Positions 1 to 64,000 of a stretch of 64,000 nt of DNA are shown piece after piece. The stretch lies in the NCBI RefSeq assembly GCF_900013425.1, contig NZ_FBXK01000001.1, positions 93,501 to 157,500 on the forward strand, written 5' to 3'. The notes beneath the pieces were generated by a model. It saw only the letters and a list, made by a program, of their open reading frames with translations, ran no database searches and was not told the origin of the DNA. This DNA is from Sphingobium sp. Z007. Lineage in GTDB: Bacteria > Pseudomonadota > Alphaproteobacteria > Sphingomonadales > Sphingomonadaceae. Numbering within the stretch: position 1 is the first letter of the stretch; each line of letters opens with the position of its first letter. Both the position numbers and the translations under genes were made by a program.

Positions 1-1
1 C

Positions 2-661
2 GTGCGGTTTCGAGACGGTGGCAGCAAGGAACGGAGCATCGCCTGCGATGCGGTGGCGATGGGGCATCATCTGCGGCCGGAGACGCAATTGGCCGATCTG
101 GCGCGCTGCGCTTTCGCTTTCGATGCCGGGACACGGCAATGGCTGCCGGAGCGGGATGGCGACGGGCGGTCGAGCGTGGCGGGTGTCTATCTGGCCGGCG
201 ACGGGGCGAAGATATTGGGCGCGCGGTCGGCCGAGGCGAGCGGGCGGTTGGCGGCGCTGGCGGCGCTGAGCGATTTGGGATTGCCGGTAGATAAGGGCGA
301 GATGGCGTCGCTGCGGGGCGATGTCGCCGACTATGCCAAGTTCGCCCGCGGGCTGGCGACGGCTTTTCCGTGGCCCGCCGAACAGGCAGGCGCTTTGCCG
401 GACGACGCGATATTGTGCCGTTGCGAGGGCGTGAGCGCGGGCGACCTGCGTGGCGTGATGCGCGAGACGGGTGCGCGGGAAGCCAACCGGGCCAAGGCGT
501 TCAGCCGGGTCGGCATGGGCCGGTGCCAAGGGCGCTATTGCGGGCTGGCGGCGGCCGAGCTGATCGCGGCCGAGGCGGGCGTGCCGGTGGAGCAGGTCGG
601 CCGCCTGCGCGGGCAGGCGCCGGTCAAACCGCTGCCCGTCGCGATCGGAGACGAGACATGA
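2..661 (+). CDS. FAD/NAD(P)-dependent oxidoreductase with C-terminal BFD-type [2Fe-2S] domain (5' truncated)
   Basis: C-terminal 219 residues of a protein that begins before the window. The last ~90 residues carry a bacterioferritin-ferredoxin-like iron-sulfur signature: CRC at about residue 137, then GMGRCQGRYC about 35 residues later, the Cx1C...Cx4C spacing of [2Fe-2S] BFD domains. The upstream part, including VAGVYLAGDGAKILG, resembles the FAD-binding end of the alpha subunits of opine oxidases, HcnB and D-hydroxyproline dehydrogenase. Its TGA overlaps the ATG of the next FAD oxidase (ATGA at 658-661), so the two are probably subunits of one membrane-linked amine or imino-acid dehydrogenase. 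Substrate unknown. The true start is outside the window. Confidence 0.8.
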   Translation: MRFRDGGSKERSIACDAVAMGHHLRPETQLADLARCAFAFDAGTRQWLPERDGDGRSSVAGVYLAGDGAKILGARSAEASGRLAALAALSDLGLPVDKGEMASLRGDVADYAKFARGLATAFPWPAEQAGALPDDAILCRCEGVSAGDLRGVMRETGAREANRAKAFSRVGMGRCQGRYCGLAAAELIAAEAGVPVEQVGRLRGQAPVKPLPVAIGDET

Positions 662-1803
662 GCGGGGCAATGAGCGCCGCCAGCGACGTCATCATCGTGG
701 GCGGCGGATTGATGGGATCGTCCGCCGCGCTGTTCCTGCGCGGGCATGGGATGTCGGTCACGCTGCTGGAAACCGACCTGATCGGGCGGCAGGCAAGCGG
801 CACGAATTTCGGCAATGTGCGGCGGCAGGGGCGCGGGATTCACCAGCTGCCGCTGGCCAATCGCGCCATCGCCATCTGGCGCCGGTCGCGTGAGCTGCTG
901 GGGGCGGATGTCGAGTATCTCCAGTCGGGGCATATCCGGGTCTGCTATCGCGAACGGCCAGAACTTGTCGGATCGATGGAGGATTATGCGGCGCAGGCTC
1001 GCGCGGAGGGGCTGGACCTGGAATTGCTGAGCGGCAATGCGCTGCGCGACAAATTCCCCTTTTTCGGGCCGGACGTGCTGGCCGGTTCCTATTCGCCGAC
1101 CGATGGCCATGCCAATCCGCGGCTTGCTGCCCCTGCGTTTGCGCGGGCCGCTGAGCGGCTGGGGGCTGTGGTGCATGAGAATACGAAGATCGTGGATGCG
1201 CAGAAGGTGGGCGAAGACTTTATCGTCACGGCGGCGGACGGGCGGACGTTCCGCGCGCCGATCCTGCTGGTGACGGCGGGGGCGTGGGGCAACGCCTTGT
1301 CCTCACAGTTCGGCGAGGCGGTGCCGATCGTGCCCAAGGGCCCGAACATGAGCGTGACCGAGCCGGTGCCCTATGCGATCCATCCCGCAGTCGGCGTGAT
1401 GACGCCGGTCGAAGAGGAGACGGTCTATTTCCGCCAAGTCGCGCGCGGCAATATCGTGCTGGGTGGCAGCACGCGCGGGCCATCCTTCCCCGACCAGTAT
1501 CGCGCCTATGTCGAGCCGCAGAACACGATGAGCCAGTTGAAGCATATCCGGCGGCTGGCGCCGATGCTGGGCAAGCTCAACATCATCCGGGTCTGGTCCG
1601 GGATCGAGGGCTATATGCCCGACAGCCAGCCTGTGATGGGGCCGAGCGCGACGACCAGCGGCCTCTATTATGCGTTCGGATTTTCCGGGTCGGGATTCCA
1701 GATCGGGCCGGGCGTGGGCGAAACCATGGCCGAGATTATCGCCAAGGGCGGGACGGATATTCCGATGGCGCCGTATAGGATCGAGCGGTTCGCGGCGGGA
1801 TAA
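658..1803 (+). CDS. FAD-dependent amine/D-amino-acid oxidase-family protein (DAO), beta-type subunit
   Basis: 381 residues. Near the N-terminus IIVGGGLMGSSAALFL is the Rossmann FAD-binding motif, followed by LLETDLIGRQASGTNFGNVRRQG, typical of the DAO family (sarcosine oxidase, glycine oxidase, opine oxidase B). The C-terminal GFSGSGFQIGPGVGETMAEII is the second FAD-contact segment of the family. The start is the ATG whose ATGA overlaps the stop of the upstream [2Fe-2S] subunit, implying translational coupling. It likely oxidises a secondary amine, imino acid or D-amino acid with electrons passed through its partner. The exact substrate cannot be read from sequence. Confidence 0.82.
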   Translation: MSGAMSAASDVIIVGGGLMGSSAALFLRGHGMSVTLLETDLIGRQASGTNFGNVRRQGRGIHQLPLANRAIAIWRRSRELLGADVEYLQSGHIRVCYRERPELVGSMEDYAAQARAEGLDLELLSGNALRDKFPFFGPDVLAGSYSPTDGHANPRLAAPAFARAAERLGAVVHENTKIVDAQKVGEDFIVTAADGRTFRAPILLVTAGAWGNALSSQFGEAVPIVPKGPNMSVTEPVPYAIHPAVGVMTPVEEETVYFRQVARGNIVLGGSTRGPSFPDQYRAYVEPQNTMSQLKHIRRLAPMLGKLNIIRVWSGIEGYMPDSQPVMGPSATTSGLYYAFGFSGSGFQIGPGVGETMAEIIAKGGTDIPMAPYRIERFAAG

Positions 1804-1812
1804 CGGCGTGGA

Positions 1813-2094
1813 TCAGAGGCGCGGCGGCCATTGGCGCGCGGCGTGGAGCAGGCGCAGGATGCGGACGTCCGTATCGGTCTGGTCATAGATCAGGATATAG
1901 TTGCGGTGGACCACCCATTCGCGCGTGCCCGGCACGCGGCCGGGGCGGCCCATGGCGGGATGTCGGGCGAGATCGGCCGCCTTTTGCGAAAAGAGCGTGT
2001 CGAGGCTGATCGCGGCGCGCGGGCTGCGGGCTTCGACATAGTCGTAAATGGCGTTACGATCCGCGACGGCCTCCGCCGTCCAGTGCAGCGTCAT
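1813..2094 (-). CDS. parE: Type II toxin, ParE/RelE family
   Basis: 93 residues, the family's usual length. MTLHWTAEAVADRNAIYDYV at the N-terminus and the C-terminal block with VVHRNYILIYDQTDTDVRILRLLHA fit the ParE/RelE fold (N-terminal helical hairpin, then strands ending in the conserved 'Y-x-I-x-Y' and 'V-x-I-L-R-x-x-H' elements). It overlaps the stop of the upstream antitoxin gene by 4 nt, the standard antitoxin-toxin order. ParE-family toxins usually inhibit DNA gyrase; which target applies here is not shown by sequence. Confidence 0.85.
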   Translation of the reverse strand: MTLHWTAEAVADRNAIYDYVEARSPRAAISLDTLFSQKAADLARHPAMGRPGRVPGTREWVVHRNYILIYDQTDTDVRILRLLHAARQWPPRL

Positions 2095-2378
2095 TGCGTC
2101 TCATCTAGCTTCCGCAAGGTGGCGGCCCGACGTGCGGCGAAATGCGCCTCGACATCCTCGCTCCCAATTAGATGGCCCGCCTGGGCCGACGCTTGCCCAA
2201 TTTCGACTTGGCGGCGAAACCAGGCGTCGTGGCTTTCAGCCCGTTCTTCGCGCTGTACGACATCGCGCATGAAATCACGCAGCAACTGTGCGCCGGTGCG
2301 ATCCTGCGCCTTGGCGGCGCGGGCGAAGCGGCCTTTCAGCTCTTCATCGACGCGAAAGGTGAAGGTGGCTTCATTCAT
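2091..2378 (-). CDS. Antitoxin of ParE-type toxin-antitoxin pair
   Basis: 95 residues. I chose the ATG at 2378, which gives MNEATFTFRVDEELKGRF, a ribbon-helix-helix opening (TFTFRVDEELK strand followed by helices), rather than the longer reading that begins inside the palindromic operator. The second half is charged and probably wraps the toxin. It lies directly upstream of and overlapping the ParE-like toxin. A near-perfect 12-bp inverted repeat (2392-2425) sits just before the start, suggesting autoregulation by the antitoxin. Assignment rests on size, fold pattern and operon position. Confidence 0.78.
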   Translation of the reverse strand: MNEATFTFRVDEELKGRFARAAKAQDRTGAQLLRDFMRDVVQREERAESHDAWFRRQVEIGQASAQAGHLIGSEDVEAHFAARRAATLRKLDETQ

Positions 2379-2391
2379 AGGAACGTCGGTC

Positions 2392-2425
2392 CATGTGTTG
2401 CATGTTATGTGCGATGTAACACATG
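2392..2425 (-). promoter_or_regulatory. Inverted-repeat operator of the toxin-antitoxin operon
   Basis: Arms CATGTGTTGCAT (2392-2403) and ATGTAACACATG (2414-2425) match at 11 of 12 positions with a 10-nt spacer. The repeat starts 14 nt upstream of the antitoxin ATG (2378) and ends 18 nt before the stop codon of the neighbouring aldehyde dehydrogenase. Placement and symmetry fit an RHH-antitoxin operator; binding is inferred. Confidence 0.6.
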
Positions 2426-2443
2426 GAGCACCCGTGCCCAATA

Positions 2444-3916
2444 TCAAAACTCGATCAACGCCACCTTGGTCTTGAGGTTCGCCATATAGGCTTCGCGGCC
2501 CAGATCCTTGCCGATGCCCGATTGTTTATAGCCGCCGGTGGGCAGAATGAAGTCGTTGCTGCGGCCGTAGCGATTGACCCAGATGGTGCCAGCTTCGACC
2601 GACCGGGTGGCGCGCAAGGCCCGGCTGAGATCGCCGGTATGGACGCCGGCGGCCAGGCCATAGTCGCTGTCGTTCGCCAGCGCATAGGCTTCTTCCTCAT
2701 CGGCGAAGGTCTGGACGGTCAGCACCGGGCCGAAGATTTCGCCCTGCACGACTTCGCTTTTCTGGTCGACATTGGTCAGCAGGGTCGGCGCGAAATAGCT
2801 GCCCTCCTGCGGCGCGGTCGCCCGGCCTCCGCCGGTCAGGACTTCGGCCCCCGCCGCGGTCGCGCGGCCGACAATGCCGGCCATGCGGTCGAGTTGGCCT
2901 TCGGAGATGATCGGGCCGAGCGTGGTGTCGGCGACCCAAGTCGGCCCTGCCCGATGCGCGGCGAAGGCGGTGACGAGGCGATCGATCACTTCTTCCGCGA
3001 CTTTGTCCTGCACCAGCAGGCGCGATCCGGCGACGCAGACCTGGCCGGCATTCAAGGTGATGGCGCGGGCGACGAGTGCCGCCGCCTTGTCGAGGCCCGC
3101 GTCGGCGAAGATGATCTGCGGGCTTTTGCCGCCCAGCTCCAGCGTCACCGGCTTCGGCCCGGCTTGCGCGCAGGCCGCCATGATCGCAGCGCCGGTACGG
3201 GTGGAGCCGGTGAAGGTGACCTTCGCAACTTCCGGGCGGCGCACCAACGGATCGCCGACCGAGCGGCCGTCGCCCTGGACGATGTTGAAGATGCCTGCGG
3301 GCAAGCCCGCCTCGATCGCCAGTTCAGCCAGGCGGACGATGCTGAAGGGGGTCATTTCGGAGGGTTTGAGGACGATGCTGTTGCCCGCGGCGATGGCGGG
3401 CGCGATCTTCCAGGCGGCCATGACCAGCGGCAGGTTCCACGGCGCGATCGCCGCGACGACGCCATAGGGTTCGGTGATGGTGAGGCCCAGCTTGTCGGGT
3501 GTGGTGGACGCCACTTCGCCGCCGACCTTGTCTGCCCATTCGGCGAAGAAGCGGATGGTTTCGGCGGTGTAGCTCAAATCCCAGGCGTTGATTTCCTTGA
3601 GCATCCGGGTCGACCCCAGGGCTTCGAGCGGGGCGAGTGTCGCGGCGTCAGCCTCGATCAGGTCGGCCCAGCGGCGCATCACCTTCATCCGGCCGCGCGG
3701 ATCGGTCTGCGCCCAGCCGCTGCGCTTATAGGCGCGCTGGGCATCGGCGACCGCTTCAATGAGCTGGTCGGCATCGACGCTGTCGAGTTCGGCCTGGATA
3801 CGGCCGTCGGACGGCCGGCGCACGATGATCGCGGGTCCGCGCCCGGCTACGCGCCGGCCGCAGATGAAGTTATTCGCCTGGGGAAGGCTGATCTGATCGG
3901 GGTCGAAACCGGTCAC
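2444..3916 (-). CDS. NAD(P)+-dependent aldehyde dehydrogenase
   Basis: 490 residues with the GTG at 3916 as start: AAGGAG lies 8 nt upstream on the coding strand, whereas the longer reading would need a TTG without such a site. ALDH-superfamily signatures are in order: PWNLP in the cofactor region, FTGSTRTG, LELGGKSP with the catalytic Glu, and GQVCVAGSR with the catalytic Cys. It resembles betaine/aminoaldehyde dehydrogenases (PuuC/KauB type). Beside a class III aminotransferase and a succinate-semialdehyde dehydrogenase, a role oxidising 4-aminobutanal or a similar aldehyde from amine catabolism is plausible but not proven. Confidence 0.88.
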   Translation of the reverse strand: MTGFDPDQISLPQANNFICGRRVAGRGPAIIVRRPSDGRIQAELDSVDADQLIEAVADAQRAYKRSGWAQTDPRGRMKVMRRWADLIEADAATLAPLEALGSTRMLKEINAWDLSYTAETIRFFAEWADKVGGEVASTTPDKLGLTITEPYGVVAAIAPWNLPLVMAAWKIAPAIAAGNSIVLKPSEMTPFSIVRLAELAIEAGLPAGIFNIVQGDGRSVGDPLVRRPEVAKVTFTGSTRTGAAIMAACAQAGPKPVTLELGGKSPQIIFADAGLDKAAALVARAITLNAGQVCVAGSRLLVQDKVAEEVIDRLVTAFAAHRAGPTWVADTTLGPIISEGQLDRMAGIVGRATAAGAEVLTGGGRATAPQEGSYFAPTLLTNVDQKSEVVQGEIFGPVLTVQTFADEEEAYALANDSDYGLAAGVHTGDLSRALRATRSVEAGTIWVNRYGRSNDFILPTGGYKQSGIGKDLGREAYMANLKTKVALIEF

Positions 3917-4120
3917 GGCATAATCTCCTTCATTCGGACATTCCGACAAAATAGGCGCGCGTCACGGCATTTGTTGCAGTGGCAGGGGAAAATGTGCGCG
4001 ATAATCTTCCAAAATCAGGGCGAAGGCAGCAGCCAATGCTTGGCGCGCCCTCCTAATGTCCGGCCACTGATTCCGAATAGAGGCAGGCGGGCGTCCCTTT
4101 CCCGCCAAGGAGCAAGACGC

Positions 4121-4978
4121 ATGGCGACCGGCATAGAGGCGATGGTGGACCTGCGGCGGATGACCGTCGAGGATCTGGCCGCCGCCCATACCCTATCGAG
4201 CGAACAAAAATGGCCGCATCGCATCGAGGATTGGGAGATGCTGTTCGGGCTGGGCTTTGGCTATGTTGTTGAGCGTGATGGTGCAGTCATAGGGACGGCC
4301 ATGGCCTGGCTCTATGGCGCGGATGCCGCAACGCTGGGGATGGTGATCGTGTCGCCCCAAGCGCAGGGCATGGGGCTGGGCCGCCGGTTGATGGAGGCGG
4401 TGCTGGGCGATCTGGGCGACCGCACAGTGCTGCTGAACGCGACGGATGAGGGCGCGCCGCTCTATCGCAAGCTGGGGTTCGAACCCATCGGTCCGGTGTT
4501 CCAGCATCAGGGCGCCGCCTTTGCCGTGCCGATGGCGGAGTTGATCCCCGACGAGCGGGTGCGGCCATTGGGCGTGAAGGACATGGGCACATTGCATGAC
4601 CTGGCGCGGCGCGCGACGGGGATGGACCGCGACGCGCTGCTCGACGCGCTGGTGCCAGGCGCGCAGGGCGTGGTGCTGACGCGCCGCAACGAGCCGGTGG
4701 GCTTCGCGCTGTTCCGCCGCTTTGGGCGCGGCTATGTCGTCGGGCCGACGATCGCGCCGGACACGGGCGGGGCGAAGGCGCTGATTTCCCATTGGCTGGG
4801 GTCCAATAGCGGCATGTTCTGCCGGTTGGACATACCCAAAGAAAGCGGGCTTGGCGGCTGGCTCGATGAACTGGGCCTGCCTTGTGTCGGCCGGGTGGTG
4901 CGCATGGTGCGCGGGCTGCAACCGACGATCGATCCTTCGGTCACGACCTTCTCTCTTACCACACAGGCGCTCGGATGA
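4121..4978 (+). CDS. GNAT-family N-acetyltransferase (two-domain)
   Basis: 285 residues from the ATG at 4121, preceded by AAGGAG (4108-4113). The first half carries the acetyl-CoA loop SPQAQGMGLGRRLMEAV (Q/R-x-x-G-x-G/A) and the C-terminal LLNATDEGAPLYRKLGFEP of GNAT proteins; the second half, with RPLGVKDMGTLHDLARRATGMDR, looks like a degenerate second GNAT-like domain. Its stop overlaps the ATG of the following semialdehyde dehydrogenase (ATGA, 4975-4978), so the two are co-translated. The acyl acceptor is unknown; an amine or amino-acid catabolic intermediate is a reasonable guess. Confidence 0.8.
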   Translation: MATGIEAMVDLRRMTVEDLAAAHTLSSEQKWPHRIEDWEMLFGLGFGYVVERDGAVIGTAMAWLYGADAATLGMVIVSPQAQGMGLGRRLMEAVLGDLGDRTVLLNATDEGAPLYRKLGFEPIGPVFQHQGAAFAVPMAELIPDERVRPLGVKDMGTLHDLARRATGMDRDALLDALVPGAQGVVLTRRNEPVGFALFRRFGRGYVVGPTIAPDTGGAKALISHWLGSNSGMFCRLDIPKESGLGGWLDELGLPCVGRVVRMVRGLQPTIDPSVTTFSLTTQALG

Positions 4979-6438
4979 CCCTCACTCTCCATAATCCCGC
5001 CCTTTTCATCCAACAGGCCTTTATTGGCGGCGACTGGGTCGGTGCGGCGTCCGGCGCGACCGTGCCGGTCGATAATCCCGCCACCGGGGCGATAATCGGC
5101 GCCGTGCCCGATTGTGGCGAGGCCGATACGCTGGCGGCGATCGCAGCGGCGGAGGTGGCTTTCCCGGCGTGGAAGGCGCGGACGGCGGCCGATCGCGCGG
5201 CCGTGCTGGAGCGCTGGCACGCGCTGGTGCTGGCCAATGTGAGCGATCTGGGCCGGATCATGACTGCCGAGCAGGGCAAGCCGATCGCGGAGGCCGAGGG
5301 CGAAATTCGCTATGCCGCCAGCTTCATCAAATGGTTCGCCGAGGAAGGCCGCCGCGTCGATGGCGGCATCGTCCCCGCGCCAGAGGCCAATCGCCGCATA
5401 TTGGTGATGAAGGAGCCGGTAGGCGTTTCGGCGGCGATCACGCCGTGGAATTTCCCCGCCGCGATGATTACACGCAAATGCGCACCCGCGTTGGCTGCGG
5501 GTTGCCCGGTGGTGGTCAAGCCTTCCGAACTGACGCCGTTCAGCGCGCTGGCGCTGGCGAAGCTGGCGCAGGAAGCGGGTTTTCCGGCGGGCGTGTTCAA
5601 TATCGTCACGGGTATGCCGAGCGCGATCGGCGGGGCGCTGACCGCCAGTCCGGTGGTGCGCAAATTGTCCTTCACCGGGTCGACGCGGGTGGGCGCGCTA
5701 CTGATGCGGCAATGTGCGGACACGATCAAGCGGGTGAGCTTCGAGCTGGGTGGCAATGCGCCGCTGATCGTGTTCGACGACGCCGATATCGACATTGCCG
5801 TCGCAAGCGCGATGGTCAGCAAGTTCCGCAATGCGGGGCAGACCTGTGTATGCGCCAATCGGATATTAGTGCAGGACAGCGTCTATGACCAGTTCGCCGA
5901 GAAGCTGGCCAAGGCCGTGTCCGCGCTGAATGTCGCGCCGGGCGACATGCCGGGCAGCACGATCGGGCCGCTGATCAACGTGGCCGCCGCGCAGAAGGTG
6001 CAGGCGCATGTCGAGGATGCGCTGGCGCATGGGGCGACTTTGTTCGCGCAGGCGCCGGAGGGGGCAACGGGCGATCGGTTTGCGACGCCGGTGGTCCTGA
6101 CAGGGGCCACGCGGGATATGCGGTTGGCGCAGGAAGAGACGTTCGGGCCGGTCGCGCCCTTGTTCCGCTTCACCCATGAAGAGGAAGGGATCGAACTGGC
6201 CAACGCCACCAGCTATGGCCTGGCCGCCTATTTCTATACCGAAAATCTGCATCGCGCCTTTCGCGTGGCGGAGCGGCTGGAGGCGGGGATGGTCGCGCTC
6301 AACAGCGGGGCGATCGCGATGGAGGTCGCGCCGTTCGGTGGGGTGAAGATGTCGGGCCTGGGCCGCGAGGGCGCGCATGCGGGGATCGAGGAATATCTGG
6401 AGACCAAGGCGTTCCATATCGCGGGGCTGAAGCTGTAA
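4975..6438 (+). CDS. gabD: Succinate-semialdehyde dehydrogenase-type aldehyde dehydrogenase
   Basis: 487 residues, the usual GabD length. NADP+-type ALDH motifs: ITPWNFP, KPSELTPFSALALA, FTGSTRVG, FELGGNAPLIVFDDAD (catalytic Glu) and NAGQTCVCANR (catalytic Cys followed by VC, as in GabD). C-terminal VAPFGGVKMSGLGREG is typical of the SSADH clade. It is coupled by a 4-nt overlap to the GNAT gene. The likely reaction is succinate semialdehyde to succinate, the last step of GABA/putrescine breakdown, which suits the class III aminotransferase downstream. Glutarate-semialdehyde activity cannot be excluded. Confidence 0.85.
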   Translation: MTLTLHNPALFIQQAFIGGDWVGAASGATVPVDNPATGAIIGAVPDCGEADTLAAIAAAEVAFPAWKARTAADRAAVLERWHALVLANVSDLGRIMTAEQGKPIAEAEGEIRYAASFIKWFAEEGRRVDGGIVPAPEANRRILVMKEPVGVSAAITPWNFPAAMITRKCAPALAAGCPVVVKPSELTPFSALALAKLAQEAGFPAGVFNIVTGMPSAIGGALTASPVVRKLSFTGSTRVGALLMRQCADTIKRVSFELGGNAPLIVFDDADIDIAVASAMVSKFRNAGQTCVCANRILVQDSVYDQFAEKLAKAVSALNVAPGDMPGSTIGPLINVAAAQKVQAHVEDALAHGATLFAQAPEGATGDRFATPVVLTGATRDMRLAQEETFGPVAPLFRFTHEEEGIELANATSYGLAAYFYTENLHRAFRVAERLEAGMVALNSGAIAMEVAPFGGVKMSGLGREGAHAGIEEYLETKAFHIAGLKL

Positions 6439-6452
6439 TTGCCCCTTTTCAT

Positions 6453-6525
6453 CCGTTCGCGCTGACCCTGTCTAAGCGCTTTTCTCGCAAGACGTAGAGG
6501 GCTTCGACAGGCTCAGCCCGAACGG
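6453..6525. repeat. Dispersed palindromic repeat, GCTTCGACAGGCTCAGCCCGAACGG family
   Basis: An imperfect inverted repeat: left arm at 6453-6477 beginning CCGTTCG, right arm GCTTCGACAGGCTCAG...CGAACGG at 6501-6525. The same right-arm sequence recurs near 33279 and 40276. The GGGAG of its right end lies just before the ATG at 6533 and seems to serve as its ribosome binding site. Confidence 0.75.
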
Positions 6526-6532
6526 GAGATTT

Positions 6533-7603
6533 ATGGTGCGTCATTACAATATCTCCGTCATTCCCGGCGACGGGATCGGCAAGGAAGTCATGCCGGAAGG
6601 TATTCGCGTGCTGGAGCGCGCGGCGAGCCTTTATGGGTTCGGCATTACGCAGACATGGCAGGATTTCGCCTGTTGCGATTACTACGCCAAGCATGGCCAG
6701 ATGATGCCCGACGACTGGAAGGACCGGATCGGCAAACCCGATGCGATCTTCTTTGGCGCGGTCGGTTGGCCCGATACGGTGCCGGATCATGTGTCGCTGT
6801 GGGGATCGCTGCTCCAGTTCCGGCGCGAATATGACCAATATGTCAATCTGCGCCCCGTCAGGCTGATGCCCGGCGTGCCGTGTCCGCTGGTCGGGCGCGA
6901 GCCGGGCGACATTGATTTCTGGGTCGTGCGCGAGAATACGGAAGGAGAATATAGTTCGGTCGGCGGCAAGATGTTCCCCGGCACCGATCGCGAGATCGTG
7001 ATCCAGGAGACCGTGATGACGCGGCATGGCACTGACCGGGTGCTGCGCTATGCGTTCGACCTGGCCGCGACGCGGACGCGCAAGCATGTCACGTCGGCGA
7101 CCAAGTCCAACGGCATCGCCATCACCATGCCCTGGTGGGACGAACGGGTGGTAGAGATGGCCAAAAACTATCCGACCGTCACCCATGACAAATATCATAT
7201 CGACATTTTGACCGCGCAGTTCGTGCTGAACCCCGACCGGTTCGACGTAGTGGTGGCGTCCAACCTGTTCGGCGACATATTGTCCGATCTTGGCCCGGCC
7301 TGCACCGGGACGATCGGCGTGGCGCCGTCGGGTAATATCAACCCGGACGGGACGCATCCGTCGCTGTTCGAGCCGGTCCATGGCTCCGCGCCCGATATTG
7401 CAGGTTTGGGAGTGGCCAATCCGGTCGGGCAAATTTGGTCGGCGGCGATGATGCTGGAGCATCTGGGCGAGGCGGATGCCGCCGCCGCCATCATGCGCGC
7501 GGTGGAGACGGTGCTGGCGGAACCGGGCCTGCGGACTGGCGACCTGAAGGGCAAGGCGACCACCGAGCAATGCGGGAAGGCGATTGCCGACGCGCTGGCG
7601 TGA
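6533..7603 (+). CDS. Tartrate/D-malate dehydrogenase-like isopropylmalate dehydrogenase family protein
   Basis: 356 residues. Isocitrate/isopropylmalate dehydrogenase fold: ISVIPGDGIGKEV at the N-terminus, WVVRENTEGEYS, TKSNGIAI, the metal-site Asp motif ASNLFGDILSDLGP, and the NAD-binding EPVHGSAPDIAGLGVANP (an NAD-type pattern rather than NADP). DYYAKHGQMMPDDW and the overall length fit the tartrate dehydrogenase / D-malate dehydrogenase (TtuC/DmlA) branch, which oxidatively decarboxylates (R)-malate or tartrate, rather than LeuB, which in sphingomonads normally sits with leuCD. Substrate specificity within this branch needs assay. Confidence 0.85.
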   Translation: MVRHYNISVIPGDGIGKEVMPEGIRVLERAASLYGFGITQTWQDFACCDYYAKHGQMMPDDWKDRIGKPDAIFFGAVGWPDTVPDHVSLWGSLLQFRREYDQYVNLRPVRLMPGVPCPLVGREPGDIDFWVVRENTEGEYSSVGGKMFPGTDREIVIQETVMTRHGTDRVLRYAFDLAATRTRKHVTSATKSNGIAITMPWWDERVVEMAKNYPTVTHDKYHIDILTAQFVLNPDRFDVVVASNLFGDILSDLGPACTGTIGVAPSGNINPDGTHPSLFEPVHGSAPDIAGLGVANPVGQIWSAAMMLEHLGEADAAAAIMRAVETVLAEPGLRTGDLKGKATTEQCGKAIADALA

Positions 7604-7991
7604 ATAGGAAAATCGCGGCTTAACTTCGCATATTTCCCGCCGATCACGACATTTTGTTGCATCGGCCTGATCCTATCCGAAAGCGGAAGGGATCGGGTCG
7701 GCAGCGCCCCGGACGGTAGTTTCGCCTGAGCCGACTGCCCTTTAAGGACGTTAGCGTGTGCCCGCGTAAGCGGGGAATCGATCAGACCGCGGGACTGGGT
7801 TCCCGCCTGCGCGGGAACACTGCACTTAGGTAACTTAGGTAGCACATCAGCCACCTTGTAGGACAGCAGCAGATTATGCTGCGTTGGTTTGCGATAACAG
7901 CGGGCGACAGTGCCTATTCACCCCATATCGGGCTTTCGCTCCGCGGCATAAGGATAGGCTGACCCGAGACCAACAATGGCGAGCCCCCTTG
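7604..7991. other. 388-bp intergenic region with palindromic repeat
   Basis: No supported gene. The middle holds small hairpins (see 7761-7818), followed by a tandem CTTAGGTA / CTTAGGTA at 7825-7841. The last 80 bases lead into the aminotransferase and probably hold its promoter; I see no clear -35/-10 pair. Confidence 0.6.
7761..7818. repeat. Dispersed GTTCCCGC...GCGGGAAC palindromic repeat
   Basis: Two small hairpins: CCCGC-GTAA-GCGGG (7761-7774) and GTTCCCGC-CTGC-GCGGGAAC (7799-7818). It is related in core sequence to the hairpin at 11175-11206, and similar sequences are common between sphingomonad genes. Confidence 0.65.
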
Positions 7992-9380
7992 ATGACGCTG
8001 CATTCCAACCGATCCCTGCTGGACATCGACCGCGATCACCTGATCCATCCCGTAACCTCGTTTCGGGGGCATGAGGCGCGCGGCGCGACGCTGCTGGAAA
8101 GCGGCAAGGGCATGTGGCTGAAGGATATGGAGGGCCGGGAACTGCTCGACGCCTTTGCCGGGCTATGGTGCGTCAATGTCGGCTATGGTCAAGACAGCAT
8201 CGCCGAGGTGGCGGCCGAGCAGATGCGGCGGTTGCCCTATGCGACGGGCTATTTCCATTTCGGCAGCGAGCCGGCGGTGCGGCTGGCCCAACGCCTGGTG
8301 GACTTAAGCCCCGAAGGGCTGGACCATGTCTATTTCACGCTGGGCGGATCGGATGCGGTGGACAGCGCGATCCGCTATATCACCCATTATTATAACGCGA
8401 TCGGCAAGCCGGAAAAGAAGCAGTTCATCGCGCTGGAGCGCGGCTATCATGGGTCGAGCAGCACGGGCGCGGGGCTGACGGCGCTGGCCAATTTCCATCG
8501 CGGGTTCGACCTGCCGCTGCGCTGGCAGCATCATATCGCGTCGCCCTACCCCTATCGCAGCGATTTGGAGGGCGACGATGCCGCCATCATCGCGCGGTCG
8601 GTGCAGGAATTGAAGGACAAGGTGGCGCAGCTAGGCGCGGATAATGTCGCTGCGTTCTTCTGCGAGCCGATCCAGGGATCGGGCGGCGTGATCGTGCCGC
8701 CGGTCGGCTGGCTGAAGGCCATGCGCGAAACATGCACGCAGCTAGATATCCTGTTCGTCACCGATGAGGTCATCACCGGCTTTGGCCGCACCGGGCCGAT
8801 GTTCGCGTGCGAAGCGGAGGGGGTGACGCCGGACCTGATGACGTTGGCCAAGGGGCTGACCGCCGGTTATGTGCCGATGGGCGCGTTGCTGATGTCGGGC
8901 AAAATCTATGAGGGGATCGCCGACGGCGCGGCGCCCGAACTCGCGATCGGCCATGGTGCGACCTATTCGGGGCATCCGGTGAGTGCGGCGGTGGGGCTGG
9001 AAGTGCTGCGCCTCTATACCGATGGCGGCATATTGGCGAACGGGCAGAAGGTCGCGGCGCGCTTCGACGCTGGGCTGGCTGGCCTCGCCGATCATCCGAT
9101 GGTGGGCGACACGCGCGGACGGGGCCTGCTGGGCGCGATCGAGTTGGTCTCGGACAAGGGCCGCAAGGCGCGGTTCGACCCGGGGCTCAAACTGGCCGAC
9201 CGGCTGTTCGCCAAAGCCTATGACAATGGCGTCATCTTCCGCGCGTTCGCCGACAATATTATCGGCCTGGCGCCTGCATTGTGTGCCACCGACGGGGAGA
9301 TGGACGAGATATTCGCCCGCATCGCCAAGACGCTGGACGATATGCTGGAAGAAGCGGATATTCGCGCGGCGCTGGGATAA
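7992..9380 (+). CDS. Class III pyridoxal-phosphate aminotransferase (putrescine / omega-amino acid type)
   Basis: 462 residues from the ATG at 7992. LLDAFAGLWCVNVGYG, GGSDAVDSAIR (phosphate cup), YHGSSSTG, FCEPIQGSGGVIVPP, FVTDEVITGFGRTG (PLP Asp) and TLAKGLTAGYVPMGA (Schiff-base Lys) are the class III signature blocks; the whole pattern is close to SpuC-type putrescine/omega-amino acid:pyruvate aminotransferases. An Lrp-type regulator follows 19 nt downstream. With the aldehyde dehydrogenases upstream this could make a putrescine/GABA to succinate route. Beta-alanine or another omega-amino acid is an equally possible substrate. Confidence 0.87.
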   Translation: MTLHSNRSLLDIDRDHLIHPVTSFRGHEARGATLLESGKGMWLKDMEGRELLDAFAGLWCVNVGYGQDSIAEVAAEQMRRLPYATGYFHFGSEPAVRLAQRLVDLSPEGLDHVYFTLGGSDAVDSAIRYITHYYNAIGKPEKKQFIALERGYHGSSSTGAGLTALANFHRGFDLPLRWQHHIASPYPYRSDLEGDDAAIIARSVQELKDKVAQLGADNVAAFFCEPIQGSGGVIVPPVGWLKAMRETCTQLDILFVTDEVITGFGRTGPMFACEAEGVTPDLMTLAKGLTAGYVPMGALLMSGKIYEGIADGAAPELAIGHGATYSGHPVSAAVGLEVLRLYTDGGILANGQKVAARFDAGLAGLADHPMVGDTRGRGLLGAIELVSDKGRKARFDPGLKLADRLFAKAYDNGVIFRAFADNIIGLAPALCATDGEMDEIFARIAKTLDDMLEEADIRAALG

Positions 9381-9399
9381 GAAACGGGGAGCAAGGCAT

Positions 9400-9894
9400 A
9401 TGTTGGGCGGACCCAGACTGGACAGGATCGACCTGAAAATCCTGACGCAGCTTCAGCAGTCGGGCCGGATCACCAATGTCGAGTTGGCCGACGCCGTCGG
9501 CCTGTCCCCCAGCCCCTGCCTGACGCGGGTCAAACGGCTGGAGAAAGCCGGTTACATCACTGGCTATGGCGCGCATATCAACCTGCACAAGCTGGGCGAA
9601 TATCTGACCGTCTTTACCGAAGTGACGTTGACCGAGCACCGGGCGGGCGATTTTTCCCGGTTCGAGACGCGCATCCGCAAGCTGGACGAGATCGTCGAGT
9701 GCCATCTGGTGAGCGGCGGATATGATTATCTGCTGAAATTCGTGACGCGCGGCGTGGGCCATTATCAGTCGATCATTGAGGGGATGCTGGAGAGCGATTA
9801 CGGCATCGAGAAATATTTCAGCTATGTCGTGATCAAGTCGCCCTTCATCAAACATCATTATCCGATCCAGCATCTGTTTGGGGAACAGCGTTAG
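9400..9894 (+). CDS. Lrp/AsnC-family transcriptional regulator
   Basis: 164 residues. The N-terminal winged helix LDRIDLKILTQLQQSGRITNVELADAVGLSPSPCLTRVKRLEKAGYI is followed by the RAM (AsnC ligand) domain with VECHLVSGGYDYLLK. The ATG at 9400 has GGGAGCAAGG just upstream. Placed 19 nt after the aminotransferase and probably in its operon; Lrp paralogues of this kind usually activate the adjacent amino-acid catabolic gene in response to its substrate. Confidence 0.9.
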   Translation: MLGGPRLDRIDLKILTQLQQSGRITNVELADAVGLSPSPCLTRVKRLEKAGYITGYGAHINLHKLGEYLTVFTEVTLTEHRAGDFSRFETRIRKLDEIVECHLVSGGYDYLLKFVTRGVGHYQSIIEGMLESDYGIEKYFSYVVIKSPFIKHHYPIQHLFGEQR

Positions 9895-9918
9895 GATCGT
9901 AGTGGCGCCTTTGTGTAG

Positions 9919-9986
9919 CGTTCCCCGGCAAAGGCCGGGGTACAGTTCGACCGTTTGATCTGGACTCCGGCCTTCGCCGGGGAACG
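9919..9986. repeat. Dispersed palindromic repeat, CGTTCCCCGGC...GCCGGGGAACG type
   Basis: 26-nt inverted arms at 9919-9944 and 9961-9986 (three mismatches) with a 16-nt spacer. Each arm is itself a small hairpin built on CCGGCNAAGGCCGG. It sits between the Lrp gene and the M20 hydrolase gene and may also act as a transcript stabiliser. Confidence 0.7.
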
Positions 9987-10015
9987 GAATGGAATACAGG
10001 AACTCAGTTTTTGCC

Positions 10016-11170
10016 ATGACCGACATCACCGACCTGATCGAACCGCTGATCGCATTCCGCCGCGATATTCATGCCCATCCCGAACTGGGTTTTTGCGAGC
10101 ATCGCACCGCAGGCCGCATTGCCGAGCAATTGCGGGCGCTGGGGCTGGAGGTGCATGAGGGGATCGGGCGGACCGGCGTGGTCGGCGTGTTGCGCAACGG
10201 CACGTCGGGGCGCAGCATCGGGTTGCGCGCGGACATGGATGCGCTGCCGATCCATGAGCAGACCAACCTGCCCTATGCCAGCACGACGCCGGGGTCTTTC
10301 CATGGCTGTGGTCATGACGGGCATGTCGCCATGCTGCTGGGCGCGGCGCAGCATTTGAGCCGCAGCCGGAATTTCGATGGGACGGTGAATTTCTTCTTCC
10401 AACCCGCCGAGGAAGGCCAGGGCGGCGCGCGCGAGATGGTCAATGAGGGATTGTTCGAACGTTTTCCATGCGACCGCGTGTTCGGGCTGCATAATTGGCC
10501 CGACCTGCCCGCCGGTACGATCGCGACGCGGCCCGGCCCGATCATGGGCGCGGCGGATAAGTTCGAGATCCAGCTGGAGGGGCGCGGTGGCCATGCGGCG
10601 ATCCCGCAGGATACGCCCGACGCGATTTTTGCTGCAGCAGCATTGGTGCAGCAATTAAATGCCATCGTGTCGCGCCGGATTGCGCCGACGGCGTCCGCGG
10701 TGCTGTCTATCACGCAGATCCATGGCGGGCATACGCATAATGTGATCCCCGAATTGGTGACGGTTTCAGGGACTGTGCGGACGTTCGATCCGAAGGTGCA
10801 GGACCGGATCGAAGCGTCCATTCGCGAGATTGCGGCCGGAGTAGCGATGGCGAACGAATTGACCGCGGTTGTAGATTATCAGCGCTATTATCCCGCGACG
10901 ATCAATGATGCGGAGGCGGCGCAGGAAGCACTGGACGCGGCGGCAACTGTGGGGGTGGCGCAACTGGCGCCCGATCCGGCTTTCACTTCGGAGGATTTCG
11001 CCTTCATGCTGCAGGCGTGCAAGGGCGCCTATATCTGGCTGGGGCAGGCGAAGGCGGAAGGCTCCGCGCCGCTGCACAATCCGCATTATGATTTCAACGA
11101 CGATGTGCTGGGGCTGGGTATCAAGCTGCATGTCGCGCTGGCGGAGCGGCATTTGCGGTTGCGCGATTGA
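10016..11170 (+). CDS. M20-family (M20D) amidohydrolase, hippurate hydrolase-like
   Basis: 384 residues from the ATG at 10016; a further in-frame ATG at 9989 overlaps the repeat and is less likely. Family blocks: FRRDIHAHPELGFCEHRTA, GLRADMDALPIHEQTNLPYAS, FHGCGHDGHVAMLLGAA (metal Cys/His), FQPAEEGQGGAREMVNEG (metal/catalytic Glu) and HNPHYDFNDD (metal His). These fit N-acyl-amino acid amidohydrolases such as hippurate hydrolase. It would release an amino acid from an acylated precursor, which fits the preceding GNAT and amino-acid genes loosely. Cytosolic, with no signal peptide. Confidence 0.88.
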   Translation: MTDITDLIEPLIAFRRDIHAHPELGFCEHRTAGRIAEQLRALGLEVHEGIGRTGVVGVLRNGTSGRSIGLRADMDALPIHEQTNLPYASTTPGSFHGCGHDGHVAMLLGAAQHLSRSRNFDGTVNFFFQPAEEGQGGAREMVNEGLFERFPCDRVFGLHNWPDLPAGTIATRPGPIMGAADKFEIQLEGRGGHAAIPQDTPDAIFAAAALVQQLNAIVSRRIAPTASAVLSITQIHGGHTHNVIPELVTVSGTVRTFDPKVQDRIEASIREIAAGVAMANELTAVVDYQRYYPATINDAEAAQEALDAAATVGVAQLAPDPAFTSEDFAFMLQACKGAYIWLGQAKAEGSAPLHNPHYDFNDDVLGLGIKLHVALAERHLRLRD

Positions 11171-11174
11171 AGCG

Positions 11175-11206
11175 CCGCCTGTTCCCGCACATGCGGGAAC
11201 AGGCGG
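11175..11206. repeat. Perfect 15-bp hairpin of the GTTCCCGC repeat family
   Basis: CCGCCTGTTCCCGCA (11175-11189), 2-nt loop, TGCGGGAACAGGCGG (11192-11206). It starts 4 nt after the M20 hydrolase stop, so it may also act as that gene's terminator or 3' stabiliser. A degenerate second repeat with CTTCGACAAGCC and GAACGG follows at about 11335-11370. Confidence 0.7.
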
Positions 11207-11391
11207 GGGCACTGTTTAGAGCGTGACGAAATTGAGGTGACCCAACCCCGTTCGTGCTGGGTAGCGTCTGAGCCAAGTCGATGCTGTTCAAGTATCGAAG
11301 CATCAGGCGCGGTGCATAATCCTTCGCTACGCCACTTCGACAAGCCCAGTGGCTACTTAGGACGAACGGTTATAGCGAGTGTCATCATGGG

Positions 11392-12354
11392 TTAGAACCA
11401 GAAGCGGATGCCCATCACCAGGCTGGTGGCCGACACCCCCTTCCCCGCGGCGCGGGCGTAACGGGCGGTATCGCCAAGGCTGCGTTCCCAATGGACGCCG
11501 ATATAGGGTGCAAATTCGCGGGCCAATTCGTAGCGCAGGCGCAGGCCGAGTTCGATGGTGGACAGGCCGGATCCGATGCCGAGTTCGGCCACGTCCTGCG
11601 CGGCGATATTCACTTCGGCGGCGGGTTGCAGGATAAGGCGCTGGGTGATGCGCTGGTCGTAGCTGCCCTCGACCCGGACATGGGCGTCGCCCTTGTCGGA
11701 GAGGAAGGCCTGCGCCTCAACTTCGAACCAATAGGGGGCGAGGCCTTCGATGCCGATCGTGGCATAGGTGCGCTGGGGTTGCGGGCGGAAATCCTGGCGG
11801 ACGCCCGCGACGAGATTCCACCAAGGGTCGATCGCGCGACTGTAGAGCGCCTGGAGTTCGGCGCTTTCGAGCGGGCCGCCGACTTCGCCCTCCCCTTCCG
11901 ACTTGATGGCGAGGCGATCGATGTCGCCGCCGATCCAGCCTTCGCCTTCCCAGGCGTAGCCGTCCGCCCCCTTTTGCGCGCGATATTCCAGGCGGTCGAT
12001 CATGAGTTGGGAGAAGGTCATCCCGCCGCTTTCCTTGAGCATCGCGGCGCGGGCGCGGGCCATGGTGGCAGGATCGTACAAGGCATCGGCGGCGTGATCG
12101 GTCGGGACCGGGGGAGCGACGCCTTTGGGCACGCCATCGTCCGATGCGGGCATGGTGTGGCCGGCGTGTGGATCGGCCGGTTCCGCTGGCGCGGGAGCGG
12201 CATGGCCGGCGTGTGGATCGGCGGGTTCGGCTGGCTCTGGTGCTGCTTTCGCCTGCGGCATTTGATGGGCGCCATGGTCCATCTGGCTATGGTCTTGCGC
12301 GATTGCTTGCGTTGCGATGCCAGCGAGCAGGGCGGCGGCGAGCAGGCGCTTCAT
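11392..12354 (-). CDS. copB: Copper resistance outer-membrane protein CopB/PcoB
   Basis: 320 residues. Signal peptide MKRLLAAALLAGIATQAIAQ; then a His/Met-rich stretch (residues ~21-70) with a duplicated PAEPADPHAGH unit; then a CopB beta-barrel domain with LMIDRLEYRAQKGADGYAWEGEGWIGG and a C-terminal GIRFWF typical of outer-membrane insertion. The start overlaps the copA stop by 4 nt. CopB of Pseudomonas binds copper and sits in the outer membrane. It is the last gene of the regulator-sigma-copA-copB operon. Confidence 0.92.
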   Translation of the reverse strand: MKRLLAAALLAGIATQAIAQDHSQMDHGAHQMPQAKAAPEPAEPADPHAGHAAPAPAEPADPHAGHTMPASDDGVPKGVAPPVPTDHAADALYDPATMARARAAMLKESGGMTFSQLMIDRLEYRAQKGADGYAWEGEGWIGGDIDRLAIKSEGEGEVGGPLESAELQALYSRAIDPWWNLVAGVRQDFRPQPQRTYATIGIEGLAPYWFEVEAQAFLSDKGDAHVRVEGSYDQRITQRLILQPAAEVNIAAQDVAELGIGSGLSTIELGLRLRYELAREFAPYIGVHWERSLGDTARYARAAGKGVSATSLVMGIRFWF

Positions 12355-14090
12355 GCTGCGTCCTCCGCGGGGCGGACGGTGACGACGCGCATCATCCCTG
12401 TGTGCATGTGCATCAGCATATGACAGTGAAAGGCCCAGTCGCCCAGGGCATCGGCGGTGAGGTCGAAGCTGATCTTGCCGCCGGGCAGGACGTTGACCGT
12501 ATGCTTGCGCGGATTGTGGGTGGGATCATCGCCGGTCAGCAATTGGAAGAAATGACCATGGATATGGATGGGGTGCGGCATCATCGTGTCGTTGATGAGG
12601 GTGATGCGGACCCGCTCATTGTGGCGGAAGGCGATGGGGTCCGCGCCGTCGGACAGCTTCACCCCGTCGAAGGACCACATATAGCGTTCCATGTTCGCGG
12701 TCAGGTGGATGTCGACCGATCGGGTGGGCGTGCGGATGTCCTGATTGGGTTCGAGCGCGCGCAGATCGGCGTAGGTAAGAACGCGATGGTCGACATCCTC
12801 CAGACCCGTCGGCCGGTCGGCAGTGCGATCGGCGGGCATGGAGGATAGCGTTGCGACGCCCGGTCCCATCGGGACTTCGGGGGCGACCGACGGGTCGAGC
12901 ATTTTCATGCTATGGCCCGACATGCTGTCATTGGCGGGCTTGCTCAAATCGATCACGCCCCCCTGCCCCATATCCATACCCGCCATGTCCATGCCCATGT
13001 CCTTCATGGTGAGCAGCGGGCGCTGGCGAAGGTTGGGGATCGGCGCGACCATGCCGAGTTGCGGGGCGAGCGTGGCGCGGACCTGGCCGGAGCGATCGAT
13101 AGCTTCGGCGATCAGGGCGTAGGCTTTGGCTTCGGTCGGCTGGACGATCACGTCATAGGTTTCGGCGATGCCGATCTGAAACTCGTCGGTGTCGACCGGC
13201 TGAACATGCTGGCCGTCGCACTGGACCACGGCCATGGGCAGGCCGGGGAGGCGGACGTTGAAATTGGTCATGGCCGAGGCGTTGATGATCCGCAGGCGGA
13301 CGCGCTCGCCGGGGGTAAAAAGCCCGGTCCAGTTTTCGGGCGTGCCATGACCGTTGATGAGGAAGCTGTAGGTGGAACCGGTGACGTCGGAAATGTCGGT
13401 GGGGTCCATGCGCATCTTGCCCCAGTCGATGCGGTCCTTGAGGCTTTGGTCCTTGCCCGCGAGCAGGCCGGCGAGCGTCTGGCGCTGAAAATTATGGTAT
13501 CCGCCCATTTGTTTCAGGCGCTTAAGCAGGACATGCGGATGGACCGGCGACCAGTCGGCCAGGACGATCACATGCTCGCGCGTGGCCGGCACCGGATCGA
13601 CGCCGGCGGGGTCGATGACGATCGGGCCATAATGGCCCATCGCCTCCTGCATGCCCGAATGGCTGTGATACCAATAGGTGCCCGACTGGCGGATGGGAAA
13701 GTCATAGGTGAAGGTTTCGCCCGGACCGATGCCGGGGAAGCTGACGCCAGGCACGCCGTCCATCTGGAAGGGGACGATCAGGCCGTGCCAGTGGATCGAG
13801 GTGTCTTCTTTCAGGGTGTTGGTGACGGCAAGCTGGACGCGCTGGCCTTCGCGCAGGCGAATGAGCGGCGCGGGGACGGTGCCGTTGATCGTGATCGCAT
13901 GGGCCGAGCGGCCGCCGGTGCCGAAATGGCTTTCGCCCACGCTGAGTGCGATGCGGTCGCCCGACAGGATGCCCGGTGCGGGGCGCAGGCCGGGCGTGCC
14001 GCTTTGCGCCCAGGCGGGAAAGGCCCCAGCGAGCGTCAGGGCAGCAGCGCTTTTGAACAGGGTGCGGCGATCAAGGGAAAGGTCGTTCAT
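12351..14090 (-). CDS. copA: Periplasmic multicopper oxidase CopA/PcoA
   Basis: 579 residues, normal CopA length. A Tat signal (DRRTLFKSAAALTLAG...AWAQ) opens the protein. Copper ligands are visible in the four expected blocks: IHWHG, YWYHSHSG, HPIHIHGHF and HCHMLMHMHTGMM. A Met-rich loop (MGMDMAGMDMGQGG near residue 365, then SMSGHSMKM) suits Cu(I) binding. It oxidises Cu(I) in the periplasm. It is coupled to copB by overlap and follows the ECF sigma gene by 24 bp, so its expression is probably tied to the sigma factor. Confidence 0.95.
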   Translation of the reverse strand: MNDLSLDRRTLFKSAAALTLAGAFPAWAQSGTPGLRPAPGILSGDRIALSVGESHFGTGGRSAHAITINGTVPAPLIRLREGQRVQLAVTNTLKEDTSIHWHGLIVPFQMDGVPGVSFPGIGPGETFTYDFPIRQSGTYWYHSHSGMQEAMGHYGPIVIDPAGVDPVPATREHVIVLADWSPVHPHVLLKRLKQMGGYHNFQRQTLAGLLAGKDQSLKDRIDWGKMRMDPTDISDVTGSTYSFLINGHGTPENWTGLFTPGERVRLRIINASAMTNFNVRLPGLPMAVVQCDGQHVQPVDTDEFQIGIAETYDVIVQPTEAKAYALIAEAIDRSGQVRATLAPQLGMVAPIPNLRQRPLLTMKDMGMDMAGMDMGQGGVIDLSKPANDSMSGHSMKMLDPSVAPEVPMGPGVATLSSMPADRTADRPTGLEDVDHRVLTYADLRALEPNQDIRTPTRSVDIHLTANMERYMWSFDGVKLSDGADPIAFRHNERVRITLINDTMMPHPIHIHGHFFQLLTGDDPTHNPRKHTVNVLPGGKISFDLTADALGDWAFHCHMLMHMHTGMMRVVTVRPAEDAA

Positions 14091-14114
14091 GCCCCTTCAT
14101 ACGTGAATGGCGCG

Positions 14115-14678
14115 CTAATCCCTCAAAATTTCGGCCAGTTTGGCGCGGGCGCGGTAGAGGCGGGTTTCCACGGCCTTTTCGCTGATACCCAGCACCTGCG
14201 CGGTATCCGCCTGGCGCATCTGCTCGATCGTGCGCAGGAGGAGGACGTCCTTGAGATTGGCGGGCAGCGACGCGATGGCGGCATGGATGCGGGCGAGTTC
14301 GCGGCGCGAGTGGAGCGCCTGTTCGGGCGTGGCGTCGAGGGCGGCGATGTCGCGCGCGTCGTCGATGGGTCTGGCGAAGGTGAAGAAGCGCCGCACCGTG
14401 CGGCGGCGCGCCCAATCGCGGCATTTATTAAGCGCGATGCGGGCGATCCAGACGCGGAACGGGCGGTCGCCATCATAGCGGGCGAGCGCGGCGAAGGCGG
14501 CGACGAAACTTTCCTGAGTGAGGTCGAGCGCTTCGTCCCCATCGCCGACATGACCGCGCACCAGCCGATAGACGGCGTCGCGATGCCGCGCCATCAGCGC
14601 GCCATAGGCCGATTGCTGCCCGGCCAGGGCGCGGGCGGCAAGGGTCCGGTCGTCCGGTTCGGGCGCCGCGGCCGTCAC
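14115..14678 (-). CDS. ECF RNA polymerase sigma factor (CnrH-like)
   Basis: 187 residues, GTG start at 14678 inside a 4-nt overlap with the preceding sensor gene. Region 2 is seen in YRLVRGHVGDGDEALDLTQESFVAAF and the FRVWIARIALNKCRDWARRR block; region 4 in LPANLKDVLLLRTIEQM...TAQVLGISEKAVETRLYRARAKLAEIL. Gene order is small membrane protein, periplasmic sensor, sigma, like cnrYXH/nccYXH, but here followed by copA-copB rather than an RND pump. It probably directs transcription of the copper genes on release from the membrane complex. Confidence 0.88.
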   Translation of the reverse strand: MTAAAPEPDDRTLAARALAGQQSAYGALMARHRDAVYRLVRGHVGDGDEALDLTQESFVAAFAALARYDGDRPFRVWIARIALNKCRDWARRRTVRRFFTFARPIDDARDIAALDATPEQALHSRRELARIHAAIASLPANLKDVLLLRTIEQMRQADTAQVLGISEKAVETRLYRARAKLAEILRD

Positions 14679-15112
14679 CGGGCGGGCTGGGTCAGCGCCT
14701 TGACGATGGCGGCGTCGAACTGCGCCGCCTGGTCGGGCCGCAGCACGCCGCGCATCGCAAAGATGTGCTGGAGCGTTTCCTTTTGCAGTTGGCCCATGAC
14801 ATGGTGCGAGCGATCGACCGCTTCGGCCACTTTGGGGCCATAGCCATGTTCGGCGGCGATTGCGGTGGCGAGCCGTTCATTGTCGGCGCGCATGGCCGCC
14901 TCCAGCGCTTCGTGGCGTGAGGCGAAGGCGGTTTCCAGAGCATGGATGCGCTTTTCCTGGGTCGCGTCGAGTGTCAGTTTTTCATGCAACAGGGCATGAA
15001 CTTCGCTTTCCACACGCGGCGCAGGCGCGAGCCAGGTGCGCGCGACCAGCACGGCCGCCAGCGCGGCGGCGAAGGCGACCAGCGCAACCAGCGCATAGCG
15101 GCGGATCGTCAT
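14675..15112 (-). CDS. CnrX-like periplasmic metal sensor
   Basis: 145 residues. One N-terminal membrane segment (LVALVAFAAALAAVLVARTWL) then a helical periplasmic domain with VHALLHEKLTLDATQEKRIHALE and RSHHVMGQLQKETLQHIFAMRGVL. The His/Met/Glu-rich helices match the four-helix hook of CnrX/ZraP-type sensors; HALLHEKL at residue ~39 and the HH...M of helix 3 are candidate metal ligands. It overlaps the downstream sigma gene and the upstream small membrane protein by 4 nt each. The role as copper sensor is inferred from the copAB context. Confidence 0.8.
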   Translation of the reverse strand: MTIRRYALVALVAFAAALAAVLVARTWLAPAPRVESEVHALLHEKLTLDATQEKRIHALETAFASRHEALEAAMRADNERLATAIAAEHGYGPKVAEAVDRSHHVMGQLQKETLQHIFAMRGVLRPDQAAQFDAAIVKALTQPAR

Positions 15113-15369
15113 TGGCCGAGCAGGCGCGAAGGGGCATAGTCAGACATGCCGAGTGGCAGCGGCGCGGCCTGCGCAGGCGCGGTTGGCAGGATGCTGCCGA
15201 CCCAGCCGATGCCAACCGCCAGCAGGCCCGCCAGCATCAGGCTGCGCCGGGCGGTCATCTGCTCGCGCCGCCGGCCAAGCCCGGCGATCACGGCCGCGTC
15301 CATGTCCGCCAGCCGCGCATCGACAGGCATCGCCCGCGCCGTCGCCAGCAACTGATCCAGATCGGTCAT
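15109..15369 (-). CDS. Small membrane anti-sigma protein (CnrY-like)
   Basis: 86 residues from the third of three consecutive ATGs (15369): GGAG lies 6 nt upstream, too close to the earlier ones. A cytosolic N-terminal segment (MTDLDQLLATARAMPVDARLADMD), one transmembrane helix at about residues 41-62 (RSLMLAGLLAVGIGWVGSIL) and a short periplasmic tail. Position before a CnrX-like sensor and ECF sigma, with 4-nt overlap, suggests it tethers the sigma factor like CnrY. Similarity to CnrY itself is in architecture, not in clear sequence. Confidence 0.68.
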   Translation of the reverse strand: MTDLDQLLATARAMPVDARLADMDAAVIAGLGRRREQMTARRSLMLAGLLAVGIGWVGSILPTAPAQAAPLPLGMSDYAPSRLLGQ

Positions 15370-15510
15370 CATCATCTCCATCCTCAGTCCCGCATACGCG
15401 CGGCGGACGTGCATCCCTCAGCGGATGAGGCGGAAATTATGCGCATGGGGCGAGGGGTCCGGCAAGTCCATGCGTAATGGCCCCTGACACCCCCTGTTGG
15501 AGACATTGCC
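15370..15510. promoter_or_regulatory. Divergent copper promoter region
   Basis: 141-bp gap between the leftward regulator-copAB operon and rightward copC-copD. It contains an imperfect inverted repeat, ATTATGCGCATGG (15436-15448) and CCATGCGTAAT (15468-15478). A shared ECF-dependent promoter or metal-responsive operator is plausible; no consensus could be assigned by eye. Confidence 0.45.
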
Positions 15511-15882
15511 ATGAACCGCTATTTCCTGACTGCCGCCGCTTTCGCGCTGGCGCTGCCCGGCGTCGCGAGCGCACATAATAAGCTGGTGGCGTCCACGCCG
15601 GCCGCCAATGCGACCGTGGCCAAGCCGACCAAGCTGACCCTGACCTTTTCCGAAACCTTCCTGGCGCCGATGAGCGGCGTGGAACTGGTGATGACCGGGA
15701 TGCCGGGCATGAGCGACCATCCGGTGATGCCGATCAAGGGCTTCAAGACCAGCGTTGAAGGCAAGACCATGACGCTGACCTTCCCCCGCGCGCTGCCCGC
15801 CGGCAGCTATGACCTGAAATGGCATATCGTCGGCGCGGACCAGCATAGGATGGAAGGCGGCTACAGCTTCAAGGTCAAGTAA
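15511..15882 (+). CDS. copC: Periplasmic copper-binding protein CopC
   Basis: 123 residues with a cleavable signal (MNRYFLTAAAFALALPGVASA). The mature protein would start with His (HNKLVASTPAANATV), as CopC requires for its Cu(II) site. KLTLTFSETFLAPMSGVELV and the C-terminal DLKWHIVGADQHRMEGGYSFKVK match the CopC fold, including the second His ligand in QHRMEGG. Met clusters (MTGMPGM) would suit a Cu(I) site. It is followed 6 bp later by copD and probably delivers copper to it. Confidence 0.92.
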   Translation: MNRYFLTAAAFALALPGVASAHNKLVASTPAANATVAKPTKLTLTFSETFLAPMSGVELVMTGMPGMSDHPVMPIKGFKTSVEGKTMTLTFPRALPAGSYDLKWHIVGADQHRMEGGYSFKVK

Positions 15883-15888
15883 CCCGTC

Positions 15889-16752
15889 ATGATCGAGGGG
15901 GCGTTGATCGGGGCGCGCTTTGCGCTGATGATCGACCTCGCCCTGCTCATGGGCCTGCCGCTGTTCTGGTGGGTGATGGGCATGGCGGGTCGGCGCGGTG
16001 TGCTGGTCGCGTTGGCGCTGGGCGGCATGGCGCTGTCCGCGCTCTGGCTGATGGCGAGCGTGGCGGCGATGACCGGCAACCCGATCACGTCCGCCGATTG
16101 GCGAACGGCCGTCATATTGCTCACCATGACGCCGATCGGGCCGGTGTTGGCGGTGCGCTATGGTGCGCTGCTGCTGGCGATTGTGTTCGCGTCCGCGAAT
16201 TGCCCTCGCCTGACTTTGATCCCCGCTGCCGTCGCGGCGGCGACGCTGGCGTGGACCGGCCATGCGGGAGCGACCGAGGATATCGCCGGGACCGTGCATC
16301 GCGTCGCCGATGTCGCCCATATCTGGGCGGCCGCGGGATGGATCGGGGCGCTGGTGGTGCTGTGCCATGCCGTGCTGACGCTACGGCCTGCGACGGCCGA
16401 GGTGCAGCATATCGCCACGATGCTGTCGCGCTTTGCGTTGATGGGGACGCTGGTCGTTGCGACCTTGGTCGTGAGCGGCGGCATCAACGGTGTGATGATC
16501 GTCGGGCTGGCGCAGCTCCCGGATCTGGCGGACAGCCTTTATGGATGGCTGCTGGGCGCGAAGCTGGCGCTGTTTGGACTGATGCTGGGGCTGGCGGCGC
16601 TCAATCGCTGGCACCTGACGCCGCTGCTGGAGAGCGGGACGCCGCAGCGCGCGATCGCGCATCTGCGGCTGTCGCTGCTGGCGGAAACCAGCGCGGCTAT
16701 CGCCATTATCGGGATGGTAGCCTGGCTGGGGACGCTCGATCCCTTCGCTTGA
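15889..16752 (+). CDS. copD: Copper transport membrane protein CopD
   Basis: 287 residues with about eight hydrophobic segments and little soluble loop, typical of CopD/PcoD. Conserved-looking points include HRVADVAHIWAAAGWIGALVVLCHAV, where His residues lie in and near membrane helices, and KLALFGLMLGLAALNRWHLTP. It follows copC by 6 bp in the same operon. CopC-CopD together are thought to bring copper from periplasm to cytosol, so copCD and copAB have opposite transport roles. Confidence 0.88.
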   Translation: MIEGALIGARFALMIDLALLMGLPLFWWVMGMAGRRGVLVALALGGMALSALWLMASVAAMTGNPITSADWRTAVILLTMTPIGPVLAVRYGALLLAIVFASANCPRLTLIPAAVAAATLAWTGHAGATEDIAGTVHRVADVAHIWAAAGWIGALVVLCHAVLTLRPATAEVQHIATMLSRFALMGTLVVATLVVSGGINGVMIVGLAQLPDLADSLYGWLLGAKLALFGLMLGLAALNRWHLTPLLESGTPQRAIAHLRLSLLAETSAAIAIIGMVAWLGTLDPFA

Positions 16753-16755
16753 AAG

Positions 16756-16866
16756 CCCGTTTGTTTCGAGCCGACTGCCTGCCAAGGCGGGCGCTCAGGA
16801 CACGCCAAGGTCGAGAAACGCTGACACAGCGCCTGTCGCTTCTCGACTTCGCTCGAAGCGAACGGG
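16756..16866. repeat. Dispersed inverted repeat between convergent genes
   Basis: Arms CCCGTTTGTTTCGAG (16756-16770) and CTCGAAGCGAACGGG (16852-16866) flank a spacer with GGTCGAGAAACGCTGA. It shares the TTCGA/GAACGG elements of the family at 41385 and fills the 121-bp gap between copD and the convergent bicupin gene, so it may act as terminator for both. Confidence 0.6.
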
Positions 16867-16873
16867 TGGGAGT

Positions 16874-17599
16874 TCAGGCCGGGCGGTAGATACAATAGAC
16901 TTTCTTCACATCGACCTGGCTGTCCCAGCTGCAACTGGCGCCCTGCTGCACCAAGAAGATGTCGCCCTTGGCAAATGTGCCTTCCGTGCCAGCTTCGTCG
17001 ATGAAGGTCACGCTGCCGTCGAGCAGGTACATGAGTTCATAATGGCGATAGACCATGGCGCGGCGGTAGTAAGGCGTCGAATCCCAGGTGCCGACCATAT
17101 ACTCGCCGTCCGCCGATTTATAATCGCCATGGTTGCGGCATTGCGGGGTCGGGCCGACCAGCAGTTCGGCGAGCGGCGCGCCCGACGGTTCGAGCGGGGC
17201 GTTGGTGTCAACCGGGATGATCGCGCCGTCGCCGGCGGGGCCACCGGTGCGACGCATAAAGAGCAGGCGGCTATCGGTATCGGTCGACCAGGTGAAGGCC
17301 GCGCCGTCGCGCAGCAGGAGGCTGTCGCCTTCGGTGAGCGTCACGGTCTTGCCTGCCTGTTCGATGCGGACCGCGCCGGATTCCACGATGATGAATTCTT
17401 CGGCAGTGAGGGCGGCGACGGTCCCCGCGCCCTTCGGCAAGGCGATGAGGCCGACGCTGATCGGCCCCTCCGCCAGTGACAGGTCGGCGCGGGCGGTCAA
17501 AAAGGGATCGGCCGACGGTGCGGCGGGATGTGCGCCGGATGCCCAGGCGCGCAGGTCGATGAAGGAACGGGTGCGGGTTTGACTTGCGGTGCTGGTCAT
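16874..17599 (-). CDS. Bicupin-domain protein of unknown function
   Basis: 241 residues from the ATG at 17599 (GAAGG upstream). Two cupin repeats: residues ~60-120 (AEEFIIVESGAVRIEQAGKTVTLTEGD) and ~170-240 (YELMYLLDGSVTFIDEAGTEGTFAKGD). The C-terminal CSWDSQVDVKKVYCIYRP resembles the cupin_3/DUF861 end seen in ureidoglycine aminohydrolase-like proteins. In the first repeat the usual histidines are replaced (EEF...E), so it may be structural only; the second has YRHYELM. No neighbours explain a pathway. Confidence 0.75.
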   Translation of the reverse strand: MTSTASQTRTRSFIDLRAWASGAHPAAPSADPFLTARADLSLAEGPISVGLIALPKGAGTVAALTAEEFIIVESGAVRIEQAGKTVTLTEGDSLLLRDGAAFTWSTDTDSRLLFMRRTGGPAGDGAIIPVDTNAPLEPSGAPLAELLVGPTPQCRNHGDYKSADGEYMVGTWDSTPYYRRAMVYRHYELMYLLDGSVTFIDEAGTEGTFAKGDIFLVQQGASCSWDSQVDVKKVYCIYRPA

Positions 17600-17661
17600 G
17601 CCGGCCTTCTGTGGAGAGAATAGACGGCGGCAGGATATGCCGATGCGCGCGGCACTATGCT

Positions 17662-17699
17662 CCAAACGGCAGTGCCGGACCGTGTGCCCTGCCGTTTGG
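17662..17699 (-). terminator. Stem-loop downstream of ybbP-like gene
   Basis: Perfect 11-bp stem CCAAACGGCAG (17662-17672) / CTGCCGTTTGG (17689-17699), just past the stop of the leftward permease gene. The loop's CCGGAC (17675-17680) can pair with GTCCGG (17705-17710), giving a possible pseudoknot. There is no long T run, so termination is inferred from position. Confidence 0.5.
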
Positions 17700-17713
17700 C
17701 GCGGGTCCGGCCG

Positions 17714-20254
17714 CTATAACTGCCGCAGCGCGCGCGCCGGGCGGACCGACATCAGCGGAATCGCACCGGCAAGGCCGATGCCCAGCGTCAGCAGGGCGCC
17801 GCCGCCCAATGTTGCCAGCACGATCGGCCAGTCGGGCGACCAGCTAAATTCGAAGATGCGGACGATGACGAACCAGGCGGCCGTCGTGCCCAGCGCCAGC
17901 GCGACCAGCGCCAGCATGGAAGCGAGCAGGCCATATTCAAGCGCCTGGCCCGCCAATATCTGCCCGCGGGTCGCGCCCAGCGTTTTCAGGATCACGCTGT
18001 CATAGCTGCGCGCCTGACGGGAGGCGGCGATCGCGCCGACCAGCACGGCGATCCCCGCCAGGATCGCGACTGAGGCGGCGGCGACGATAGCGCGCGACAT
18101 TTGCGTCATAATGGTGCCGACCTGATCGATGACATCGCCGACCGCAATCACCGAGACGCCGGGGAAGGCCGATAGGAGCGCGCGGGTCATGGCGCCTTCG
18201 TGGCGCGCATCCATGGTGATGGTCGCGGTCATGCTGTGGGGCGCTGCGGCGAGCGCGTTGGGCGAGAAGACGAGGATATAGTTGAAGCCCATCGTGTCCC
18301 AGTTGACCTTGCGCAGGGAGGCGATGCGGGCGGTGATTTCGCGCCCCAATATGCTGACGGTCAGCGTGTCGCCGATGCCGATTTGCATGACCTTCGCCGC
18401 TTCTTCATCGAGCGAGACGAGCGGCGGACCGGTATAGTCGCGCGGCCACCATTGGCCAGCGGTCAGATCGCTGCCCTGCGGCAGGATGGCGCTGTAAGTG
18501 ACGCCGCGTTCGCCGCGCAGGAACCAGGCCCCTTCAGGCAGTTGTTGGAGGTCGGCGACGCGTTGCGCGCCATAGGCGACGATCGTGCCGCGCAGCGCAG
18601 GGACGATGTTGAGCTGTGCTTCGGGGGCTTGGCGCAAGGCGATAGCGCGGAAACGGTCGGCCTGGGTCGACGGGATGTCGAGGATGAACTGGTTGGGCGC
18701 CTTGTCCGGCACGACATTGCGGATTTCGCTGTCCAGGCTGGTCTGGATACCCGCCAGGGTAACGAACAGGGTGAGCGCGAGGCCCAACGCCACGATAAGC
18801 GCGGCGGTCTGCGCGCCGGGGCGGTGGAGATTGGCGAGCGCCAGGCGAAGCAGCGGGCGGCGTGGGCGCGGCGCGATGAGGGCGAGGCGGCGGATGGCCC
18901 AGCCGAGGCCGAGCAGGAGTAGAAGCACGGCGGCGGTCGCGCCCAGCACGGCGGCGGAGAAGAGCGGTTCGCGCGCGGTGAGCAGCGCCAAGGCGACGAG
19001 CAAAGCCCCTGCCGCGCTCATGGCGGCGAGGCTGCGCCGGTCGATGCCGCTACCGCTTTCCACCGCGCCGCGGAAGATGGCCGCGGCCGGTTGGGTGCGG
19101 GCGCGGCCGAGCGGCGGGAAGGTGAAGAGGAAGGCGATGAGCAGGCCGTAAGCGGCGCTGGTCAATAGCGGAATGGGATGGAGGCGGAAGCCGGGGCTGA
19201 CCGGCAGGACGTCGCCCGCCAGCGCGACGATCAGCGGTGGCAGGAGCGCGCCGACGATCAGGCCGGTCACGATGCCGAGCATAGCCACCGCGCCGACCTG
19301 CATCCGGTAGATGCGGCCGATGTCGATCGAGGTTGCGCCCAGCACTTTCAAGGTCGCGATGCCGCCCCGCTTGGCGGCAAGATAGGAGGCGACGCCATTG
19401 CTGACGCCGATGCCGGCAATGACCAGCGCAGCGAGGCCTATCAGCGAGAGAAATTGCCCCATGCGTTCGATGAAGCGATTGGCGCCGGGGGCGGCGCGAT
19501 CCCGATCCTTGAGCGTCCAGCCGTCGGCCTCATGCGCCTTTTCCATGTCCTTGCGCACCGTGGCGGGATCGAAACCGGGGGCCAGGCGGATGCGATATTT
19601 GCTGGAATAGAGGCTGCCTGGCTGGATCAGGCCGGTGCGGCGCAGGCCGTCGAGCGAGACGATGGCGACGGGGCCAAGGGTAAAGCCTTCGCCCAGGCGA
19701 TCGGGTTCGTGGGCGATGATGGCGGCGACGGTGAAGCTGGCGGTGCCATAGCGCAGGCGGTCACCGGGACGGACGTCCAGCCGCTCAGCCAAGGCGTCGC
19801 CGATCAGGATTTGGTCGGGATCGAGGGGGCGGTACGTGCCTTTACGCAGGGTGAGCTTGCCATAAAGCGGGTAGAGCGTATCTACGCCCTTGAGTTCGGT
19901 GAGGACGGCGGGCGGTGCGTCCCCCCTGCCCGTCCCGCTTGGCTGAATTTGGCCGTCCCTCTGCGCCATGGCGCGTAGGCGGATGGTTTCGCTGAGCGTG
20001 CCGAGCTGACGGAAGGCTTCCTTGTCGCCCAGGCGCGCTTCACGCTGCGTCATGGCGATTTCGATGTCACCGCCTAGCAAATTGCGGCCCCGGTCGCTCA
20101 ATTCCTGCGTGATCGCGGCGGTCAGGCTGCCGATCGCGGCGAGCGTGGCGACGCCCAGGAACAGGCAGAGGAAGAGGAGGCGCAGGCCGCGAAAGCCCAG
20201 ATGCAGGTCGCGCCGGGCGATGCGCCAGCTTGCGCTCCAACCGATGGCGTTCAT
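17714..20254 (-). CDS. ABC transporter permease, YbbP/FtsX family
   Basis: 846 residues from the ATG at 20254, which overlaps the stop of the ATPase gene. One membrane helix near the N-terminus (LLFLCLFLGVATLAAIGSL), a large periplasmic domain, then two FtsX/MacB permease bundles (around residues 250-400 and 700-846) and central membrane helices. Length and layout match YbbP, the partner of YbbA. The tesA-ybbA-ybbP neighbourhood is conserved in proteobacteria. The substrate is not established; roles in lipid or lipoprotein handling have been suggested for the family. Confidence 0.88.
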   Translation of the reverse strand: MNAIGWSASWRIARRDLHLGFRGLRLLFLCLFLGVATLAAIGSLTAAITQELSDRGRNLLGGDIEIAMTQREARLGDKEAFRQLGTLSETIRLRAMAQRDGQIQPSGTGRGDAPPAVLTELKGVDTLYPLYGKLTLRKGTYRPLDPDQILIGDALAERLDVRPGDRLRYGTASFTVAAIIAHEPDRLGEGFTLGPVAIVSLDGLRRTGLIQPGSLYSSKYRIRLAPGFDPATVRKDMEKAHEADGWTLKDRDRAAPGANRFIERMGQFLSLIGLAALVIAGIGVSNGVASYLAAKRGGIATLKVLGATSIDIGRIYRMQVGAVAMLGIVTGLIVGALLPPLIVALAGDVLPVSPGFRLHPIPLLTSAAYGLLIAFLFTFPPLGRARTQPAAAIFRGAVESGSGIDRRSLAAMSAAGALLVALALLTAREPLFSAAVLGATAAVLLLLLGLGWAIRRLALIAPRPRRPLLRLALANLHRPGAQTAALIVALGLALTLFVTLAGIQTSLDSEIRNVVPDKAPNQFILDIPSTQADRFRAIALRQAPEAQLNIVPALRGTIVAYGAQRVADLQQLPEGAWFLRGERGVTYSAILPQGSDLTAGQWWPRDYTGPPLVSLDEEAAKVMQIGIGDTLTVSILGREITARIASLRKVNWDTMGFNYILVFSPNALAAAPHSMTATITMDARHEGAMTRALLSAFPGVSVIAVGDVIDQVGTIMTQMSRAIVAAASVAILAGIAVLVGAIAASRQARSYDSVILKTLGATRGQILAGQALEYGLLASMLALVALALGTTAAWFVIVRIFEFSWSPDWPIVLATLGGGALLTLGIGLAGAIPLMSVRPARALRQL

Positions 20255-20952
20255 GCGGCGCGATCCGAGAAGATGAGGCCATCGCGCATTTCCACGATCC
20301 GACCGCACCGATCCGCCAGCGTCGGATCATGGGTGATGATGACCAGCGTGGCCCCCGCCGCGCGTTGCCGTTCGAACAACAGGTCCATGATGGTGACGCC
20401 CGTGGTGGCATCCAGATTGCCGGTCGGTTCGTCGGCGAAGATCAGCGTCGGTCGCGGGGCGACGGCGCGGGCGATGGCGACACGCTGCTGCTCGCCGCCA
20501 GAGAGTTGCGCGGGATAATGGTCGAGCCGATGGCCCAGGCCCACAGCGCGCAATTCGTCGGCCGCGCGATCGAAGGCATCGGCATGGCCAGCCAATTCGA
20601 GCGGCACGGCGACATTTTCATGCGCGGTCATGGTGGGGAGCAGATGAAAGCTTTGCAGGATGATGCCAATGCGTCCACGCCGGGCGCGGGCCAGCGCATC
20701 TTCGTCCAGCGCGCCGAAATCCACGCCGCCCACGCTGACGTTGCCACCGCTGGCGCGCTCCAGGCCCGACAGCACCGCCATCAGCGAGCTTTTGCCCGAT
20801 CCCGATGCGCCCAGAATCGCCAGGCTTTCGCCGCGCAAGATGGTCAAATCGACCCCCTTGAGGATCGCCACCGGCGCATCGCGCGTTCCAAGCGAAAGCG
20901 TGACATCCTGCGCGCGGATCGCGATAGTGGCGGGATCAATGGGCAAATGCAT
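20251..20952 (-). CDS. ABC transporter ATP-binding protein, YbbA/LolD type
   Basis: 233 residues. Walker A GASGSGKSSL, signature LSGGEQQRVAIARAV, Walker B TLIFADEPTGNLD and the H-loop VIITHDP are intact. The ATG at 20952 gives MHLPIDPATIAIRAQDVTLSLG, a normal opening for this family. Its stop overlaps the permease ATG. Its start codon overlaps that of the divergent esterase gene on the other strand (CATG at 20950-20953), so the two promoters must each lie within the opposite coding region. Confidence 0.92.
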   Translation of the reverse strand: MHLPIDPATIAIRAQDVTLSLGTRDAPVAILKGVDLTILRGESLAILGASGSGKSSLMAVLSGLERASGGNVSVGGVDFGALDEDALARARRGRIGIILQSFHLLPTMTAHENVAVPLELAGHADAFDRAADELRAVGLGHRLDHYPAQLSGGEQQRVAIARAVAPRPTLIFADEPTGNLDATTGVTIMDLLFERQRAAGATLVIITHDPTLADRCGRIVEMRDGLIFSDRAA

Positions 20953-21673
20953 GAAAAAGGAGCGCTCCTTGGCGGGCAGATGGATGCAATATGGGGCGTT
21001 GGCGCTGATTGTCCAACTGGCGGTGGCTTGTTCGGATAAAACAGCTGCGCCGTCCGCGGTCGGGGATGACAGGCCGGGCGCCAACGCCGCGGCGGCGGCC
21101 ACGCCGGTAGCGGACGAACGGCTGGTGGTGGCGTTCGGCGACAGTCTTTATGCCGGCTATAATCTGGACCAGGACAAAGGATTAGCGCCCGTTCTGGAAG
21201 CGGCGCTCAAGGCGCGCGGAGTAAAGGCGCGGGTCGTCAATGCCGGTGTGTCGGGCGATACGACCGCGGCGGGGCTGTCTCGGCTCGCCTTCACGCTGGA
21301 CGGATTGCCGCGCAAACCCGACCTGGTGCTGGTGGGCCTGGGCGGCAATGACATGCTGCGCGGTCTTTCGCCGACCAAGACGCGGGCCAATCTGGACGCG
21401 ATATTGGCGGAATTGAAGAAGCGCGGAATCCCGGTCCTGCTGACCGGGATGCTGGCGTCGCCCAATATGGGGCCGGACTATGCCGCGGTTTTCAATCCCA
21501 TCTTTGCCGATTTGGCGCGCAAATATGACGCAGCGCTCTATCCCTTCATGCTGGAGGGGGTCATCGGCGACCGGGCGTTGCAACTGCCCGATGGCATCCA
21601 CCCCAATGACAAAGGCGTGGGTGTAATCGTGGGCAAGCTGGCGCCGGTGGTGGCCGGGGCATTACCATCGTGA
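20951..21673 (+). CDS. tesA: SGNH-family esterase, TesA-like (arylesterase/lysophospholipase)
   Basis: 240 residues if started at ATG 20951; TTG at 20969 (6 nt after AAGGAG) and ATG 20984 are alternatives. An N-terminal signal segment ends in a possible lipobox (LAVACS). SGNH blocks: FGDSLYAGY with the nucleophile Ser, NAGVSGDTT with Gly, VGLGGNDMLRG with Asn, and DGIHPNDKG with the Asp/His pair. Gene order esterase | ABC ATPase-permease is the conserved tesA-ybbA-ybbP arrangement. It acts in the periplasm or at the inner membrane on acyl esters or thioesters. Confidence 0.88.
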   Translation: MKKERSLAGRWMQYGALALIVQLAVACSDKTAAPSAVGDDRPGANAAAAATPVADERLVVAFGDSLYAGYNLDQDKGLAPVLEAALKARGVKARVVNAGVSGDTTAAGLSRLAFTLDGLPRKPDLVLVGLGGNDMLRGLSPTKTRANLDAILAELKKRGIPVLLTGMLASPNMGPDYAAVFNPIFADLARKYDAALYPFMLEGVIGDRALQLPDGIHPNDKGVGVIVGKLAPVVAGALPS

Positions 21674-22719
21674 CGACGCGGATCAGGGTCGGCCTGGTCG
21701 GCTATGGCATGGCGGGGCGCGTCTTTCATGCGCCGCTGATCCGCGCTTCGCCGGGGCTGGAACTGGCGGCGATCGTCACCAGCCGTGTGGAAGAGGTCGC
21801 AACGCTCGACCCGGCGATCCGGTGCGTGGCGAGCGCCGAGGCGCTGCTGGCCGATATGTCGATACAAGCTGTGGTGGTTGCGACGCCGAGTGCGACACAT
21901 GCAGCGATGGCTGCGGATGCGATGCGCGCGGGCAAGCATGTGGTGGTGGACAAGCCCTTCGCGCTGTCGCTGGACGAGGCGCGATCGCTGGCGGCGCTGG
22001 CCCGCAGCAGCGGGCGACAATTGGCGGCGTTCCACAATCGCCGGTTCGACAGCGATTTTCTGAGCATTCGGGCCGCGATTGGGGCAGGCGTGATCGGTCG
22101 GGTCACGCATTTCGAATCGCATTTCGACCGGTTCCGGCCACAGGTGCGCGACCGCTGGCGGGAGGATGGATCGGCCGGATCGGGGGTGTGGTTCGACCTG
22201 GGGCCGCATCTGGTCGATCAGGCGCTGGTGCTGTTCGGGCGGCCGTTGGCTGTGAGCGCCGATATCGTCGCGCTGCGCCCCGGATCGGCATCTGACGATT
22301 GGGCGCATGTGGTGTTGCGCTATGACGGGATGCGCGTTGTGCTGCACGCCAGCCTGAATGCCCCCGATGCTGGCGGCGGCGGTAGTCCGCGTTTCGCCGT
22401 GCATGGCGACAAGGGATCGCTCGTCAAGCGGCGGCTCGATCGCCAAGAGGCGCAGTTGATTGCAGGCATGCGCACGGGCGATGCCGGATGGGGCGTCGAT
22501 CCCGATCCGGTCGAGGTATATGACGGCGATGGCGGGGTGACGCGGCTGCCGGCGGCAACGGGATGCCAGGAACAATTGTACCGGCAACTGGCAGATACAT
22601 GGGCGACCGGCAGCAATCCGCCGATTTCGCTGGACGAAGCCGTGGCTGTGCAGGAAGTCATCGAGGCGGCCTGGATATCGGCGCGGGAGGATCGGGTCGT
22701 GGCGCTGCCGTTGCCATGA
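21670..22719 (+). CDS. Gfo/Idh/MocA-family NAD(P)-dependent oxidoreductase
   Basis: 349 residues, GTG start at 21670 overlapping the tesA stop. GLVGYGMAGRVFHAPLI is the Rossmann dinucleotide site; GKHVVVDKPFALSLDEA carries the conserved Lys of the EKP/DKP motif; FHNRRFDSDFLSIRAAI and FDLGPHLVDQAL contain the family's catalytic-region residues. It resembles the YhhX-type branch, usually annotated as an oxidoreductase acting on a sugar or polyol. The coupled esterase and following carboxylesterase do not define its substrate. Confidence 0.88.
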   Translation: MTTRIRVGLVGYGMAGRVFHAPLIRASPGLELAAIVTSRVEEVATLDPAIRCVASAEALLADMSIQAVVVATPSATHAAMAADAMRAGKHVVVDKPFALSLDEARSLAALARSSGRQLAAFHNRRFDSDFLSIRAAIGAGVIGRVTHFESHFDRFRPQVRDRWREDGSAGSGVWFDLGPHLVDQALVLFGRPLAVSADIVALRPGSASDDWAHVVLRYDGMRVVLHASLNAPDAGGGGSPRFAVHGDKGSLVKRRLDRQEAQLIAGMRTGDAGWGVDPDPVEVYDGDGGVTRLPAATGCQEQLYRQLADTWATGSNPPISLDEAVAVQEVIEAAWISAREDRVVALPLP

Positions 22720-22736
22720 CAGATTGAAGAATAGAG

Positions 22737-24128
22737 ATGGCTTTGCCCTTGCGCGTCTTGCTGTTGGCCGCTGCCCTGAGTACGCCCGCCGTCCATGCAC
22801 GGTCGGATATGGCGCCGGTCGTCACCATCGCGGACGGCGCACTGCGCGGGGTGAATGAGGAGGGCGTCGTCGCGTTCAAGGGCATTCCCTTCGCCGCGCC
22901 GCCGGTGGGCGAGCTACGCTGGCGCGCGCCGCAGCCGGTGTTGCGCTGGCAGGGCGTGCGCGACGCCAGCCGCTATGGCCATGACTGTATGCAACTCCCC
23001 TTCCCCAGCGACGCCGCGCCGCTGGGCACGCCGCCGGCGGAGGATTGCCTGTATATGAATGTGTGGAAGCCGCAGGGGCGGACCGCCAAGCTGCCGGTGA
23101 TGGTCTGGATCTATGGCGGCGGCTTCGTCAATGGCGGGTCGTCGCCGCCGACCTATGCGGGGGCGGCGCTGGCGCGGCAGGGCATCATGGTGGTCAGCTT
23201 CAACTATCGGCTGGGGCGATTTGGCACTTTTGCGCATCCCGCGCTGACCAGGGCAGATGCGGACGAGGGGCGGCAGGCCAATTATGGCTATATGGACCAG
23301 ATCGCGGCGCTGCGCTGGGTGCGGGATAATATAGCCGCGTTCGGCGGCGACCCGGGCAATGTCACCATCATGGGCGAAAGCGCGGGCGGCATGTCGGTCC
23401 ATGCGCTGCTGACGTCGCCGATGGCGCAGGGCCTGTTCCACAAGGCGGTGATCCAGTCCGGCGGGCCGATGCCGATGAGCGACGCCACGCTGGCGGCGGC
23501 AGAGGCGACGGGCGCGGCGTTCGGGCAGAAGCAGGGCATCGCGCCGGACGATCCCCACGCGCTGACGAAATTGCGAGCGTTGCCTGCCGATGCCGTGGTG
23601 GATGGGCTGAACCTGGCGGCGCTGTTTGCGGCCGGCCCGCGCACCCACAGCAGCCCGGTCGCCGACGGCCGGGTCGCGGTCGATAGCCTGGACGCCTATC
23701 GGGCGGGCCGCTTCGCCAAAGTGCCGGTGATGATCGGTGCGACCAGCGACGATATTGGCGGGCCGACCGGGCCGATGGTGACGGGCGCGCGCACGATGGC
23801 GCAACTATTCGCGCGGGCAGGCGTGCCGACCTACCATTATCGCTTTTCCTATGTCGCACAGGCGCTGCGGACCGCGGCGACGAAGGGCGCGGGCCATGCC
23901 AGCGAAATCCCCTATTTCTTCGACACGGTCGCGGTGAAATATGGCGACGCGACGACGGACACGGATCGCGCGATCGGCCGGATCAGCAGCCGCTATCTGG
24001 CCAATTTCGTCCAGAGGGGCGATCCCAATAGCAGCAGTCTGCCAAACTGGCGACGCACCGATCCCGCCTTGCCGACGTTGATGGATATCGGCGCGAAGGA
24101 GGGCGCGACAGCGGTCGCGGATCACTGA
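22737..24128 (+). CDS. Type B carboxylesterase/lipase, internally shortened
   Basis: 463 residues with signal peptide (LPLRVLLLAAALSTPAVHARS). Family signatures: FKGIPFAAPPVGELRWRAP, EDCLYMNVWKP, IYGGGFVNGG (oxyanion hole), NYRLGRFG, and GESAGGMSVHALL with the nucleophile Ser; the acid is probably in GATSDDIGG and the His in GHASEIPYFF. Between GATSDD and TYHYRFSYV only about 30 residues remain, where most relatives have roughly 80-100, so the cap region is reduced. All three triad positions still appear present. Probably secreted or periplasmic. Confidence 0.85.
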   Translation: MALPLRVLLLAAALSTPAVHARSDMAPVVTIADGALRGVNEEGVVAFKGIPFAAPPVGELRWRAPQPVLRWQGVRDASRYGHDCMQLPFPSDAAPLGTPPAEDCLYMNVWKPQGRTAKLPVMVWIYGGGFVNGGSSPPTYAGAALARQGIMVVSFNYRLGRFGTFAHPALTRADADEGRQANYGYMDQIAALRWVRDNIAAFGGDPGNVTIMGESAGGMSVHALLTSPMAQGLFHKAVIQSGGPMPMSDATLAAAEATGAAFGQKQGIAPDDPHALTKLRALPADAVVDGLNLAALFAAGPRTHSSPVADGRVAVDSLDAYRAGRFAKVPVMIGATSDDIGGPTGPMVTGARTMAQLFARAGVPTYHYRFSYVAQALRTAATKGAGHASEIPYFFDTVAVKYGDATTDTDRAIGRISSRYLANFVQRGDPNSSSLPNWRRTDPALPTLMDIGAKEGATAVADH

Positions 24129-24540
24129 AATGGACACCCGGCACAACGTGCTATCATCACAGATTGGTCGTGCTTTCGGAATCGCCGGGGCGTGTTATCG
24201 CACCGTCATCAACGTGTGATCGGATTGCCGGGCGTAGCACCGACTCGCGTGATATAGCTCCTTTTGAACCGATTTTTGGGTCGTTAACCCCTCTAATCTC
24301 TCAATAAAATCCCTAATGCCGCGTTACCTCGCAGCGTCTGAAGCGGTTAGAGGTTGAAGGGCTATCAGCCAGCTTTAATCCGTTTGCCTCTCAACCTTCG
24401 CCACGGTTGTCTTTTGATGCAACGCAACAGAGGAAGAACGCCTTCATCAGACCTCCTAAGCAGTGGTTTGACTTTGAGGAGGAATTGAGCGCATAAAACG
24501 CCAACCAGTTTATCGTCATGATTCGGGTATGAGGGGCGCC
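24129..24540. other. Replication-module upstream region (candidate origin)
   Basis: 412 bp without a gene. It holds four 22-bp iterons (24147-24234), then a more AT-rich run (24260-24340) with TTTTTGGG and CAATAAAATCC, and a weak inverted pair, AACCCCTCTAATC (24286-24298) and GGTTAGAGGTT (24345-24355), that might be a ParA/ParB-regulated operator. Promoter of parA expected here. Confidence 0.6.
24147..24234 (+). repeat. Four 22-bp iterons upstream of parA
   Basis: The motif CGTG-Y-[TG]-[AT]-TCR begins exactly every 22 bp: 24147 (CGTGCTATCA), 24169 (CGTGCTTTCG), 24191 (CGTGTTATCG) and 24213 (CGTGTGATCG). Units 2 and 4 also share a downstream GCCGGG. The 22-bp period puts the sites on one helix face, as RepA-bound iterons require. 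The full motif CGTGTTTTCRGAATC recurs downstream of repA. Confidence 0.72.
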
Positions 24541-25734
24541 ATGTCGTTTACCGTCAACACGCTGCGCAACGTCACGACGGCATGCCAGCAAATGCGCGAT
24601 CATATCAAGACGATCGTGTTCCGTCCCGATGCGCACAAAACGCTTGATATCACTTTTGGACCGACGGTAGCGGCCGAACTGATCGGGCGCACGCCGGAGG
24701 CTTTGGCCAAAGCGGAATCCAAAGGGCGTCTGCCCCAGCCCAAGCAGTTGCCCAATGGCCGCCGCTACTACACGCTGGAGGATATGACCCAGATCCGCGA
24801 GGCGCTGGGCATCCATGTGGGCAAGCAACCGGACGAGGATGCTGTCGTGCTGGCGGTGCAGAATTTCAAAGGTGGCGTAGGAAAAAGCACCATCACCAAG
24901 CATCTGGCCGATTATCTCGCGCTGCATGGCTATCGCGTGCTGGTGATCGATTGCGATCCGCAAGCATCCACCACCACCATGTTCGACATCCAACCTGAAA
25001 CGCTGATTGACGACGACCAGACACTCGGCGCGTTCCTCTCGCCGCGCAGCACCTTCAGCAATTTCGCCGAAACCATCCGCGACACGCCCTGGCCGACGAT
25101 CAAGATCGTGCCGTCGAGCCTGGGCCTGCAGGATGCGGAATGGGATTTGACCTCCACCCTGCGCGAAGGCGGGCAGGCGGTAAGGGAAAGTTTGCAGGCG
25201 CTGCGCATCGGTATTGCCAGCGTGACCAAGGATTTCGATGTCATCCTGCTCGACCCGCCGCCAGCCATGGGCTTTCTGGGCCTCAACGTGATGGCGGCTG
25301 CAACCGGATTGCTCATCCCCGTTCCGGCGCGGCAGCTGGACTACCTGTCGACAATCCATTTCATGGACACGATCGCGGACAATATCGAAATTCTCGAACA
25401 AAATGGCACGCCGGTCAATTACGGCTTCATCCGTGTGGTGTGCTCGGCCTTTTCCCCCAGCAAGCCAGGCGAAAATGACATGTGGCGGATCATGCAGGCA
25501 ACCTATGCCGGGCTGTTGCTGGGGCAACCGATATTGGCTTCCGAGGAAATCAAGAACGCTACCCAAGCGTTCCGGTCGATCTATGAATCCAAGCCGTCCG
25601 CATCGCACCAGACCTACATGCGGTGCCGCGATAATCTGGACGCGGTGTTTGGCGAGGTCGTGCAGCAGATACGGCAGCAATGGCCATCGACCAGCCTGAC
25701 CGGTGCCGACGCCAGTGTGAGCGTGGCGGCATGA
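24541..25734 (+). CDS. parA: ParA-type partition ATPase with N-terminal HTH
   Basis: 397 residues from the ATG at 24541 (AGGGG 5 nt upstream; ATG 24529 has no such site). The N-terminal ~100 residues hold a MerR/ParA-type DNA-binding segment (AAELIGRTPEALAKAESKG ... RRYYTLEDMTQIREALG). The deviant Walker A motif KGGVGKST starts at residue 110, Walker A' is VIDCDPQASTT and Walker B VILLDPPPAMG. The large HTH-bearing form (type Ia) usually represses its own operon. The ATGA overlap with parB couples the two. It segregates the replicon. Confidence 0.94.
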   Translation: MSFTVNTLRNVTTACQQMRDHIKTIVFRPDAHKTLDITFGPTVAAELIGRTPEALAKAESKGRLPQPKQLPNGRRYYTLEDMTQIREALGIHVGKQPDEDAVVLAVQNFKGGVGKSTITKHLADYLALHGYRVLVIDCDPQASTTTMFDIQPETLIDDDQTLGAFLSPRSTFSNFAETIRDTPWPTIKIVPSSLGLQDAEWDLTSTLREGGQAVRESLQALRIGIASVTKDFDVILLDPPPAMGFLGLNVMAAATGLLIPVPARQLDYLSTIHFMDTIADNIEILEQNGTPVNYGFIRVVCSAFSPSKPGENDMWRIMQATYAGLLLGQPILASEEIKNATQAFRSIYESKPSASHQTYMRCRDNLDAVFGEVVQQIRQQWPSTSLTGADASVSVAA

Positions 25735-26747
25735 GCCGGCGGTCCCTGATTAGCGAAGCTCTGGCATCCGCGCCGAGCGAGCCGGCGGTCCAGTCTGATG
25801 CGGCGGCGGCGGACGCCGCAGCCGGGCGCGTCAATTTCACCAACAAGCGGCTGGAAGCCTTTGGCGAGGCGGCACGGATCGTGAAGCGGCCGACCATAAG
25901 GTTGAAGCCCGCCGAATGTTCGATCTGGCCGGGCAATGCGCGCGACTATACGTTGCTGGACGAGCATAGGTTGCGCAGCCTGATCGATTCAATCCTGGCG
26001 GAAGGCGGCAACCGGATTCCCGCGGTGGTGCGGCGCACGCCCAATGGCCCCCTGCCCTATGAACTGGTAACGGGGACGCGGCGGCACTGGGCGATCAACT
26101 GGCTCAACACCAATCACTATCCCGACATCGACCTGATCGCGATCATCGAGGATCTGGACGATGAGGCCGCGTTCCGACTGGCCGATATAGAGAATCGTGA
26201 ACGCGAGGATATTTCCGACTTGGAGCGTGGCCTGAATTATAAGGCCGCGGTCGATCGCTTCTATGGCGGCGTGCAGCTGCGAATGGCGGAGCGGCTGAAA
26301 ATCTCGAAGTCGCAACTATCGCGTTATATCGCGCTTACCGAGATACCGCCCTTTCTGGTCAGCGCTTTCCACTCGCCGATGGATCTGCAAGCCAAATATG
26401 GTGAGCGGCTCCTGCCCATCCTGCGCGATCCGGCTAGCCGGGCAAAGCTGGAGGCCGCGGCGGATCAGATTGCGTCCGAACAAAGTTTCCGCCGTTCGGG
26501 CGACGAACAGCCGATCAGCGGCGTCGAGGTCATGGGGCGATTGCTCAAGGCCGTGACGGTAAAAGGCCGCGTGCAGAAGGCGTCGATCGCAGCCGGCAAC
26601 GGCAAGGCGATCGGGGAAGTGGTGAAGGACCAACAAAAGATATTGACGCTGTCGCTGACGCCATCCGACCTATCGACCGATGCGATATTAGAGGCGTTGC
26701 GGCCCGTGATTGACGCGGCGCGTATTCGGAGCGCGAAACGGCGGTAA
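25731..26747 (+). CDS. parB: ParB-type centromere-binding protein
   Basis: 338 residues. The CTP-binding ParB/Spo0J domain includes VTGTRRHWA near residue 115 and ADIENREREDISDLERGLNYK near 155; the HTH follows as RMAERLKISKSQLSRYIALTEIP. The C-terminal third is variable. It overlaps parA by 4 nt and precedes repA by 65 bp. It should bind a parS palindrome nearby; the 16-bp palindrome at 28100-28115 is a candidate. Confidence 0.94.
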   Translation: MSRRSLISEALASAPSEPAVQSDAAAADAAAGRVNFTNKRLEAFGEAARIVKRPTIRLKPAECSIWPGNARDYTLLDEHRLRSLIDSILAEGGNRIPAVVRRTPNGPLPYELVTGTRRHWAINWLNTNHYPDIDLIAIIEDLDDEAAFRLADIENREREDISDLERGLNYKAAVDRFYGGVQLRMAERLKISKSQLSRYIALTEIPPFLVSAFHSPMDLQAKYGERLLPILRDPASRAKLEAAADQIASEQSFRRSGDEQPISGVEVMGRLLKAVTVKGRVQKASIAAGNGKAIGEVVKDQQKILTLSLTPSDLSTDAILEALRPVIDAARIRSAKRR

Positions 26748-26812
26748 GAGTGGGCGACGCTGGAATGAAAAGCTGAAAATAGGGAAATAACCTATATATT
26801 TCAGTTATTTAT

Positions 26813-28102
26813 GTGATTTTCCCCCTGGGGGGACGGCGAAAATGGGATGGCACAGTGGAGAATGAGGGCGAACTTAAGACGGCGTTGAAAGAGCGCAAGG
26901 TCCAGTTCGAAATGTTCTTCACCCTGCCCGATTTCAGTGACATTTCGCTACGCGACTATCAAGAGACGATGCAGCGTCCCTTCTTTAGTTTGTCGAAGCG
27001 CAAACGGGTCAAGCCAATCGAATATGTCAGCCCCGACAGGTCGGTGACCGTGCATGTGTCGGCCAATCCGACCTATGGCATGGCGACCATCTGGGACGCG
27101 GACATCATGATCTATCTGGCGTCGCACCTGAACGAATTGCGCGAGCGCGGGCTGAACGATCTTTCGCCCGTCATTCGGCTCCAGCCGGGCGACCTGCTTA
27201 AGCGCATCTGCTGGGGCACAAGCGGCCGGGCTTATGAGCGGTTGGTGAGCGCGCTGGATCGGTTACAGGCGACGACGATCAAAACCAATATCCGCGCCAG
27301 CGCAAAGAGCCGGGAGACGACCTTTTCCTGGATCGACAGCTACACCCATTTGGTGGACGAACGCACGCAACGATCGCTGGGCATGGAAATCACCCTGTCC
27401 AAATGGTTCTTCGATGGGGTGATGGACAAGCGCAACGTGCTCGCCATATCGCCGCTCTATTTCGAGATCACCAGCGGATTAGGCAAGTGGCTCTATCGTG
27501 CGTCGCGCAAACATGCGGGCGGCAATGGCGCGGATGGCTTCGTTATCGGGTTCGAAACCCTGCATCAGAAGAGCGGCAGCGAAAGCAGCTACCCGGTGTT
27601 CAAGCGCAAGTTGCTCGACCTGGCCCGTGCCAATGAATTGCCGGACATCAGCCTGGAAGTGCTCAACGCGGACAGTATGAAGCCCAAGATGCAGATGGTG
27701 ATGCGGCGGCATATGGCCGAACGACGGCGCACCCGGCGCGCGCCTCCCCTGCCCTCCCCGACTGATGCTATGGCAGACAATGACGGCGACGCAATGATCG
27801 ATCCGGGTCAGGCCATCAGGCTGATCGCGCAGGCGGCTGGCGGACTGCGCAGCCCGGGTGCGGATAAAAGCAAGGCGCGGCGTGCGCCTGTCATGAGCGG
27901 TCGCGCGAGCGAGATACTGGATGCTGAAGTGCACGACGCGATCCGCAGCGATTTCCCTGGTTGGGACTATGACGAGCTGCTGCGTCGTTTCGACGCGTTT
28001 CTGGGCGCCAATCCACATGAACTGCCGCGCAACTATTCCAAGCGCTTCTATGGCTTCGTCAAAGAACATCACCGCCGCAACAAATATCAGCTGCGGTCCT
28101 GA
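26813..28102 (+). CDS. repA: Replication initiator RepA (RPA family)
   Basis: 429 residues with the GTG at 26813; GTG 26855 is an alternative since neither has a strong ribosome binding site. PFFSLSKRKRVKPIEYVS, MATIWDADIMIYLASHLNE and LGKWLYRASRKHAG are blocks of the RPA-type initiators of alphaproteobacterial plasmids and chromids. Basic, Pro-rich linker (ERRRTRRAPPLPSP) near residue 305, then a C-terminal segment with FPGWDYDELLRRF. It follows parAB in the parA-parB-repA order common in sphingomonads (distinct from repABC). It probably binds the iterons on both sides of the operon. Confidence 0.9.
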   Translation: MIFPLGGRRKWDGTVENEGELKTALKERKVQFEMFFTLPDFSDISLRDYQETMQRPFFSLSKRKRVKPIEYVSPDRSVTVHVSANPTYGMATIWDADIMIYLASHLNELRERGLNDLSPVIRLQPGDLLKRICWGTSGRAYERLVSALDRLQATTIKTNIRASAKSRETTFSWIDSYTHLVDERTQRSLGMEITLSKWFFDGVMDKRNVLAISPLYFEITSGLGKWLYRASRKHAGGNGADGFVIGFETLHQKSGSESSYPVFKRKLLDLARANELPDISLEVLNADSMKPKMQMVMRRHMAERRRTRRAPPLPSPTDAMADNDGDAMIDPGQAIRLIAQAAGGLRSPGADKSKARRAPVMSGRASEILDAEVHDAIRSDFPGWDYDELLRRFDAFLGANPHELPRNYSKRFYGFVKEHHRRNKYQLRS

Positions 28103-28115
28103 CTGGCGCCAGTCA
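28100..28115. promoter_or_regulatory. 16-bp perfect palindrome overlapping repA stop (candidate parS)
   Basis: TGACTGGCGCCAGTCA is a perfect palindrome whose first three bases are the repA stop codon. With no loop it is not a terminator, and 16-bp perfect palindromes are typical of parS-type ParB sites. Other copies of the same sequence were not seen in the window, though I could not search exhaustively. Confidence 0.5.
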
Positions 28116-28723
28116 ACGTGTTTTCGGAATCACGTGATTGTGATGTGCGGTTCCCCTACCCTGTCGCAACGCATTGGTCCGATCTTGCAAGCGCATAGCC
28201 GTAAACGCTGTAAAAGCGTGGATATGACAGCCCGGCTGGGCGATGGGCATATGTCTGTCGTGCATTAACAATGGCGCGACGATAGAGACCGGTACGATTC
28301 TGAAAACACGATTAACGGGGTTATTGCGCCTTGGTACGTCCCCTGCCCTGCTCCGCTTTTCTCTTATTGCTGGCGCGTCCAGCTTAGAAACAGCCTTCGA
28401 CATCGGGCTGCGACGTGTTTTCAGAATATCGATATTATGGGCGGCCAAGGCCAATATGTATCGGGATCTTCGTCTGGGGCGACATCTCGAATGCATCTGG
28501 AAATCGCCGATGTGATCCTCTTAGAGCTTGATTTCTATCGTTGAGCGCTAGGATCAACGGAGATCGTCATGACGTATCCGAACAGGCCGGTTATAAGAAC
28601 AAAGACGGAAACCGAATATAGAGGCTGTAGGACCGCCTCTGAAGGCCGCGCTGGTCTCAGCCTACGATCCCGTATTGCGCGCGACAAATCGCGCTCAGTG
28701 ACCCGCTGGCGCGGTCGACATTT
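28103..28723. other. Region downstream of repA with iteron copies, no gene supported
   Basis: About 620 bp. CGTGTTTTC[GA]GAAT occurs at 28117-28131 (plus), 28296-28310 (minus) and 28414-28428 (plus), the second and third in inverted orientation. A short hairpin CGTTGA...TCAACG lies at 28540-28560. Short open frames here show no recognisable protein pattern. Likely part of the replication/incompatibility region. Confidence 0.6.
28117..28431. repeat. Three further iteron copies CGTGTTTTCRGAAT downstream of repA
   Basis: Copies at 28117-28131 (+), 28296-28310 (-) and 28414-28428 (+) share CGTGTTTTC, a purine and GAAT. They match unit 2 of the upstream array (CGTGCTTTCGGAATC, 24169-24183) at 14 of 15 positions for the first copy. 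Unlike the upstream set they are widely spaced and mixed in orientation, as handcuffing or copy-control sites are. Confidence 0.7.
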
Positions 28724-29740
28724 TCAATCACGGGACCAGAAGTCGGCGATGTCGGGGTCAATAAGCGGATCTGGCGATGCCGCTGTGCGAGGCGCATGAC
28801 TTACTGGAATAGTATAGCTGCGATAGCTGCTCTGTCCCGATCGTTCCAGCAACAGTCCCGCGTCGGTCGCGATCCCCAATAATTTGATTGCGCCGGCGGA
28901 GGTCAGGCCCAGTTGATCGGCTACTAGCCGGCTGCTGATGGCAGGCCGGGACATTGCCAACATCAAGACGTCCTTCAGGCGACCAGGGCGACGCCGTGAC
29001 GCGATATAAGCCGCGGCGCGTCCCGCATAGGTGCGCAGGCGTATTTCCTGGTCGAGATGGTTATGAGCGCCCACGGCTATGGCCCGAAGCCATAGACGGT
29101 CGAACTGCGCGCGGTCCGCGATCTTCCAAGCCGCCGCGCCGGTTTGAAAACCCAAGGCGGCGAGACCGCCGAAGGAGGCATCCCATCGCCCCGGACCGTA
29201 GCGATCGCCGATCAGGAAGCTCGCCACGGCGTCGCCACGGCCGATGGGCGACTGGCGTCGCCACGCCAGAGCAATGCGCGCGGCATGAAGGAGAGGCGGG
29301 GAGGGGGGCAGGGCGGCGGCCTCCGCCTGCCACTGCGCCACACGCTGGCGGACATCCGCAAGCGGAACGCCGAAGGGTGTCCATGGATCAGCGTTGGCAG
29401 GGACGTCCTGTACTCCCAGCCAATCGAGCAGGCCGACATTGTCGTCGCGTAATGTATCAAGCGTTATTGGCGCGCCGACAGCTTGCCGCCAATGGGTCAG
29501 GTCGAAGGATGCGCCGCTGACACGGCCCCGGCCGTCGACGGTGAACGCGTCCGCATCGATCGATGTGGCATCGATCCATGCCAGCGCTTGGCGTTCGGCG
29601 ATGAAGCATCGTATCTTCCAGGGTCGGCGCACGGGACTGAGACGTCGTCGCTCCTCGATCCGCACCAGCGCCGCCTGCGCGTCCGCGTAATGGGATAGGA
29701 GGCCATCATGTATATCCGGGTCGTAGCGGGTATATGGCAT
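28724..29740 (-). CDS. DUF1612-like HTH protein linked to replication modules
   Basis: 338 residues from the ATG at 29740 (the longer reading starts with TTG). The first ~200 residues contain YTRYDPDIHDGLLSHYADAQAALVRIEERRR and RPWKIRCFIAERQALAWIDA, resembling the DUF1612 proteins found beside rep genes in rhizobia; the last ~90 hold a winged-helix segment (GRLKDVLMLAMSRPAISSRLVADQLGLTSAGAIKLLGIATDAGLL). Convergent to repA with the iteron region between. Function unknown; a role in plasmid maintenance is inferred only from position. Confidence 0.65.
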   Translation of the reverse strand: MPYTRYDPDIHDGLLSHYADAQAALVRIEERRRLSPVRRPWKIRCFIAERQALAWIDATSIDADAFTVDGRGRVSGASFDLTHWRQAVGAPITLDTLRDDNVGLLDWLGVQDVPANADPWTPFGVPLADVRQRVAQWQAEAAALPPSPPLLHAARIALAWRRQSPIGRGDAVASFLIGDRYGPGRWDASFGGLAALGFQTGAAAWKIADRAQFDRLWLRAIAVGAHNHLDQEIRLRTYAGRAAAYIASRRRPGRLKDVLMLAMSRPAISSRLVADQLGLTSAGAIKLLGIATDAGLLLERSGQSSYRSYTIPVSHAPRTAASPDPLIDPDIADFWSRD

Positions 29741-29888
29741 ATGCTCAGATATCAAATCTAAATATAAAAACTCTATAATAATATCAACAATATAACGACA
29801 GATATTAAACGATAAAATCCTCTAAGAAAGTCATCTCCTACATCCGATTGGGCGGCGCGCCAATCCCCCCTCTTTCGGACCGATTGGC

Positions 29889-32800
29889 GTGCGCGATCTA
29901 CGCGTCTATGCCTGGTGGATGTCCATCGCGATCCTCCTGGCCATCCTCTACGCCGCACTGCTGTTCGGCGGGGCAGCGTTGGCACATCGCTATCGCGCGC
30001 AATTGAGAGGGTCGCGCTGGCGTATCCATGCCTATGGGCTGGCGCTGGCGGTCTATTGCACCGCATGGACCTATTTCGGAGCGGTCGGCAGCGCGGCGAC
30101 AGGGGGATGGGATTATCTGCCCATCTATCTGGGGCCGGGTCTGGTGATGGCTCTGGGTGGGGGCTTCCTGCGGCGACTGCATGTCGAGGTGCATCGCGAA
30201 GGCGCGACGTCGATCTCCGACTTTATCGGATCGCGTTTCGGCAAGAGCCGCGCGATCGCCGCGCTGGTCACTATTATCCTGCTGTTCGGCACCATTCCCT
30301 ATGTCGCGCTGCAATTACGGTCGGTCGCCTTCAGCTTTGCGCTGGTGTCGCATACGCCCGAAAGCACGGCGCCGTTGATCGGGGCGTCGGCCGCGCTGGC
30401 GCTGTTCGCGATCCTGTTCGGAGCTCGGCGCTATCAGGTGGCGGGGCAGAACGAAGCCATCCTGTTTGCGGTCGCGACCGAATCAGTGCTGAAGCTGGCG
30501 GCCCTTCTACTGGTCGCAGCGCTTGCCTGCTGGCTGCTCTGGGCGATGCCAACGGCGCAGACGGCGCCGGGGATCGCCGCGTTTCGGACAGGCTTTTCAC
30601 CGGGGCGGCTCGATGGCGATTTTGTCGTCACGACCCTGCTGTCGATGCTGACGATCATCTGCCTGCCGCGCCATTTTTTCGTCAGTGTCATGGAGGCGCG
30701 CGGCCCCGACGACATATTGCGGGCGCGCTGGGGGTTCATTGCCTATCTTCTGGTGACGGTTTTGGCGGTGCTGCCGATCGCCGCGGCGGGACTGGCGTTG
30801 TTGGGCGTAAAGGCGGTGCCGGACCTGTTCGTGCTCAGCCTGCCGCAGCGTTTCGGCTTTCAAGCCCTCGCGTTGCTCGTATTTTTCGGCGGACTGTCGG
30901 CGGCGATGGCGATGGTGGTGACGGAAGTCGTTGCGATTTCCAGCATGATCTCCAACGACCTGTTCGCACCTGTTCTGCTGCGCCGTTCCACCAGCGACGT
31001 GCATATGGGCGAACGGCTGCTCTGGATCAGGCGCAGCGCGATCGTGGGGCTGGTCGCCGCCGCCGCGCTCTACGCCATGGCCACGCCCTCCACGATCCGA
31101 TTGGCGTCGGTGGGGCTGATCGCTTTCGTCGCCATCGCCCAATGCGCGCCCGCGCTGATCTTGGCTGTCTATCGATCGCATAATGACGCCGTGGCGGGCG
31201 GCGCAGGCCTGTTGACCGGCTTTGCGATCTGGATGGGGACATTGTTCCTGCCGGCAGTGGACCTGCTGCCAGACTGGCTCGACCGCTGGGAGGGCGTGAA
31301 CGCGGTAACGCTCGGCACGGTCATCAGCCTGGGCGGGAACATCCTGGCCTATCTGTTGGTGTCGGCGCGGGGGGTGGGCGCGGCGGCGCTGGTGCGGCAA
31401 CGGGGCATCGCGCCGATCGGGACGATGTCGGCGCTGGGCGATCTGGTCACGCGCTTCGTCGGGAGCGAGGCCGCCGCTGCCGCCTTTGGCAGCCAAGACC
31501 TGGGCGCGCAACCGATCGAGCGCAGCAGCGCGCGCACGGCCGAACGGTTGATCGGCAGCGTGGTGGGCGCATCGTCGGCGCGCGCGATCATGGCGTCGGC
31601 TATCTCCGGGCAGGGCATGGGCTTTGCCGACGTCGCGCAGATGCTGGATGCGTCAGGCCAGTCGCTGCACTTCTCGCAAGGGCTGCTCGCCGCGACGCTG
31701 GAGAATATCGATGTCGGCGTCAGCGTGATCGATCGCGATCTGCGCCTGATAGCGTGGAACAGCCGCTATCTCGACCTTTTTCGTTACGATAGTGGAATGA
31801 TAAGGGTTGGCGTACCGGTCGCCGATCTGATCCGATTCAACGCGGAGCGTGGCGATTGCGGGCCGGGAGAAGTGGAAGACCATGTCGCCCGGCGCCTGAG
31901 CCATATGCGCAGCCGCAGGCCGCATAGTTTCGAGCGGCACCGGGCCGATGGCCGCGTCATCAAGACGGTCGGGGGCGCGATGCCCGATGGCGGCTATGTC
32001 ATGAGCTTCACCGATATCACGGCCGAAGCGCAGGCGCGGGCCGCGACCGAGACCGCGCGGCGCGACCTGGAGCTGGCGGTGGTGCAGCGCACGGCGCAGC
32101 TGTCCGACGTCAATGCGCAATTGGCGGCGGCGATGGCGGACAAGACGCGCTTCCTGGCGGCGGCAAGCCACGATCTGTTGCAGCCGCTTCATGCCGCCAT
32201 GCTCTTTTCGTCCGCCTTGCGCCGACGGCTGGACGAGCCGGAGAAAGCGATGCTGGCGCGGCTCGACAGGTCGATCGAGGGCGCGAACGACCTGTTGCGT
32301 GCGCTGCTCGACATATCGAAGCTGGACGCGGGCGGTGTCACGCCGCAGCCGACGCGCTTTGCGGCGCGGCCGATGCTGGTCGATCTGGTCGAGAGCCTGC
32401 GGCCATTGGCGACCGAAAAAGGCTTGTCTCTGCGGGTGGGAGCGGGGGATGGCTGGGTGGAGACGGATCGATCGCTGCTGCGGTCGATCGTCCAGAATTT
32501 CCTGAGCAACGCGATCCGCTACACCGAGCGGGGTGGCATCATCGTCGCGGCGCGGCGGCGTGGGGACCAGATGCGGATCGAGGTGCGTGACAGCGGTATC
32601 GGCATTGCGGCCGACAAGCTGGGCATCATCTTCCGCGAGTTCGAGCGGCTGGGGCAGGGGAGTGAGAATGGCATGGGCCTGGGGCTGGCGATCGTGGAGC
32701 GGTCCGCCGCGCTGATCGGGGCCAAGGTGGCGGTGTGGTCGCAGGAGGGCAGGGGGAGTTGCTTTGCGATCGACCTGCCGCGGGTTGCTGCAGATCCGCC

Positions 32801-33206
32801 GGTCGCGGTTGTCGCCGACCTGGCGGCGGCGCGGGAGACGGCAGGCCGGCGGCTGTTGGTGGTGGACGATGACAGCGCCAATCGCGCCGCCATGCGCGCG
32901 GCGTTGGAGGCCATGGGCCATAGATGCGTGACGGCGGCGGGGGAGGGCGAGGCCCTGGCGGCGACGGGGGTGTTTGAGGGTGCACTGGTGGATTTTGCGC
33001 TGGGCGGGGCGCGTGATGGCATCGACCTGATCGACGCCCTGTGGGCGCGACGGCCGGGCCTGCCGGTGGCATTGGTCACGGCCGAACGGGGCGAGGCGAT
33101 GCTGGAACGCGCGCGGGAACGCGGCATTACGATACTGGCCAAGCCGCTGGGCGGCGCGGTGCTGGACGCGTGGGTCGCCGGCTTGGCGCGAGAAGGCCCG
33201 GCATAA
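29889..33206 (+). CDS. crbS: SSS-domain hybrid sensor histidine kinase, CrbS-like
   Basis: 1105 residues, GTG start. Residues ~1-490 form a sodium:solute symporter-type membrane domain of about 13 helices (AVYCTAWTYFGAVGSAATGGWDYLPIYLGP; EGATSISDFIGSRFGKS). Then a PAS domain (~590-720, ENIDVGVSVIDRDLRLIAWNSRYLDLF), a coiled linker, HisKA with His761 in AASHDLLQPLHA, HATPase (NFLSNAIRYTERGG; DSGIGIA; GMGLGLAIV) and a receiver (RLLVVDDDSANR; Asp in ALVDFALGG). This is the CrbS architecture; in Pseudomonas and Vibrio CrbS-CrbR switches on acs for acetate use. Adjacent acs supports that role. Confidence 0.9.
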   Translation: MRDLRVYAWWMSIAILLAILYAALLFGGAALAHRYRAQLRGSRWRIHAYGLALAVYCTAWTYFGAVGSAATGGWDYLPIYLGPGLVMALGGGFLRRLHVEVHREGATSISDFIGSRFGKSRAIAALVTIILLFGTIPYVALQLRSVAFSFALVSHTPESTAPLIGASAALALFAILFGARRYQVAGQNEAILFAVATESVLKLAALLLVAALACWLLWAMPTAQTAPGIAAFRTGFSPGRLDGDFVVTTLLSMLTIICLPRHFFVSVMEARGPDDILRARWGFIAYLLVTVLAVLPIAAAGLALLGVKAVPDLFVLSLPQRFGFQALALLVFFGGLSAAMAMVVTEVVAISSMISNDLFAPVLLRRSTSDVHMGERLLWIRRSAIVGLVAAAALYAMATPSTIRLASVGLIAFVAIAQCAPALILAVYRSHNDAVAGGAGLLTGFAIWMGTLFLPAVDLLPDWLDRWEGVNAVTLGTVISLGGNILAYLLVSARGVGAAALVRQRGIAPIGTMSALGDLVTRFVGSEAAAAAFGSQDLGAQPIERSSARTAERLIGSVVGASSARAIMASAISGQGMGFADVAQMLDASGQSLHFSQGLLAATLENIDVGVSVIDRDLRLIAWNSRYLDLFRYDSGMIRVGVPVADLIRFNAERGDCGPGEVEDHVARRLSHMRSRRPHSFERHRADGRVIKTVGGAMPDGGYVMSFTDITAEAQARAATETARRDLELAVVQRTAQLSDVNAQLAAAMADKTRFLAAASHDLLQPLHAAMLFSSALRRRLDEPEKAMLARLDRSIEGANDLLRALLDISKLDAGGVTPQPTRFAARPMLVDLVESLRPLATEKGLSLRVGAGDGWVETDRSLLRSIVQNFLSNAIRYTERGGIIVAARRRGDQMRIEVRDSGIGIAADKLGIIFREFERLGQGSENGMGLGLAIVERSAALIGAKVAVWSQEGRGSCFAIDLPRVAADPPVAVVADLAAARETAGRRLLVVDDDSANRAAMRAALEAMGHRCVTAAGEGEALAATGVFEGALVDFALGGARDGIDLIDALWARRPGLPVALVTAERGEAMLERARERGITILAKPLGGAVLDAWVAGLAREGPA

Positions 33207-33278
33207 GGTTGATGGACTTGCCTGAGCCATGCGCGGCGATGTGTCACGCGGCGGGCTGTTTGTTCTAAGAATATAGGG

Positions 33279-33303
33279 GCTTCGATAGGCTCAGCCGAAC
33301 GGG
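33279..33303. repeat. Dispersed repeat copy (GCTTCGATAGGCTCAGCCGAACGGG)
   Basis: A single-arm copy of the family at 6501 and 40276, with two changes, between the convergent crbS-like and crbR-like genes. It may help separate their transcripts. Confidence 0.6.
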
Positions 33304-33314
33304 GAGTGGGGGCG

Positions 33315-34022
33315 TTATCGATCCGCGCCCAGGCCCAGCGCGCGGGCGGCCAACGCCGCCTGGGTGCGGTTCTGCACGCCCAGCTTGGCGAGGATGGTGG
33401 TCATATGCGATTTGATGGTCGATTCCGCCACGCCCAGATCGAAGGCGATCTGCTTGTTCAGCCGACCGTCAAGCACGCCCAGCAGGACGCGCAACTGGGT
33501 GGGGGTGAGCGCGGCGACCTTTTCCGCCATGTCGTCCACATCGCCAGCGGGCAGGGGGGCGGGACTGTGGCCCTCCAGCGCCGCGGCGATCGCCTCTTCC
33601 ATGACGACAAGGGGCTGATCCTTGCCGATGAAGCCGACCGCGCCATAGCGGCGGGCTTCAGGCGAAGCGACCTGCGCCTCCGCGCTGGAGATGACGAGAA
33701 TCGGGACCGAAGGGCGTTCGGCATGGAGCAGGGCGACACCGGAAAAACCCGCAGATCCAGGCATTTTGAGGTCGAGCAGGATGAGCAGCAGATCGCTGGT
33801 CGCGCTCGCCGCTTCCACTGCGCGGTCCAGGGTGGCAGCTTCGATAATGCGGGCGTGGGGGGCGACCGACTCCACCGCCATGACCAGCGCCTGACGAAAG
33901 AGCGGATGATCGTCCGCCACCAAAATGGCGCCCTGTGCTGTCAGCGTCGCGTTCCTCTCCGACCGGCCATCTGGCTGGTCTGTCGCCAGCCTGGAATAGG
34001 GGCTTGCCCTTGTGCGAGGCAA
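33315..34022 (-). CDS. crbR: LuxR-family response regulator, CrbR-like (start uncertain)
   Basis: Receiver domain from AILVADDHPLFRQALVMAV, phospho-acceptor Asp in LLILLDLKMPG and Lys in GFIGKDQP; LuxR/NarL HTH in LTPTQLRVLLGVLDGRLNKQIAFDLGVAESTIKSHMTTILAKLGVQNRTQA. 235 residues from the TTG at 34022, but no ATG precedes the receiver. GGAGAGG at about 33954-33960 lies 9 nt before a CTG (33944) that would give a normal opening TAQGAILVADDHP; I think this is the more natural start. Sits between crbS and acs and probably activates acs. Confidence 0.88.
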   Translation of the reverse strand: MPRTRASPYSRLATDQPDGRSERNATLTAQGAILVADDHPLFRQALVMAVESVAPHARIIEAATLDRAVEAASATSDLLLILLDLKMPGSAGFSGVALLHAERPSVPILVISSAEAQVASPEARRYGAVGFIGKDQPLVVMEEAIAAALEGHSPAPLPAGDVDDMAEKVAALTPTQLRVLLGVLDGRLNKQIAFDLGVAESTIKSHMTTILAKLGVQNRTQAALAARALGLGADR

Positions 34023-34032
34023 GTCCTTTCGA

Positions 34033-35976
34033 TCAGGCGTTGGCGAGTTGGCTGTCCGCGATCAGCGTTTCGACCACAGAAGGGTCGGCCAGCGTGGAAA
34101 TGTCGCCGAGCGCGCCGGTTTCGCCTTCCGCGATTTTGCGCAGGATACGGCGCATGATCTTGCCCGATCGGGTCTTGGGCAGGCCGGGGGCGAACTGGAT
34201 GATGTCGGGCGTGGCGATCGGGCCGATCTCATTGCGGACCCAGGCGACCAGCTGCTTGCGCAGGTCGTCCGATGGCGCCTCGTTCGCGTTGAGGGTCACA
34301 TAGGCGTAGATGCCCTGGCCCTTGATCGGGTGCGGCATGCCGACGACCGCGGCTTCGGCGACCTTGGCATGGGCGACAAGCGCGCTTTCGACCTCAGCCG
34401 TGCCCATGCGGTGCCCCGACACGTTGATGACGTCATCGACCCGGCCAGTGATCCAATAATAGCCGTCGGCGTCGCGGCGGGCGCCGTCGCCAGTGAAATA
34501 GCGGCCCGGATAGGTTGTGAAATAGGTCTGGAAGAAGCGATCATGATCGCCATAGACGGTGCGCATCTGTCCTGGCCAGCTTTTGGCGATGCACAAATTG
34601 CCCTCGGTCGCGCCGTCCAGTTCCTGTCCTTCGGCATCGACCAGTAGAGGGTGGACGCCGAAAAGTGGCTGGGTCGCGGAACCGGGCTTAAGGTCGGTCG
34701 CGCCGGGGAGGGGGGCGATCAGGATGCCGCCGGTTTCCGTCTGCCACCAGGTATCGACGATCGGGCAGCGGCCGTCGCCCACGATGCGGTGATACCACTC
34801 CCAGGCTTCGGGATTGATCGGTTCGCCGACGCTGCCCAGGATACGGAGCGATGCGCGGCTTGCCGCCTGCACATAGGCGTCGCCTTCGCGCATCAGGGCG
34901 CGGAGCGCCGTGGGGGCGGTGTAGAAGATCGACACGTTCCACTTGTCGCACACCTGCCAGAAGCGACTATGGTCGGGATAGTTGGGGACGCCCTCGAACA
35001 TCAGCGTGGTCGCGCCATTGGCCAGCGGGCCGTAAACGACATAGCTGTGGCCCGTGACCCAGCCGATGTCGGCGGTGCACCAATAGACTTCGCCAGGGCG
35101 GTAATCGAACACATATTCATGGGTCATCGCCGCCCACAGCAGATAGCCGCCGGTGGTGTGCAACACCCCCTTGGGCGTGCCGGTGGAGCCGGAGGTGTAG
35201 AGGATGAACAGCGGGTCTTCGGCGCCCATGGCCTGCGGCGCATAGTCGGTCGCGGCGGCGTCGCGGGCCGGGCCGTAGAAAATGTCGCGGCCTTCCACCA
35301 TTGGGACATCGGCGCCGGTGCGCTGAACCACGATGACCTTTTCGACCGAGCCGCAATGGGCGAGCGCGGCATCCACATTAGCCTTGAGCGCCACCCGCTT
35401 GCCGCCGCGCAACCCTTCGTCCGCGGTGATGACGAGGCGGGAGTCGCAGTCGCGAATGCGGCTGGCCAGGCTGTCGGGGGAGAAGCCGGCGAAGACGATC
35501 GAATGGACCGCGCCGATGCGGGTGCAGGCGAGCATGGCGAAGGCGGCTTCGGGGATCATCGGCAGATAGAGGGTGACCCGGTCGCCGCGCTGCACGCCCT
35601 GGCTTTGGAGCACATTGGCGAAACGGCATACTTCCTCATGCAGCTGGGCATAGGTGATGACGCGGCTGTCCGCGGGATCGTCCCCTTCCCAGATGATCGC
35701 GGGCTGATCGGCGCGGGTCGCGAGATGGCGGTCGATGCAGTTGGCGCTGACGTTGAGCTCGCCGTCGGCGAACCAGCTGATGCCGAAGTCGCCTTCGTCG
35801 AAGCTGCTTTCATCGACCTTCGTAAAGGGCGTGATCCAGTCGAGCCGCTGCGCCTGTTGCCGCCAGAATGTGTCGGGATCGGACGCGGCCAGCGCATGCA
35901 TGGCAGCGGCGGTCGAGGCGGTGATGCGGGCGTCGGCAGCCGGGGCGGCAGGGACGGGATACAGGGCTTCGCTCAT
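34033..35976 (-). CDS. acs: Acetyl-CoA synthetase (AMP-forming)
   Basis: 647 residues, normal length. AMP-binding blocks: [15 protein letters not shown] (P-loop), [47 protein letters not shown], and the C-terminal [14 protein letters not shown] with the acetylation-controlled catalytic Lys. It makes acetyl-CoA from acetate, ATP and CoA. Coding on the strand opposite crbS and directly downstream of crbR (10 bp apart), so it lies in the typical acetate-switch neighbourhood. The divergent porin and MHS transporter probably belong to the same regulon. Confidence 0.96.
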
Positions 35977-36165
35977 GTGGTGAGAACCTCTCCAAGCTCT
36001 TTCGCCCTAGCGTAACCCGTGAAGAAGAAACCGGCATCCTCGACCAAAGTCGGACGCCCTTACCACCATGGTCGGCCTTCTCTCCACCCCCGCATCGTCC
36101 GCATGATGCAGCCATGGCCGGATCGCCACCAACCCCGCACAGACGGGGCGACCGGTGGGAGAGGA
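35977..36165. promoter_or_regulatory. Divergent acs / porin promoter region
   Basis: 189-bp gap between acs (leftward) and the porin gene. CACCATGGTCGG and related half-sites near 36064-36075 could bind the regulator, but no confirmed CrbR box is known to me and no -35/-10 pair stands out. Confidence 0.35.
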
Positions 36166-37566
36166 ATGATGATGCGAATCCTGACGGCGCAGGCGCCGAA
36201 TAGCAGATATTGGCGGCTTAGCGTGGCGATCGGCGCGATGGCCGTGGCGATGAGCGCTGCGCCCGGCGCGATGGCGCAGACACAGCGCGAAGCGGAGTTG
36301 GAAGCGCGGCTCAACCAGCTGGAGGCCGCTGTATCGGCGTTGAGAAGCGAATTGACGCAGGCGCGCAGCGAAAATCAGGCGTCGACCCAGATAGCCCAAA
36401 AGGCCGACAGCCGCGTCGCCGCGCTGGAGGCCAAGCCAGCCGCTGAAGGCTTCAAGGTCGGCGCGACGACGTTCAAGCTGGGGGGATTCGTCAAGGTAGT
36501 GGGCAGCGCCACCCGCTATGACGATGGTGTGGTGCCGGGCGGATCGCTGGGCAAGGAATTCTACCTGCCGCAACAGATACCGGTCGGCGGCGGCAGCAGC
36601 CGCGACATCATCGGCCATGCGCGACAGACACGGCTGGCGTTCAGCTCATCGACCCCGCTGGGCGGCAAGGAGGTCAAGAGCGTGGTCGAGTTCGACTTCG
36701 CCCTGGCCGCCGCGCCGCTGGGCGCGCAGCGCGCGACCAATCCCTATACGCCGACATTCCGACGCGGTTTCATCAGCTATGGCAACTGGCTGGTCGGGCA
36801 GGAATGGACGACATTCCAGAACCCCAATCATTTCCCCGAAACCACCGATTTTGTTGGCCCCATGGACGGCGCGATCTTCGTTCGGCAAATGATGGTGCAG
36901 TATAAGCAGCCGCTGTCCGCTGACTGGAGCCTCTATCTGGCGGCCGAAAACCCGCAGACCGAGACGATCAGCACGACATCGGCGGCGCTGGGCGACAATG
37001 ACAGTGACCGCATGCCCGACCTGGTCGCAAAGCTGGCCTATAAGGGCAGGGCCGGCGAGATGCACATCGCCGGCCTGTATCGCAAGCTGTCCATCCATGG
37101 CGACGGATTTGGTGATACTGCGAACGGATGGGGCATAAGCGCGGCGGGCAAGGTGCCGTTCGGGCCGCAGGGTCGTCACGACGTGCGGTTCAGCGCGACC
37201 TATGGTCAGGGCATGGGCCGGTATTTCACGGTCGGTTTCGTGCCTGACGCGGTCTATGATCCCGCGATCGGCGATCGGCTCTATGTCGTGGACAATTTCG
37301 CCGGCTTTGCGGCCATCAAGCTGGGCTGGACCGATACGGTCAGATCCACCCTCATGGCGGCCTATCAAAAGGCCTGGTATCCCGATGCGATCGCCCTGCC
37401 GGACCTGGCCAATGTCGCGGCCTACAGCGTTGCGGGCAATATTTTCTGGTCACCGGTCAAGCAACTGGATCTGGGGATCGAGTATCGCCATGGTCAGCGC
37501 GAAGTCGCCAGTGGCCTGAAAGGCCAGATAGACCGCCTGGAAATGGCCGCTAAATTCACATTTTAA
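36166..37566 (+). CDS. DcaP-like outer-membrane porin
   Basis: 466 residues from the first of three consecutive ATGs (36166, 36169, 36172; GGGAGAGG upstream best suits the last). Signal peptide ends at AMSAAPGAMAQ; residues ~38-85 form a predicted periplasmic coiled coil (EAELEARLNQLEAAVSALRSELTQARSE); the barrel starts with FKVGATTFKLGGFVKVVGSAT and ends in AAKFTF with the C-terminal Phe. This layout matches the DcaP family of trimeric dicarboxylate/organic-acid channels. Followed 12 bp later by an MHS transporter: an outer plus inner membrane uptake pair. Confidence 0.85.
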   Translation: MMMRILTAQAPNSRYWRLSVAIGAMAVAMSAAPGAMAQTQREAELEARLNQLEAAVSALRSELTQARSENQASTQIAQKADSRVAALEAKPAAEGFKVGATTFKLGGFVKVVGSATRYDDGVVPGGSLGKEFYLPQQIPVGGGSSRDIIGHARQTRLAFSSSTPLGGKEVKSVVEFDFALAAAPLGAQRATNPYTPTFRRGFISYGNWLVGQEWTTFQNPNHFPETTDFVGPMDGAIFVRQMMVQYKQPLSADWSLYLAAENPQTETISTTSAALGDNDSDRMPDLVAKLAYKGRAGEMHIAGLYRKLSIHGDGFGDTANGWGISAAGKVPFGPQGRHDVRFSATYGQGMGRYFTVGFVPDAVYDPAIGDRLYVVDNFAGFAAIKLGWTDTVRSTLMAAYQKAWYPDAIALPDLANVAAYSVAGNIFWSPVKQLDLGIEYRHGQREVASGLKGQIDRLEMAAKFTF

Positions 37567-37578
37567 GGGAGAGGGCAG

Positions 37579-39249
37579 ATGGCGACAACATATGAAGACG
37601 GCCGGCCAAAGCATAGCGTGACGGGGCAGAACGAGAAGCTCGTCATTGCCGCGTCGTCGCTGGGCACGGTGTTCGAATGGTATGATTTCTATCTTTACGG
37701 CCTGTTGGCGACCTATATTAGCGCGCAATTCTTTTCGGGCGTGAACGAGACGACGGGGTTCATCTTTGCCCTCGCCGCCTTTGCCGCCGGTTTTGCCGTG
37801 CGGCCGTTCGGCGCCATCGTGTTCGGGCGGATCGGCGACATGGTCGGGCGCAAGAATACGTTTTTGGTGACGATGGGCATTATGGGCTTGTCGACCTTCG
37901 CGGTGGGCGTGTTGCCCAACTATGCCAGCATCGGCGTGGCTGCGCCGGTCATCCTGTTGGTCCTGCGCCTGGCGCAAGGTCTGGCGCTGGGTGGCGAATA
38001 TGGCGGGGCGGCGACCTATGTCGCGGAACATGCGCCCGAAGGGAAGCGCGGGCTTTATACCAGCTGGATTCAGACGACGGCGACCTTCGGCCTGTTCGCC
38101 GCGCTGCTGGTGGTGATCGGTTTCCGCTTCGCGCTGGGCGAGGAGGCGTTCGCAGCCTGGGGATGGCGCCTGCCGTTCCTGATTTCGATCCTGCTGCTGG
38201 GCGTGTCTATGTGGATCCGGTTGCAGCTCAACGAAAGCCCGGTCTTCCAGAAGATGAAGGACGAGGGCACGACGTCCAAGGCGCCGCTGACCGAAGCGTT
38301 CGGCAAATGGGGCAATTTGCGCTGGGTCATCATCGCGCTGCTGGGTGCGGTCATGGGGCAGGCCGTGGTGTGGTATGCCGGGCAATTCTATGCGCTGTTC
38401 TTCCTGGAAAAGACACTGCGGGTGGATGGCGCGACGGCCAATATCCTGATCGCCATCGCGCTGGCGCTGGCTACCCCCTTCTTCGTCTTCTTCGGCTGGC
38501 TGTCCGACAAGATCGGCCGCAAGCCGATCATCCTGGGCGGCTGCGCCCTAGCGGCGATGACCTACTTCCCCTTGTTCGGGGCGCTGACCAATGCCGCCAA
38601 CCCGGCGCTGGCGGCGGCGCAGGCGTCTGCCCCGGTGACGATCGTCGCCCATGGCGAGGAATGTTCGTTCCAGTTCGACCCGGTGGGCAAGAACAAGTTC
38701 GACAAGTCGAGCTGTGACGTCGCCAAGACCTTCATGGCCAAGACCGGCGTCAGCTATGACAATGTCGAGGCCGCGCCTGGCACGCCGGCGGTGGTCAGGA
38801 TCGGCACGGCCAGCTTCACTGCACCAAGCGCCGCGACGCTGGCGGGGGCAGACAAGACGGCGGCGATCGCCACCTATCAGGATCAGTTGAAGGCGGGGCT
38901 GGTCGCAGCCGGCTATCCGGCCAAGGCGGACACGGCGAAGATCAACAAGGTCGCGGTCGTGGCGATCCTGTGGGCGCTCGCGATGCTGGTGACGATGGTC
39001 TATGGGCCGATCGCGGCGATGCTGGTGGAACTCTTCCCCAGTCGCATCCGCTACACGTCGATGTCGCTGCCCTATCATATCGGCAATGGCTGGTTCGGCG
39101 GCTTCCTCCCGACCACCGCCTTCGCCATGGTCGCGGCGACCGGGAACATCTATTACGGCCTGTGGTATCCGGTTGTGATCGCGGCGGCGACGGTGGTCAT
39201 CGGGTTGCTGTTCCTGCCGGAGACGTTCCGCCGGAACATTGACGACTGA
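37579..39249 (+). CDS. MHS-family MFS transporter with a ~120-residue soluble insertion
   Basis: 556 residues, longer than the ~430 usual for MHS permeases. VFEWYDFYLYGLLA, RPFGAIVFGRIGDMVGRKNTF and GLALGGEYGGAATYVAEHAPEGKRGLYTSWIQ are MHS signatures. Between residues ~335 and ~454 lies a soluble segment with two cysteines (EECSF and SSCDV) before the last membrane helices resume (VVAILWALAMLVTMVYGPIAAML). Twelve membrane helices otherwise. It follows the porin gene and may carry a monocarboxylate; exact substrate is unknown. Confidence 0.88.
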   Translation: MATTYEDGRPKHSVTGQNEKLVIAASSLGTVFEWYDFYLYGLLATYISAQFFSGVNETTGFIFALAAFAAGFAVRPFGAIVFGRIGDMVGRKNTFLVTMGIMGLSTFAVGVLPNYASIGVAAPVILLVLRLAQGLALGGEYGGAATYVAEHAPEGKRGLYTSWIQTTATFGLFAALLVVIGFRFALGEEAFAAWGWRLPFLISILLLGVSMWIRLQLNESPVFQKMKDEGTTSKAPLTEAFGKWGNLRWVIIALLGAVMGQAVVWYAGQFYALFFLEKTLRVDGATANILIAIALALATPFFVFFGWLSDKIGRKPIILGGCALAAMTYFPLFGALTNAANPALAAAQASAPVTIVAHGEECSFQFDPVGKNKFDKSSCDVAKTFMAKTGVSYDNVEAAPGTPAVVRIGTASFTAPSAATLAGADKTAAIATYQDQLKAGLVAAGYPAKADTAKINKVAVVAILWALAMLVTMVYGPIAAMLVELFPSRIRYTSMSLPYHIGNGWFGGFLPTTAFAMVAATGNIYYGLWYPVVIAAATVVIGLLFLPETFRRNIDD

Positions 39250-39273
39250 GACGCCGAGTTGGACAGTTAAATG

Positions 39274-39305
39274 AAAAAGGCGGCAATGGAAATTGCCGCC
39301 TTTTT
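39274..39305. terminator. Bidirectional rho-independent terminator
   Basis: AAAAAGGCGGCAAT (39274-39287) pairs with ATTGCCGCCTTTTT (39292-39305) around a 4-nt loop. A-run on one side and T-run on the other give a terminator for both the rightward transporter gene and the leftward ligI that ends at 39323. Confidence 0.92.
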
Positions 39306-39322
39306 CATGTTATATCAATAAC

Positions 39323-40213
<891 letters not shown>

Positions 40214-40221
40214 CTAAAACT

Positions 40222-40300
40222 CCGTTCGCCCCGAGCCTGTCGAAGGGCAGTTCTTGCTAGAAGAAAAGTGCGGGGCTTCGACAGGCTCAGCCCGAACGGG
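40222..40300. repeat. Dispersed palindromic repeat, GCTTCGACAGGCTCAGCCCGAACGG family
   Basis: Left arm CCGTTCGCCCCGAGCCTG.. (40222-40245) and right arm CTTCGACAGGCTCAGCCCGAACGG (40276-40299) form a long imperfect hairpin in the ligU-ligI gap. The right arm equals the copy at 6502-6525. Confidence 0.75.
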
Positions 40301-40313
40301 AATAGATGTCAGG

Positions 40314-41375
40314 TCAGGAAAAGACGATGCCGTCCATCAGCTTGCGCGCGGTGCGCAGCATGGCGGCGCTGGTGACGGTGCCGCTGTCGTCCAGTTCCAT
40401 GACACAGGTGGTTTCGCCGGTCGGATGTTCGACCGAGAGCGTCTTGCGAGGACCGTCCGGGATCGAGGCGACTTCGAAGGCGGGGGAACCTTCGATCAGG
40501 CAGGCGGTGGCGACGCTGACCGCGCCCAATACGCCGATGGAGGCATGGGCGCGATGGGGGATGAAGCTGCGCACCGTGACCGCGCCGCCATTACGGGGCG
40601 GGGCGACCAGCATCATCTTGGGCACGGACTTGTCCTTGACGTCGCCCAGGTTCATGCGCACGCCGACGGCGAGGCGGATTTTTTCGATGCGCGCCTTGAG
40701 ATCGCTGTCCTTGTCGAGCGTGTCACGATCTTCATAGCCGGTGACGCCGACATCCTGCGCCTTCATCACGACGCAGGGCATCCCATTGTCGATCAGGGTG
40801 ACGCGCACGCCCTCCACTTCGTCAAAGGCGTTGCCGGTGGGGAGGAGGGCGCCGCAGGACGAGCCGGCGGTGTCGCGGAACTCCAGCGGGATGGGGGCGG
40901 CTGAGCCGGGGACGCCGTCGATTTTCGCGTCGCCGTCATAGCGGACCTTGCCATCGGGCGTCTGGACCGTGGCGATCGCGATTTGCCCGGTATTTTCCAT
41001 GAAGATGGCGATGCGGGTTTCTTGCGGCTGCGCGGCGACAAGGCCGCGTTCGATGGCGAAAGGACCGATGCCAGCGAGGATATTGCCGCAATTCTGGGCG
41101 TCGCTGACGATCGCCTGATCCACGAAGACCTGGAGGAAGAGATAGTCGATATCGACGCCGTCGCGGTCGGATTTCTTCACCACCGCGACCTTGCTGGTCA
41201 GCGGGTCGGCGCCGCCCATGCCGTCGATCTGGCGCGGGTCGGGGGACCCCATGACGCGCAACAGGAAGGCGTCGCGGGCGGCGGTGTCGGAGGGGAGGTC
41301 TTCGGCCAGGAAATAGCCGCCTTTTGAGGTGCCGCCGCGCATCCATAGGACGGGGGCGGAAGCGTGGGCGGTCAT
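40314..41375 (-). CDS. ligU: 4-Oxalomesaconate tautomerase LigU (PrpF family)
   Basis: 353 residues, GGAGG before the ATG at 41375. PrpF/AcnD-accessory family: VLWMRGGTSKGGYFLAEDLP at the N-terminus, NCGNILAGIGPFAIERGLV with the conserved Cys, TAGSSCGALLPTGN with a second candidate Cys, and PHRAHASIGVLGAVSVATACLI. LigU isomerises the keto-form product of the lactonase so that LigJ can hydrate it. Located between ligK and ligI on the same strand. Confidence 0.92.
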   Translation of the reverse strand: MTAHASAPVLWMRGGTSKGGYFLAEDLPSDTAARDAFLLRVMGSPDPRQIDGMGGADPLTSKVAVVKKSDRDGVDIDYLFLQVFVDQAIVSDAQNCGNILAGIGPFAIERGLVAAQPQETRIAIFMENTGQIAIATVQTPDGKVRYDGDAKIDGVPGSAAPIPLEFRDTAGSSCGALLPTGNAFDEVEGVRVTLIDNGMPCVVMKAQDVGVTGYEDRDTLDKDSDLKARIEKIRLAVGVRMNLGDVKDKSVPKMMLVAPPRNGGAVTVRSFIPHRAHASIGVLGAVSVATACLIEGSPAFEVASIPDGPRKTLSVEHPTGETTCVMELDDSGTVTSAAMLRTARKLMDGIVFS

Positions 41376-41384
41376 TTTCCACCT

Positions 41385-41446
41385 CCGTTCGGTTCGAGCT
41401 TGTCGAGAACGGCGCGCTGGGTTCTCGACAAGCGCGAACCGAACGG
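41385..41446. repeat. Dispersed palindromic repeat, CCGTTCGGTTCGAGCTTGTCGAGAAC type
   Basis: 26-nt arms 41385-41410 and 41421-41446 differ at one position and are separated by 10 nt, giving a long stable hairpin between ligK and ligU. It may uncouple or stabilise the two mRNA parts. Confidence 0.78.
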
Positions 41447-41462
41447 GAGGGGGGGACGTGAT

Positions 41463-42137
41463 TTATACATATTTCAGGCCCATTTCTTCGAGGCGCGGGC
41501 GCATATTGTAGATGTCTAGGCCGAGTTCGCCGGCGGCGAGACGGACGCGCTTGGCTTCTTCGGCGGCTTCGCGGGCCTGCGCCTTTTCTAGCACCGATGC
41601 GGCATCGGCGCGCGGCACGATGCACACGCCGTCGTCGTCGGCGATCACCACGTCGCCGGGGTTCACCAGCGCATTGGCGCAGACGACGGGGACGTTGACT
41701 GATCCGATCGTGTTCTTGACCGTGCCCTGGGCATGGACCGCCTTCGACCAGACGGGGAAGTGCATTTGCGTGAGGTCGCGCACGTCGCGCACGCCCGCAT
41801 CGATGATGAGGCCGCGGCAGCCGCGCGCCTGCGCCGAGGTGGCGAGCAGATCGCCGAAATAGCCGTCGGTGCAGGGGCTGGTGGGGGCGAGGAGGAGGAC
41901 GTCGCCTTCCTTGAGCTGCTCGATCGCGACATGGATCATCCAGTTGTCGCCCGGCGCGGCCGAGATGGTGACGGCGTTGCCCGCGATGCGCGCGCCGGTA
42001 TAGATCGGGCGCATGTATGCGGCGAGCAGGCCGGTGCGGCCCTGCGCTTCATGCACGGTGGCGACGCCGCATTTGGCGAGGCCGTCGACGACGCTAAGGT
42101 CCGCCCGTTCGATATTCTGGACGACGATGCCGGACAT
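41463..42137 (-). CDS. ligK: 4-Carboxy-4-hydroxy-2-oxoadipate/HMG aldolase LigK
   Basis: 224 residues from the ATG at 42137 (AAGGAG upstream), near the 227 of SYK-6 LigK. RraA-like class II aldolase: [83 protein letters not shown] (Arg and Asp binding the metal/pyruvate) and [20 protein letters not shown]. It splits CHA into pyruvate and oxaloacetate. Divergent from ligR across a 143-bp promoter region. Confidence 0.95.
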
Positions 42138-42280
42138 GCTGACCTTCTCCTTGATGACGGCGGCGCACCGACCAGGTGGATGGTCGGGCGGCGCGGGACA
42201 GGCTGCTGGCTGGACCCTTCGCGCGAAAAGGGCAAAAAGGAAATCTGGCCAAGCCATTAGTTTTCACTAAATATGGCATT
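42138..42280. promoter_or_regulatory. Divergent ligK / ligR promoter with LysR box
   Basis: TTAGTTTTCACTAA (42257-42270) contains an interrupted dyad of T-N11-A form, the LysR-type binding motif, within the larger ATTAGTTTTCACTAAAT. It ends 10 bp before the GTG of ligR, so binding could repress ligR; activation of ligK would need another site further left, which I cannot define. Confidence 0.6.
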
Positions 42281-43426
42281 GTGGACTGGACCGAGATCAA
42301 CCTGCGGCATTTGCGCGCGACCGTGGAAATCGCCGAGCGGGGAACGATGAATGCGGCGGCGGCGGCGGTTAGCCTGACGCAGCCTGCGATAACCCAGGCG
42401 CTGGCGCGGTTCGAGGCGATGCTGGACGCGCCATTGTTCGACCGGCGGCATGACGGGATGACGGTGACGGACGCGGGCGCGCTGCTGGTGCCGCGGTTTC
42501 GCGCGGCGCTGGACCATATCGCCAGCCCGCATGTGACGATGGCGCGGTTCCGCGCGCTGATCGCGCTGGCGGATGCGGGCAGCTATCCGGCGGCGAGCGC
42601 GGCGACGGGGCTGTCCATTCCCTCGCTGCATCGCGCGGTCAACGACCTCAGCCTGTCGCTGCGGCGGCCGCTGGTGCGGCGGCGGGGCAAGGTAGTGATG
42701 CTGACCGAGGCGGGGGTGCGGATGGCGCGCGCCTTCCGCCTGGCGCGGGTTGAGTTGGTGGCGGCGCTGGCGGAACTGGCGGCGCTGAAAGGGCATGAGA
42801 CGCGCAGCATCGTGATCGGCGCAATGCCGTTGTCGAGGGCGCGGGTGTTGCCCGCAGCGGTCTCGCGCTTCCTGCGGCGGCGGCCGGGGGTGCGCATCAC
42901 CATATTGGAAGGGTCGCGCACCGAACTGATCGAGCCGCTGCGAAACGGGGCGATTGACATGATGGTGGGCGCGTTGCGCCAGCCCTTGCTGGAGGCGGAT
43001 TTCGAACAGGCGGCTTTGTTCGACGATCGGCCGGTGGTGATCGCGCGGGCGGGGCATCCGCTGGCCGGGACGCGGCCGAGCATGGTGGACTTGGCGCGCT
43101 ATCCGTGGATCATCGCGGCATCGGGCGCGCCGCTGCGGGAAAGCTGGGAGGCGTTGTTCAGCGATCAGGGCATCGCTTTGCCGGTGGTGCCGATCGAGTC
43201 GGGATCGGTCATGACGATCCGGCAATTGCTGATCGACAATGATTTTCTGACATTATTGTCGCCGGACCAGGTGACGGTGGAACTGGAAGCGCGATGGCTG
43301 TGCCGGATCGACACGCCGGTGATGCCCGCCAGCCGATCGATCGGCGTCACCACGCGCGCATCCTGGCGACCGACAACGGTGCAGGCGGAGTTCATGGCCG
43401 ATCTGGAGGGGGTGTCACGGAGCTAA
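42281..43426 (+). CDS. ligR: LysR-family regulator LigR, with a duplicated N-terminal winged helix
   Basis: 381 residues from the GTG at 42281; no ATG gives a sensible start. Residues ~5-70 are a LysR HTH (LRHLRATVEIAERGTMNAAAAAVSLTQPAITQALARFE...LFDRR). A second HTH-like unit follows at ~87-150 (FRALIALADAGSYPAASAATGLSIPSLHRAVNDL...LVRRR), each ending in the same TEAG/TDAG pattern, so the protein is ~80 residues longer than usual LTTRs. The effector domain starts near residue 170 (RSIVIGAMPLSRARVLP). Its place beside ligK and upstream of ligJABC supports control of protocatechuate 4,5-cleavage. Confidence 0.85.
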   Translation: MDWTEINLRHLRATVEIAERGTMNAAAAAVSLTQPAITQALARFEAMLDAPLFDRRHDGMTVTDAGALLVPRFRAALDHIASPHVTMARFRALIALADAGSYPAASAATGLSIPSLHRAVNDLSLSLRRPLVRRRGKVVMLTEAGVRMARAFRLARVELVAALAELAALKGHETRSIVIGAMPLSRARVLPAAVSRFLRRRPGVRITILEGSRTELIEPLRNGAIDMMVGALRQPLLEADFEQAALFDDRPVVIARAGHPLAGTRPSMVDLARYPWIIAASGAPLRESWEALFSDQGIALPVVPIESGSVMTIRQLLIDNDFLTLLSPDQVTVELEARWLCRIDTPVMPASRSIGVTTRASWRPTTVQAEFMADLEGVSRS

Positions 43427-43512
43427 GGCCCAAAGCCATGTTTAGCGCCAGCTAATGGCCCTGTGCCTGTTCCGATTTGTCCTGGCGCGATCGGGCAGGC
43501 AGGTTTTGGGGT

Positions 43513-44400
43513 ATGACGACCGACATCACCCTGATCGGATTTGGCGAGGCGGGCAGCACGTTCGCGGCGGCGGGAGACTGGCGGGCGCGGGCCTGCGCCT
43601 ATGATCGCGATCCGGCGCGGGGGGATGTCATGGCGCAGTTGGGCGTCACGCGTAGCGAGGCGCTGAGCGATGCTGTGTGCGGCGTGCCGGTGATCCTGTC
43701 GCTGGTGACGGCGGACCAGGCGCTGGCCGTGGCACGCGACGCCGCGGCGCTGATGGTGCCGGGGACGGTCTTTTGCGATATGAACAGCGTCGCGCCGCAG
43801 ACCAAGCAGGCGGCGGCGGCACTGATCGAGGCGGCGGGCGGCCATTATGTCGATGTCGCGGTGATGGCGCCGGTCGATCCGGCGGGGCTGAATGTGCCGT
43901 TGCTGCTCAGCGGCGCGCAGGCGGCGGACGCCGAGGCGCGATTGCGGGCGCTGGGTTTTGGGAAGACGCGCGTCGTGGGCGCGGATGTCGGGCGGGCGTC
44001 CTCGATCAAGATGATCCGGTCGGTAATGGTCAAGGGGATCGAGGCGCTGACCGCCGAATGTGTGCTGGCGGCAGACGCCGCGGACGTGCTGGACGAAGTG
44101 CTGGCATCGCTGGATGCGAGCGAGAAGGCGAAACCGTGGAGCGCGCGGGCGGATTATAATCTCGACCGGATGCTGGTGCATGGGACGCGCCGGGCGGCCG
44201 AGATGGAGGAAGTGGTCAAGACGCTGGACGGCCTGGGCACGGGCGCTGCGATGACGTGCGGCACGGTGGCGCGGCAGGCGGCGATCGGCGCGCTGGGCGT
44301 GAAGACGCCGCCAGTGGGGTTGGCGGCGAAGATTGGGGTGATCTTTTCCGACGGCATTCCTGCAAAGGCAGTGATCACGGAGTTTTCGGGGCGGGCGTAG
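43513..44400 (+). CDS. NAD(P)-binding 6-phosphogluconate dehydrogenase-like protein (DUF1932 type)
   Basis: 295 residues from the ATG at 43513. N-terminal Rossmann fold (ITLIGFGEAGSTFAAAG) and MAPVDPAGLNVPLLLSG; the C-terminal half (ASSIKMIRSVMVKGIEALTAECVLAA) has the conserved Lys region of beta-hydroxyacid dehydrogenases and a DUF1932-like helical domain. It lies directly before ligJABC in the same direction. No lig pathway step requires it, so it may act on a side product or isomer of the ring-fission intermediates. Substrate unknown. Confidence 0.78.
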   Translation: MTTDITLIGFGEAGSTFAAAGDWRARACAYDRDPARGDVMAQLGVTRSEALSDAVCGVPVILSLVTADQALAVARDAAALMVPGTVFCDMNSVAPQTKQAAAALIEAAGGHYVDVAVMAPVDPAGLNVPLLLSGAQAADAEARLRALGFGKTRVVGADVGRASSIKMIRSVMVKGIEALTAECVLAADAADVLDEVLASLDASEKAKPWSARADYNLDRMLVHGTRRAAEMEEVVKTLDGLGTGAAMTCGTVARQAAIGALGVKTPPVGLAAKIGVIFSDGIPAKAVITEFSGRA

Positions 44401-44416
44401 CGCGCCGTCGCCTGAG

Positions 44417-44436
44417 ACCCCAGCCTGCGCTGGGGT
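44417..44436. repeat. Short hairpin repeat ACCCCAGC-CTGC-GCTGGGGT
   Basis: Perfect 8-bp stem with a 4-nt loop, 16 bp after the DUF1932 gene stop and 29 bp before ligJ. It belongs to the CCNGCNTGCGC dispersed hairpin family and may partly terminate or process the transcript. Confidence 0.6.
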
Positions 44437-44465
44437 GACGGATAAGGGTTGAGGAAAGAGATGCG

Positions 44466-45487
44466 ATGAGCCTGATTATCGATTGCCACGGTCATTACAC
44501 CGTCCTGCCCAAGGGGCATGACGCCTGGCGTGAAGAACAGAAGGCCGCGTTCAAGGCCGGGACGCCGTGCCCGCCTTATCCCGAGATCAGCGACGCGGAA
44601 ATTCGCGAGACGATCGAGGCGAACCAGTTGCGCCTGATCAAGGAGCGCGGGGCGGACCTGACGATCTTTTCGCCGCGCGCGTCCGCGATGGCGCCCCATG
44701 TCGGCGACGAGGCAATGGCTAAGGAGTGGGCGATCCGGTGCAACGACCTGATCGCGCGGGTCGTGGCGATGTTCCCCGAAACCTTCGTCGGCGTGTGCAT
44801 GTTGCCGCAGTCGCCCAAGGCGGACATGACGAACAGCATCGCGGAGCTGGAGCGGTGCGTCACGCAGCTGGGCTTTATCGGCTGCAACCTCAATCCCGAT
44901 CCGGGCGGCGGGCATTTCACGCATCCGCCGCTGACCGACAAATATTGGTATCCCTTCTACGAGAAGATGGTCGAGCTGGACGTGCCGGCGATGATCCATG
45001 TGTCGGGCAGCTGCAATCCGGCGATGCACGCGACAGGCGGCTATTATATCGCGGCCGACACGATCGCCTTCATGCAGTTGCTGGAAGGGGATTTGTTCAA
45101 GGATTTCCCGACGCTGCGCTTCATCATCCCGCATGGCGGCGGCGCGGTGCCTTATCATTGGGGGCGCTATCGCGGCTTGGCCGACATGCTCAAGAAGCCT
45201 GACCTTTCGACGCATCTGATGAACAATATCTTCTTCGACACCTGCGTCTATCATCAGCCGGGCGTGGACCTGCTGGCCGACGTGATCGAGAATAAGAATA
45301 TCCTGTTCGGGTCGGAAATGGTCGGCGCGGTGCGTGGCATCGACCCCACCACCGGCCATTATTTCGACGATACCAAACGCTATGTCGATGCGTTGGAGAT
45401 CAGCGATGAAGAACGCGCCGCGATCTTTGCGGGCAATGCCCGTCGCGTCTTCCCGCGCCTCGACGCCCAATTGAAGGAGAGGGGACT

Positions 45488-45491
<4 letters not shown>
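44466..45491 (+). CDS. ligJ: 4-Oxalomesaconate hydratase LigJ
   Basis: 341 residues, the LigJ length. Amidohydrolase-2 family: IIDCHGHYTVLP (metal His pair), FSPRASAMAPHVGD, IHVSGSCNPAMHATGG, FIIPHGGGAVPYHWGRYRGL (His), and the C-terminal LFGSEMVGAVRGIDP (usual Asp position is Glu). It hydrates OMA to CHA. Its stop TGA overlaps the ligA ATG, so ligJ-ligA-ligB-ligC is one operon, as in Sphingobium SYK-6. Confidence 0.94.
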
Positions 45492-46838
<1,347 letters not shown>

Positions 46839-46900
46839 GGATCAGGGAGGGAGGGGGCGGCATGTGCCTCTCTCCCCCCACCTAAATAATGGAGTAAATT

Positions 46901-47842
46901 ATGCGTATTGCCCTGGCTGGCGCCGGCGCCTTTGGCGAAAAGCATCTTGATGGCCTCAAGAATATCGACGGCGTGACCGTTACCTCGATCATCGGCCGCG
47001 AACTGGAAGCCACGAAGAAAGTGGCGGAGAAATATGGCATTGGCCATGTGACGACGGACCTGAACGAGACTTTGGCGCGCGATGACGTAGACGCGGTGAT
47101 CCTGTGTACGCCAACGCAGATGCACGCGGCGCAGGCGATCGCCTGCATGGAGGCGGGCAAGCATGTCGAGGTGGAGATTCCGCTGGCCGACAGCTGGGCC
47201 GATGCGCAGGCGGTGCTCAAGAAGCAGGAGGAAACCGGCCTGACCTGCATGGTCGGCCATACCCGCCGCTTCAACCCGTCGCACCAGTTCGTCCATAACC
47301 GCATCAAGGCGGGCGAATTCAACGTCCAGCAGATGGACGTGCAGACCTATTTCTTCCGTCGCAGGAATATCAATGCGAAGGGCGAGCCGCGCAGTTGGAC
47401 CGACCATCTGCTGTGGCACCATGCCGCGCATACGGTCGATCTGTTCGCCTATCAGGCGGGCAAGATCGTGTCGGCGCACGCGATGCAGGGGCCGATTCAC
47501 CCGGAACTGGGCATCGCCATGGACATGTCGATCCAGTTGAAGAGCGAGACGGGCGCGATCTGCACCCTGTCGCTCAGCTTCAACAATGACGGGCCGCTCG
47601 GCACCTTCTTCCGCTATATTGGCGATACCGACACCTATATCGCGCGCTACGACGATCTGGTGAACGGCAAGGAAGAGGCGATCGACGTCAGCCAGGTCGC
47701 GGTGTCGATGAACGGCATCGAATTGCAGGACCGCGAATTTATCAGCGCCATTCGCGAAGGCCGCGATCCCAATAGCAGCGTCGCCAAGGTGTTCGATTGC
47801 TATCGTGTGCTGGGCGAGTTGGAAACACAGCTGGCGGGTTGA
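46901..47842 (+). CDS. ligC: 4-Carboxy-2-hydroxymuconate-6-semialdehyde dehydrogenase LigC
   Basis: 313 residues (SYK-6 LigC 315). Gfo/Idh/MocA fold, LigC branch: IALAGAGAFGEKHLDGL dinucleotide site, EAGKHVEVEIPLADSW in place of the usual EKP motif, MVGHTRRFNPSHQFVHNRI, and WTDHLLWHHAAHTVDLF with the catalytic His cluster. It oxidises the CHMS hemiacetal to 2-pyrone-4,6-dicarboxylate with NADP+. Last gene of the ligJABC operon, 62 bp after ligB. Confidence 0.96.
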   Translation: MRIALAGAGAFGEKHLDGLKNIDGVTVTSIIGRELEATKKVAEKYGIGHVTTDLNETLARDDVDAVILCTPTQMHAAQAIACMEAGKHVEVEIPLADSWADAQAVLKKQEETGLTCMVGHTRRFNPSHQFVHNRIKAGEFNVQQMDVQTYFFRRRNINAKGEPRSWTDHLLWHHAAHTVDLFAYQAGKIVSAHAMQGPIHPELGIAMDMSIQLKSETGAICTLSLSFNNDGPLGTFFRYIGDTDTYIARYDDLVNGKEEAIDVSQVAVSMNGIELQDREFISAIREGRDPNSSVAKVFDCYRVLGELETQLAG

Positions 47843-47869
47843 GCTTGAAATCCCTTCGGGGTCGCACGG

Positions 47870-47902
47870 AAGGGCGTGGCGGATACATCCGCCGCGCCCT
47901 TT
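47870..47902 (+). terminator. Terminator after ligJABC
   Basis: AAGGGCGTGGCGGAT (47870-47884), 2-nt loop, ATCCGCCGCGCCCTT (47887-47901): a 15-bp stem with one G-T pair, then TTTCTAT. It starts 28 bp after the ligC stop. Confidence 0.82.
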
Positions 47903-47917
47903 CTATATGGCCAATAC

Positions 47918-47986
47918 CGTCATTGCGAGCGTAGCGAAGCAATCCATGTCGCGCCGGTGGATTGCTTCGCTACGCTCGCAATGACG
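47918..47986. repeat. 29-bp perfect inverted repeat (dispersed palindrome)
   Basis: CGTCATTGCGAGCGTAGCGA... (47918-47946) and its exact reverse complement (47958-47986) with an 11-nt loop. The CATTGCGAGCGTAGCGAAGCAAT core is a well-known type of intergenic repeat in many bacteria. It closes the lig operon region. Confidence 0.85.
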
Positions 47987-48016
47987 ATTCCGATGATGCT
48001 CTCGCAATCGCTTGTG

Positions 48017-48244
48017 TCACGCCGTCAGCAGCGGGTGCGCCATGCGCAGGTCGTCGAGCAGGCTTTCGATCAGCGCGATATCCTGAAAACTGCCGGTGGG
48101 CGTCGCGTTCCAGTTGCAATGGGGATGGGTGGCGGGGCTGTAGAGCCGCAATTTGCCGACCACCTTGCGCCAGTGATGCTTGCTCTTGCCATGGTCGCGG
48201 ACCAGCCGGGCCACCAGCAGGTCGGTTAGCTTGTCCGCTGTCAT
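48017..48244 (-). CDS. Small protein of unknown function
   Basis: 75 residues. MTADKLTDLLVARLVRDHGKSKHHWRKVVGKLRLY then a mid-section NWNATPTGS and a C-terminal helix (IALIESLLDDLRMAHPLL). Composition and absence of low-complexity runs suggest a real coding gene. No recognised domain. It lies in the gap between ligC and the AraC regulator, reading leftward away from the regulator with 31 bp between, so they may be co-transcribed. Confidence 0.55.
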   Translation of the reverse strand: MTADKLTDLLVARLVRDHGKSKHHWRKVVGKLRLYSPATHPHCNWNATPTGSFQDIALIESLLDDLRMAHPLLTA

Positions 48245-48275
48245 GGCAGGCTATGTAAGGGCCGGGCGCGCGGCG

Positions 48276-49148
48276 TCAACCTGTTCGCGCGGCGCGATAG
48301 GCGCGGGGCGGCTGGCCGATATGACGGGTGAAGAAGCGCGAGAAATAGGCGGGGTCTTCAAAGCCGATGGCATAGGCGATGTCCGCCACCGACAGCTGCG
48401 AATAGAGCAGCAGGCGGCGCGCCTCCAGCAAGGCCCGGTCGTCGAGCATCTGGGCGGGGGACGTGCCCGCGATCTGCGCGCAGGCCTGGCGCAGGGCGGT
48501 GAGGCTGGCGCCTAGTGCTTTGGCGTGATCCGCAACGGGTTCGCGCTGGCGGAAGCGTTGTTCGATCCGTTCGCGCAACCGGGCGACAAGCGCGGCCTGA
48601 CGCGCGGTGCCGGATTGGGCCGCCTGCGCCAGCGTCGCATGACGCAGGGCCAGCACCATGAGCGACAGAAGCGCGGATTCGACGGCGGCGCGCTGGCCGG
48701 GGCCGGCCCAGCCCAGTTCCTGCGCCATGCGGGCGATGATGGCCTGCGCCGCATCGCCTTCGCCCGGCGGCAAGGCGACGGCATGGGGATGGGCGAAGAG
48801 CGGCGCGAGATCGGCGTCGCGCGCGATCAGGTGGCGCAGATAGGCGTCGGCGATGGTGGTGACATGGCCGCGCGATTCGCTGTGCCAGGTGAAGCCGTGA
48901 ACGATGCCCGCCGGGACCAGCAGCAAGCAGGGGGCGTCGAAACCGACCTGCGCGGCTTCGGCCTGCATCGCGCCGCCGCCCTGCGCGATCAGGATGATAT
49001 GGTTGAGGTCGCGATGGACATGCGGGCGGATCGTCCATTCGCTGGGGCGGGAACGATCGTCCAGGCTTTCGACATGAACGAAACCCTCCGCCACGGTCCG
49101 CTGCGGTTCGCCATAGAGATAGAAGCGGGGGACGGGCGCGGTGGTCAT
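48276..49148 (-). CDS. pobR: AraC-family regulator, PobR-like
   Basis: 290 residues. The N-terminus PRFYLYGEPQRTVAEGFVHVESL and RPHVHRDLNHIILIAQGGG (cupin-like AraC_binding) match the AraC-type 4-hydroxybenzoate regulators, whose hallmark is the FLYGEP start. C-terminal AraC HTH: ARRLLLYSQLSVADIAYAIGFEDPAYFSRFFTRHIGQPPRAYR. The likely target is pobA at 61210, 12 kb away beyond the sucrose genes; pobR and pobA are normally neighbours. The symbol is tentative. Confidence 0.75.
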   Translation of the reverse strand: MTTAPVPRFYLYGEPQRTVAEGFVHVESLDDRSRPSEWTIRPHVHRDLNHIILIAQGGGAMQAEAAQVGFDAPCLLLVPAGIVHGFTWHSESRGHVTTIADAYLRHLIARDADLAPLFAHPHAVALPPGEGDAAQAIIARMAQELGWAGPGQRAAVESALLSLMVLALRHATLAQAAQSGTARQAALVARLRERIEQRFRQREPVADHAKALGASLTALRQACAQIAGTSPAQMLDDRALLEARRLLLYSQLSVADIAYAIGFEDPAYFSRFFTRHIGQPPRAYRAARTG

Positions 49149-49416
49149 GGTGGATCGTCCATCTAGGAACTCAGGTCAACGCCGTAAACCATCGTGGCAT
49201 GCGCGGATAGGCGACACTATGCCCGCGCTTCCGCAAGGCAGCCCGATCCGCCGCCCTGTGGTGCGATCGCCGCGAAGCCTGGCGATGGCAGCGGCGGACC
49301 TGCCACTATCTGGTTCCTTGCCTCCGCATCGGCCCGGCGATAAGCAGCCTCAGCTCTTTTAGTCCGTTGGCCTTGCCGCTGACCGGTCGGTTATAGGTGG
49401 ACGTCGCGCCCGGCTC
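49149..49416. other. Intergenic gap between PobR-like and LacI genes
   Basis: 268 bp with no gene supported; likely holds divergent promoters. The sequence includes CTGACCGGTCGG near 49380 as a short palindromic stretch. No dispersed repeat is seen here. Confidence 0.5.
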
Positions 49417-50421
49417 ATGAAACCAACCCATGCCTCCAGTCTCGTCACGCTGGCCCGAATTGCGGGCGTATCGGTGTCCACCGTGTCGCGATCGCTGTCG
49501 GGCAATCCCATGATTGCGCGCGCCACCCGCGAACGGATCGCGGCCCTGGCGCGCGAACACGGGTTTCAGATCAACCGCGCCGCCCGCAACCTGCGGCTGG
49601 GCCGCACCGGTGCGATCGGCGTCGTGCTGCCGCTGGGCCATGAAAGGCAGCAGCATCTGTCCGATCCCTTCTTCATGAGCCTGATCGGCCCGCTGGCCGA
49701 CGCGCTGGCCGATCGCGGCTATGACCTGCTGCTCTCGCGCGTCATTCCCGCCGATGGCCAGTGGCTGGACCGGATCGTCGATGGCGGGCGGGTGGATGGC
49801 GTGCTGCTGATCGGCCAGTCGGACCAGATCGACGCGATCGAACGCGTGGCCGCGCGCTATGCGCCCCTGGTCGTCTGGGGCGCGGCGGTCGACGGCTATG
49901 GCCAACTGACCGTGGGGTCGGACAATGTCGCGGGCGGGCGGATCGCGGCCGAGCATCTGCTGGCCCAGGGGCGCCGCCATCTGGCCTTTTTCGGCAATCC
50001 CGACATACCCGAATTTGCCGCCCGCCATGCCGGCTTTCGCGCGGCCTTAGCGCAGGCAGGGCTGGGCGACGGCCTGCTGCTGCCCGCGCATCTGACGACG
50101 CAGGCATCCTATAACGCGATCCGCGCCTTGCTGGCCGATCATCCGCCGATCGACGGGATCGTCGCGGCGTCCGACGTGATCGCCATGAGCGCGCTGCGGG
50201 CGCTGGGCGATGCCGGGCTGCGCGTGCCCGGCGACGTGGCGGTGATCGGCTATGACGATGTCATGGTCGCGTCGCAGACCACCCCGCCGCTCACGACCAT
50301 AAGGCAGGATGTCGCGCGCGGCGCAGGGCTGATGGTGGAGTTGCTGTTCGACCGGCTGGCCGGAACGCCCGCCGCACCGGCCTGCATGGCGCCGCAGTTG
50401 GTGCGGCGCGCGTCCGCCTGA
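49417..50421 (+). CDS. LacI-family repressor of the sucrose-type island
   Basis: 334 residues. LacI HTH at the N-terminus (VTLARIAGVSVSTVSRSLSGNPMIARATRERIAALAREHGFQIN) with hinge helix following; the periplasmic-binding-protein-like core includes GVLLIGQSDQIDAI, VGSDNVAGGRIAAEHLLAQGRRHLAFFGN and DGIVAASDVIAMSALRALGDAGLRVPGDVAVIGYDD. It lies convergent to the MFS gene (3-bp gap between stops) and probably binds the paired operators at 51810-51860. SuxR of Xanthomonas is the nearest functional analogue. Confidence 0.9.
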   Translation: MKPTHASSLVTLARIAGVSVSTVSRSLSGNPMIARATRERIAALAREHGFQINRAARNLRLGRTGAIGVVLPLGHERQQHLSDPFFMSLIGPLADALADRGYDLLLSRVIPADGQWLDRIVDGGRVDGVLLIGQSDQIDAIERVAARYAPLVVWGAAVDGYGQLTVGSDNVAGGRIAAEHLLAQGRRHLAFFGNPDIPEFAARHAGFRAALAQAGLGDGLLLPAHLTTQASYNAIRALLADHPPIDGIVAASDVIAMSALRALGDAGLRVPGDVAVIGYDDVMVASQTTPPLTTIRQDVARGAGLMVELLFDRLAGTPAAPACMAPQLVRRASA

Positions 50422-50424
50422 CGC

Positions 50425-51747
50425 TCAGGCCGCGCGTTCGGGACGCTCCCGAATGGCCAGCGTCGCCACCGCCGCCAACAGCATCAATATTCCCGCCAGC
50501 ATCAGCACATGGCGCGGATCGCCGCCCAGCAGCGGGCGATAGATCAACGGCATGGTCAGGCTTTCGATCATCATCGGGATGACGATGAACATATTGAAGA
50601 TGCCCATATAGATGCCGGTGCGGGCGGGCGGGATGCTGTCGGCCAGGATGATATAGGGGTTGCCCATCATGCTGGCCCAGCCAAGGCCGATGCCGATCAT
50701 CGGCACGAACAGCATCGCTTGGGTCGAACACCAGGGCATGGCGAGCATGGCGATGCCCGCCGCCGCCACGCTGACGGCATGGACCGGGCGCGCGCCGATC
50801 TTGCGGGCGATCGGCACCATGGCGAAGGCCGCGACGAAGGCGATGAAATTATAGAAGCCGCCGATCTGGCCATTCACTAGCACCGCCTGGCGAAAGCCCG
50901 CGCTGCTGGCGTCCGCCGTGTCGTAGAGCGATCGCGCGATGGCGAAGGCGACGAACTGCCAATAGCAGAACATGGCATACCATTGGAACAGCATGGCGAT
51001 GGCGAGCTGACGCATCGGCACAGGCATTTCAACGATCGCCTGCTTGAGGTCGCGCAACGTGGTGCGGGCGGACAGCGGCTCGGCCCGCATCGCCGCGATC
51101 TCCTGCGCGCTCAGCGGCAGTTCGGGCACGCGCAGCACCGACCAGAGAATGGTCGATAGCGACAGCACGGCGCCGACGATGAAGGCGATTCGCGTGATGA
51201 CCGGAATGCCCGACGGATCGATCGCATCGGCGTTCAGCCCGCCCCACACCAGCAGGGACGGCGCCAAATAGGACAGCGTCTGGGCGAGGCCCGTAAAGGC
51301 GCTCTGCGTCAGGAAACCAAGCGGCCTTTGCGCCGAGTCCAGCCGGTCGCTGACATAGGCGCGATAGGGTTCCATCGTCACATTATTGGCGGCATCGAGC
51401 ACCCAGAGCAGGCTGGCCGCGACCCACAGCGCCCGGCTATAGGGCATGGCGAACAGGCACAGGCTGCACAGCACCGCGCCGATCAGGAAATAGGGGGTGC
51501 GCCGGCCAAGGCGGGTGACGGTGCGGTCGCTCATCGCGCCAATGATCGGCTGGATCAGGAGGCCCGTCATCGGCCCGGCCAGCCACAGCAGCGGCAAGGA
51601 TGCCTCGTCCGCGCCCAGATAGGAATAGATCGGCCCCATATTGCTTTGCTGCAAACCGAAGCTGAACTGAAGCCCCAGGAAACCCAGGTTCATCTGCACG
51701 ATCCGCCCCAGCGAGAGGTGCGGCTTACGGGGTATTGGCTCGCTCAT
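50425..51747 (-). CDS. Sugar MFS transporter (SuxC / SLC45-like)
   Basis: 440 residues from the ATG at 51747, 12 membrane helices. [71 protein letters not shown] is typical of the glycoside-pentoside-hexuronide/SLC45 type sucrose permeases; [17 protein letters not shown] and [31 protein letters not shown] are repeated hallmarks. Inner membrane. Divergent from the TonB receptor; both promoters lie under the paired LacI operators. Confidence 0.9.
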
Positions 51748-51809
51748 GATCTTTGCCTCTCCTGCCTGGCGGACTGTTGCCGACCTTGACGGATTTGTCA
51801 GTATCGATG

Positions 51810-51860
51810 TTCGCAAACGATTGCAATCTGTGCTATAGGTCTCTTGCAATCGTTTGCGAA
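51810..51860. promoter_or_regulatory. Paired LacI operators as a perfect 17-17-17 inverted repeat
   Basis: TTCGCAAACGATTGCAA (51810-51826) and its exact reverse complement TTGCAATCGTTTGCGAA (51844-51860) are separated by 17 bp. Each arm contains GCAANCGNTTGC, the LacI-family operator pattern. It lies between the divergent MFS gene (start 51747) and TonB receptor (start 51911), with a possible TATAGG in the spacer. Confidence 0.88.
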
Positions 51861-51910
51861 AAGGATCATCACAATTCCAAGCCGAAACGAATCGGCGTGG
51901 GAGAGAGACA

Positions 51911-54385
51911 ATGAAGAGGCAGTTTCAGACATTTCTGCTGACGTCGGCGACCCTGATCGCGGCGACCCCCGCCCAGGCACAGCAGCAGCCCGCCGCCGCG
52001 CCCCAGTCGGCGGCAGACGCCGCCCCCACCGCCCCCGACGATGAAATCGTCGTCACCGCGGTCGCCCGCGGCCAGAACCGGCTCAACAGCAGCGTCACCG
52101 TCAGCTCGCTCAGCAGCGACGACATTGCCAAGGCAGCGCCGCGTTCGGTCGCCGAAATCTTCCGCAATCTCCCCGGCATCCGCTCCGAATCGTCGGGCGG
52201 CGAAGGCAATGCCAATATCTCGGTCCGCGGGCTGCCGGTCGCGTCAGGCGGCGCGAAGTTCCTGCAGTTGCAGGAGGACGGCCTGCCCGTGCTGGAATTT
52301 GGCGACATCACCTTTGGCAATGCCGACATCTTCCTGCGGTCCGACTTCAACATCGGCCGGGTCGAATCGGTGCGCGGCGGATCGGCCTCCACCTTCGCCT
52401 CCAATGCGCCGGGCGGCGTCATCAACATGATCTCCAAGACCGGCGAGCAGGAAGGCGGCGCGATCCAGGCGACGGCGGGCATCGACTATGAGGAATATCG
52501 GCTCGACTTCGACTATGGCGGCCGCATCAGCGACACGCTGCGCTACCATGTCGGCGGTTTCTACCGCCAGGGCGAAGGGCCGCGCAAGGCGGGCTACGAC
52601 GCCAACAAGGGCGGGCAGATCAAGGCGAACATTACCAAGGAATTTGCCGGCGGCTATATCCGCCTCTACGGCAAATATCTCAATGACCGCGCCATCGGCT
52701 ACCTGCCCAATCCCGTGCTGGTGACGGGCAGCAACAGCAATCCCAAATATCAGGATCTGCCCGGTTTCAGCATCAATGGCGACACGCTCCATTCGCGCTA
52801 TTTCCGCGACAATGTGACGCTGGATGGCAGCAACAACGCGGTGACGCGCGACATTCGCGATGGCCAGCATCCCGTCGTTTACGCCGTCGGCCTGGAATCG
52901 CAATTCGAACTGGGCGATGGCTGGAACGTCACCGAACGCTTCCGCTATTCGGACGTGTCGGGCGGCTTCACATCGCCCTTCCCCTCAGCGGTGGACAGCG
53001 GATCGGCGATCGCGACCGCACTGGGCGGCGCGGGATCGACGCTGACCTACGCCAATGGCCCAAAGGCAGGCCAGGCATTTAACGGCAGCAACTATCTGGC
53101 GCAGATCGTGCTGTTCGACGTGAAGATCAACGGCCTGAACAACATCACCAACGACCTGCGCGTCAGCCGGGATTTCGATACTGGCCTGGGCAAGCTGACC
53201 GCGACCGCCGGCTTCTACAAGTCGCGCCAGACGATCGCCACCGACTGGCTGTGGACATCGCACCTGTTGGAAGTAACCGGCGGCGGCAATGCGGCGCTCG
53301 TCAACCTCACCAACGCGGCGGGTCAGGCGCTCACGCAAAATGGCACCTTTGGCTATGGCGCGACCTTCTTCGGCAATTGCTGCCGCCGCAGCTACGATGT
53401 CGATTACAACACCAACGCGCCCTTCGCGTCCCTGAGCCTGGCGACCGGGGCGCTGACGCTGGACGGCAGCCTGCGCTATGATTTTGGCAGCGCCAAGGGC
53501 AGGATCGCAGGGTCGGACCTGGGCGGCGGGCGTGTCGGCGTCATCAGCCGCGACATGAATGGCGACGGGGTGATCTCCATCCCCGAAACCAATGTCGCGG
53601 TCGTCCCGACGCTGACGGCGCCGGTCGACTATAGCTATGAATATCTGTCCTATTCTTTCGGCGCCAACTATCGCCTGGCCGACGATATCGCGCTGTTTGC
53701 CCGCTACAGCCGGGGCGCACGCGCCAATGCCGATCGACTGCTGTTCGGCCCGGCCGTCAGCACCACCACCGGCAATCTGACCGACAGCGGCGCGGCGGTC
53801 GATTTCGTCAAGCAACTGGAAGGCGGCGTCAAATATCGCAATGGTGGGCTGACGCTCAACGCCACCGCTTTCCACGCCAGGACCGAGGAACAGAATTTCG
53901 AGGCGACGACCCAGACCTTCTTCAACCGCAACTATCGCGCCTCTGGCCTGGAACTGGAGGGCGGATACCGCACCGGCCGGTTCAGCATCACGGCGGGCGG
54001 CACCTATACCGATGCCAAGATCGCCAGCGACGTGCTTAACCCGGCAGTCGTGCGCAATCGCCCGCGTCGTCAGGCCAAATTCCTCTATCAGGTCACGCCG
54101 CAATATGATGCGGGCGTGTTCACTGTGGGCGCCAATGTCATCGGCACCTCCAGCAGCTATGCGCAGGACAGCAACCAGTTGAAACTGCCCGGCTATACGC
54201 AGGTCAACGCCTTCCTGACGGTCAAGCCGATGGATCGTGTCCAACTCTCGCTCAACGCCAACAACCTGTTCGACGTCAAGGGCTTCACCGAAGCGGAGGA
54301 TGCCGCCATCCCCGCCAACGGCATCGTCCGCGCGCGCTCGATCAATGGTCGCACCGTCTCCGCCTCGGTGCGGGTCGACTTCTGA
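51911..54385 (+). CDS. TonB-dependent outer-membrane receptor (sucrose-type)
   Basis: 824 residues from the ATG at 51911 with signal peptide (MKRQFQTFLLTSATLIAATPAQAQ). TonB box-like EIVVTAVARGQN at ~50-60, a plug domain (SVAEIFRNLPGIRSESSGGEGNANISVRGLP ... VESVRGGSASTFASNAPGGVINMISK) and a barrel ending in SASVRVDF with the terminal Phe. It would bring an oligosaccharide across the outer membrane to the divergently encoded MFS. SuxA of Xanthomonas is the closest functional model. Confidence 0.92.
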   Translation: MKRQFQTFLLTSATLIAATPAQAQQQPAAAPQSAADAAPTAPDDEIVVTAVARGQNRLNSSVTVSSLSSDDIAKAAPRSVAEIFRNLPGIRSESSGGEGNANISVRGLPVASGGAKFLQLQEDGLPVLEFGDITFGNADIFLRSDFNIGRVESVRGGSASTFASNAPGGVINMISKTGEQEGGAIQATAGIDYEEYRLDFDYGGRISDTLRYHVGGFYRQGEGPRKAGYDANKGGQIKANITKEFAGGYIRLYGKYLNDRAIGYLPNPVLVTGSNSNPKYQDLPGFSINGDTLHSRYFRDNVTLDGSNNAVTRDIRDGQHPVVYAVGLESQFELGDGWNVTERFRYSDVSGGFTSPFPSAVDSGSAIATALGGAGSTLTYANGPKAGQAFNGSNYLAQIVLFDVKINGLNNITNDLRVSRDFDTGLGKLTATAGFYKSRQTIATDWLWTSHLLEVTGGGNAALVNLTNAAGQALTQNGTFGYGATFFGNCCRRSYDVDYNTNAPFASLSLATGALTLDGSLRYDFGSAKGRIAGSDLGGGRVGVISRDMNGDGVISIPETNVAVVPTLTAPVDYSYEYLSYSFGANYRLADDIALFARYSRGARANADRLLFGPAVSTTTGNLTDSGAAVDFVKQLEGGVKYRNGGLTLNATAFHARTEEQNFEATTQTFFNRNYRASGLELEGGYRTGRFSITAGGTYTDAKIASDVLNPAVVRNRPRRQAKFLYQVTPQYDAGVFTVGANVIGTSSSYAQDSNQLKLPGYTQVNAFLTVKPMDRVQLSLNANNLFDVKGFTEAEDAAIPANGIVRARSINGRTVSASVRVDF

Positions 54386-54422
54386 TCCCCGACTTTCCGG
54401 GGCGTTTCACGCCCGTGGAAAT

Positions 54423-54464
54423 CATGATCTTCGCCGGTGTCTGCACGCACCGGCGAAGATCATG
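54423..54464 (+). terminator. Long hairpin after the TonB receptor gene
   Basis: CATGATCTTCGCCGGTG (54423-54439), 8-nt loop, CACCGGCGAAGATCATG (54448-54464): a perfect 17-bp stem without a T run, 37 bp after the receptor stop and 27 bp before the next ATG. It may reduce read-through into the enzyme genes, or stabilise the receptor mRNA 3' end. Confidence 0.7.
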
Positions 54465-54491
54465 GCCTAACTCCCTCCCCACGGATGCCCG

Positions 54492-55604
54492 ATGATGACA
54501 AGCCACTGGACCGCTGCCCACGTCGCCACGATCGACCGTGCGACCATGGCCTGCGCGCCGCTATTTTCCAAACCACAGCCTTTGATAGCGGGCGTCGACC
54601 TGTGGGATTATTGGCCGGTGCAGGCGGAGGACGGATCGCAGGCGGTGATCGCAGGCGGCACCCTGTTCATTTTGCTGTCGGCTCCCGCGCTGCTGGACCC
54701 CGACGCCCGCCATGGCATGGCCCGGCTGCGCCTGATGCACCGGGTAGGGGACAAATGGCGTGATCTTGGCCTGTTGTTCGATGATGGCTTTTCGCCGGGC
54801 AGTCGTGAATGGTCGGGTTCTGCGATCCTGTCGCCCGACCATGGCCATATCACCCTCTATTATACCGTCGCGGGCACACGCGGCGAAGACGTGCTCAGCT
54901 TCAGCCAGCGCCTGTTCGAAACGCGGGCCGCATTGTCGGTTGATGGCGACGCAATCACCCTGTCGCCCTGGTCGACGCCGGTGGAAATGCTGGTGCCCGA
55001 TGGCATCGATTATGTGCGCGATATGGAGGGCGGCGGGGCGATCGGCACGATCAAGGCGTTTCGCGATCCCGCCTTCTTCCGCGATCCTGCGGATGGGGCG
55101 GCCTATGTCTTCTTCGCGGCGTCGCTGGCGCAATCGACATCCTTCTGGAACGGCGCGGTCGGCATGGCGCGGCGCATGCCGGATGGCCGATGGCAACGCC
55201 TGCCGCCGCTGATCGCCGCCGATGGCCTGAACAACGAACTGGAACGACCGCACGTCATTGTTCATGACGGCCGTTATTATCTCTTCTGGTCCACCCAGGG
55301 AAAAGTGTTCGCCGATGACGGACCGACCGGTCCCAATGGCCTGTATGGCATGACGTCTGAGCGTCTGGCAGGGCCATGGCGGCCGATCAACGGCACCGGG
55401 CTTGTCTTCGCTAACCCCCCGGAGGCGCCTTTTCAGGCCTATAGCTGGTTCGTGCTGCCTGATCTGACGGTCCAGAGCTTCGCCGATATGACGGAGCTGT
55501 CGCATGTCCCCCGCGATGCGACGGAGGCGCGTCGCCATTTCGGCGGCGCCCCCGCGCCCGACCTGCGGTTGGGGATAGAGGGGGACAAGGCATGGCTGGC
55601 ATGA
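54492..55604 (+). CDS. Glycoside hydrolase family 68 enzyme (sucrose hydrolase/levansucrase type), no signal peptide
   Basis: 370 residues, shorter than secreted levansucrases (~420-470) and lacking any signal peptide. Catalytic points: Asp39 in VDLWDYWPV (nucleophile), EWSGSAILS, Asp192 in FRDPAFF (transition-state stabiliser) and Glu251 in ELERPHVIV (acid/base). It would hydrolyse sucrose, or transfer fructose, in the cytosol, releasing glucose and fructose. The following ROK fructokinase overlaps its stop, so imported sucrose would be split and its fructose phosphorylated. Confidence 0.88.
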   Translation: MMTSHWTAAHVATIDRATMACAPLFSKPQPLIAGVDLWDYWPVQAEDGSQAVIAGGTLFILLSAPALLDPDARHGMARLRLMHRVGDKWRDLGLLFDDGFSPGSREWSGSAILSPDHGHITLYYTVAGTRGEDVLSFSQRLFETRAALSVDGDAITLSPWSTPVEMLVPDGIDYVRDMEGGGAIGTIKAFRDPAFFRDPADGAAYVFFAASLAQSTSFWNGAVGMARRMPDGRWQRLPPLIAADGLNNELERPHVIVHDGRYYLFWSTQGKVFADDGPTGPNGLYGMTSERLAGPWRPINGTGLVFANPPEAPFQAYSWFVLPDLTVQSFADMTELSHVPRDATEARRHFGGAPAPDLRLGIEGDKAWLA

Positions 55605-56500
55605 GCATGGCCGAACCGATGATCGTCGGTGTCGAACTGGGCGGCACCAAATGCATCGCCACGCTGGCGCAGGGGCGCACCATCCTGCGCCAGCAACGCT
55701 GGCCCACCGGGACCGCCGATACGCTGACGCTCATATCCGATACGATCGCCCTGTGGGAGCGGGAAACCTGCTTGGCCGCGATCGGCGTCGCCAGTTTCGG
55801 GCCGCTGCACCTGAACCCGCACGCGTCCCATTTCGGCCATATGGGCAACACGCCCAAGCCCGGCTGGGCGGGGGTCGACATTTACGGGCATTTCGCCAGC
55901 CGCTTTGCCATGCCGATCGCCATCGACACCGATGTCGCGGGCGCTGCGCTGGCGGAGGGGATGTGGGGCGCGGCGCAGGGGTGCGCGGTCCATGCCTATG
56001 CGACAATCGGCACCGGGGTTGGCTTGGGCCTGGTTGTGAACGGACAGGCGGTGCATGGGCATCTGCATCCAGAAGCCGGCCATATGCGGGTGCGCCGCCA
56101 GCCAGGGGACATGTTCGCGGGCGTGTGCCCCAGCCATGGCGATTGCCTGGAAGGGCTGGTGGGCGGTCCGGCGCTCGCCGCCCGGTCGCCGATCGCTGCG
56201 GCCGACATGACGGACGACGATCCGCTCTGGCAGACCGTCGCCGCGGACCTTGCCGAATGGACGACGATGCTGATCCTGGCCCTGTCGCCCCAGCGGCTGG
56301 TGCTGGGCGGCGGCGTGATCCAGGCCCGGCCCATGCTGTTGCCGCTGATCGCCCGGCAATCGGCCGATTTGCTGAACCGTTATATCGCGGATCTGGACTA
56401 TGGCGCGCTGGAGCAGCTGATCGTCGCGCCCGGTCTGGGCGCTGATGCCGGTCCGTTAGGCGCGATCTCGCTCGGCCAGCGCGCCGCGGCGTTGCCCTAG
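55601..56500 (+). CDS. ROK-family fructokinase
   Basis: 299 residues from the ATG at 55601, which overlaps the GH68 stop (ATGA). ATP-site ELGGTKCIAT, IDTDVAGAALAEGMWG, IGTGVGLGLVVNG and the zinc-site region HPEAGHMRVRRQPGDMFAGVCPSHGDCLEGLVGGPAL (His and Cys residues) fit bacterial ROK fructokinases. It phosphorylates fructose released by the GH68 enzyme. Its TAG stop shares the CTAG at 56497-56500 with the stop of the convergent transporter gene. Confidence 0.9.
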   Translation: MSMAEPMIVGVELGGTKCIATLAQGRTILRQQRWPTGTADTLTLISDTIALWERETCLAAIGVASFGPLHLNPHASHFGHMGNTPKPGWAGVDIYGHFASRFAMPIAIDTDVAGAALAEGMWGAAQGCAVHAYATIGTGVGLGLVVNGQAVHGHLHPEAGHMRVRRQPGDMFAGVCPSHGDCLEGLVGGPALAARSPIAAADMTDDDPLWQTVAADLAEWTTMLILALSPQRLVLGGGVIQARPMLLPLIARQSADLLNRYIADLDYGALEQLIVAPGLGADAGPLGAISLGQRAAALP

Positions 56501-57786
56501 CGCGGGCGCAACATCGCGAGCAGGGCCGCGCCGACCAGCGAACCGAGCGCCATGACCAGCGCCACAGCGGGGAGGCCGAAATCGAGGGTGAAGAGGAAGC
56601 CCGCGAGGATCGGCCCCAGCGCCGCGCCGCCGCGCCCGATGCCGATGACGATGCCGGTCCCCCCGGCGCGCACCGCGGTCGGGAAGGATAGGGCCACCAA
56701 CGCATAGAGGCCGACCACTGCGCCATTGGTGAAGAAGCCGGCGCAGGCGGCGATCAGGCTGAGGCCGCCAAGCGTGGTCTGCCCCTGGCCAAATAGCGTG
56801 ACCATGATGGTCGAAGCGAGCATCGCCGCCATGATGAGGGCGCGCAGCGGCAGCCGCCAGCTGAGCGCGCCCAGCAGCAGCGCGCCGATGAGGCCGCCGA
56901 CATTGGCCCAGACGAGCACGCCGCCCGCCGCCGAGGGCGCAAATCCCATGTCCACGACGATCTTGGGCACCCATTTCAGGATGAAGTAGAAGGTCATGAT
57001 GTGGCAGAAATAGGCGAGCGTCAGCAGGATGGTGGTGCGCGCGAGGCCGGGGGCGAATAGCGATGCGAAGGACGGCTTGGTCGCGGTGGGATCGGGCGCG
57101 GGGAGGGCGTCGGCCGGGGCGTGGCCCATGCGAGCGAGCAGGCGGTTGATCCGCACCAGCGCGCCGTGCGGCCGCTTTTGCAACAGGAATCCGATCGATT
57201 CGGGTAGCAGCCAGAGCGAGACGGGCAGGAAGAGGGCGGTGACGATGCCGCCGAACAGGAAGATGTCGCGCCAGTCGCCCGCGACCAACAACTGAGAGGC
57301 AACCGACCCGCCCAGGATCGCGCCGACCGGATAGCCCGCCGCCATGATCACCACGGCCAGGCTGCGGGCGCGCGCGTTGGACAGTTCGGCGACCATCGCG
57401 TTGGTGCAGGCGAGCATCCCGCCAATGCCAAGGCCCGTGAGCAGCCGGATGAGCGAGAGCGACACCACGTCCCACGCCTGGGTCGCGCCCGCCATGCCCC
57501 CCGCCATGATGATGAGGCAGCCCAGGATGGTCGGACGGCGGCCGATGCGGTCGGCCAGGTTGCCGAGCAGCACCGATCCCACCGCCATGCCGATCAATTC
57601 CATCGACAGGACGAGGCCGAGCGCGGCGCGATCGATGCTCCATTCCTTGGCGATGCCGGGCGAGGCGAAGCTGATCGCCAGCACGTCAAACCCGTCAAGC
57701 GCGTTCAGGAGGATGCACAGGATGATCGCCGCGATCTGGAGCCGGCCCATGGGGGCTTCGTCCAGCCTATGCCTGATGTCGGTCAT
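56497..57786 (-). CDS. Aromatic acid:H+ symporter (AAHS) MFS transporter
   Basis: 429 residues, 12 helices. ALDGFDVLAISFASPGIAKEWSI carries the DGFD motif that defines PcaK-like AAHS transporters; GSVLLGNLADRIGRRPTIL is the loop 2-3 motif and the helix-8 region follows FYFILKWVPKIV. In a window with pobA and all lig genes, 4-hydroxybenzoate or protocatechuate is the likely substrate. Encoded opposite to the fructokinase gene (stops share CTAG) and 37 bp downstream of the DUF3237 gene. Confidence 0.88.
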   Translation of the reverse strand: MTDIRHRLDEAPMGRLQIAAIILCILLNALDGFDVLAISFASPGIAKEWSIDRAALGLVLSMELIGMAVGSVLLGNLADRIGRRPTILGCLIIMAGGMAGATQAWDVVSLSLIRLLTGLGIGGMLACTNAMVAELSNARARSLAVVIMAAGYPVGAILGGSVASQLLVAGDWRDIFLFGGIVTALFLPVSLWLLPESIGFLLQKRPHGALVRINRLLARMGHAPADALPAPDPTATKPSFASLFAPGLARTTILLTLAYFCHIMTFYFILKWVPKIVVDMGFAPSAAGGVLVWANVGGLIGALLLGALSWRLPLRALIMAAMLASTIMVTLFGQGQTTLGGLSLIAACAGFFTNGAVVGLYALVALSFPTAVRAGGTGIVIGIGRGGAALGPILAGFLFTLDFGLPAVALVMALGSLVGAALLAMLRPR

Positions 57787-57823
57787 TGGCGATCCTGCCC
57801 CTCTATCTTATTCCTTGTCAGTG

Positions 57824-58384
57824 TCAGCCGACCGCGAAAATGTCCAGTGCGACATGGTCCTTGAACCGGGCGGCGGTGCACAGGAATATGGTGCGGCCAA
57901 GCCAGGCGTGCGGGCCATCGCCCGCCACCTCGAAACGCGGGGTGGTGCGGAAATAATAGAGAGCGGGGTCCACCACCTCGCCCGCCGCGATCCGCGCCAG
58001 CACCGGCGCGGGACCATGGCGATAGCCCGGATTGACGACGGAGATGATCGCGCCGTCATCCGTTTGCAGCGAATAGCGGGCGAGGATATCGGCGGTGCCG
58101 TCAGCCCGGATCGATTGCCAGTCCGCGCCGCCGGGCAGGACGTTGCCGGTGAGGCGGGGGCCATCGACGCTTCCGCCGGTGATGGGGATGACCCGTTTGC
58201 GCACGCCATCGACCATGCCCAGTTCCTGCGGCGCGCCGATCAGGACGCGCAGGCGCATGGCGAGGCTGAGCGGCGGGGTGGCGAGCGCGCCGCCTGGCGC
58301 CGCGGCGAGCGGGGCGGCGGCACCGGCAAGAGCGAGGCTTGGCATGGCCTTGAGCAGGCCGCGGCGGTGCATGTCGCTGGTCAT
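57824..58384 (-). CDS. DUF3237-family protein with Tat-like signal
   Basis: 186 residues. N-terminal MHRRGLLKAMPSLALAGAAAP resembles a twin-arginine signal (HRRGLLK); mature part includes PPLSLAMRLRVLIGAPQELGMVDGVRKRVIPITGGSVDGPRLTGNVLPGGADWQSIRADGTADILARY, the DUF3237 signature, and IISVVNPGYRHGP. The function of the domain is unknown; it often occurs beside aromatic-acid genes. It lies immediately upstream of the AAHS transporter gene and may be co-transcribed. Confidence 0.82.
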   Translation of the reverse strand: MTSDMHRRGLLKAMPSLALAGAAAPLAAAPGGALATPPLSLAMRLRVLIGAPQELGMVDGVRKRVIPITGGSVDGPRLTGNVLPGGADWQSIRADGTADILARYSLQTDDGAIISVVNPGYRHGPAPVLARIAAGEVVDPALYYFRTTPRFEVAGDGPHAWLGRTIFLCTAARFKDHVALDIFAVG

Positions 58385-58614
58385 CGTCTCTCCCTATCCG
58401 CCGACGCGGCTACGTCTTGCCACGGGCATAGAGGATGACGGCGTGATGGCCAATATGGCTAGCGATATTGCCCCAAGACAGGCCGATTCCAGGGAAGGCC
58501 ATGCCGCGTCGCTGGAGCGGGCAGGGGCGGGCAACGTCATCCTTCCGCTTGGCTTCTGCCTGACCATATGGGAAAGGCGCTTGGGGGGCCGTGAAACTGG
58601 ATGCCGGATTACAT

Positions 58615-61038
58615 ATGAAGCCCTTGCCGATCGACAGGATGATGCGGACCGCCCGCTGCGCGCTGGGCGGGCTGACGTTGGCCATGCTGACGCCCGCTGC
58701 GTTGGTTGCAGCGGAACCCGCACCGTTCGAATTGCCCGGCCCGGCGCTGGACATATTGGTGATGCGCGGCGACCAGAGCCTGCCGATCGCGCAGGTGCCA
58801 AGCCTCTCCGAAGGCGACCGGCTCTCGATCGAGGCGGACCTGCCCGCCGACCAGGGCGCGCGCTTCATCCTGGTGTCCGCCTTCCTGCGCGGCGCGACCA
58901 ATCCGCCGCCCAAGGATTGGGTCCGGTTCGCCGAGACCTGGAAGAAGAAGGACAAGGACAAGGCGCTGGTGCTGACCGTGCCCAAGGGCGCGCGCCAGAT
59001 GGTGTTGTTCCTGGTGCCGGACACTGGCGGCGCGGAAGGCGTGCTGTCGGATGCGGTGCGCGGCAAGCCGGGCGAGTTCGTGCGCGCGACGCAGGATCTC
59101 AATCAGGCCTCGCTCGACCGGTCGCGGCTGGACGCGTTCATGGCCGCGATCAAGGCGCAGGAAAACAGCCATCCCGAATATCTGCGCACCGTCGCGCCGA
59201 CGCTGGCGCGCAGCCTGGCGATGAAGCTGAACGAGGAGTGCCTGTCCAAGGTGGTCGAGATGCAGGCGGCCTGCCTGCTCGACAATCGCGATACGCTGGT
59301 GCTGTCCGACGTGCATAGCAGTTCGATTGCCGAGACGCTGACCGGCGCGCCCACCGACCTGGCGCTGCAACTGGCGGCGACGCGCGAGGCGGGCTATGGT
59401 TTCTACAGTCCATATATCGGCGTGGTGCGCGATATCGCCAGGATATTCGGCGCGTTCAGCAGCCCCCAGTTCAATTATCTGCCCACGCTCAGCGTGCGCA
59501 AGCCCGACGGCATGTCGCTGTTGTTGAACGCCGCGCCGTCCTTCCAGAAGCCCAAGTCGGTGATGGTGGTCGCTATGCCTTCGATCGAGACGGACAGTCC
59601 CCCGCGTCTGCGCCGGGCCGGCGACGCGCCCATCTGCGTGGCGCGCGCGGGCACGGTGCTGCCGGTAGAGGGGGCGCCGCTTATCTTCTCCACCCCCTAT
59701 GCGCGCGATGTGAAGCTGGCGCTGAAGACCGCGTCGGGCGAGACGATCGACCTGCCGCTGGAGGCGCGCGCCGACCGGGGCGGCTATGTGCTGACCGGCG
59801 GCGATGTGCCCCCGGCGTTCAAGGGCACGGTGCAGGGGCATCTGTATGGCCGCTGGGGTTTTGATCGGTTCGAGGGGCCGGACTTCATGGTGCAGATGCC
59901 CGATGCGGGCGGATGGACGGTTGAGGGCGATAGCGCTGCCCTGGTCGTCGGGCGCGACAATGGTCTGGTGTTGAAGGGTGGCGCGCCCGCGTGTGTGGAA
60001 AGCGTGATGTTGCGGCAGGGTGATGGCGCGCCTCAGGCGGTGGACTGGAAGGTGCAGGGGCGCGACGCGCTGGCGCTGACCGTGCCGCTGGCCGATCGCA
60101 AGCCCGGTGCGCTCAGCATCGAGGTCAAATATCAGGGCGTCGCCCAGCCAAGCGCGATTGCGCTGCGCAGCTATGCCCAGGCGAGCCGGCTGGACGGGCT
60201 GTTGCTTCACGCTGGGGACAAGGCGGCTGTGCTGTCCGGGCAACGGCTGGACCAGGTGGATAGCGTGGATGTGAACGGCCTGCTGCTGCGGCCGGACCGG
60301 CTGACCCGCGATGGGGCGGTGGACCGGCTGCGGCTGGTGGCGCAGGGCGATGCGGTGGCGCCCGATGCCGGCAGCGGGGCGACGGCGCGGGTCAAGCTGC
60401 ACGACGGGCGGAGCGTGAGCCTGAACCTGACGGTGGCGGGGGCGCGGCCGCAGCTCAGCCTGCTGAGCAAGGATATCAGGCCGGGCGCGCCGCCTGCGAA
60501 CGGCAGGGCGCTGGTGCTTGTCGGCGATAATCTGCTGCCGGACAATGGCCAGCTGGTCTTTTCGGTCCAGGCGGGCCAGGGCACGACGCTGAACGCCAGC
60601 GACGCGATCGAGGTCGCGCCGGTTGGCGATGGCGCGCCGATCCGATTGATCGCCGCCAACGGCCTGCGGCTGGAAAGCGCCCAGGTGATGGTCGCCACGC
60701 TGGACCCCAAAAGGATGGCTCCCGCTTTGTTCGGGCCGCTGCGCTTTCGTCTGCTGCGCGATGGCGAGGCGAGCGACTGGCAACCGCTAGTGACGCTGGC
60801 GCGGTTGCCGCAGATTGAGGCGGTGGCCTGTGCAGCGATGGCGGAGGGCTGCACGATCACAGGGCGCGACCTGTTCCTGATCGATGCGGTGGGCGCGACG
60901 CCGACGCTCGACCAGGCGGCGCAGGTAGCGCATGGCTATACCGGGTCTGCGTTGAAGGCGCCGGCGCCACAGGACGGCAAACTCTATCTGCGGCTGCGCG
61001 ATGCGCCCGACAGCGTGGTGACGCTGCCTGCGGCCTGA
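58615..61038 (+). CDS. Large secreted protein of unknown function
   Basis: 807 residues from the ATG at 58615; ATGs at 58639/58642 and a GTG at 58591 are alternatives. A signal segment (CALGGLTLAMLTPAALVAAEP) precedes a region with FILVSAFLRGATNPPPKDWVRF and ARSLAMKLNEECLSKVVEMQAACLLDNRDTLVLSDVHSS (residues ~190-250, helical), then mostly beta-rich repeats to the C-terminus (e.g. LYGRWGFDRFEGPDF). I do not recognise a family. Position between the DUF3237/transporter pair and pobA may suggest a cell-surface role in aromatic use, but only by location. Confidence 0.7.
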   Translation: MKPLPIDRMMRTARCALGGLTLAMLTPAALVAAEPAPFELPGPALDILVMRGDQSLPIAQVPSLSEGDRLSIEADLPADQGARFILVSAFLRGATNPPPKDWVRFAETWKKKDKDKALVLTVPKGARQMVLFLVPDTGGAEGVLSDAVRGKPGEFVRATQDLNQASLDRSRLDAFMAAIKAQENSHPEYLRTVAPTLARSLAMKLNEECLSKVVEMQAACLLDNRDTLVLSDVHSSSIAETLTGAPTDLALQLAATREAGYGFYSPYIGVVRDIARIFGAFSSPQFNYLPTLSVRKPDGMSLLLNAAPSFQKPKSVMVVAMPSIETDSPPRLRRAGDAPICVARAGTVLPVEGAPLIFSTPYARDVKLALKTASGETIDLPLEARADRGGYVLTGGDVPPAFKGTVQGHLYGRWGFDRFEGPDFMVQMPDAGGWTVEGDSAALVVGRDNGLVLKGGAPACVESVMLRQGDGAPQAVDWKVQGRDALALTVPLADRKPGALSIEVKYQGVAQPSAIALRSYAQASRLDGLLLHAGDKAAVLSGQRLDQVDSVDVNGLLLRPDRLTRDGAVDRLRLVAQGDAVAPDAGSGATARVKLHDGRSVSLNLTVAGARPQLSLLSKDIRPGAPPANGRALVLVGDNLLPDNGQLVFSVQAGQGTTLNASDAIEVAPVGDGAPIRLIAANGLRLESAQVMVATLDPKRMAPALFGPLRFRLLRDGEASDWQPLVTLARLPQIEAVACAAMAEGCTITGRDLFLIDAVGATPTLDQAAQVAHGYTGSALKAPAPQDGKLYLRLRDAPDSVVTLPAA

Positions 61039-61209
61039 TCTGCGGCGGATAGTCCATCGCTGCCGGAGCCTGTTGGCCGTGAAGTCGTGATCTGCCGGCA
61101 CAAGGTCGGTTGAATCGTCCAAATAAGGCGCTGGGTTGGCCATGGGCGCGCGCTGCGCCGCGCGGCATGATGCCCCTCAAATGCTGCATGGGACATGGAG
61201 AGGATCATC

Positions 61210-62379
61210 ATGAAGACGCAGGTCGCGATCATAGGCGCCGGGCCCGCCGGGCTGATGCTGGGGCATTTGTTGCGCGCCGAGGGGATTGAGGCGGTGGTCG
61301 TGGAACGCGCGTCGCCCGACTATGTTCTGGGCCGCATCCGCGCCGGCGTGCTGGAGCGGACGACCACCGACCTGATGGACCAATTGGGGCTGGGCGCGCG
61401 GATGCATGCCGAAGGCCTGCCGCATGACGGCTTTCATCTGGCCGATGGCGAGCGGCTGATCCGCATCGACATCGCGGCGCTGACCGGCAGGCAGGTGATG
61501 GTCTATGGCCAGACCGAAGTGACCCGCGACCTGATGGAGGCAGCGCCCGAACGCGGGCTGGAGGTGATCTATGACGCCGCCGACGTGGCGCTGCACGATG
61601 TCGACAGCGACGCGCCCTATATCACCTACAGCAAGGATGGCGCGACCCACCGGATCGATACCCAGTTCCTGTGCGGTTGCGACGGCTTCCACGGTCCCTC
61701 GCGCAAGGCGATTCCGGCGTCGGTCGCGCGCCATTATGAGAAGGTCTATCCCTTCGGCTGGCTGGGTATCCTGGCGGACGTACCGCCGTGCAACCACGAA
61801 CTGATCTACGCCAATCACGAACGCGGCTTCGCGCTCGCATCGATGCGGTCGGAAACGCGCAGCCGCTATTATGTGCAGGTGGCGCTGGACGAGAAGATCG
61901 AGGACTGGTCCGACGACCGGCTGTGGGACGAACTGGCGATCCGGCTGGGGCCGGAGGCGGCCGCGCATATGACGCGTGGTCCGGCGCTGGAAAAGTCGAT
62001 CGCGCCGCTGCGCTCCTTCGTATTCGAACCGATGCGCCATGGCCGGTTGATGCTGGCGGGCGATAGTGCGCATATCGTGCCGCCGACCGGCGCAAAGGGC
62101 CTGAACCTGGCGATGTCGGACGTGCATTACCTGTCGCAGTCGTTGATCGCTTACTTCAAGAGACATGACAGCGACGCGGTGGCCGGCTATTCGGACAAGG
62201 CGCTGGCCCGCGTCTGGAAATCCGAACGCTTTTCATGGCAATTGACGACATTGATGCACCGCTTCCCCGACAGCGATGCGTTCGATCGCCGGATGCAGGT
62301 CGCCGACTTGGACTATATCGCTTCTTCGGTCGCGGCGCAGACGACGATCGCGGAAAATTATGTAGGATTACCCCTGTAG
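61210..62379 (+). CDS. pobA: 4-Hydroxybenzoate 3-monooxygenase PobA
   Basis: 389 residues from the ATG at 61210 (GGAGAGG 6 nt upstream; ATG 61195 is within this site). Group A flavoprotein monooxygenase: VAIIGAGPAGLMLGHLL (FAD), GRIRAGVLE (PobA-specific), CGCDGFHGPSRKAIP (DG motif), LMLAGDSAHIVPPTGAKGLNLAMSDV (GD motif) and the C-terminal ENYVGLP with the substrate-site Tyr. It hydroxylates 4-hydroxybenzoate to protocatechuate with NADPH and O2, feeding LigAB. The aldo/keto reductase starts 2 nt after its stop. Confidence 0.97.
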   Translation: MKTQVAIIGAGPAGLMLGHLLRAEGIEAVVVERASPDYVLGRIRAGVLERTTTDLMDQLGLGARMHAEGLPHDGFHLADGERLIRIDIAALTGRQVMVYGQTEVTRDLMEAAPERGLEVIYDAADVALHDVDSDAPYITYSKDGATHRIDTQFLCGCDGFHGPSRKAIPASVARHYEKVYPFGWLGILADVPPCNHELIYANHERGFALASMRSETRSRYYVQVALDEKIEDWSDDRLWDELAIRLGPEAAAHMTRGPALEKSIAPLRSFVFEPMRHGRLMLAGDSAHIVPPTGAKGLNLAMSDVHYLSQSLIAYFKRHDSDAVAGYSDKALARVWKSERFSWQLTTLMHRFPDSDAFDRRMQVADLDYIASSVAAQTTIAENYVGLPL

Positions 62380-62381
62380 CT

Positions 62382-63392
62382 ATGCCCAGCCTCCCTACGC
62401 GTACCATCGGCCCGTTCACCGTGTCGGCTATCGGCCTTGGCTGCATGAACCTGTCCCACGCCTATCTGCCGCGCCCCGACGCGGTGGACGCGGAACGGCT
62501 GCTGCGCCATGCGCTCGATGTCGGCGTGACGTTTTTCGACACCGCGGCGCTCTATGGCTTCGGCGCGAATGAGGAATTGCTGGGCCGTACGCTGATGGAC
62601 CGGCGGGGGGACTTCACCCTGGCCAGTAAATGCGTGCTGGGGGAGATTGACGGCAAGCGGGGGCTGGATGGATCGCCCGCGGCGATCGGCAAGGTGCTGG
62701 AGGATTCGCTGCGGCGGCTCAAGGTCGATCATATTGATCTCTATTATCTCCACCGGCTCGATCCCAAGGTGCCGATCGAGGACTCGGTCGGCGCGCTGGT
62801 ACGGGCCAAGGAGGCTGGCAAGATCGGCGCGATCGGCCTGTCGGAAATGTCGGCGGCGACGCTGCGCCGCGCCCACGCCGTGCATCCGATCGCGGCGATG
62901 CAGACCGAATATTCGCTCTGGACCCGCAACGCCGAGGTGGCGGTGCTGGACGCCTGCGCGCAATTGGGTACGGGCTTCGTCGCCTTCTCCCCGGTCGGGC
63001 GCGGGCTGCTGGCGGGTAACCCAAACGCAGCAGCTCTGCCGCAGGGCGACATTCGCGCTTCGATGCCTCGCTTCCAGGCGCCCCATTTGGCGGCGAACCT
63101 GGCATTGGTGGAGGGGTTGAAGGCGTTGGCCGATCAGGCCGACTGCACGGCGGCGCAACTGTGCCTGGCCTGGCTGCTGGCCAAGGGCGACCATGTCGTG
63201 CCGATTCCCGGCACGACCAGCATCGCCCATCTCGACGAGGATCTGGCGACCTTGGCGCGTGTCTGGCCGGATGATCTGATCGCGGCGGTCGAGGCTCTGT
63301 TCCCTCTCACCGCACCGTCCGGCCCGCGCTATCCACGTGAGGCGCAGGCCCAGGTCGACACCGAATGCTGGGCGGGAGAGCCATTGGCCTGA
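62382..63392 (+). CDS. Aldo/keto reductase
   Basis: 336 residues. AKR fold with the tetrad: Asp and Tyr in TFFDTAALYGFGANEELLG, Lys in LASKCVLGE, His in YYLHRLDPKVP. Further blocks GAIGLSEMSAATLRRAHAV and HVVPIPGTTSIAHLDEDL bind NADP(H). Close to AKR families that reduce aldehydes. Start ATG lies two bases after the pobA stop, so the genes are co-transcribed, though no step of the 4-hydroxybenzoate pathway clearly needs it. Confidence 0.9.
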   Translation: MPSLPTRTIGPFTVSAIGLGCMNLSHAYLPRPDAVDAERLLRHALDVGVTFFDTAALYGFGANEELLGRTLMDRRGDFTLASKCVLGEIDGKRGLDGSPAAIGKVLEDSLRRLKVDHIDLYYLHRLDPKVPIEDSVGALVRAKEAGKIGAIGLSEMSAATLRRAHAVHPIAAMQTEYSLWTRNAEVAVLDACAQLGTGFVAFSPVGRGLLAGNPNAAALPQGDIRASMPRFQAPHLAANLALVEGLKALADQADCTAAQLCLAWLLAKGDHVVPIPGTTSIAHLDEDLATLARVWPDDLIAAVEALFPLTAPSGPRYPREAQAQVDTECWAGEPLA

Positions 63393-63967
63393 ATCGGGCG
63401 ATTCTCGTGCTTTCAACGGGCGGTTCGGGGTTGATGGAGAGGGAGATGCCTTCCAAGCCCTCTTGCATGTGAGGATGTTGAGGAGCGCTGAAACGTGGCT
63501 TGGTTTCCGCCTTTGGTTTGGAAGACCTTGTTTTAGCTGCGTCACAAATTTGACGCGTGGGGATTTTTTGTGTTGACCGACTCGCGAGCGCCACTTAGAG
63601 GGCTGTTCACCGGACGGGACGGCGGCTTTGTGGCGCTGGACTGTTTGGTTGCCGACATAGACGGGCACTAGTCCTCCGAGACGCAAGGATCGGGGAGGCG
63701 AAGTTGTCCGCTTCTGGTGTCGGTATGGTTCTTTGACATTGTTGGATAGATGAAGGGACATGTGGGCGGCGGCTCCGGTTATTCACGGCTTTCAGGCGTG
63801 GATGGATCGGTTAAATTAGGCCGTTCCTTATTGGAGCTTGCCGGGCTTAGGCTTGGTGGGTTGTCTATATGTCTCAGTATATTCCACTAGAATATATTGT
63901 GCAGGAATGGCTCCTGGAAATGAGCGGTATATATTGGCCTTATTCCGGCTGGTATGTATCGGACATC
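63393..63967. promoter_or_regulatory. rRNA operon promoter and leader
   Basis: 575 bp without a gene. TTGACC (63573-63578), 16-bp spacer, TTAGAG (63595-63600) is a good -35/-10 pair. The leader contains GTTCTTTGACATTGTTGGATAG at 63728-63749, typical of alphaproteobacterial rrn leaders, and a hairpin TATATTC-CACTA-GAATATA near 63872-63890. The leader probably forms antitermination and RNase III processing structures. Confidence 0.75.
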
Positions 63968-64000
63968 AAACTTGAGAGTTTGATCCTGGCTCAGAACGAA
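63968..64000 (+). rRNA. rrs: 16S ribosomal RNA, 5' end only
   Basis: AAACTTGAGAGTTTGATCCTGGCTCAGAACGAA matches the universally conserved start of bacterial 16S rRNA (27F region); the window ends after 33 nt. The mature 5' end position is set by alignment with other 16S genes and could be off by a few bases. Confidence 0.97.

Follow-up and report, generated by a model that had tools for sequence, protein, structure and literature searches.

The four 22-bp repeats that stand upstream of parA in the 64,000-nucleotide stretch of Sphingobium sp. Z007 analysed here (the window) are in all likelihood the iteron set of a chromid's replication origin (oriV), bound by the RPA-type initiator, Rep, of the same replicon, and from the comparison of related sequences their position is best explained as a derived relocation from a site downstream of rep. 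The array starts 18 bp past a carboxylesterase gene and ends 306 bp short of parA, and the cognate initiator gene is present, with the only PF10134 match on the 1.17-Mb contig found 2.6 kb from the array and scoring 215 bits against a gathering cut-off of 27 (Table 1). The contig that contains the window, C1, is 1,165,775 bp long and one of seven that make up a 4.94-Mb genome.

Table 1. Features of the array, the parA-parB-rep cassette and its flanks, with positions in the window; the footprint alignment comprised 20 loci of the window's clade.
Feature	Position	Strand	Basis
Iterons, putative Rep-binding part of oriV; four direct repeats CGTGNNWTC(N13) in exact 22-bp phase	24147..24234	+	Sequence, conservation
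GACTC element, +29 from the start of unit 4	24242..24246	+	Position conserved across both clades
AT-rich block TTAACCCCTCTAATCTCTCAATAAAATCCCTAATG, putative DNA unwinding element	24284..24318	+	Conserved in the window's clade; sister clade similar in offset and words
parA promoter region with inverted repeat GGTTTGACTTT...AAACGCCAACC, putative operator	24465..24506	+	Footprint alignment
parA, ParA-type ATPase (predicted start)	24541..25734	+	Pfam AAA_31
parB	25731..26747	+	SopB_HTH above cut-off, ParB_N just below
Inverted repeat CTGAAAATA...ATATTTCAG before rep, putative rep operator	26773..26804	+	Footprint alignment
GC-rich imperfect palindrome TTTTCCCCCTGGGGGGA between parB and rep, parS candidate	26817..26833	+	Alignment, palindrome scan
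rep, RPA-type replication initiator (predicted GTG start)	26855..28102	+	PF10134, E 1.1e-63
Rep-type site CGTGTTTTCGGAATCA	28117..28132	+	Beside rep
Inverted Rep-type site CGTGTTTTCAGAATCG	28295..28310	-	Core comparison
Rep-type site CGTGTTTTCAGAATAT	28414..28429	+	Core comparison
GGGNAGGG (KOPS) polarity flip, - to +	28341..29305	.	Octamer scan

The CGTG units that a first-pass annotation of the window had placed at 24147, 24169, 24191 and 24213 on the forward strand, in steps of exactly 22 bp, are borne out by the letters, which read in order CGTGCTATCA, CGTGCTTTCG, CGTGTTATCG and CGTGTGATCG. The CGTGYTWTCG-like core proposed for them is exact in two units and carries one mismatch in the other two, and CGTGNNWTC fits all four. 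Since the repetition is confined to the short core, the array went unreported by a tandem-repeat finder and an ungapped repeat search. Single cores were not over-represented in the window (22 at no more than one mismatch against 16.7 expected, a count reached by 13 of 100 shuffles), a result that would suit a chance alignment of CGTG words, and the genome-wide count was uninformative, the backward control (39) being commoner than the core (26). The phased arrangement is another matter: three CGTGNNWTC in 22-bp phase occurred in none of 60 first-order Markov simulations of the window, and a look-elsewhere test for any 4-mer present four times at one period of 18 to 25 found 5 cases in the window, where the simulations gave 0.3 on average and 2 at most. 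When 397 genomes sampled from the family were searched, the three-unit pattern matched eight, all with an RPA-type rep on the same stretch, and the backward-read pattern matched none; eight is a lower bound, since the strict pattern misses arrays with one departing unit. The probability that we leave to chance is negligible, this reading being ruled out by the conservation of the array, with the simulations and the reversed control in addition.

That conservation became apparent when the search for the same array in relatives, which the first-pass annotation had suggested, was carried out on 48 collected loci with a related Rep, plus G001, RAC03 and V4. Four units in exact 22-bp phase were found in all 22 readable loci of the window's clade (the window and 21 relatives), each time 394-433 bp upstream of parA; the 23rd member, L014, stands outside the array counts as its contig starts inside parA. 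All four units were strict CGTGNNWTC in 18 of these 22 loci, and one unit departed in the other four. With identical arrays collapsed (22 to 20, for this figure only), mean information was 1.79 bits at core positions 1-9 against 0.65 at positions 12-22. Phase and core are kept as the spacers drift, which fits sites that proteins occupy along one helical face.

The array does not stand alone. Counted from the first base of unit 4, GA[AC]TC occurs at +29 in 16 of 19 origins of the window's clade and in 25 of 26 origins of the sister clade, and in both clades an AT-rich block follows about 140 bp past the array start, so that at the level of sequence the iterons adjoin the AT-rich region expected of an origin. 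In the sister clade (Novosphingobium, Sphingopyxis, Blastomonas and others), the four-unit array, its units scored with a looser pattern, was located no more than 2.5 kb downstream of rep in 26 of 27 loci, L038 being the miss; two further loci of the 29 were left out of the counts, one with a broken Rep match (L044) and one on a contig that ends inside rep (L046). No array was found upstream of parA in this clade in the 460 bp and 1200 bp inspected. Because GA[AC]TC and the AT block keep matching offsets in both clades, the array of the window appears to be part of an origin module homologous to that of the sister clade and placed elsewhere. The clades differ in DnaA boxes, which are a usual, not a defining, neighbour of iterons: boxes with no more than one mismatch to TTATCCACA lay near the array in 25 of 26 sister-clade origins versus 2 of 19 in the window's clade (19 being the number of loci, here and for GA[AC]TC, with the near-duplicates L004, L012 and L083 left out). 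Matches to TTWTNCACA or NTATCCACM were present near 18 of the 26 sister-clade arrays. In the window's clade, no exact box was found from 600 bp before parA to rep (22 of 22 loci) or in the kilobase after rep (23 of 23).

On the Rep tree, the window's clade (23 loci) was monophyletic with a support of 0.976 and the sister clade (27) with 0.845; a group with Rep about 55% identical and the locus L099 (41%) fell outside both. Four units in phase lie downstream of rep in three of the five loci of the 55% group, the other two have cores downstream of rep of which only two are in exact 22-bp phase, and L099 has three units in phase, again downstream of rep. Taken together, the tree and the apparent module homology make a single relocation of the origin module in the ancestor of the window's clade the simplest account. 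Since two blocks can follow each other in only one way around a circle, the move may equally be described as the entry of cargo DNA into another gap in a small ancestral replicon circle.

Small plasmids with an RPA-type rep bear on the identity of the protein that binds the core. Eight of ten such plasmids carry at least three CGTGNNWTC within 700 bp upstream of rep, mostly with a group-specific core tail, ACCCA or ACACA, and the remaining two (L169 and L170) carry the repeat CGTCATTTC there instead, possibly through a specificity switch of Rep. The ten were picked by DNA similarity to L097 and represent one sub-family, not ten independent cases; L164 was covered as a whole plasmid and the others up to 2.5 kb on each side of the match. 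A ParA-type gene is annotated beside rep in these plasmids, and a ribbon-helix-helix protein in L165, L166, L169 and L170, and the ParB of the window had no match at E 1e-3 in the ten stretches or in L097 and L098. The presence of the core with RPA rep on plasmids that lack a match to this ParB makes Rep the likely binder. The core is not universal for the RPA family, since it is missing from the two plasmids above and since a group with Rep about 45% identical had no phased CGTG array in any of 15 stretches (L127, L128 and L130-L142; L128 starts at rep and two stretches contain runs of N). No exact tandem 8-mers were found near rep in this group, L143 or L080, two stretches being confounded by N runs; the contig of L128 has its other end in L129, which contains neither rep nor a chain. 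For Rep itself, in which two winged-helix domains as in Rep_3 would be expected of an RPA initiator, a search with Rep3_N gave no match to the protein of the window at E 1e-3 and weak matches above the cut-off in two of five relatives or small plasmids scanned, a PDB sequence search with the Rep alignment returned no matches at E<=10, and the AlphaFold model (mean pLDDT 51) was too poor to use. The conserved phase, the apparent homology of the module to that of the sister clade and the company of the core with RPA rep on plasmids support, as far as sequence can, the interpretation already offered in the first-pass annotation, namely initiator-bound iterons, with the RPA-type Rep as the initiator.

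The same annotation had put the array upstream of parA and not beside repA. The position stands, with the array 2.6 kb from rep, but "not next to repA" is half the picture because further Rep-type sites adjoin rep. Three strong copies of the core, CGTGTTTTCRGAAT, which had been overlooked, follow rep at 28117(+), 28297-28310(-) and 28414(+), and at least one such core was present within 620 bp downstream of rep in 22 of 23 loci of the clade; in the exception, L010, part of whose sequence is N, the nearest core is at +805. Control sites are known in P1 and F as incA and incC, and by analogy the sites at 28117-28429 may play such a part. The inverted repeat before rep (26773-26804) has TTTCAG in common with the Rep-type sites, and we offer as a suggestion only that it could be an autorepression operator, as where Rep represses its own gene.

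The neighbourhood of the par operon raises two further readings of the array, each of which we rejected as the main explanation. A centromere (parS) bound by ParB would suit an array that adjoins the par operon, and tandem-array centromeres exist, such as sopC of F; we nevertheless consider it extremely improbable, as the units are not palindromic and the core is found on plasmid stretches with RPA rep and without a match to the ParB of the window. A palindromic parS candidate with clade-specific letters, moreover, lies between parB and rep. It was picked by the palindrome scan in 12 of 18 loci of the window's clade, and where the scan picked something else (L079, L001, L003, L009, L011 and L018) the aligned block is still visible; a TCCCACGCGTGGGA-like palindrome occupies the same place in all 27 sister-clade loci. 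That the array serves as an operator of parA, to which ParA or a regulator of the host would bind, is scarcely more probable than the centromere. The distance of about 300-400 bp to parA and a 22-bp phasing that suits co-operative binding on one face would agree with it, but parA of the sister clade has no array in the 460 bp and 1200 bp inspected upstream, the array there being downstream of rep, and the conserved inverted repeat at the parA promoter, which was also seen before parA in the three sister-clade sequences inspected, is the better operator candidate.

The parB-rep gap of the 45% group also contains palindromes, GTTTCCCCGGGGAAAC and variants, in all 12 loci examined. In L127, L131-L136 and L138-L142 they are GTTTCCCCGGGGAAAC-like or GTTTCCTNNAGGAAAC-like and number one to three per locus; they are clear parS candidates of another RPA replicon group.

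Replication polarity was examined through KOPS. The octamer GGGNAGGG is the KOPS word, which orients FtsK; KOPS on large replicons are described in PMC13342612 and PMC11724359. This octamer was the most strand-polar word of its shape on these replicons (z 7.6 among 8187 words near the centre, next best 4.1; z 6.3 among 12843 words further out, next best 3.8), and on the chromosome, C5, it flipped between 2.825 and 2.97 Mb, near the single canonical parS at 2,827,211, as expected of KOPS. At the rep locus, the counts of '+' to '-' octamers were 39:15 on the right and 9:47 on the left in RAC03, 40:6 and 20:34 in V4, and 53:11 and 30:18 on the window's own contig, where the left arm is '-' only near the locus. 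Octamers are densest within about 20 kb of the flip, RAC03 having 18 and 20 per 20 kb there versus 1-9 in the other 18 stretches. The 16S genes of RAC03 and V4 point away from the rep locus on both sides, as do the tRNA genes flanking the locus on C1 (33185-, 162759+ and a third at 744614+) and on contig C1 of G001 (20-, 104573+). The KOPS flip and the outward 16S and tRNA genes together put the centre of the replicon in the par-rep cassette, clearly in RAC03 and V4 and locally in the window.

In the sampled stretches of the window's contig, '-' octamers predominate from its first base up to 121.8 kb and '+' octamers from 122.8 kb onwards, as far as its other end, so that no terminus flip is visible and the arms look very unequal, for which an inversion or an offset dif could be responsible. 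In the 45% group, KOPS flips near the parB-rep border or in the 5' half of rep in most scanned loci.

GC skew gave no consistent pattern over 560 kb of C1 in 40 stretches plus the 64-kb window. One-sided P values for a flip at the array were 0.95 on the window's own contig and 0.90 in RAC03 (no flip in either) and 0.04 in V4 (weak), and GC skew was dropped as an origin test, being uninformative on C1 and RAC03 and weak on V4. One sampled stretch, G000:C1:740001-748000, had a G+C of 0.393 versus 0.562-0.661 in the other 19 of its sample and is probably acquired DNA.

Within the cassette, the KOPS centre and the array do not coincide. In the window, the switch from '-' to '+' falls between octamers at 28341 (the last '-' ahead of it) and 29298 (the first '+'), a little past the end of rep and 4 kb away from the array, and in 21 other loci of the clade the first 4 kb from the array start held 73 '-' octamers and no '+'. 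A shuffle of synonymous codons in the three genes of 22 loci gave an expectation of 1.2 '+' and 12.1 '-', against 0 and 70 observed. Much of the '-' signal between the array and the end of rep is protein-driven or shared with the sister clade, and since the octamers of the par-rep genes are partly common to that clade, polarity may lag behind the move, and the KOPS pattern may then be a remnant from the time when the origin lay at its former place. Four intergenic KOPS columns between array and parA, all '-', occur in one or two loci each; they look young, a hint that the polarity centre is still being maintained downstream of rep. In sister-clade loci, KOPS flips close to where rep ends, in many cases some hundreds of bases ahead of the array (L037 has no sensible flip), so KOPS centre and array are not exactly coincident there either.

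The most substantial rival takes its strength from this pattern. The array could be a Rep-binding control locus of the incompatibility type, with replication still starting downstream of rep at the +,-,+ sites of 28117-28429, which are the more uniform copies of the core; the KOPS centre of the window's clade falls there, and that of the sister clade close to where rep ends. An alignment of 440 bp past rep shows no conserved AT-rich block, however, the kilobase there lacks an exact DnaA box throughout the clade as noted above, and it is the array that is accompanied by GA[AC]TC and the AT block of the origin module. The KOPS argument itself is weakened by the possible lag of polarity behind the move. 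We therefore judge a control locus unlikely, though well ahead of the centromere and the parA operator, and retain the array as the iteron set of oriV.

As an origin, the array would work as follows. Monomers of the RPA-type Rep would bind the four repeats, one part of each Rep contacting CGTGNNWTC and another part the more variable 3' half, and the 22-bp phase, about two helical turns, would stack Rep on one face of the DNA. Bound Rep is predicted to open the AT-rich block on the 3' side (24284-24318), where the helicase would load. The three stronger sites at 28117-28429 would probably exert control, by titrating Rep or by pairing with the array, and ParA and ParB would segregate the replicon from the palindromic parS between parB and rep. 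From these elements we infer Rep binding, melting, the control role of the downstream sites and a single move of the module, which left its place downstream of rep for one upstream of parA and lost its DnaA boxes. We propose, tentatively and with more doubt than belief, that in jumping the parA-parB-rep cassette and shedding its DnaA boxes the origin gave rise to a megabase-scale alphaproteobacterial iteron chromid that starts without origin-bound DnaA, its KOPS centre having stayed downstream of rep. If this is true, the clade is a natural experiment in which the opening of replication and the polarity centre that orients FtsK are separated by about 4.3 kb.

The type of replicon can be judged from its gene content and from complete relatives. 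A search for RepC (PF03428), by which a repABC replicon would be recognised, came up empty in four of four genomes or records. Within the genome of the window, Rep3_N was found only on C2 and C7 and a strong DnaA match (E 1.2e-54) only on C5; C1 has DnaA-type matches of lower strength (E 7.7e-9 or worse), all to short frames, which we take to be probably transposon ATPases. The complete relatives, RAC03 pBSY17_1 (893 kb) and V4 (1,248 kb), carry two 16S genes each, which makes chromid a fair word for the replicon type; a 16S search had no match in the window's own genome or in G001, perhaps owing to masking. No description of the array or of CGTG iterons in sphingomonad chromids was found in the open-licence papers searched, mostly represented by the openings of their abstracts.

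The origins of F, P1 and pPS10 are of the iteron type with the same general layout. The likeness extends to plasmid origins of the RK2 type, which, in the sections of PMC4980987 at hand, combine direct repeats in constant helical phase, an AT-rich neighbour, a cognate Rep and extra repeats near rep with a possible part in control, as in the window. The window differs from these four in its RPA-family (PF10134) initiator, in an array beyond the par operon, 2.6 kb from rep, and in having no DnaA boxes. Within Sphingobium, the RepA of pPDL2/pUT1 has similarity to both RPA and Rep-3, its oriV resembles that of the window in having an RPA-family Rep with iterons and AT-rich sequence, and a repA-oriV mini-replicon of this system replicated (PMC3516476, in the portion available). 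Unlike the window, pPDL2 is 37 kb long and has its iterons directly upstream of repA, a dnaA box and, in the same portion of PMC3516476, no reported parB; the two are likened by layout, not by iteron letters.

Vibrio chromosome 2, an iteron chromid with the initiator RctB, and the repABC chromids are likewise second chromosomes with plasmid-type origins, as described in the accessible part of a 2018 review (PMC6090056), but the initiator of the window is of the RPA family and RepC was not found in its genome. The same part of the review holds that large alphaproteobacterial replicons are usually repABC, with iteron origins only in small plasmids, and suggests that iteron chromids were unable to give Alphaproteobacteria the tight control needed (PMC6090056). 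A 1.17-Mb replicon and two relatives (0.89 and 1.25 Mb), all apparently driven by an iteron origin with an RPA-type Rep and without RepC, contradict this picture, as far as it is laid out there, and make it testable. A further comparison is with the RPA replicons of Novosphingobium, Sphingopyxis and Blastomonas (among L019-L045 and L048), which share with the window the parA-parB-rep order, the array of four 22-bp units, GA[AC]TC and the AT block, and differ from it in an array downstream of rep and, in most, DnaA boxes. The apparent move of the origin and the loss of DnaA boxes provide a before-and-after pair for the roles of DnaA and of origin position in the control of chromids.
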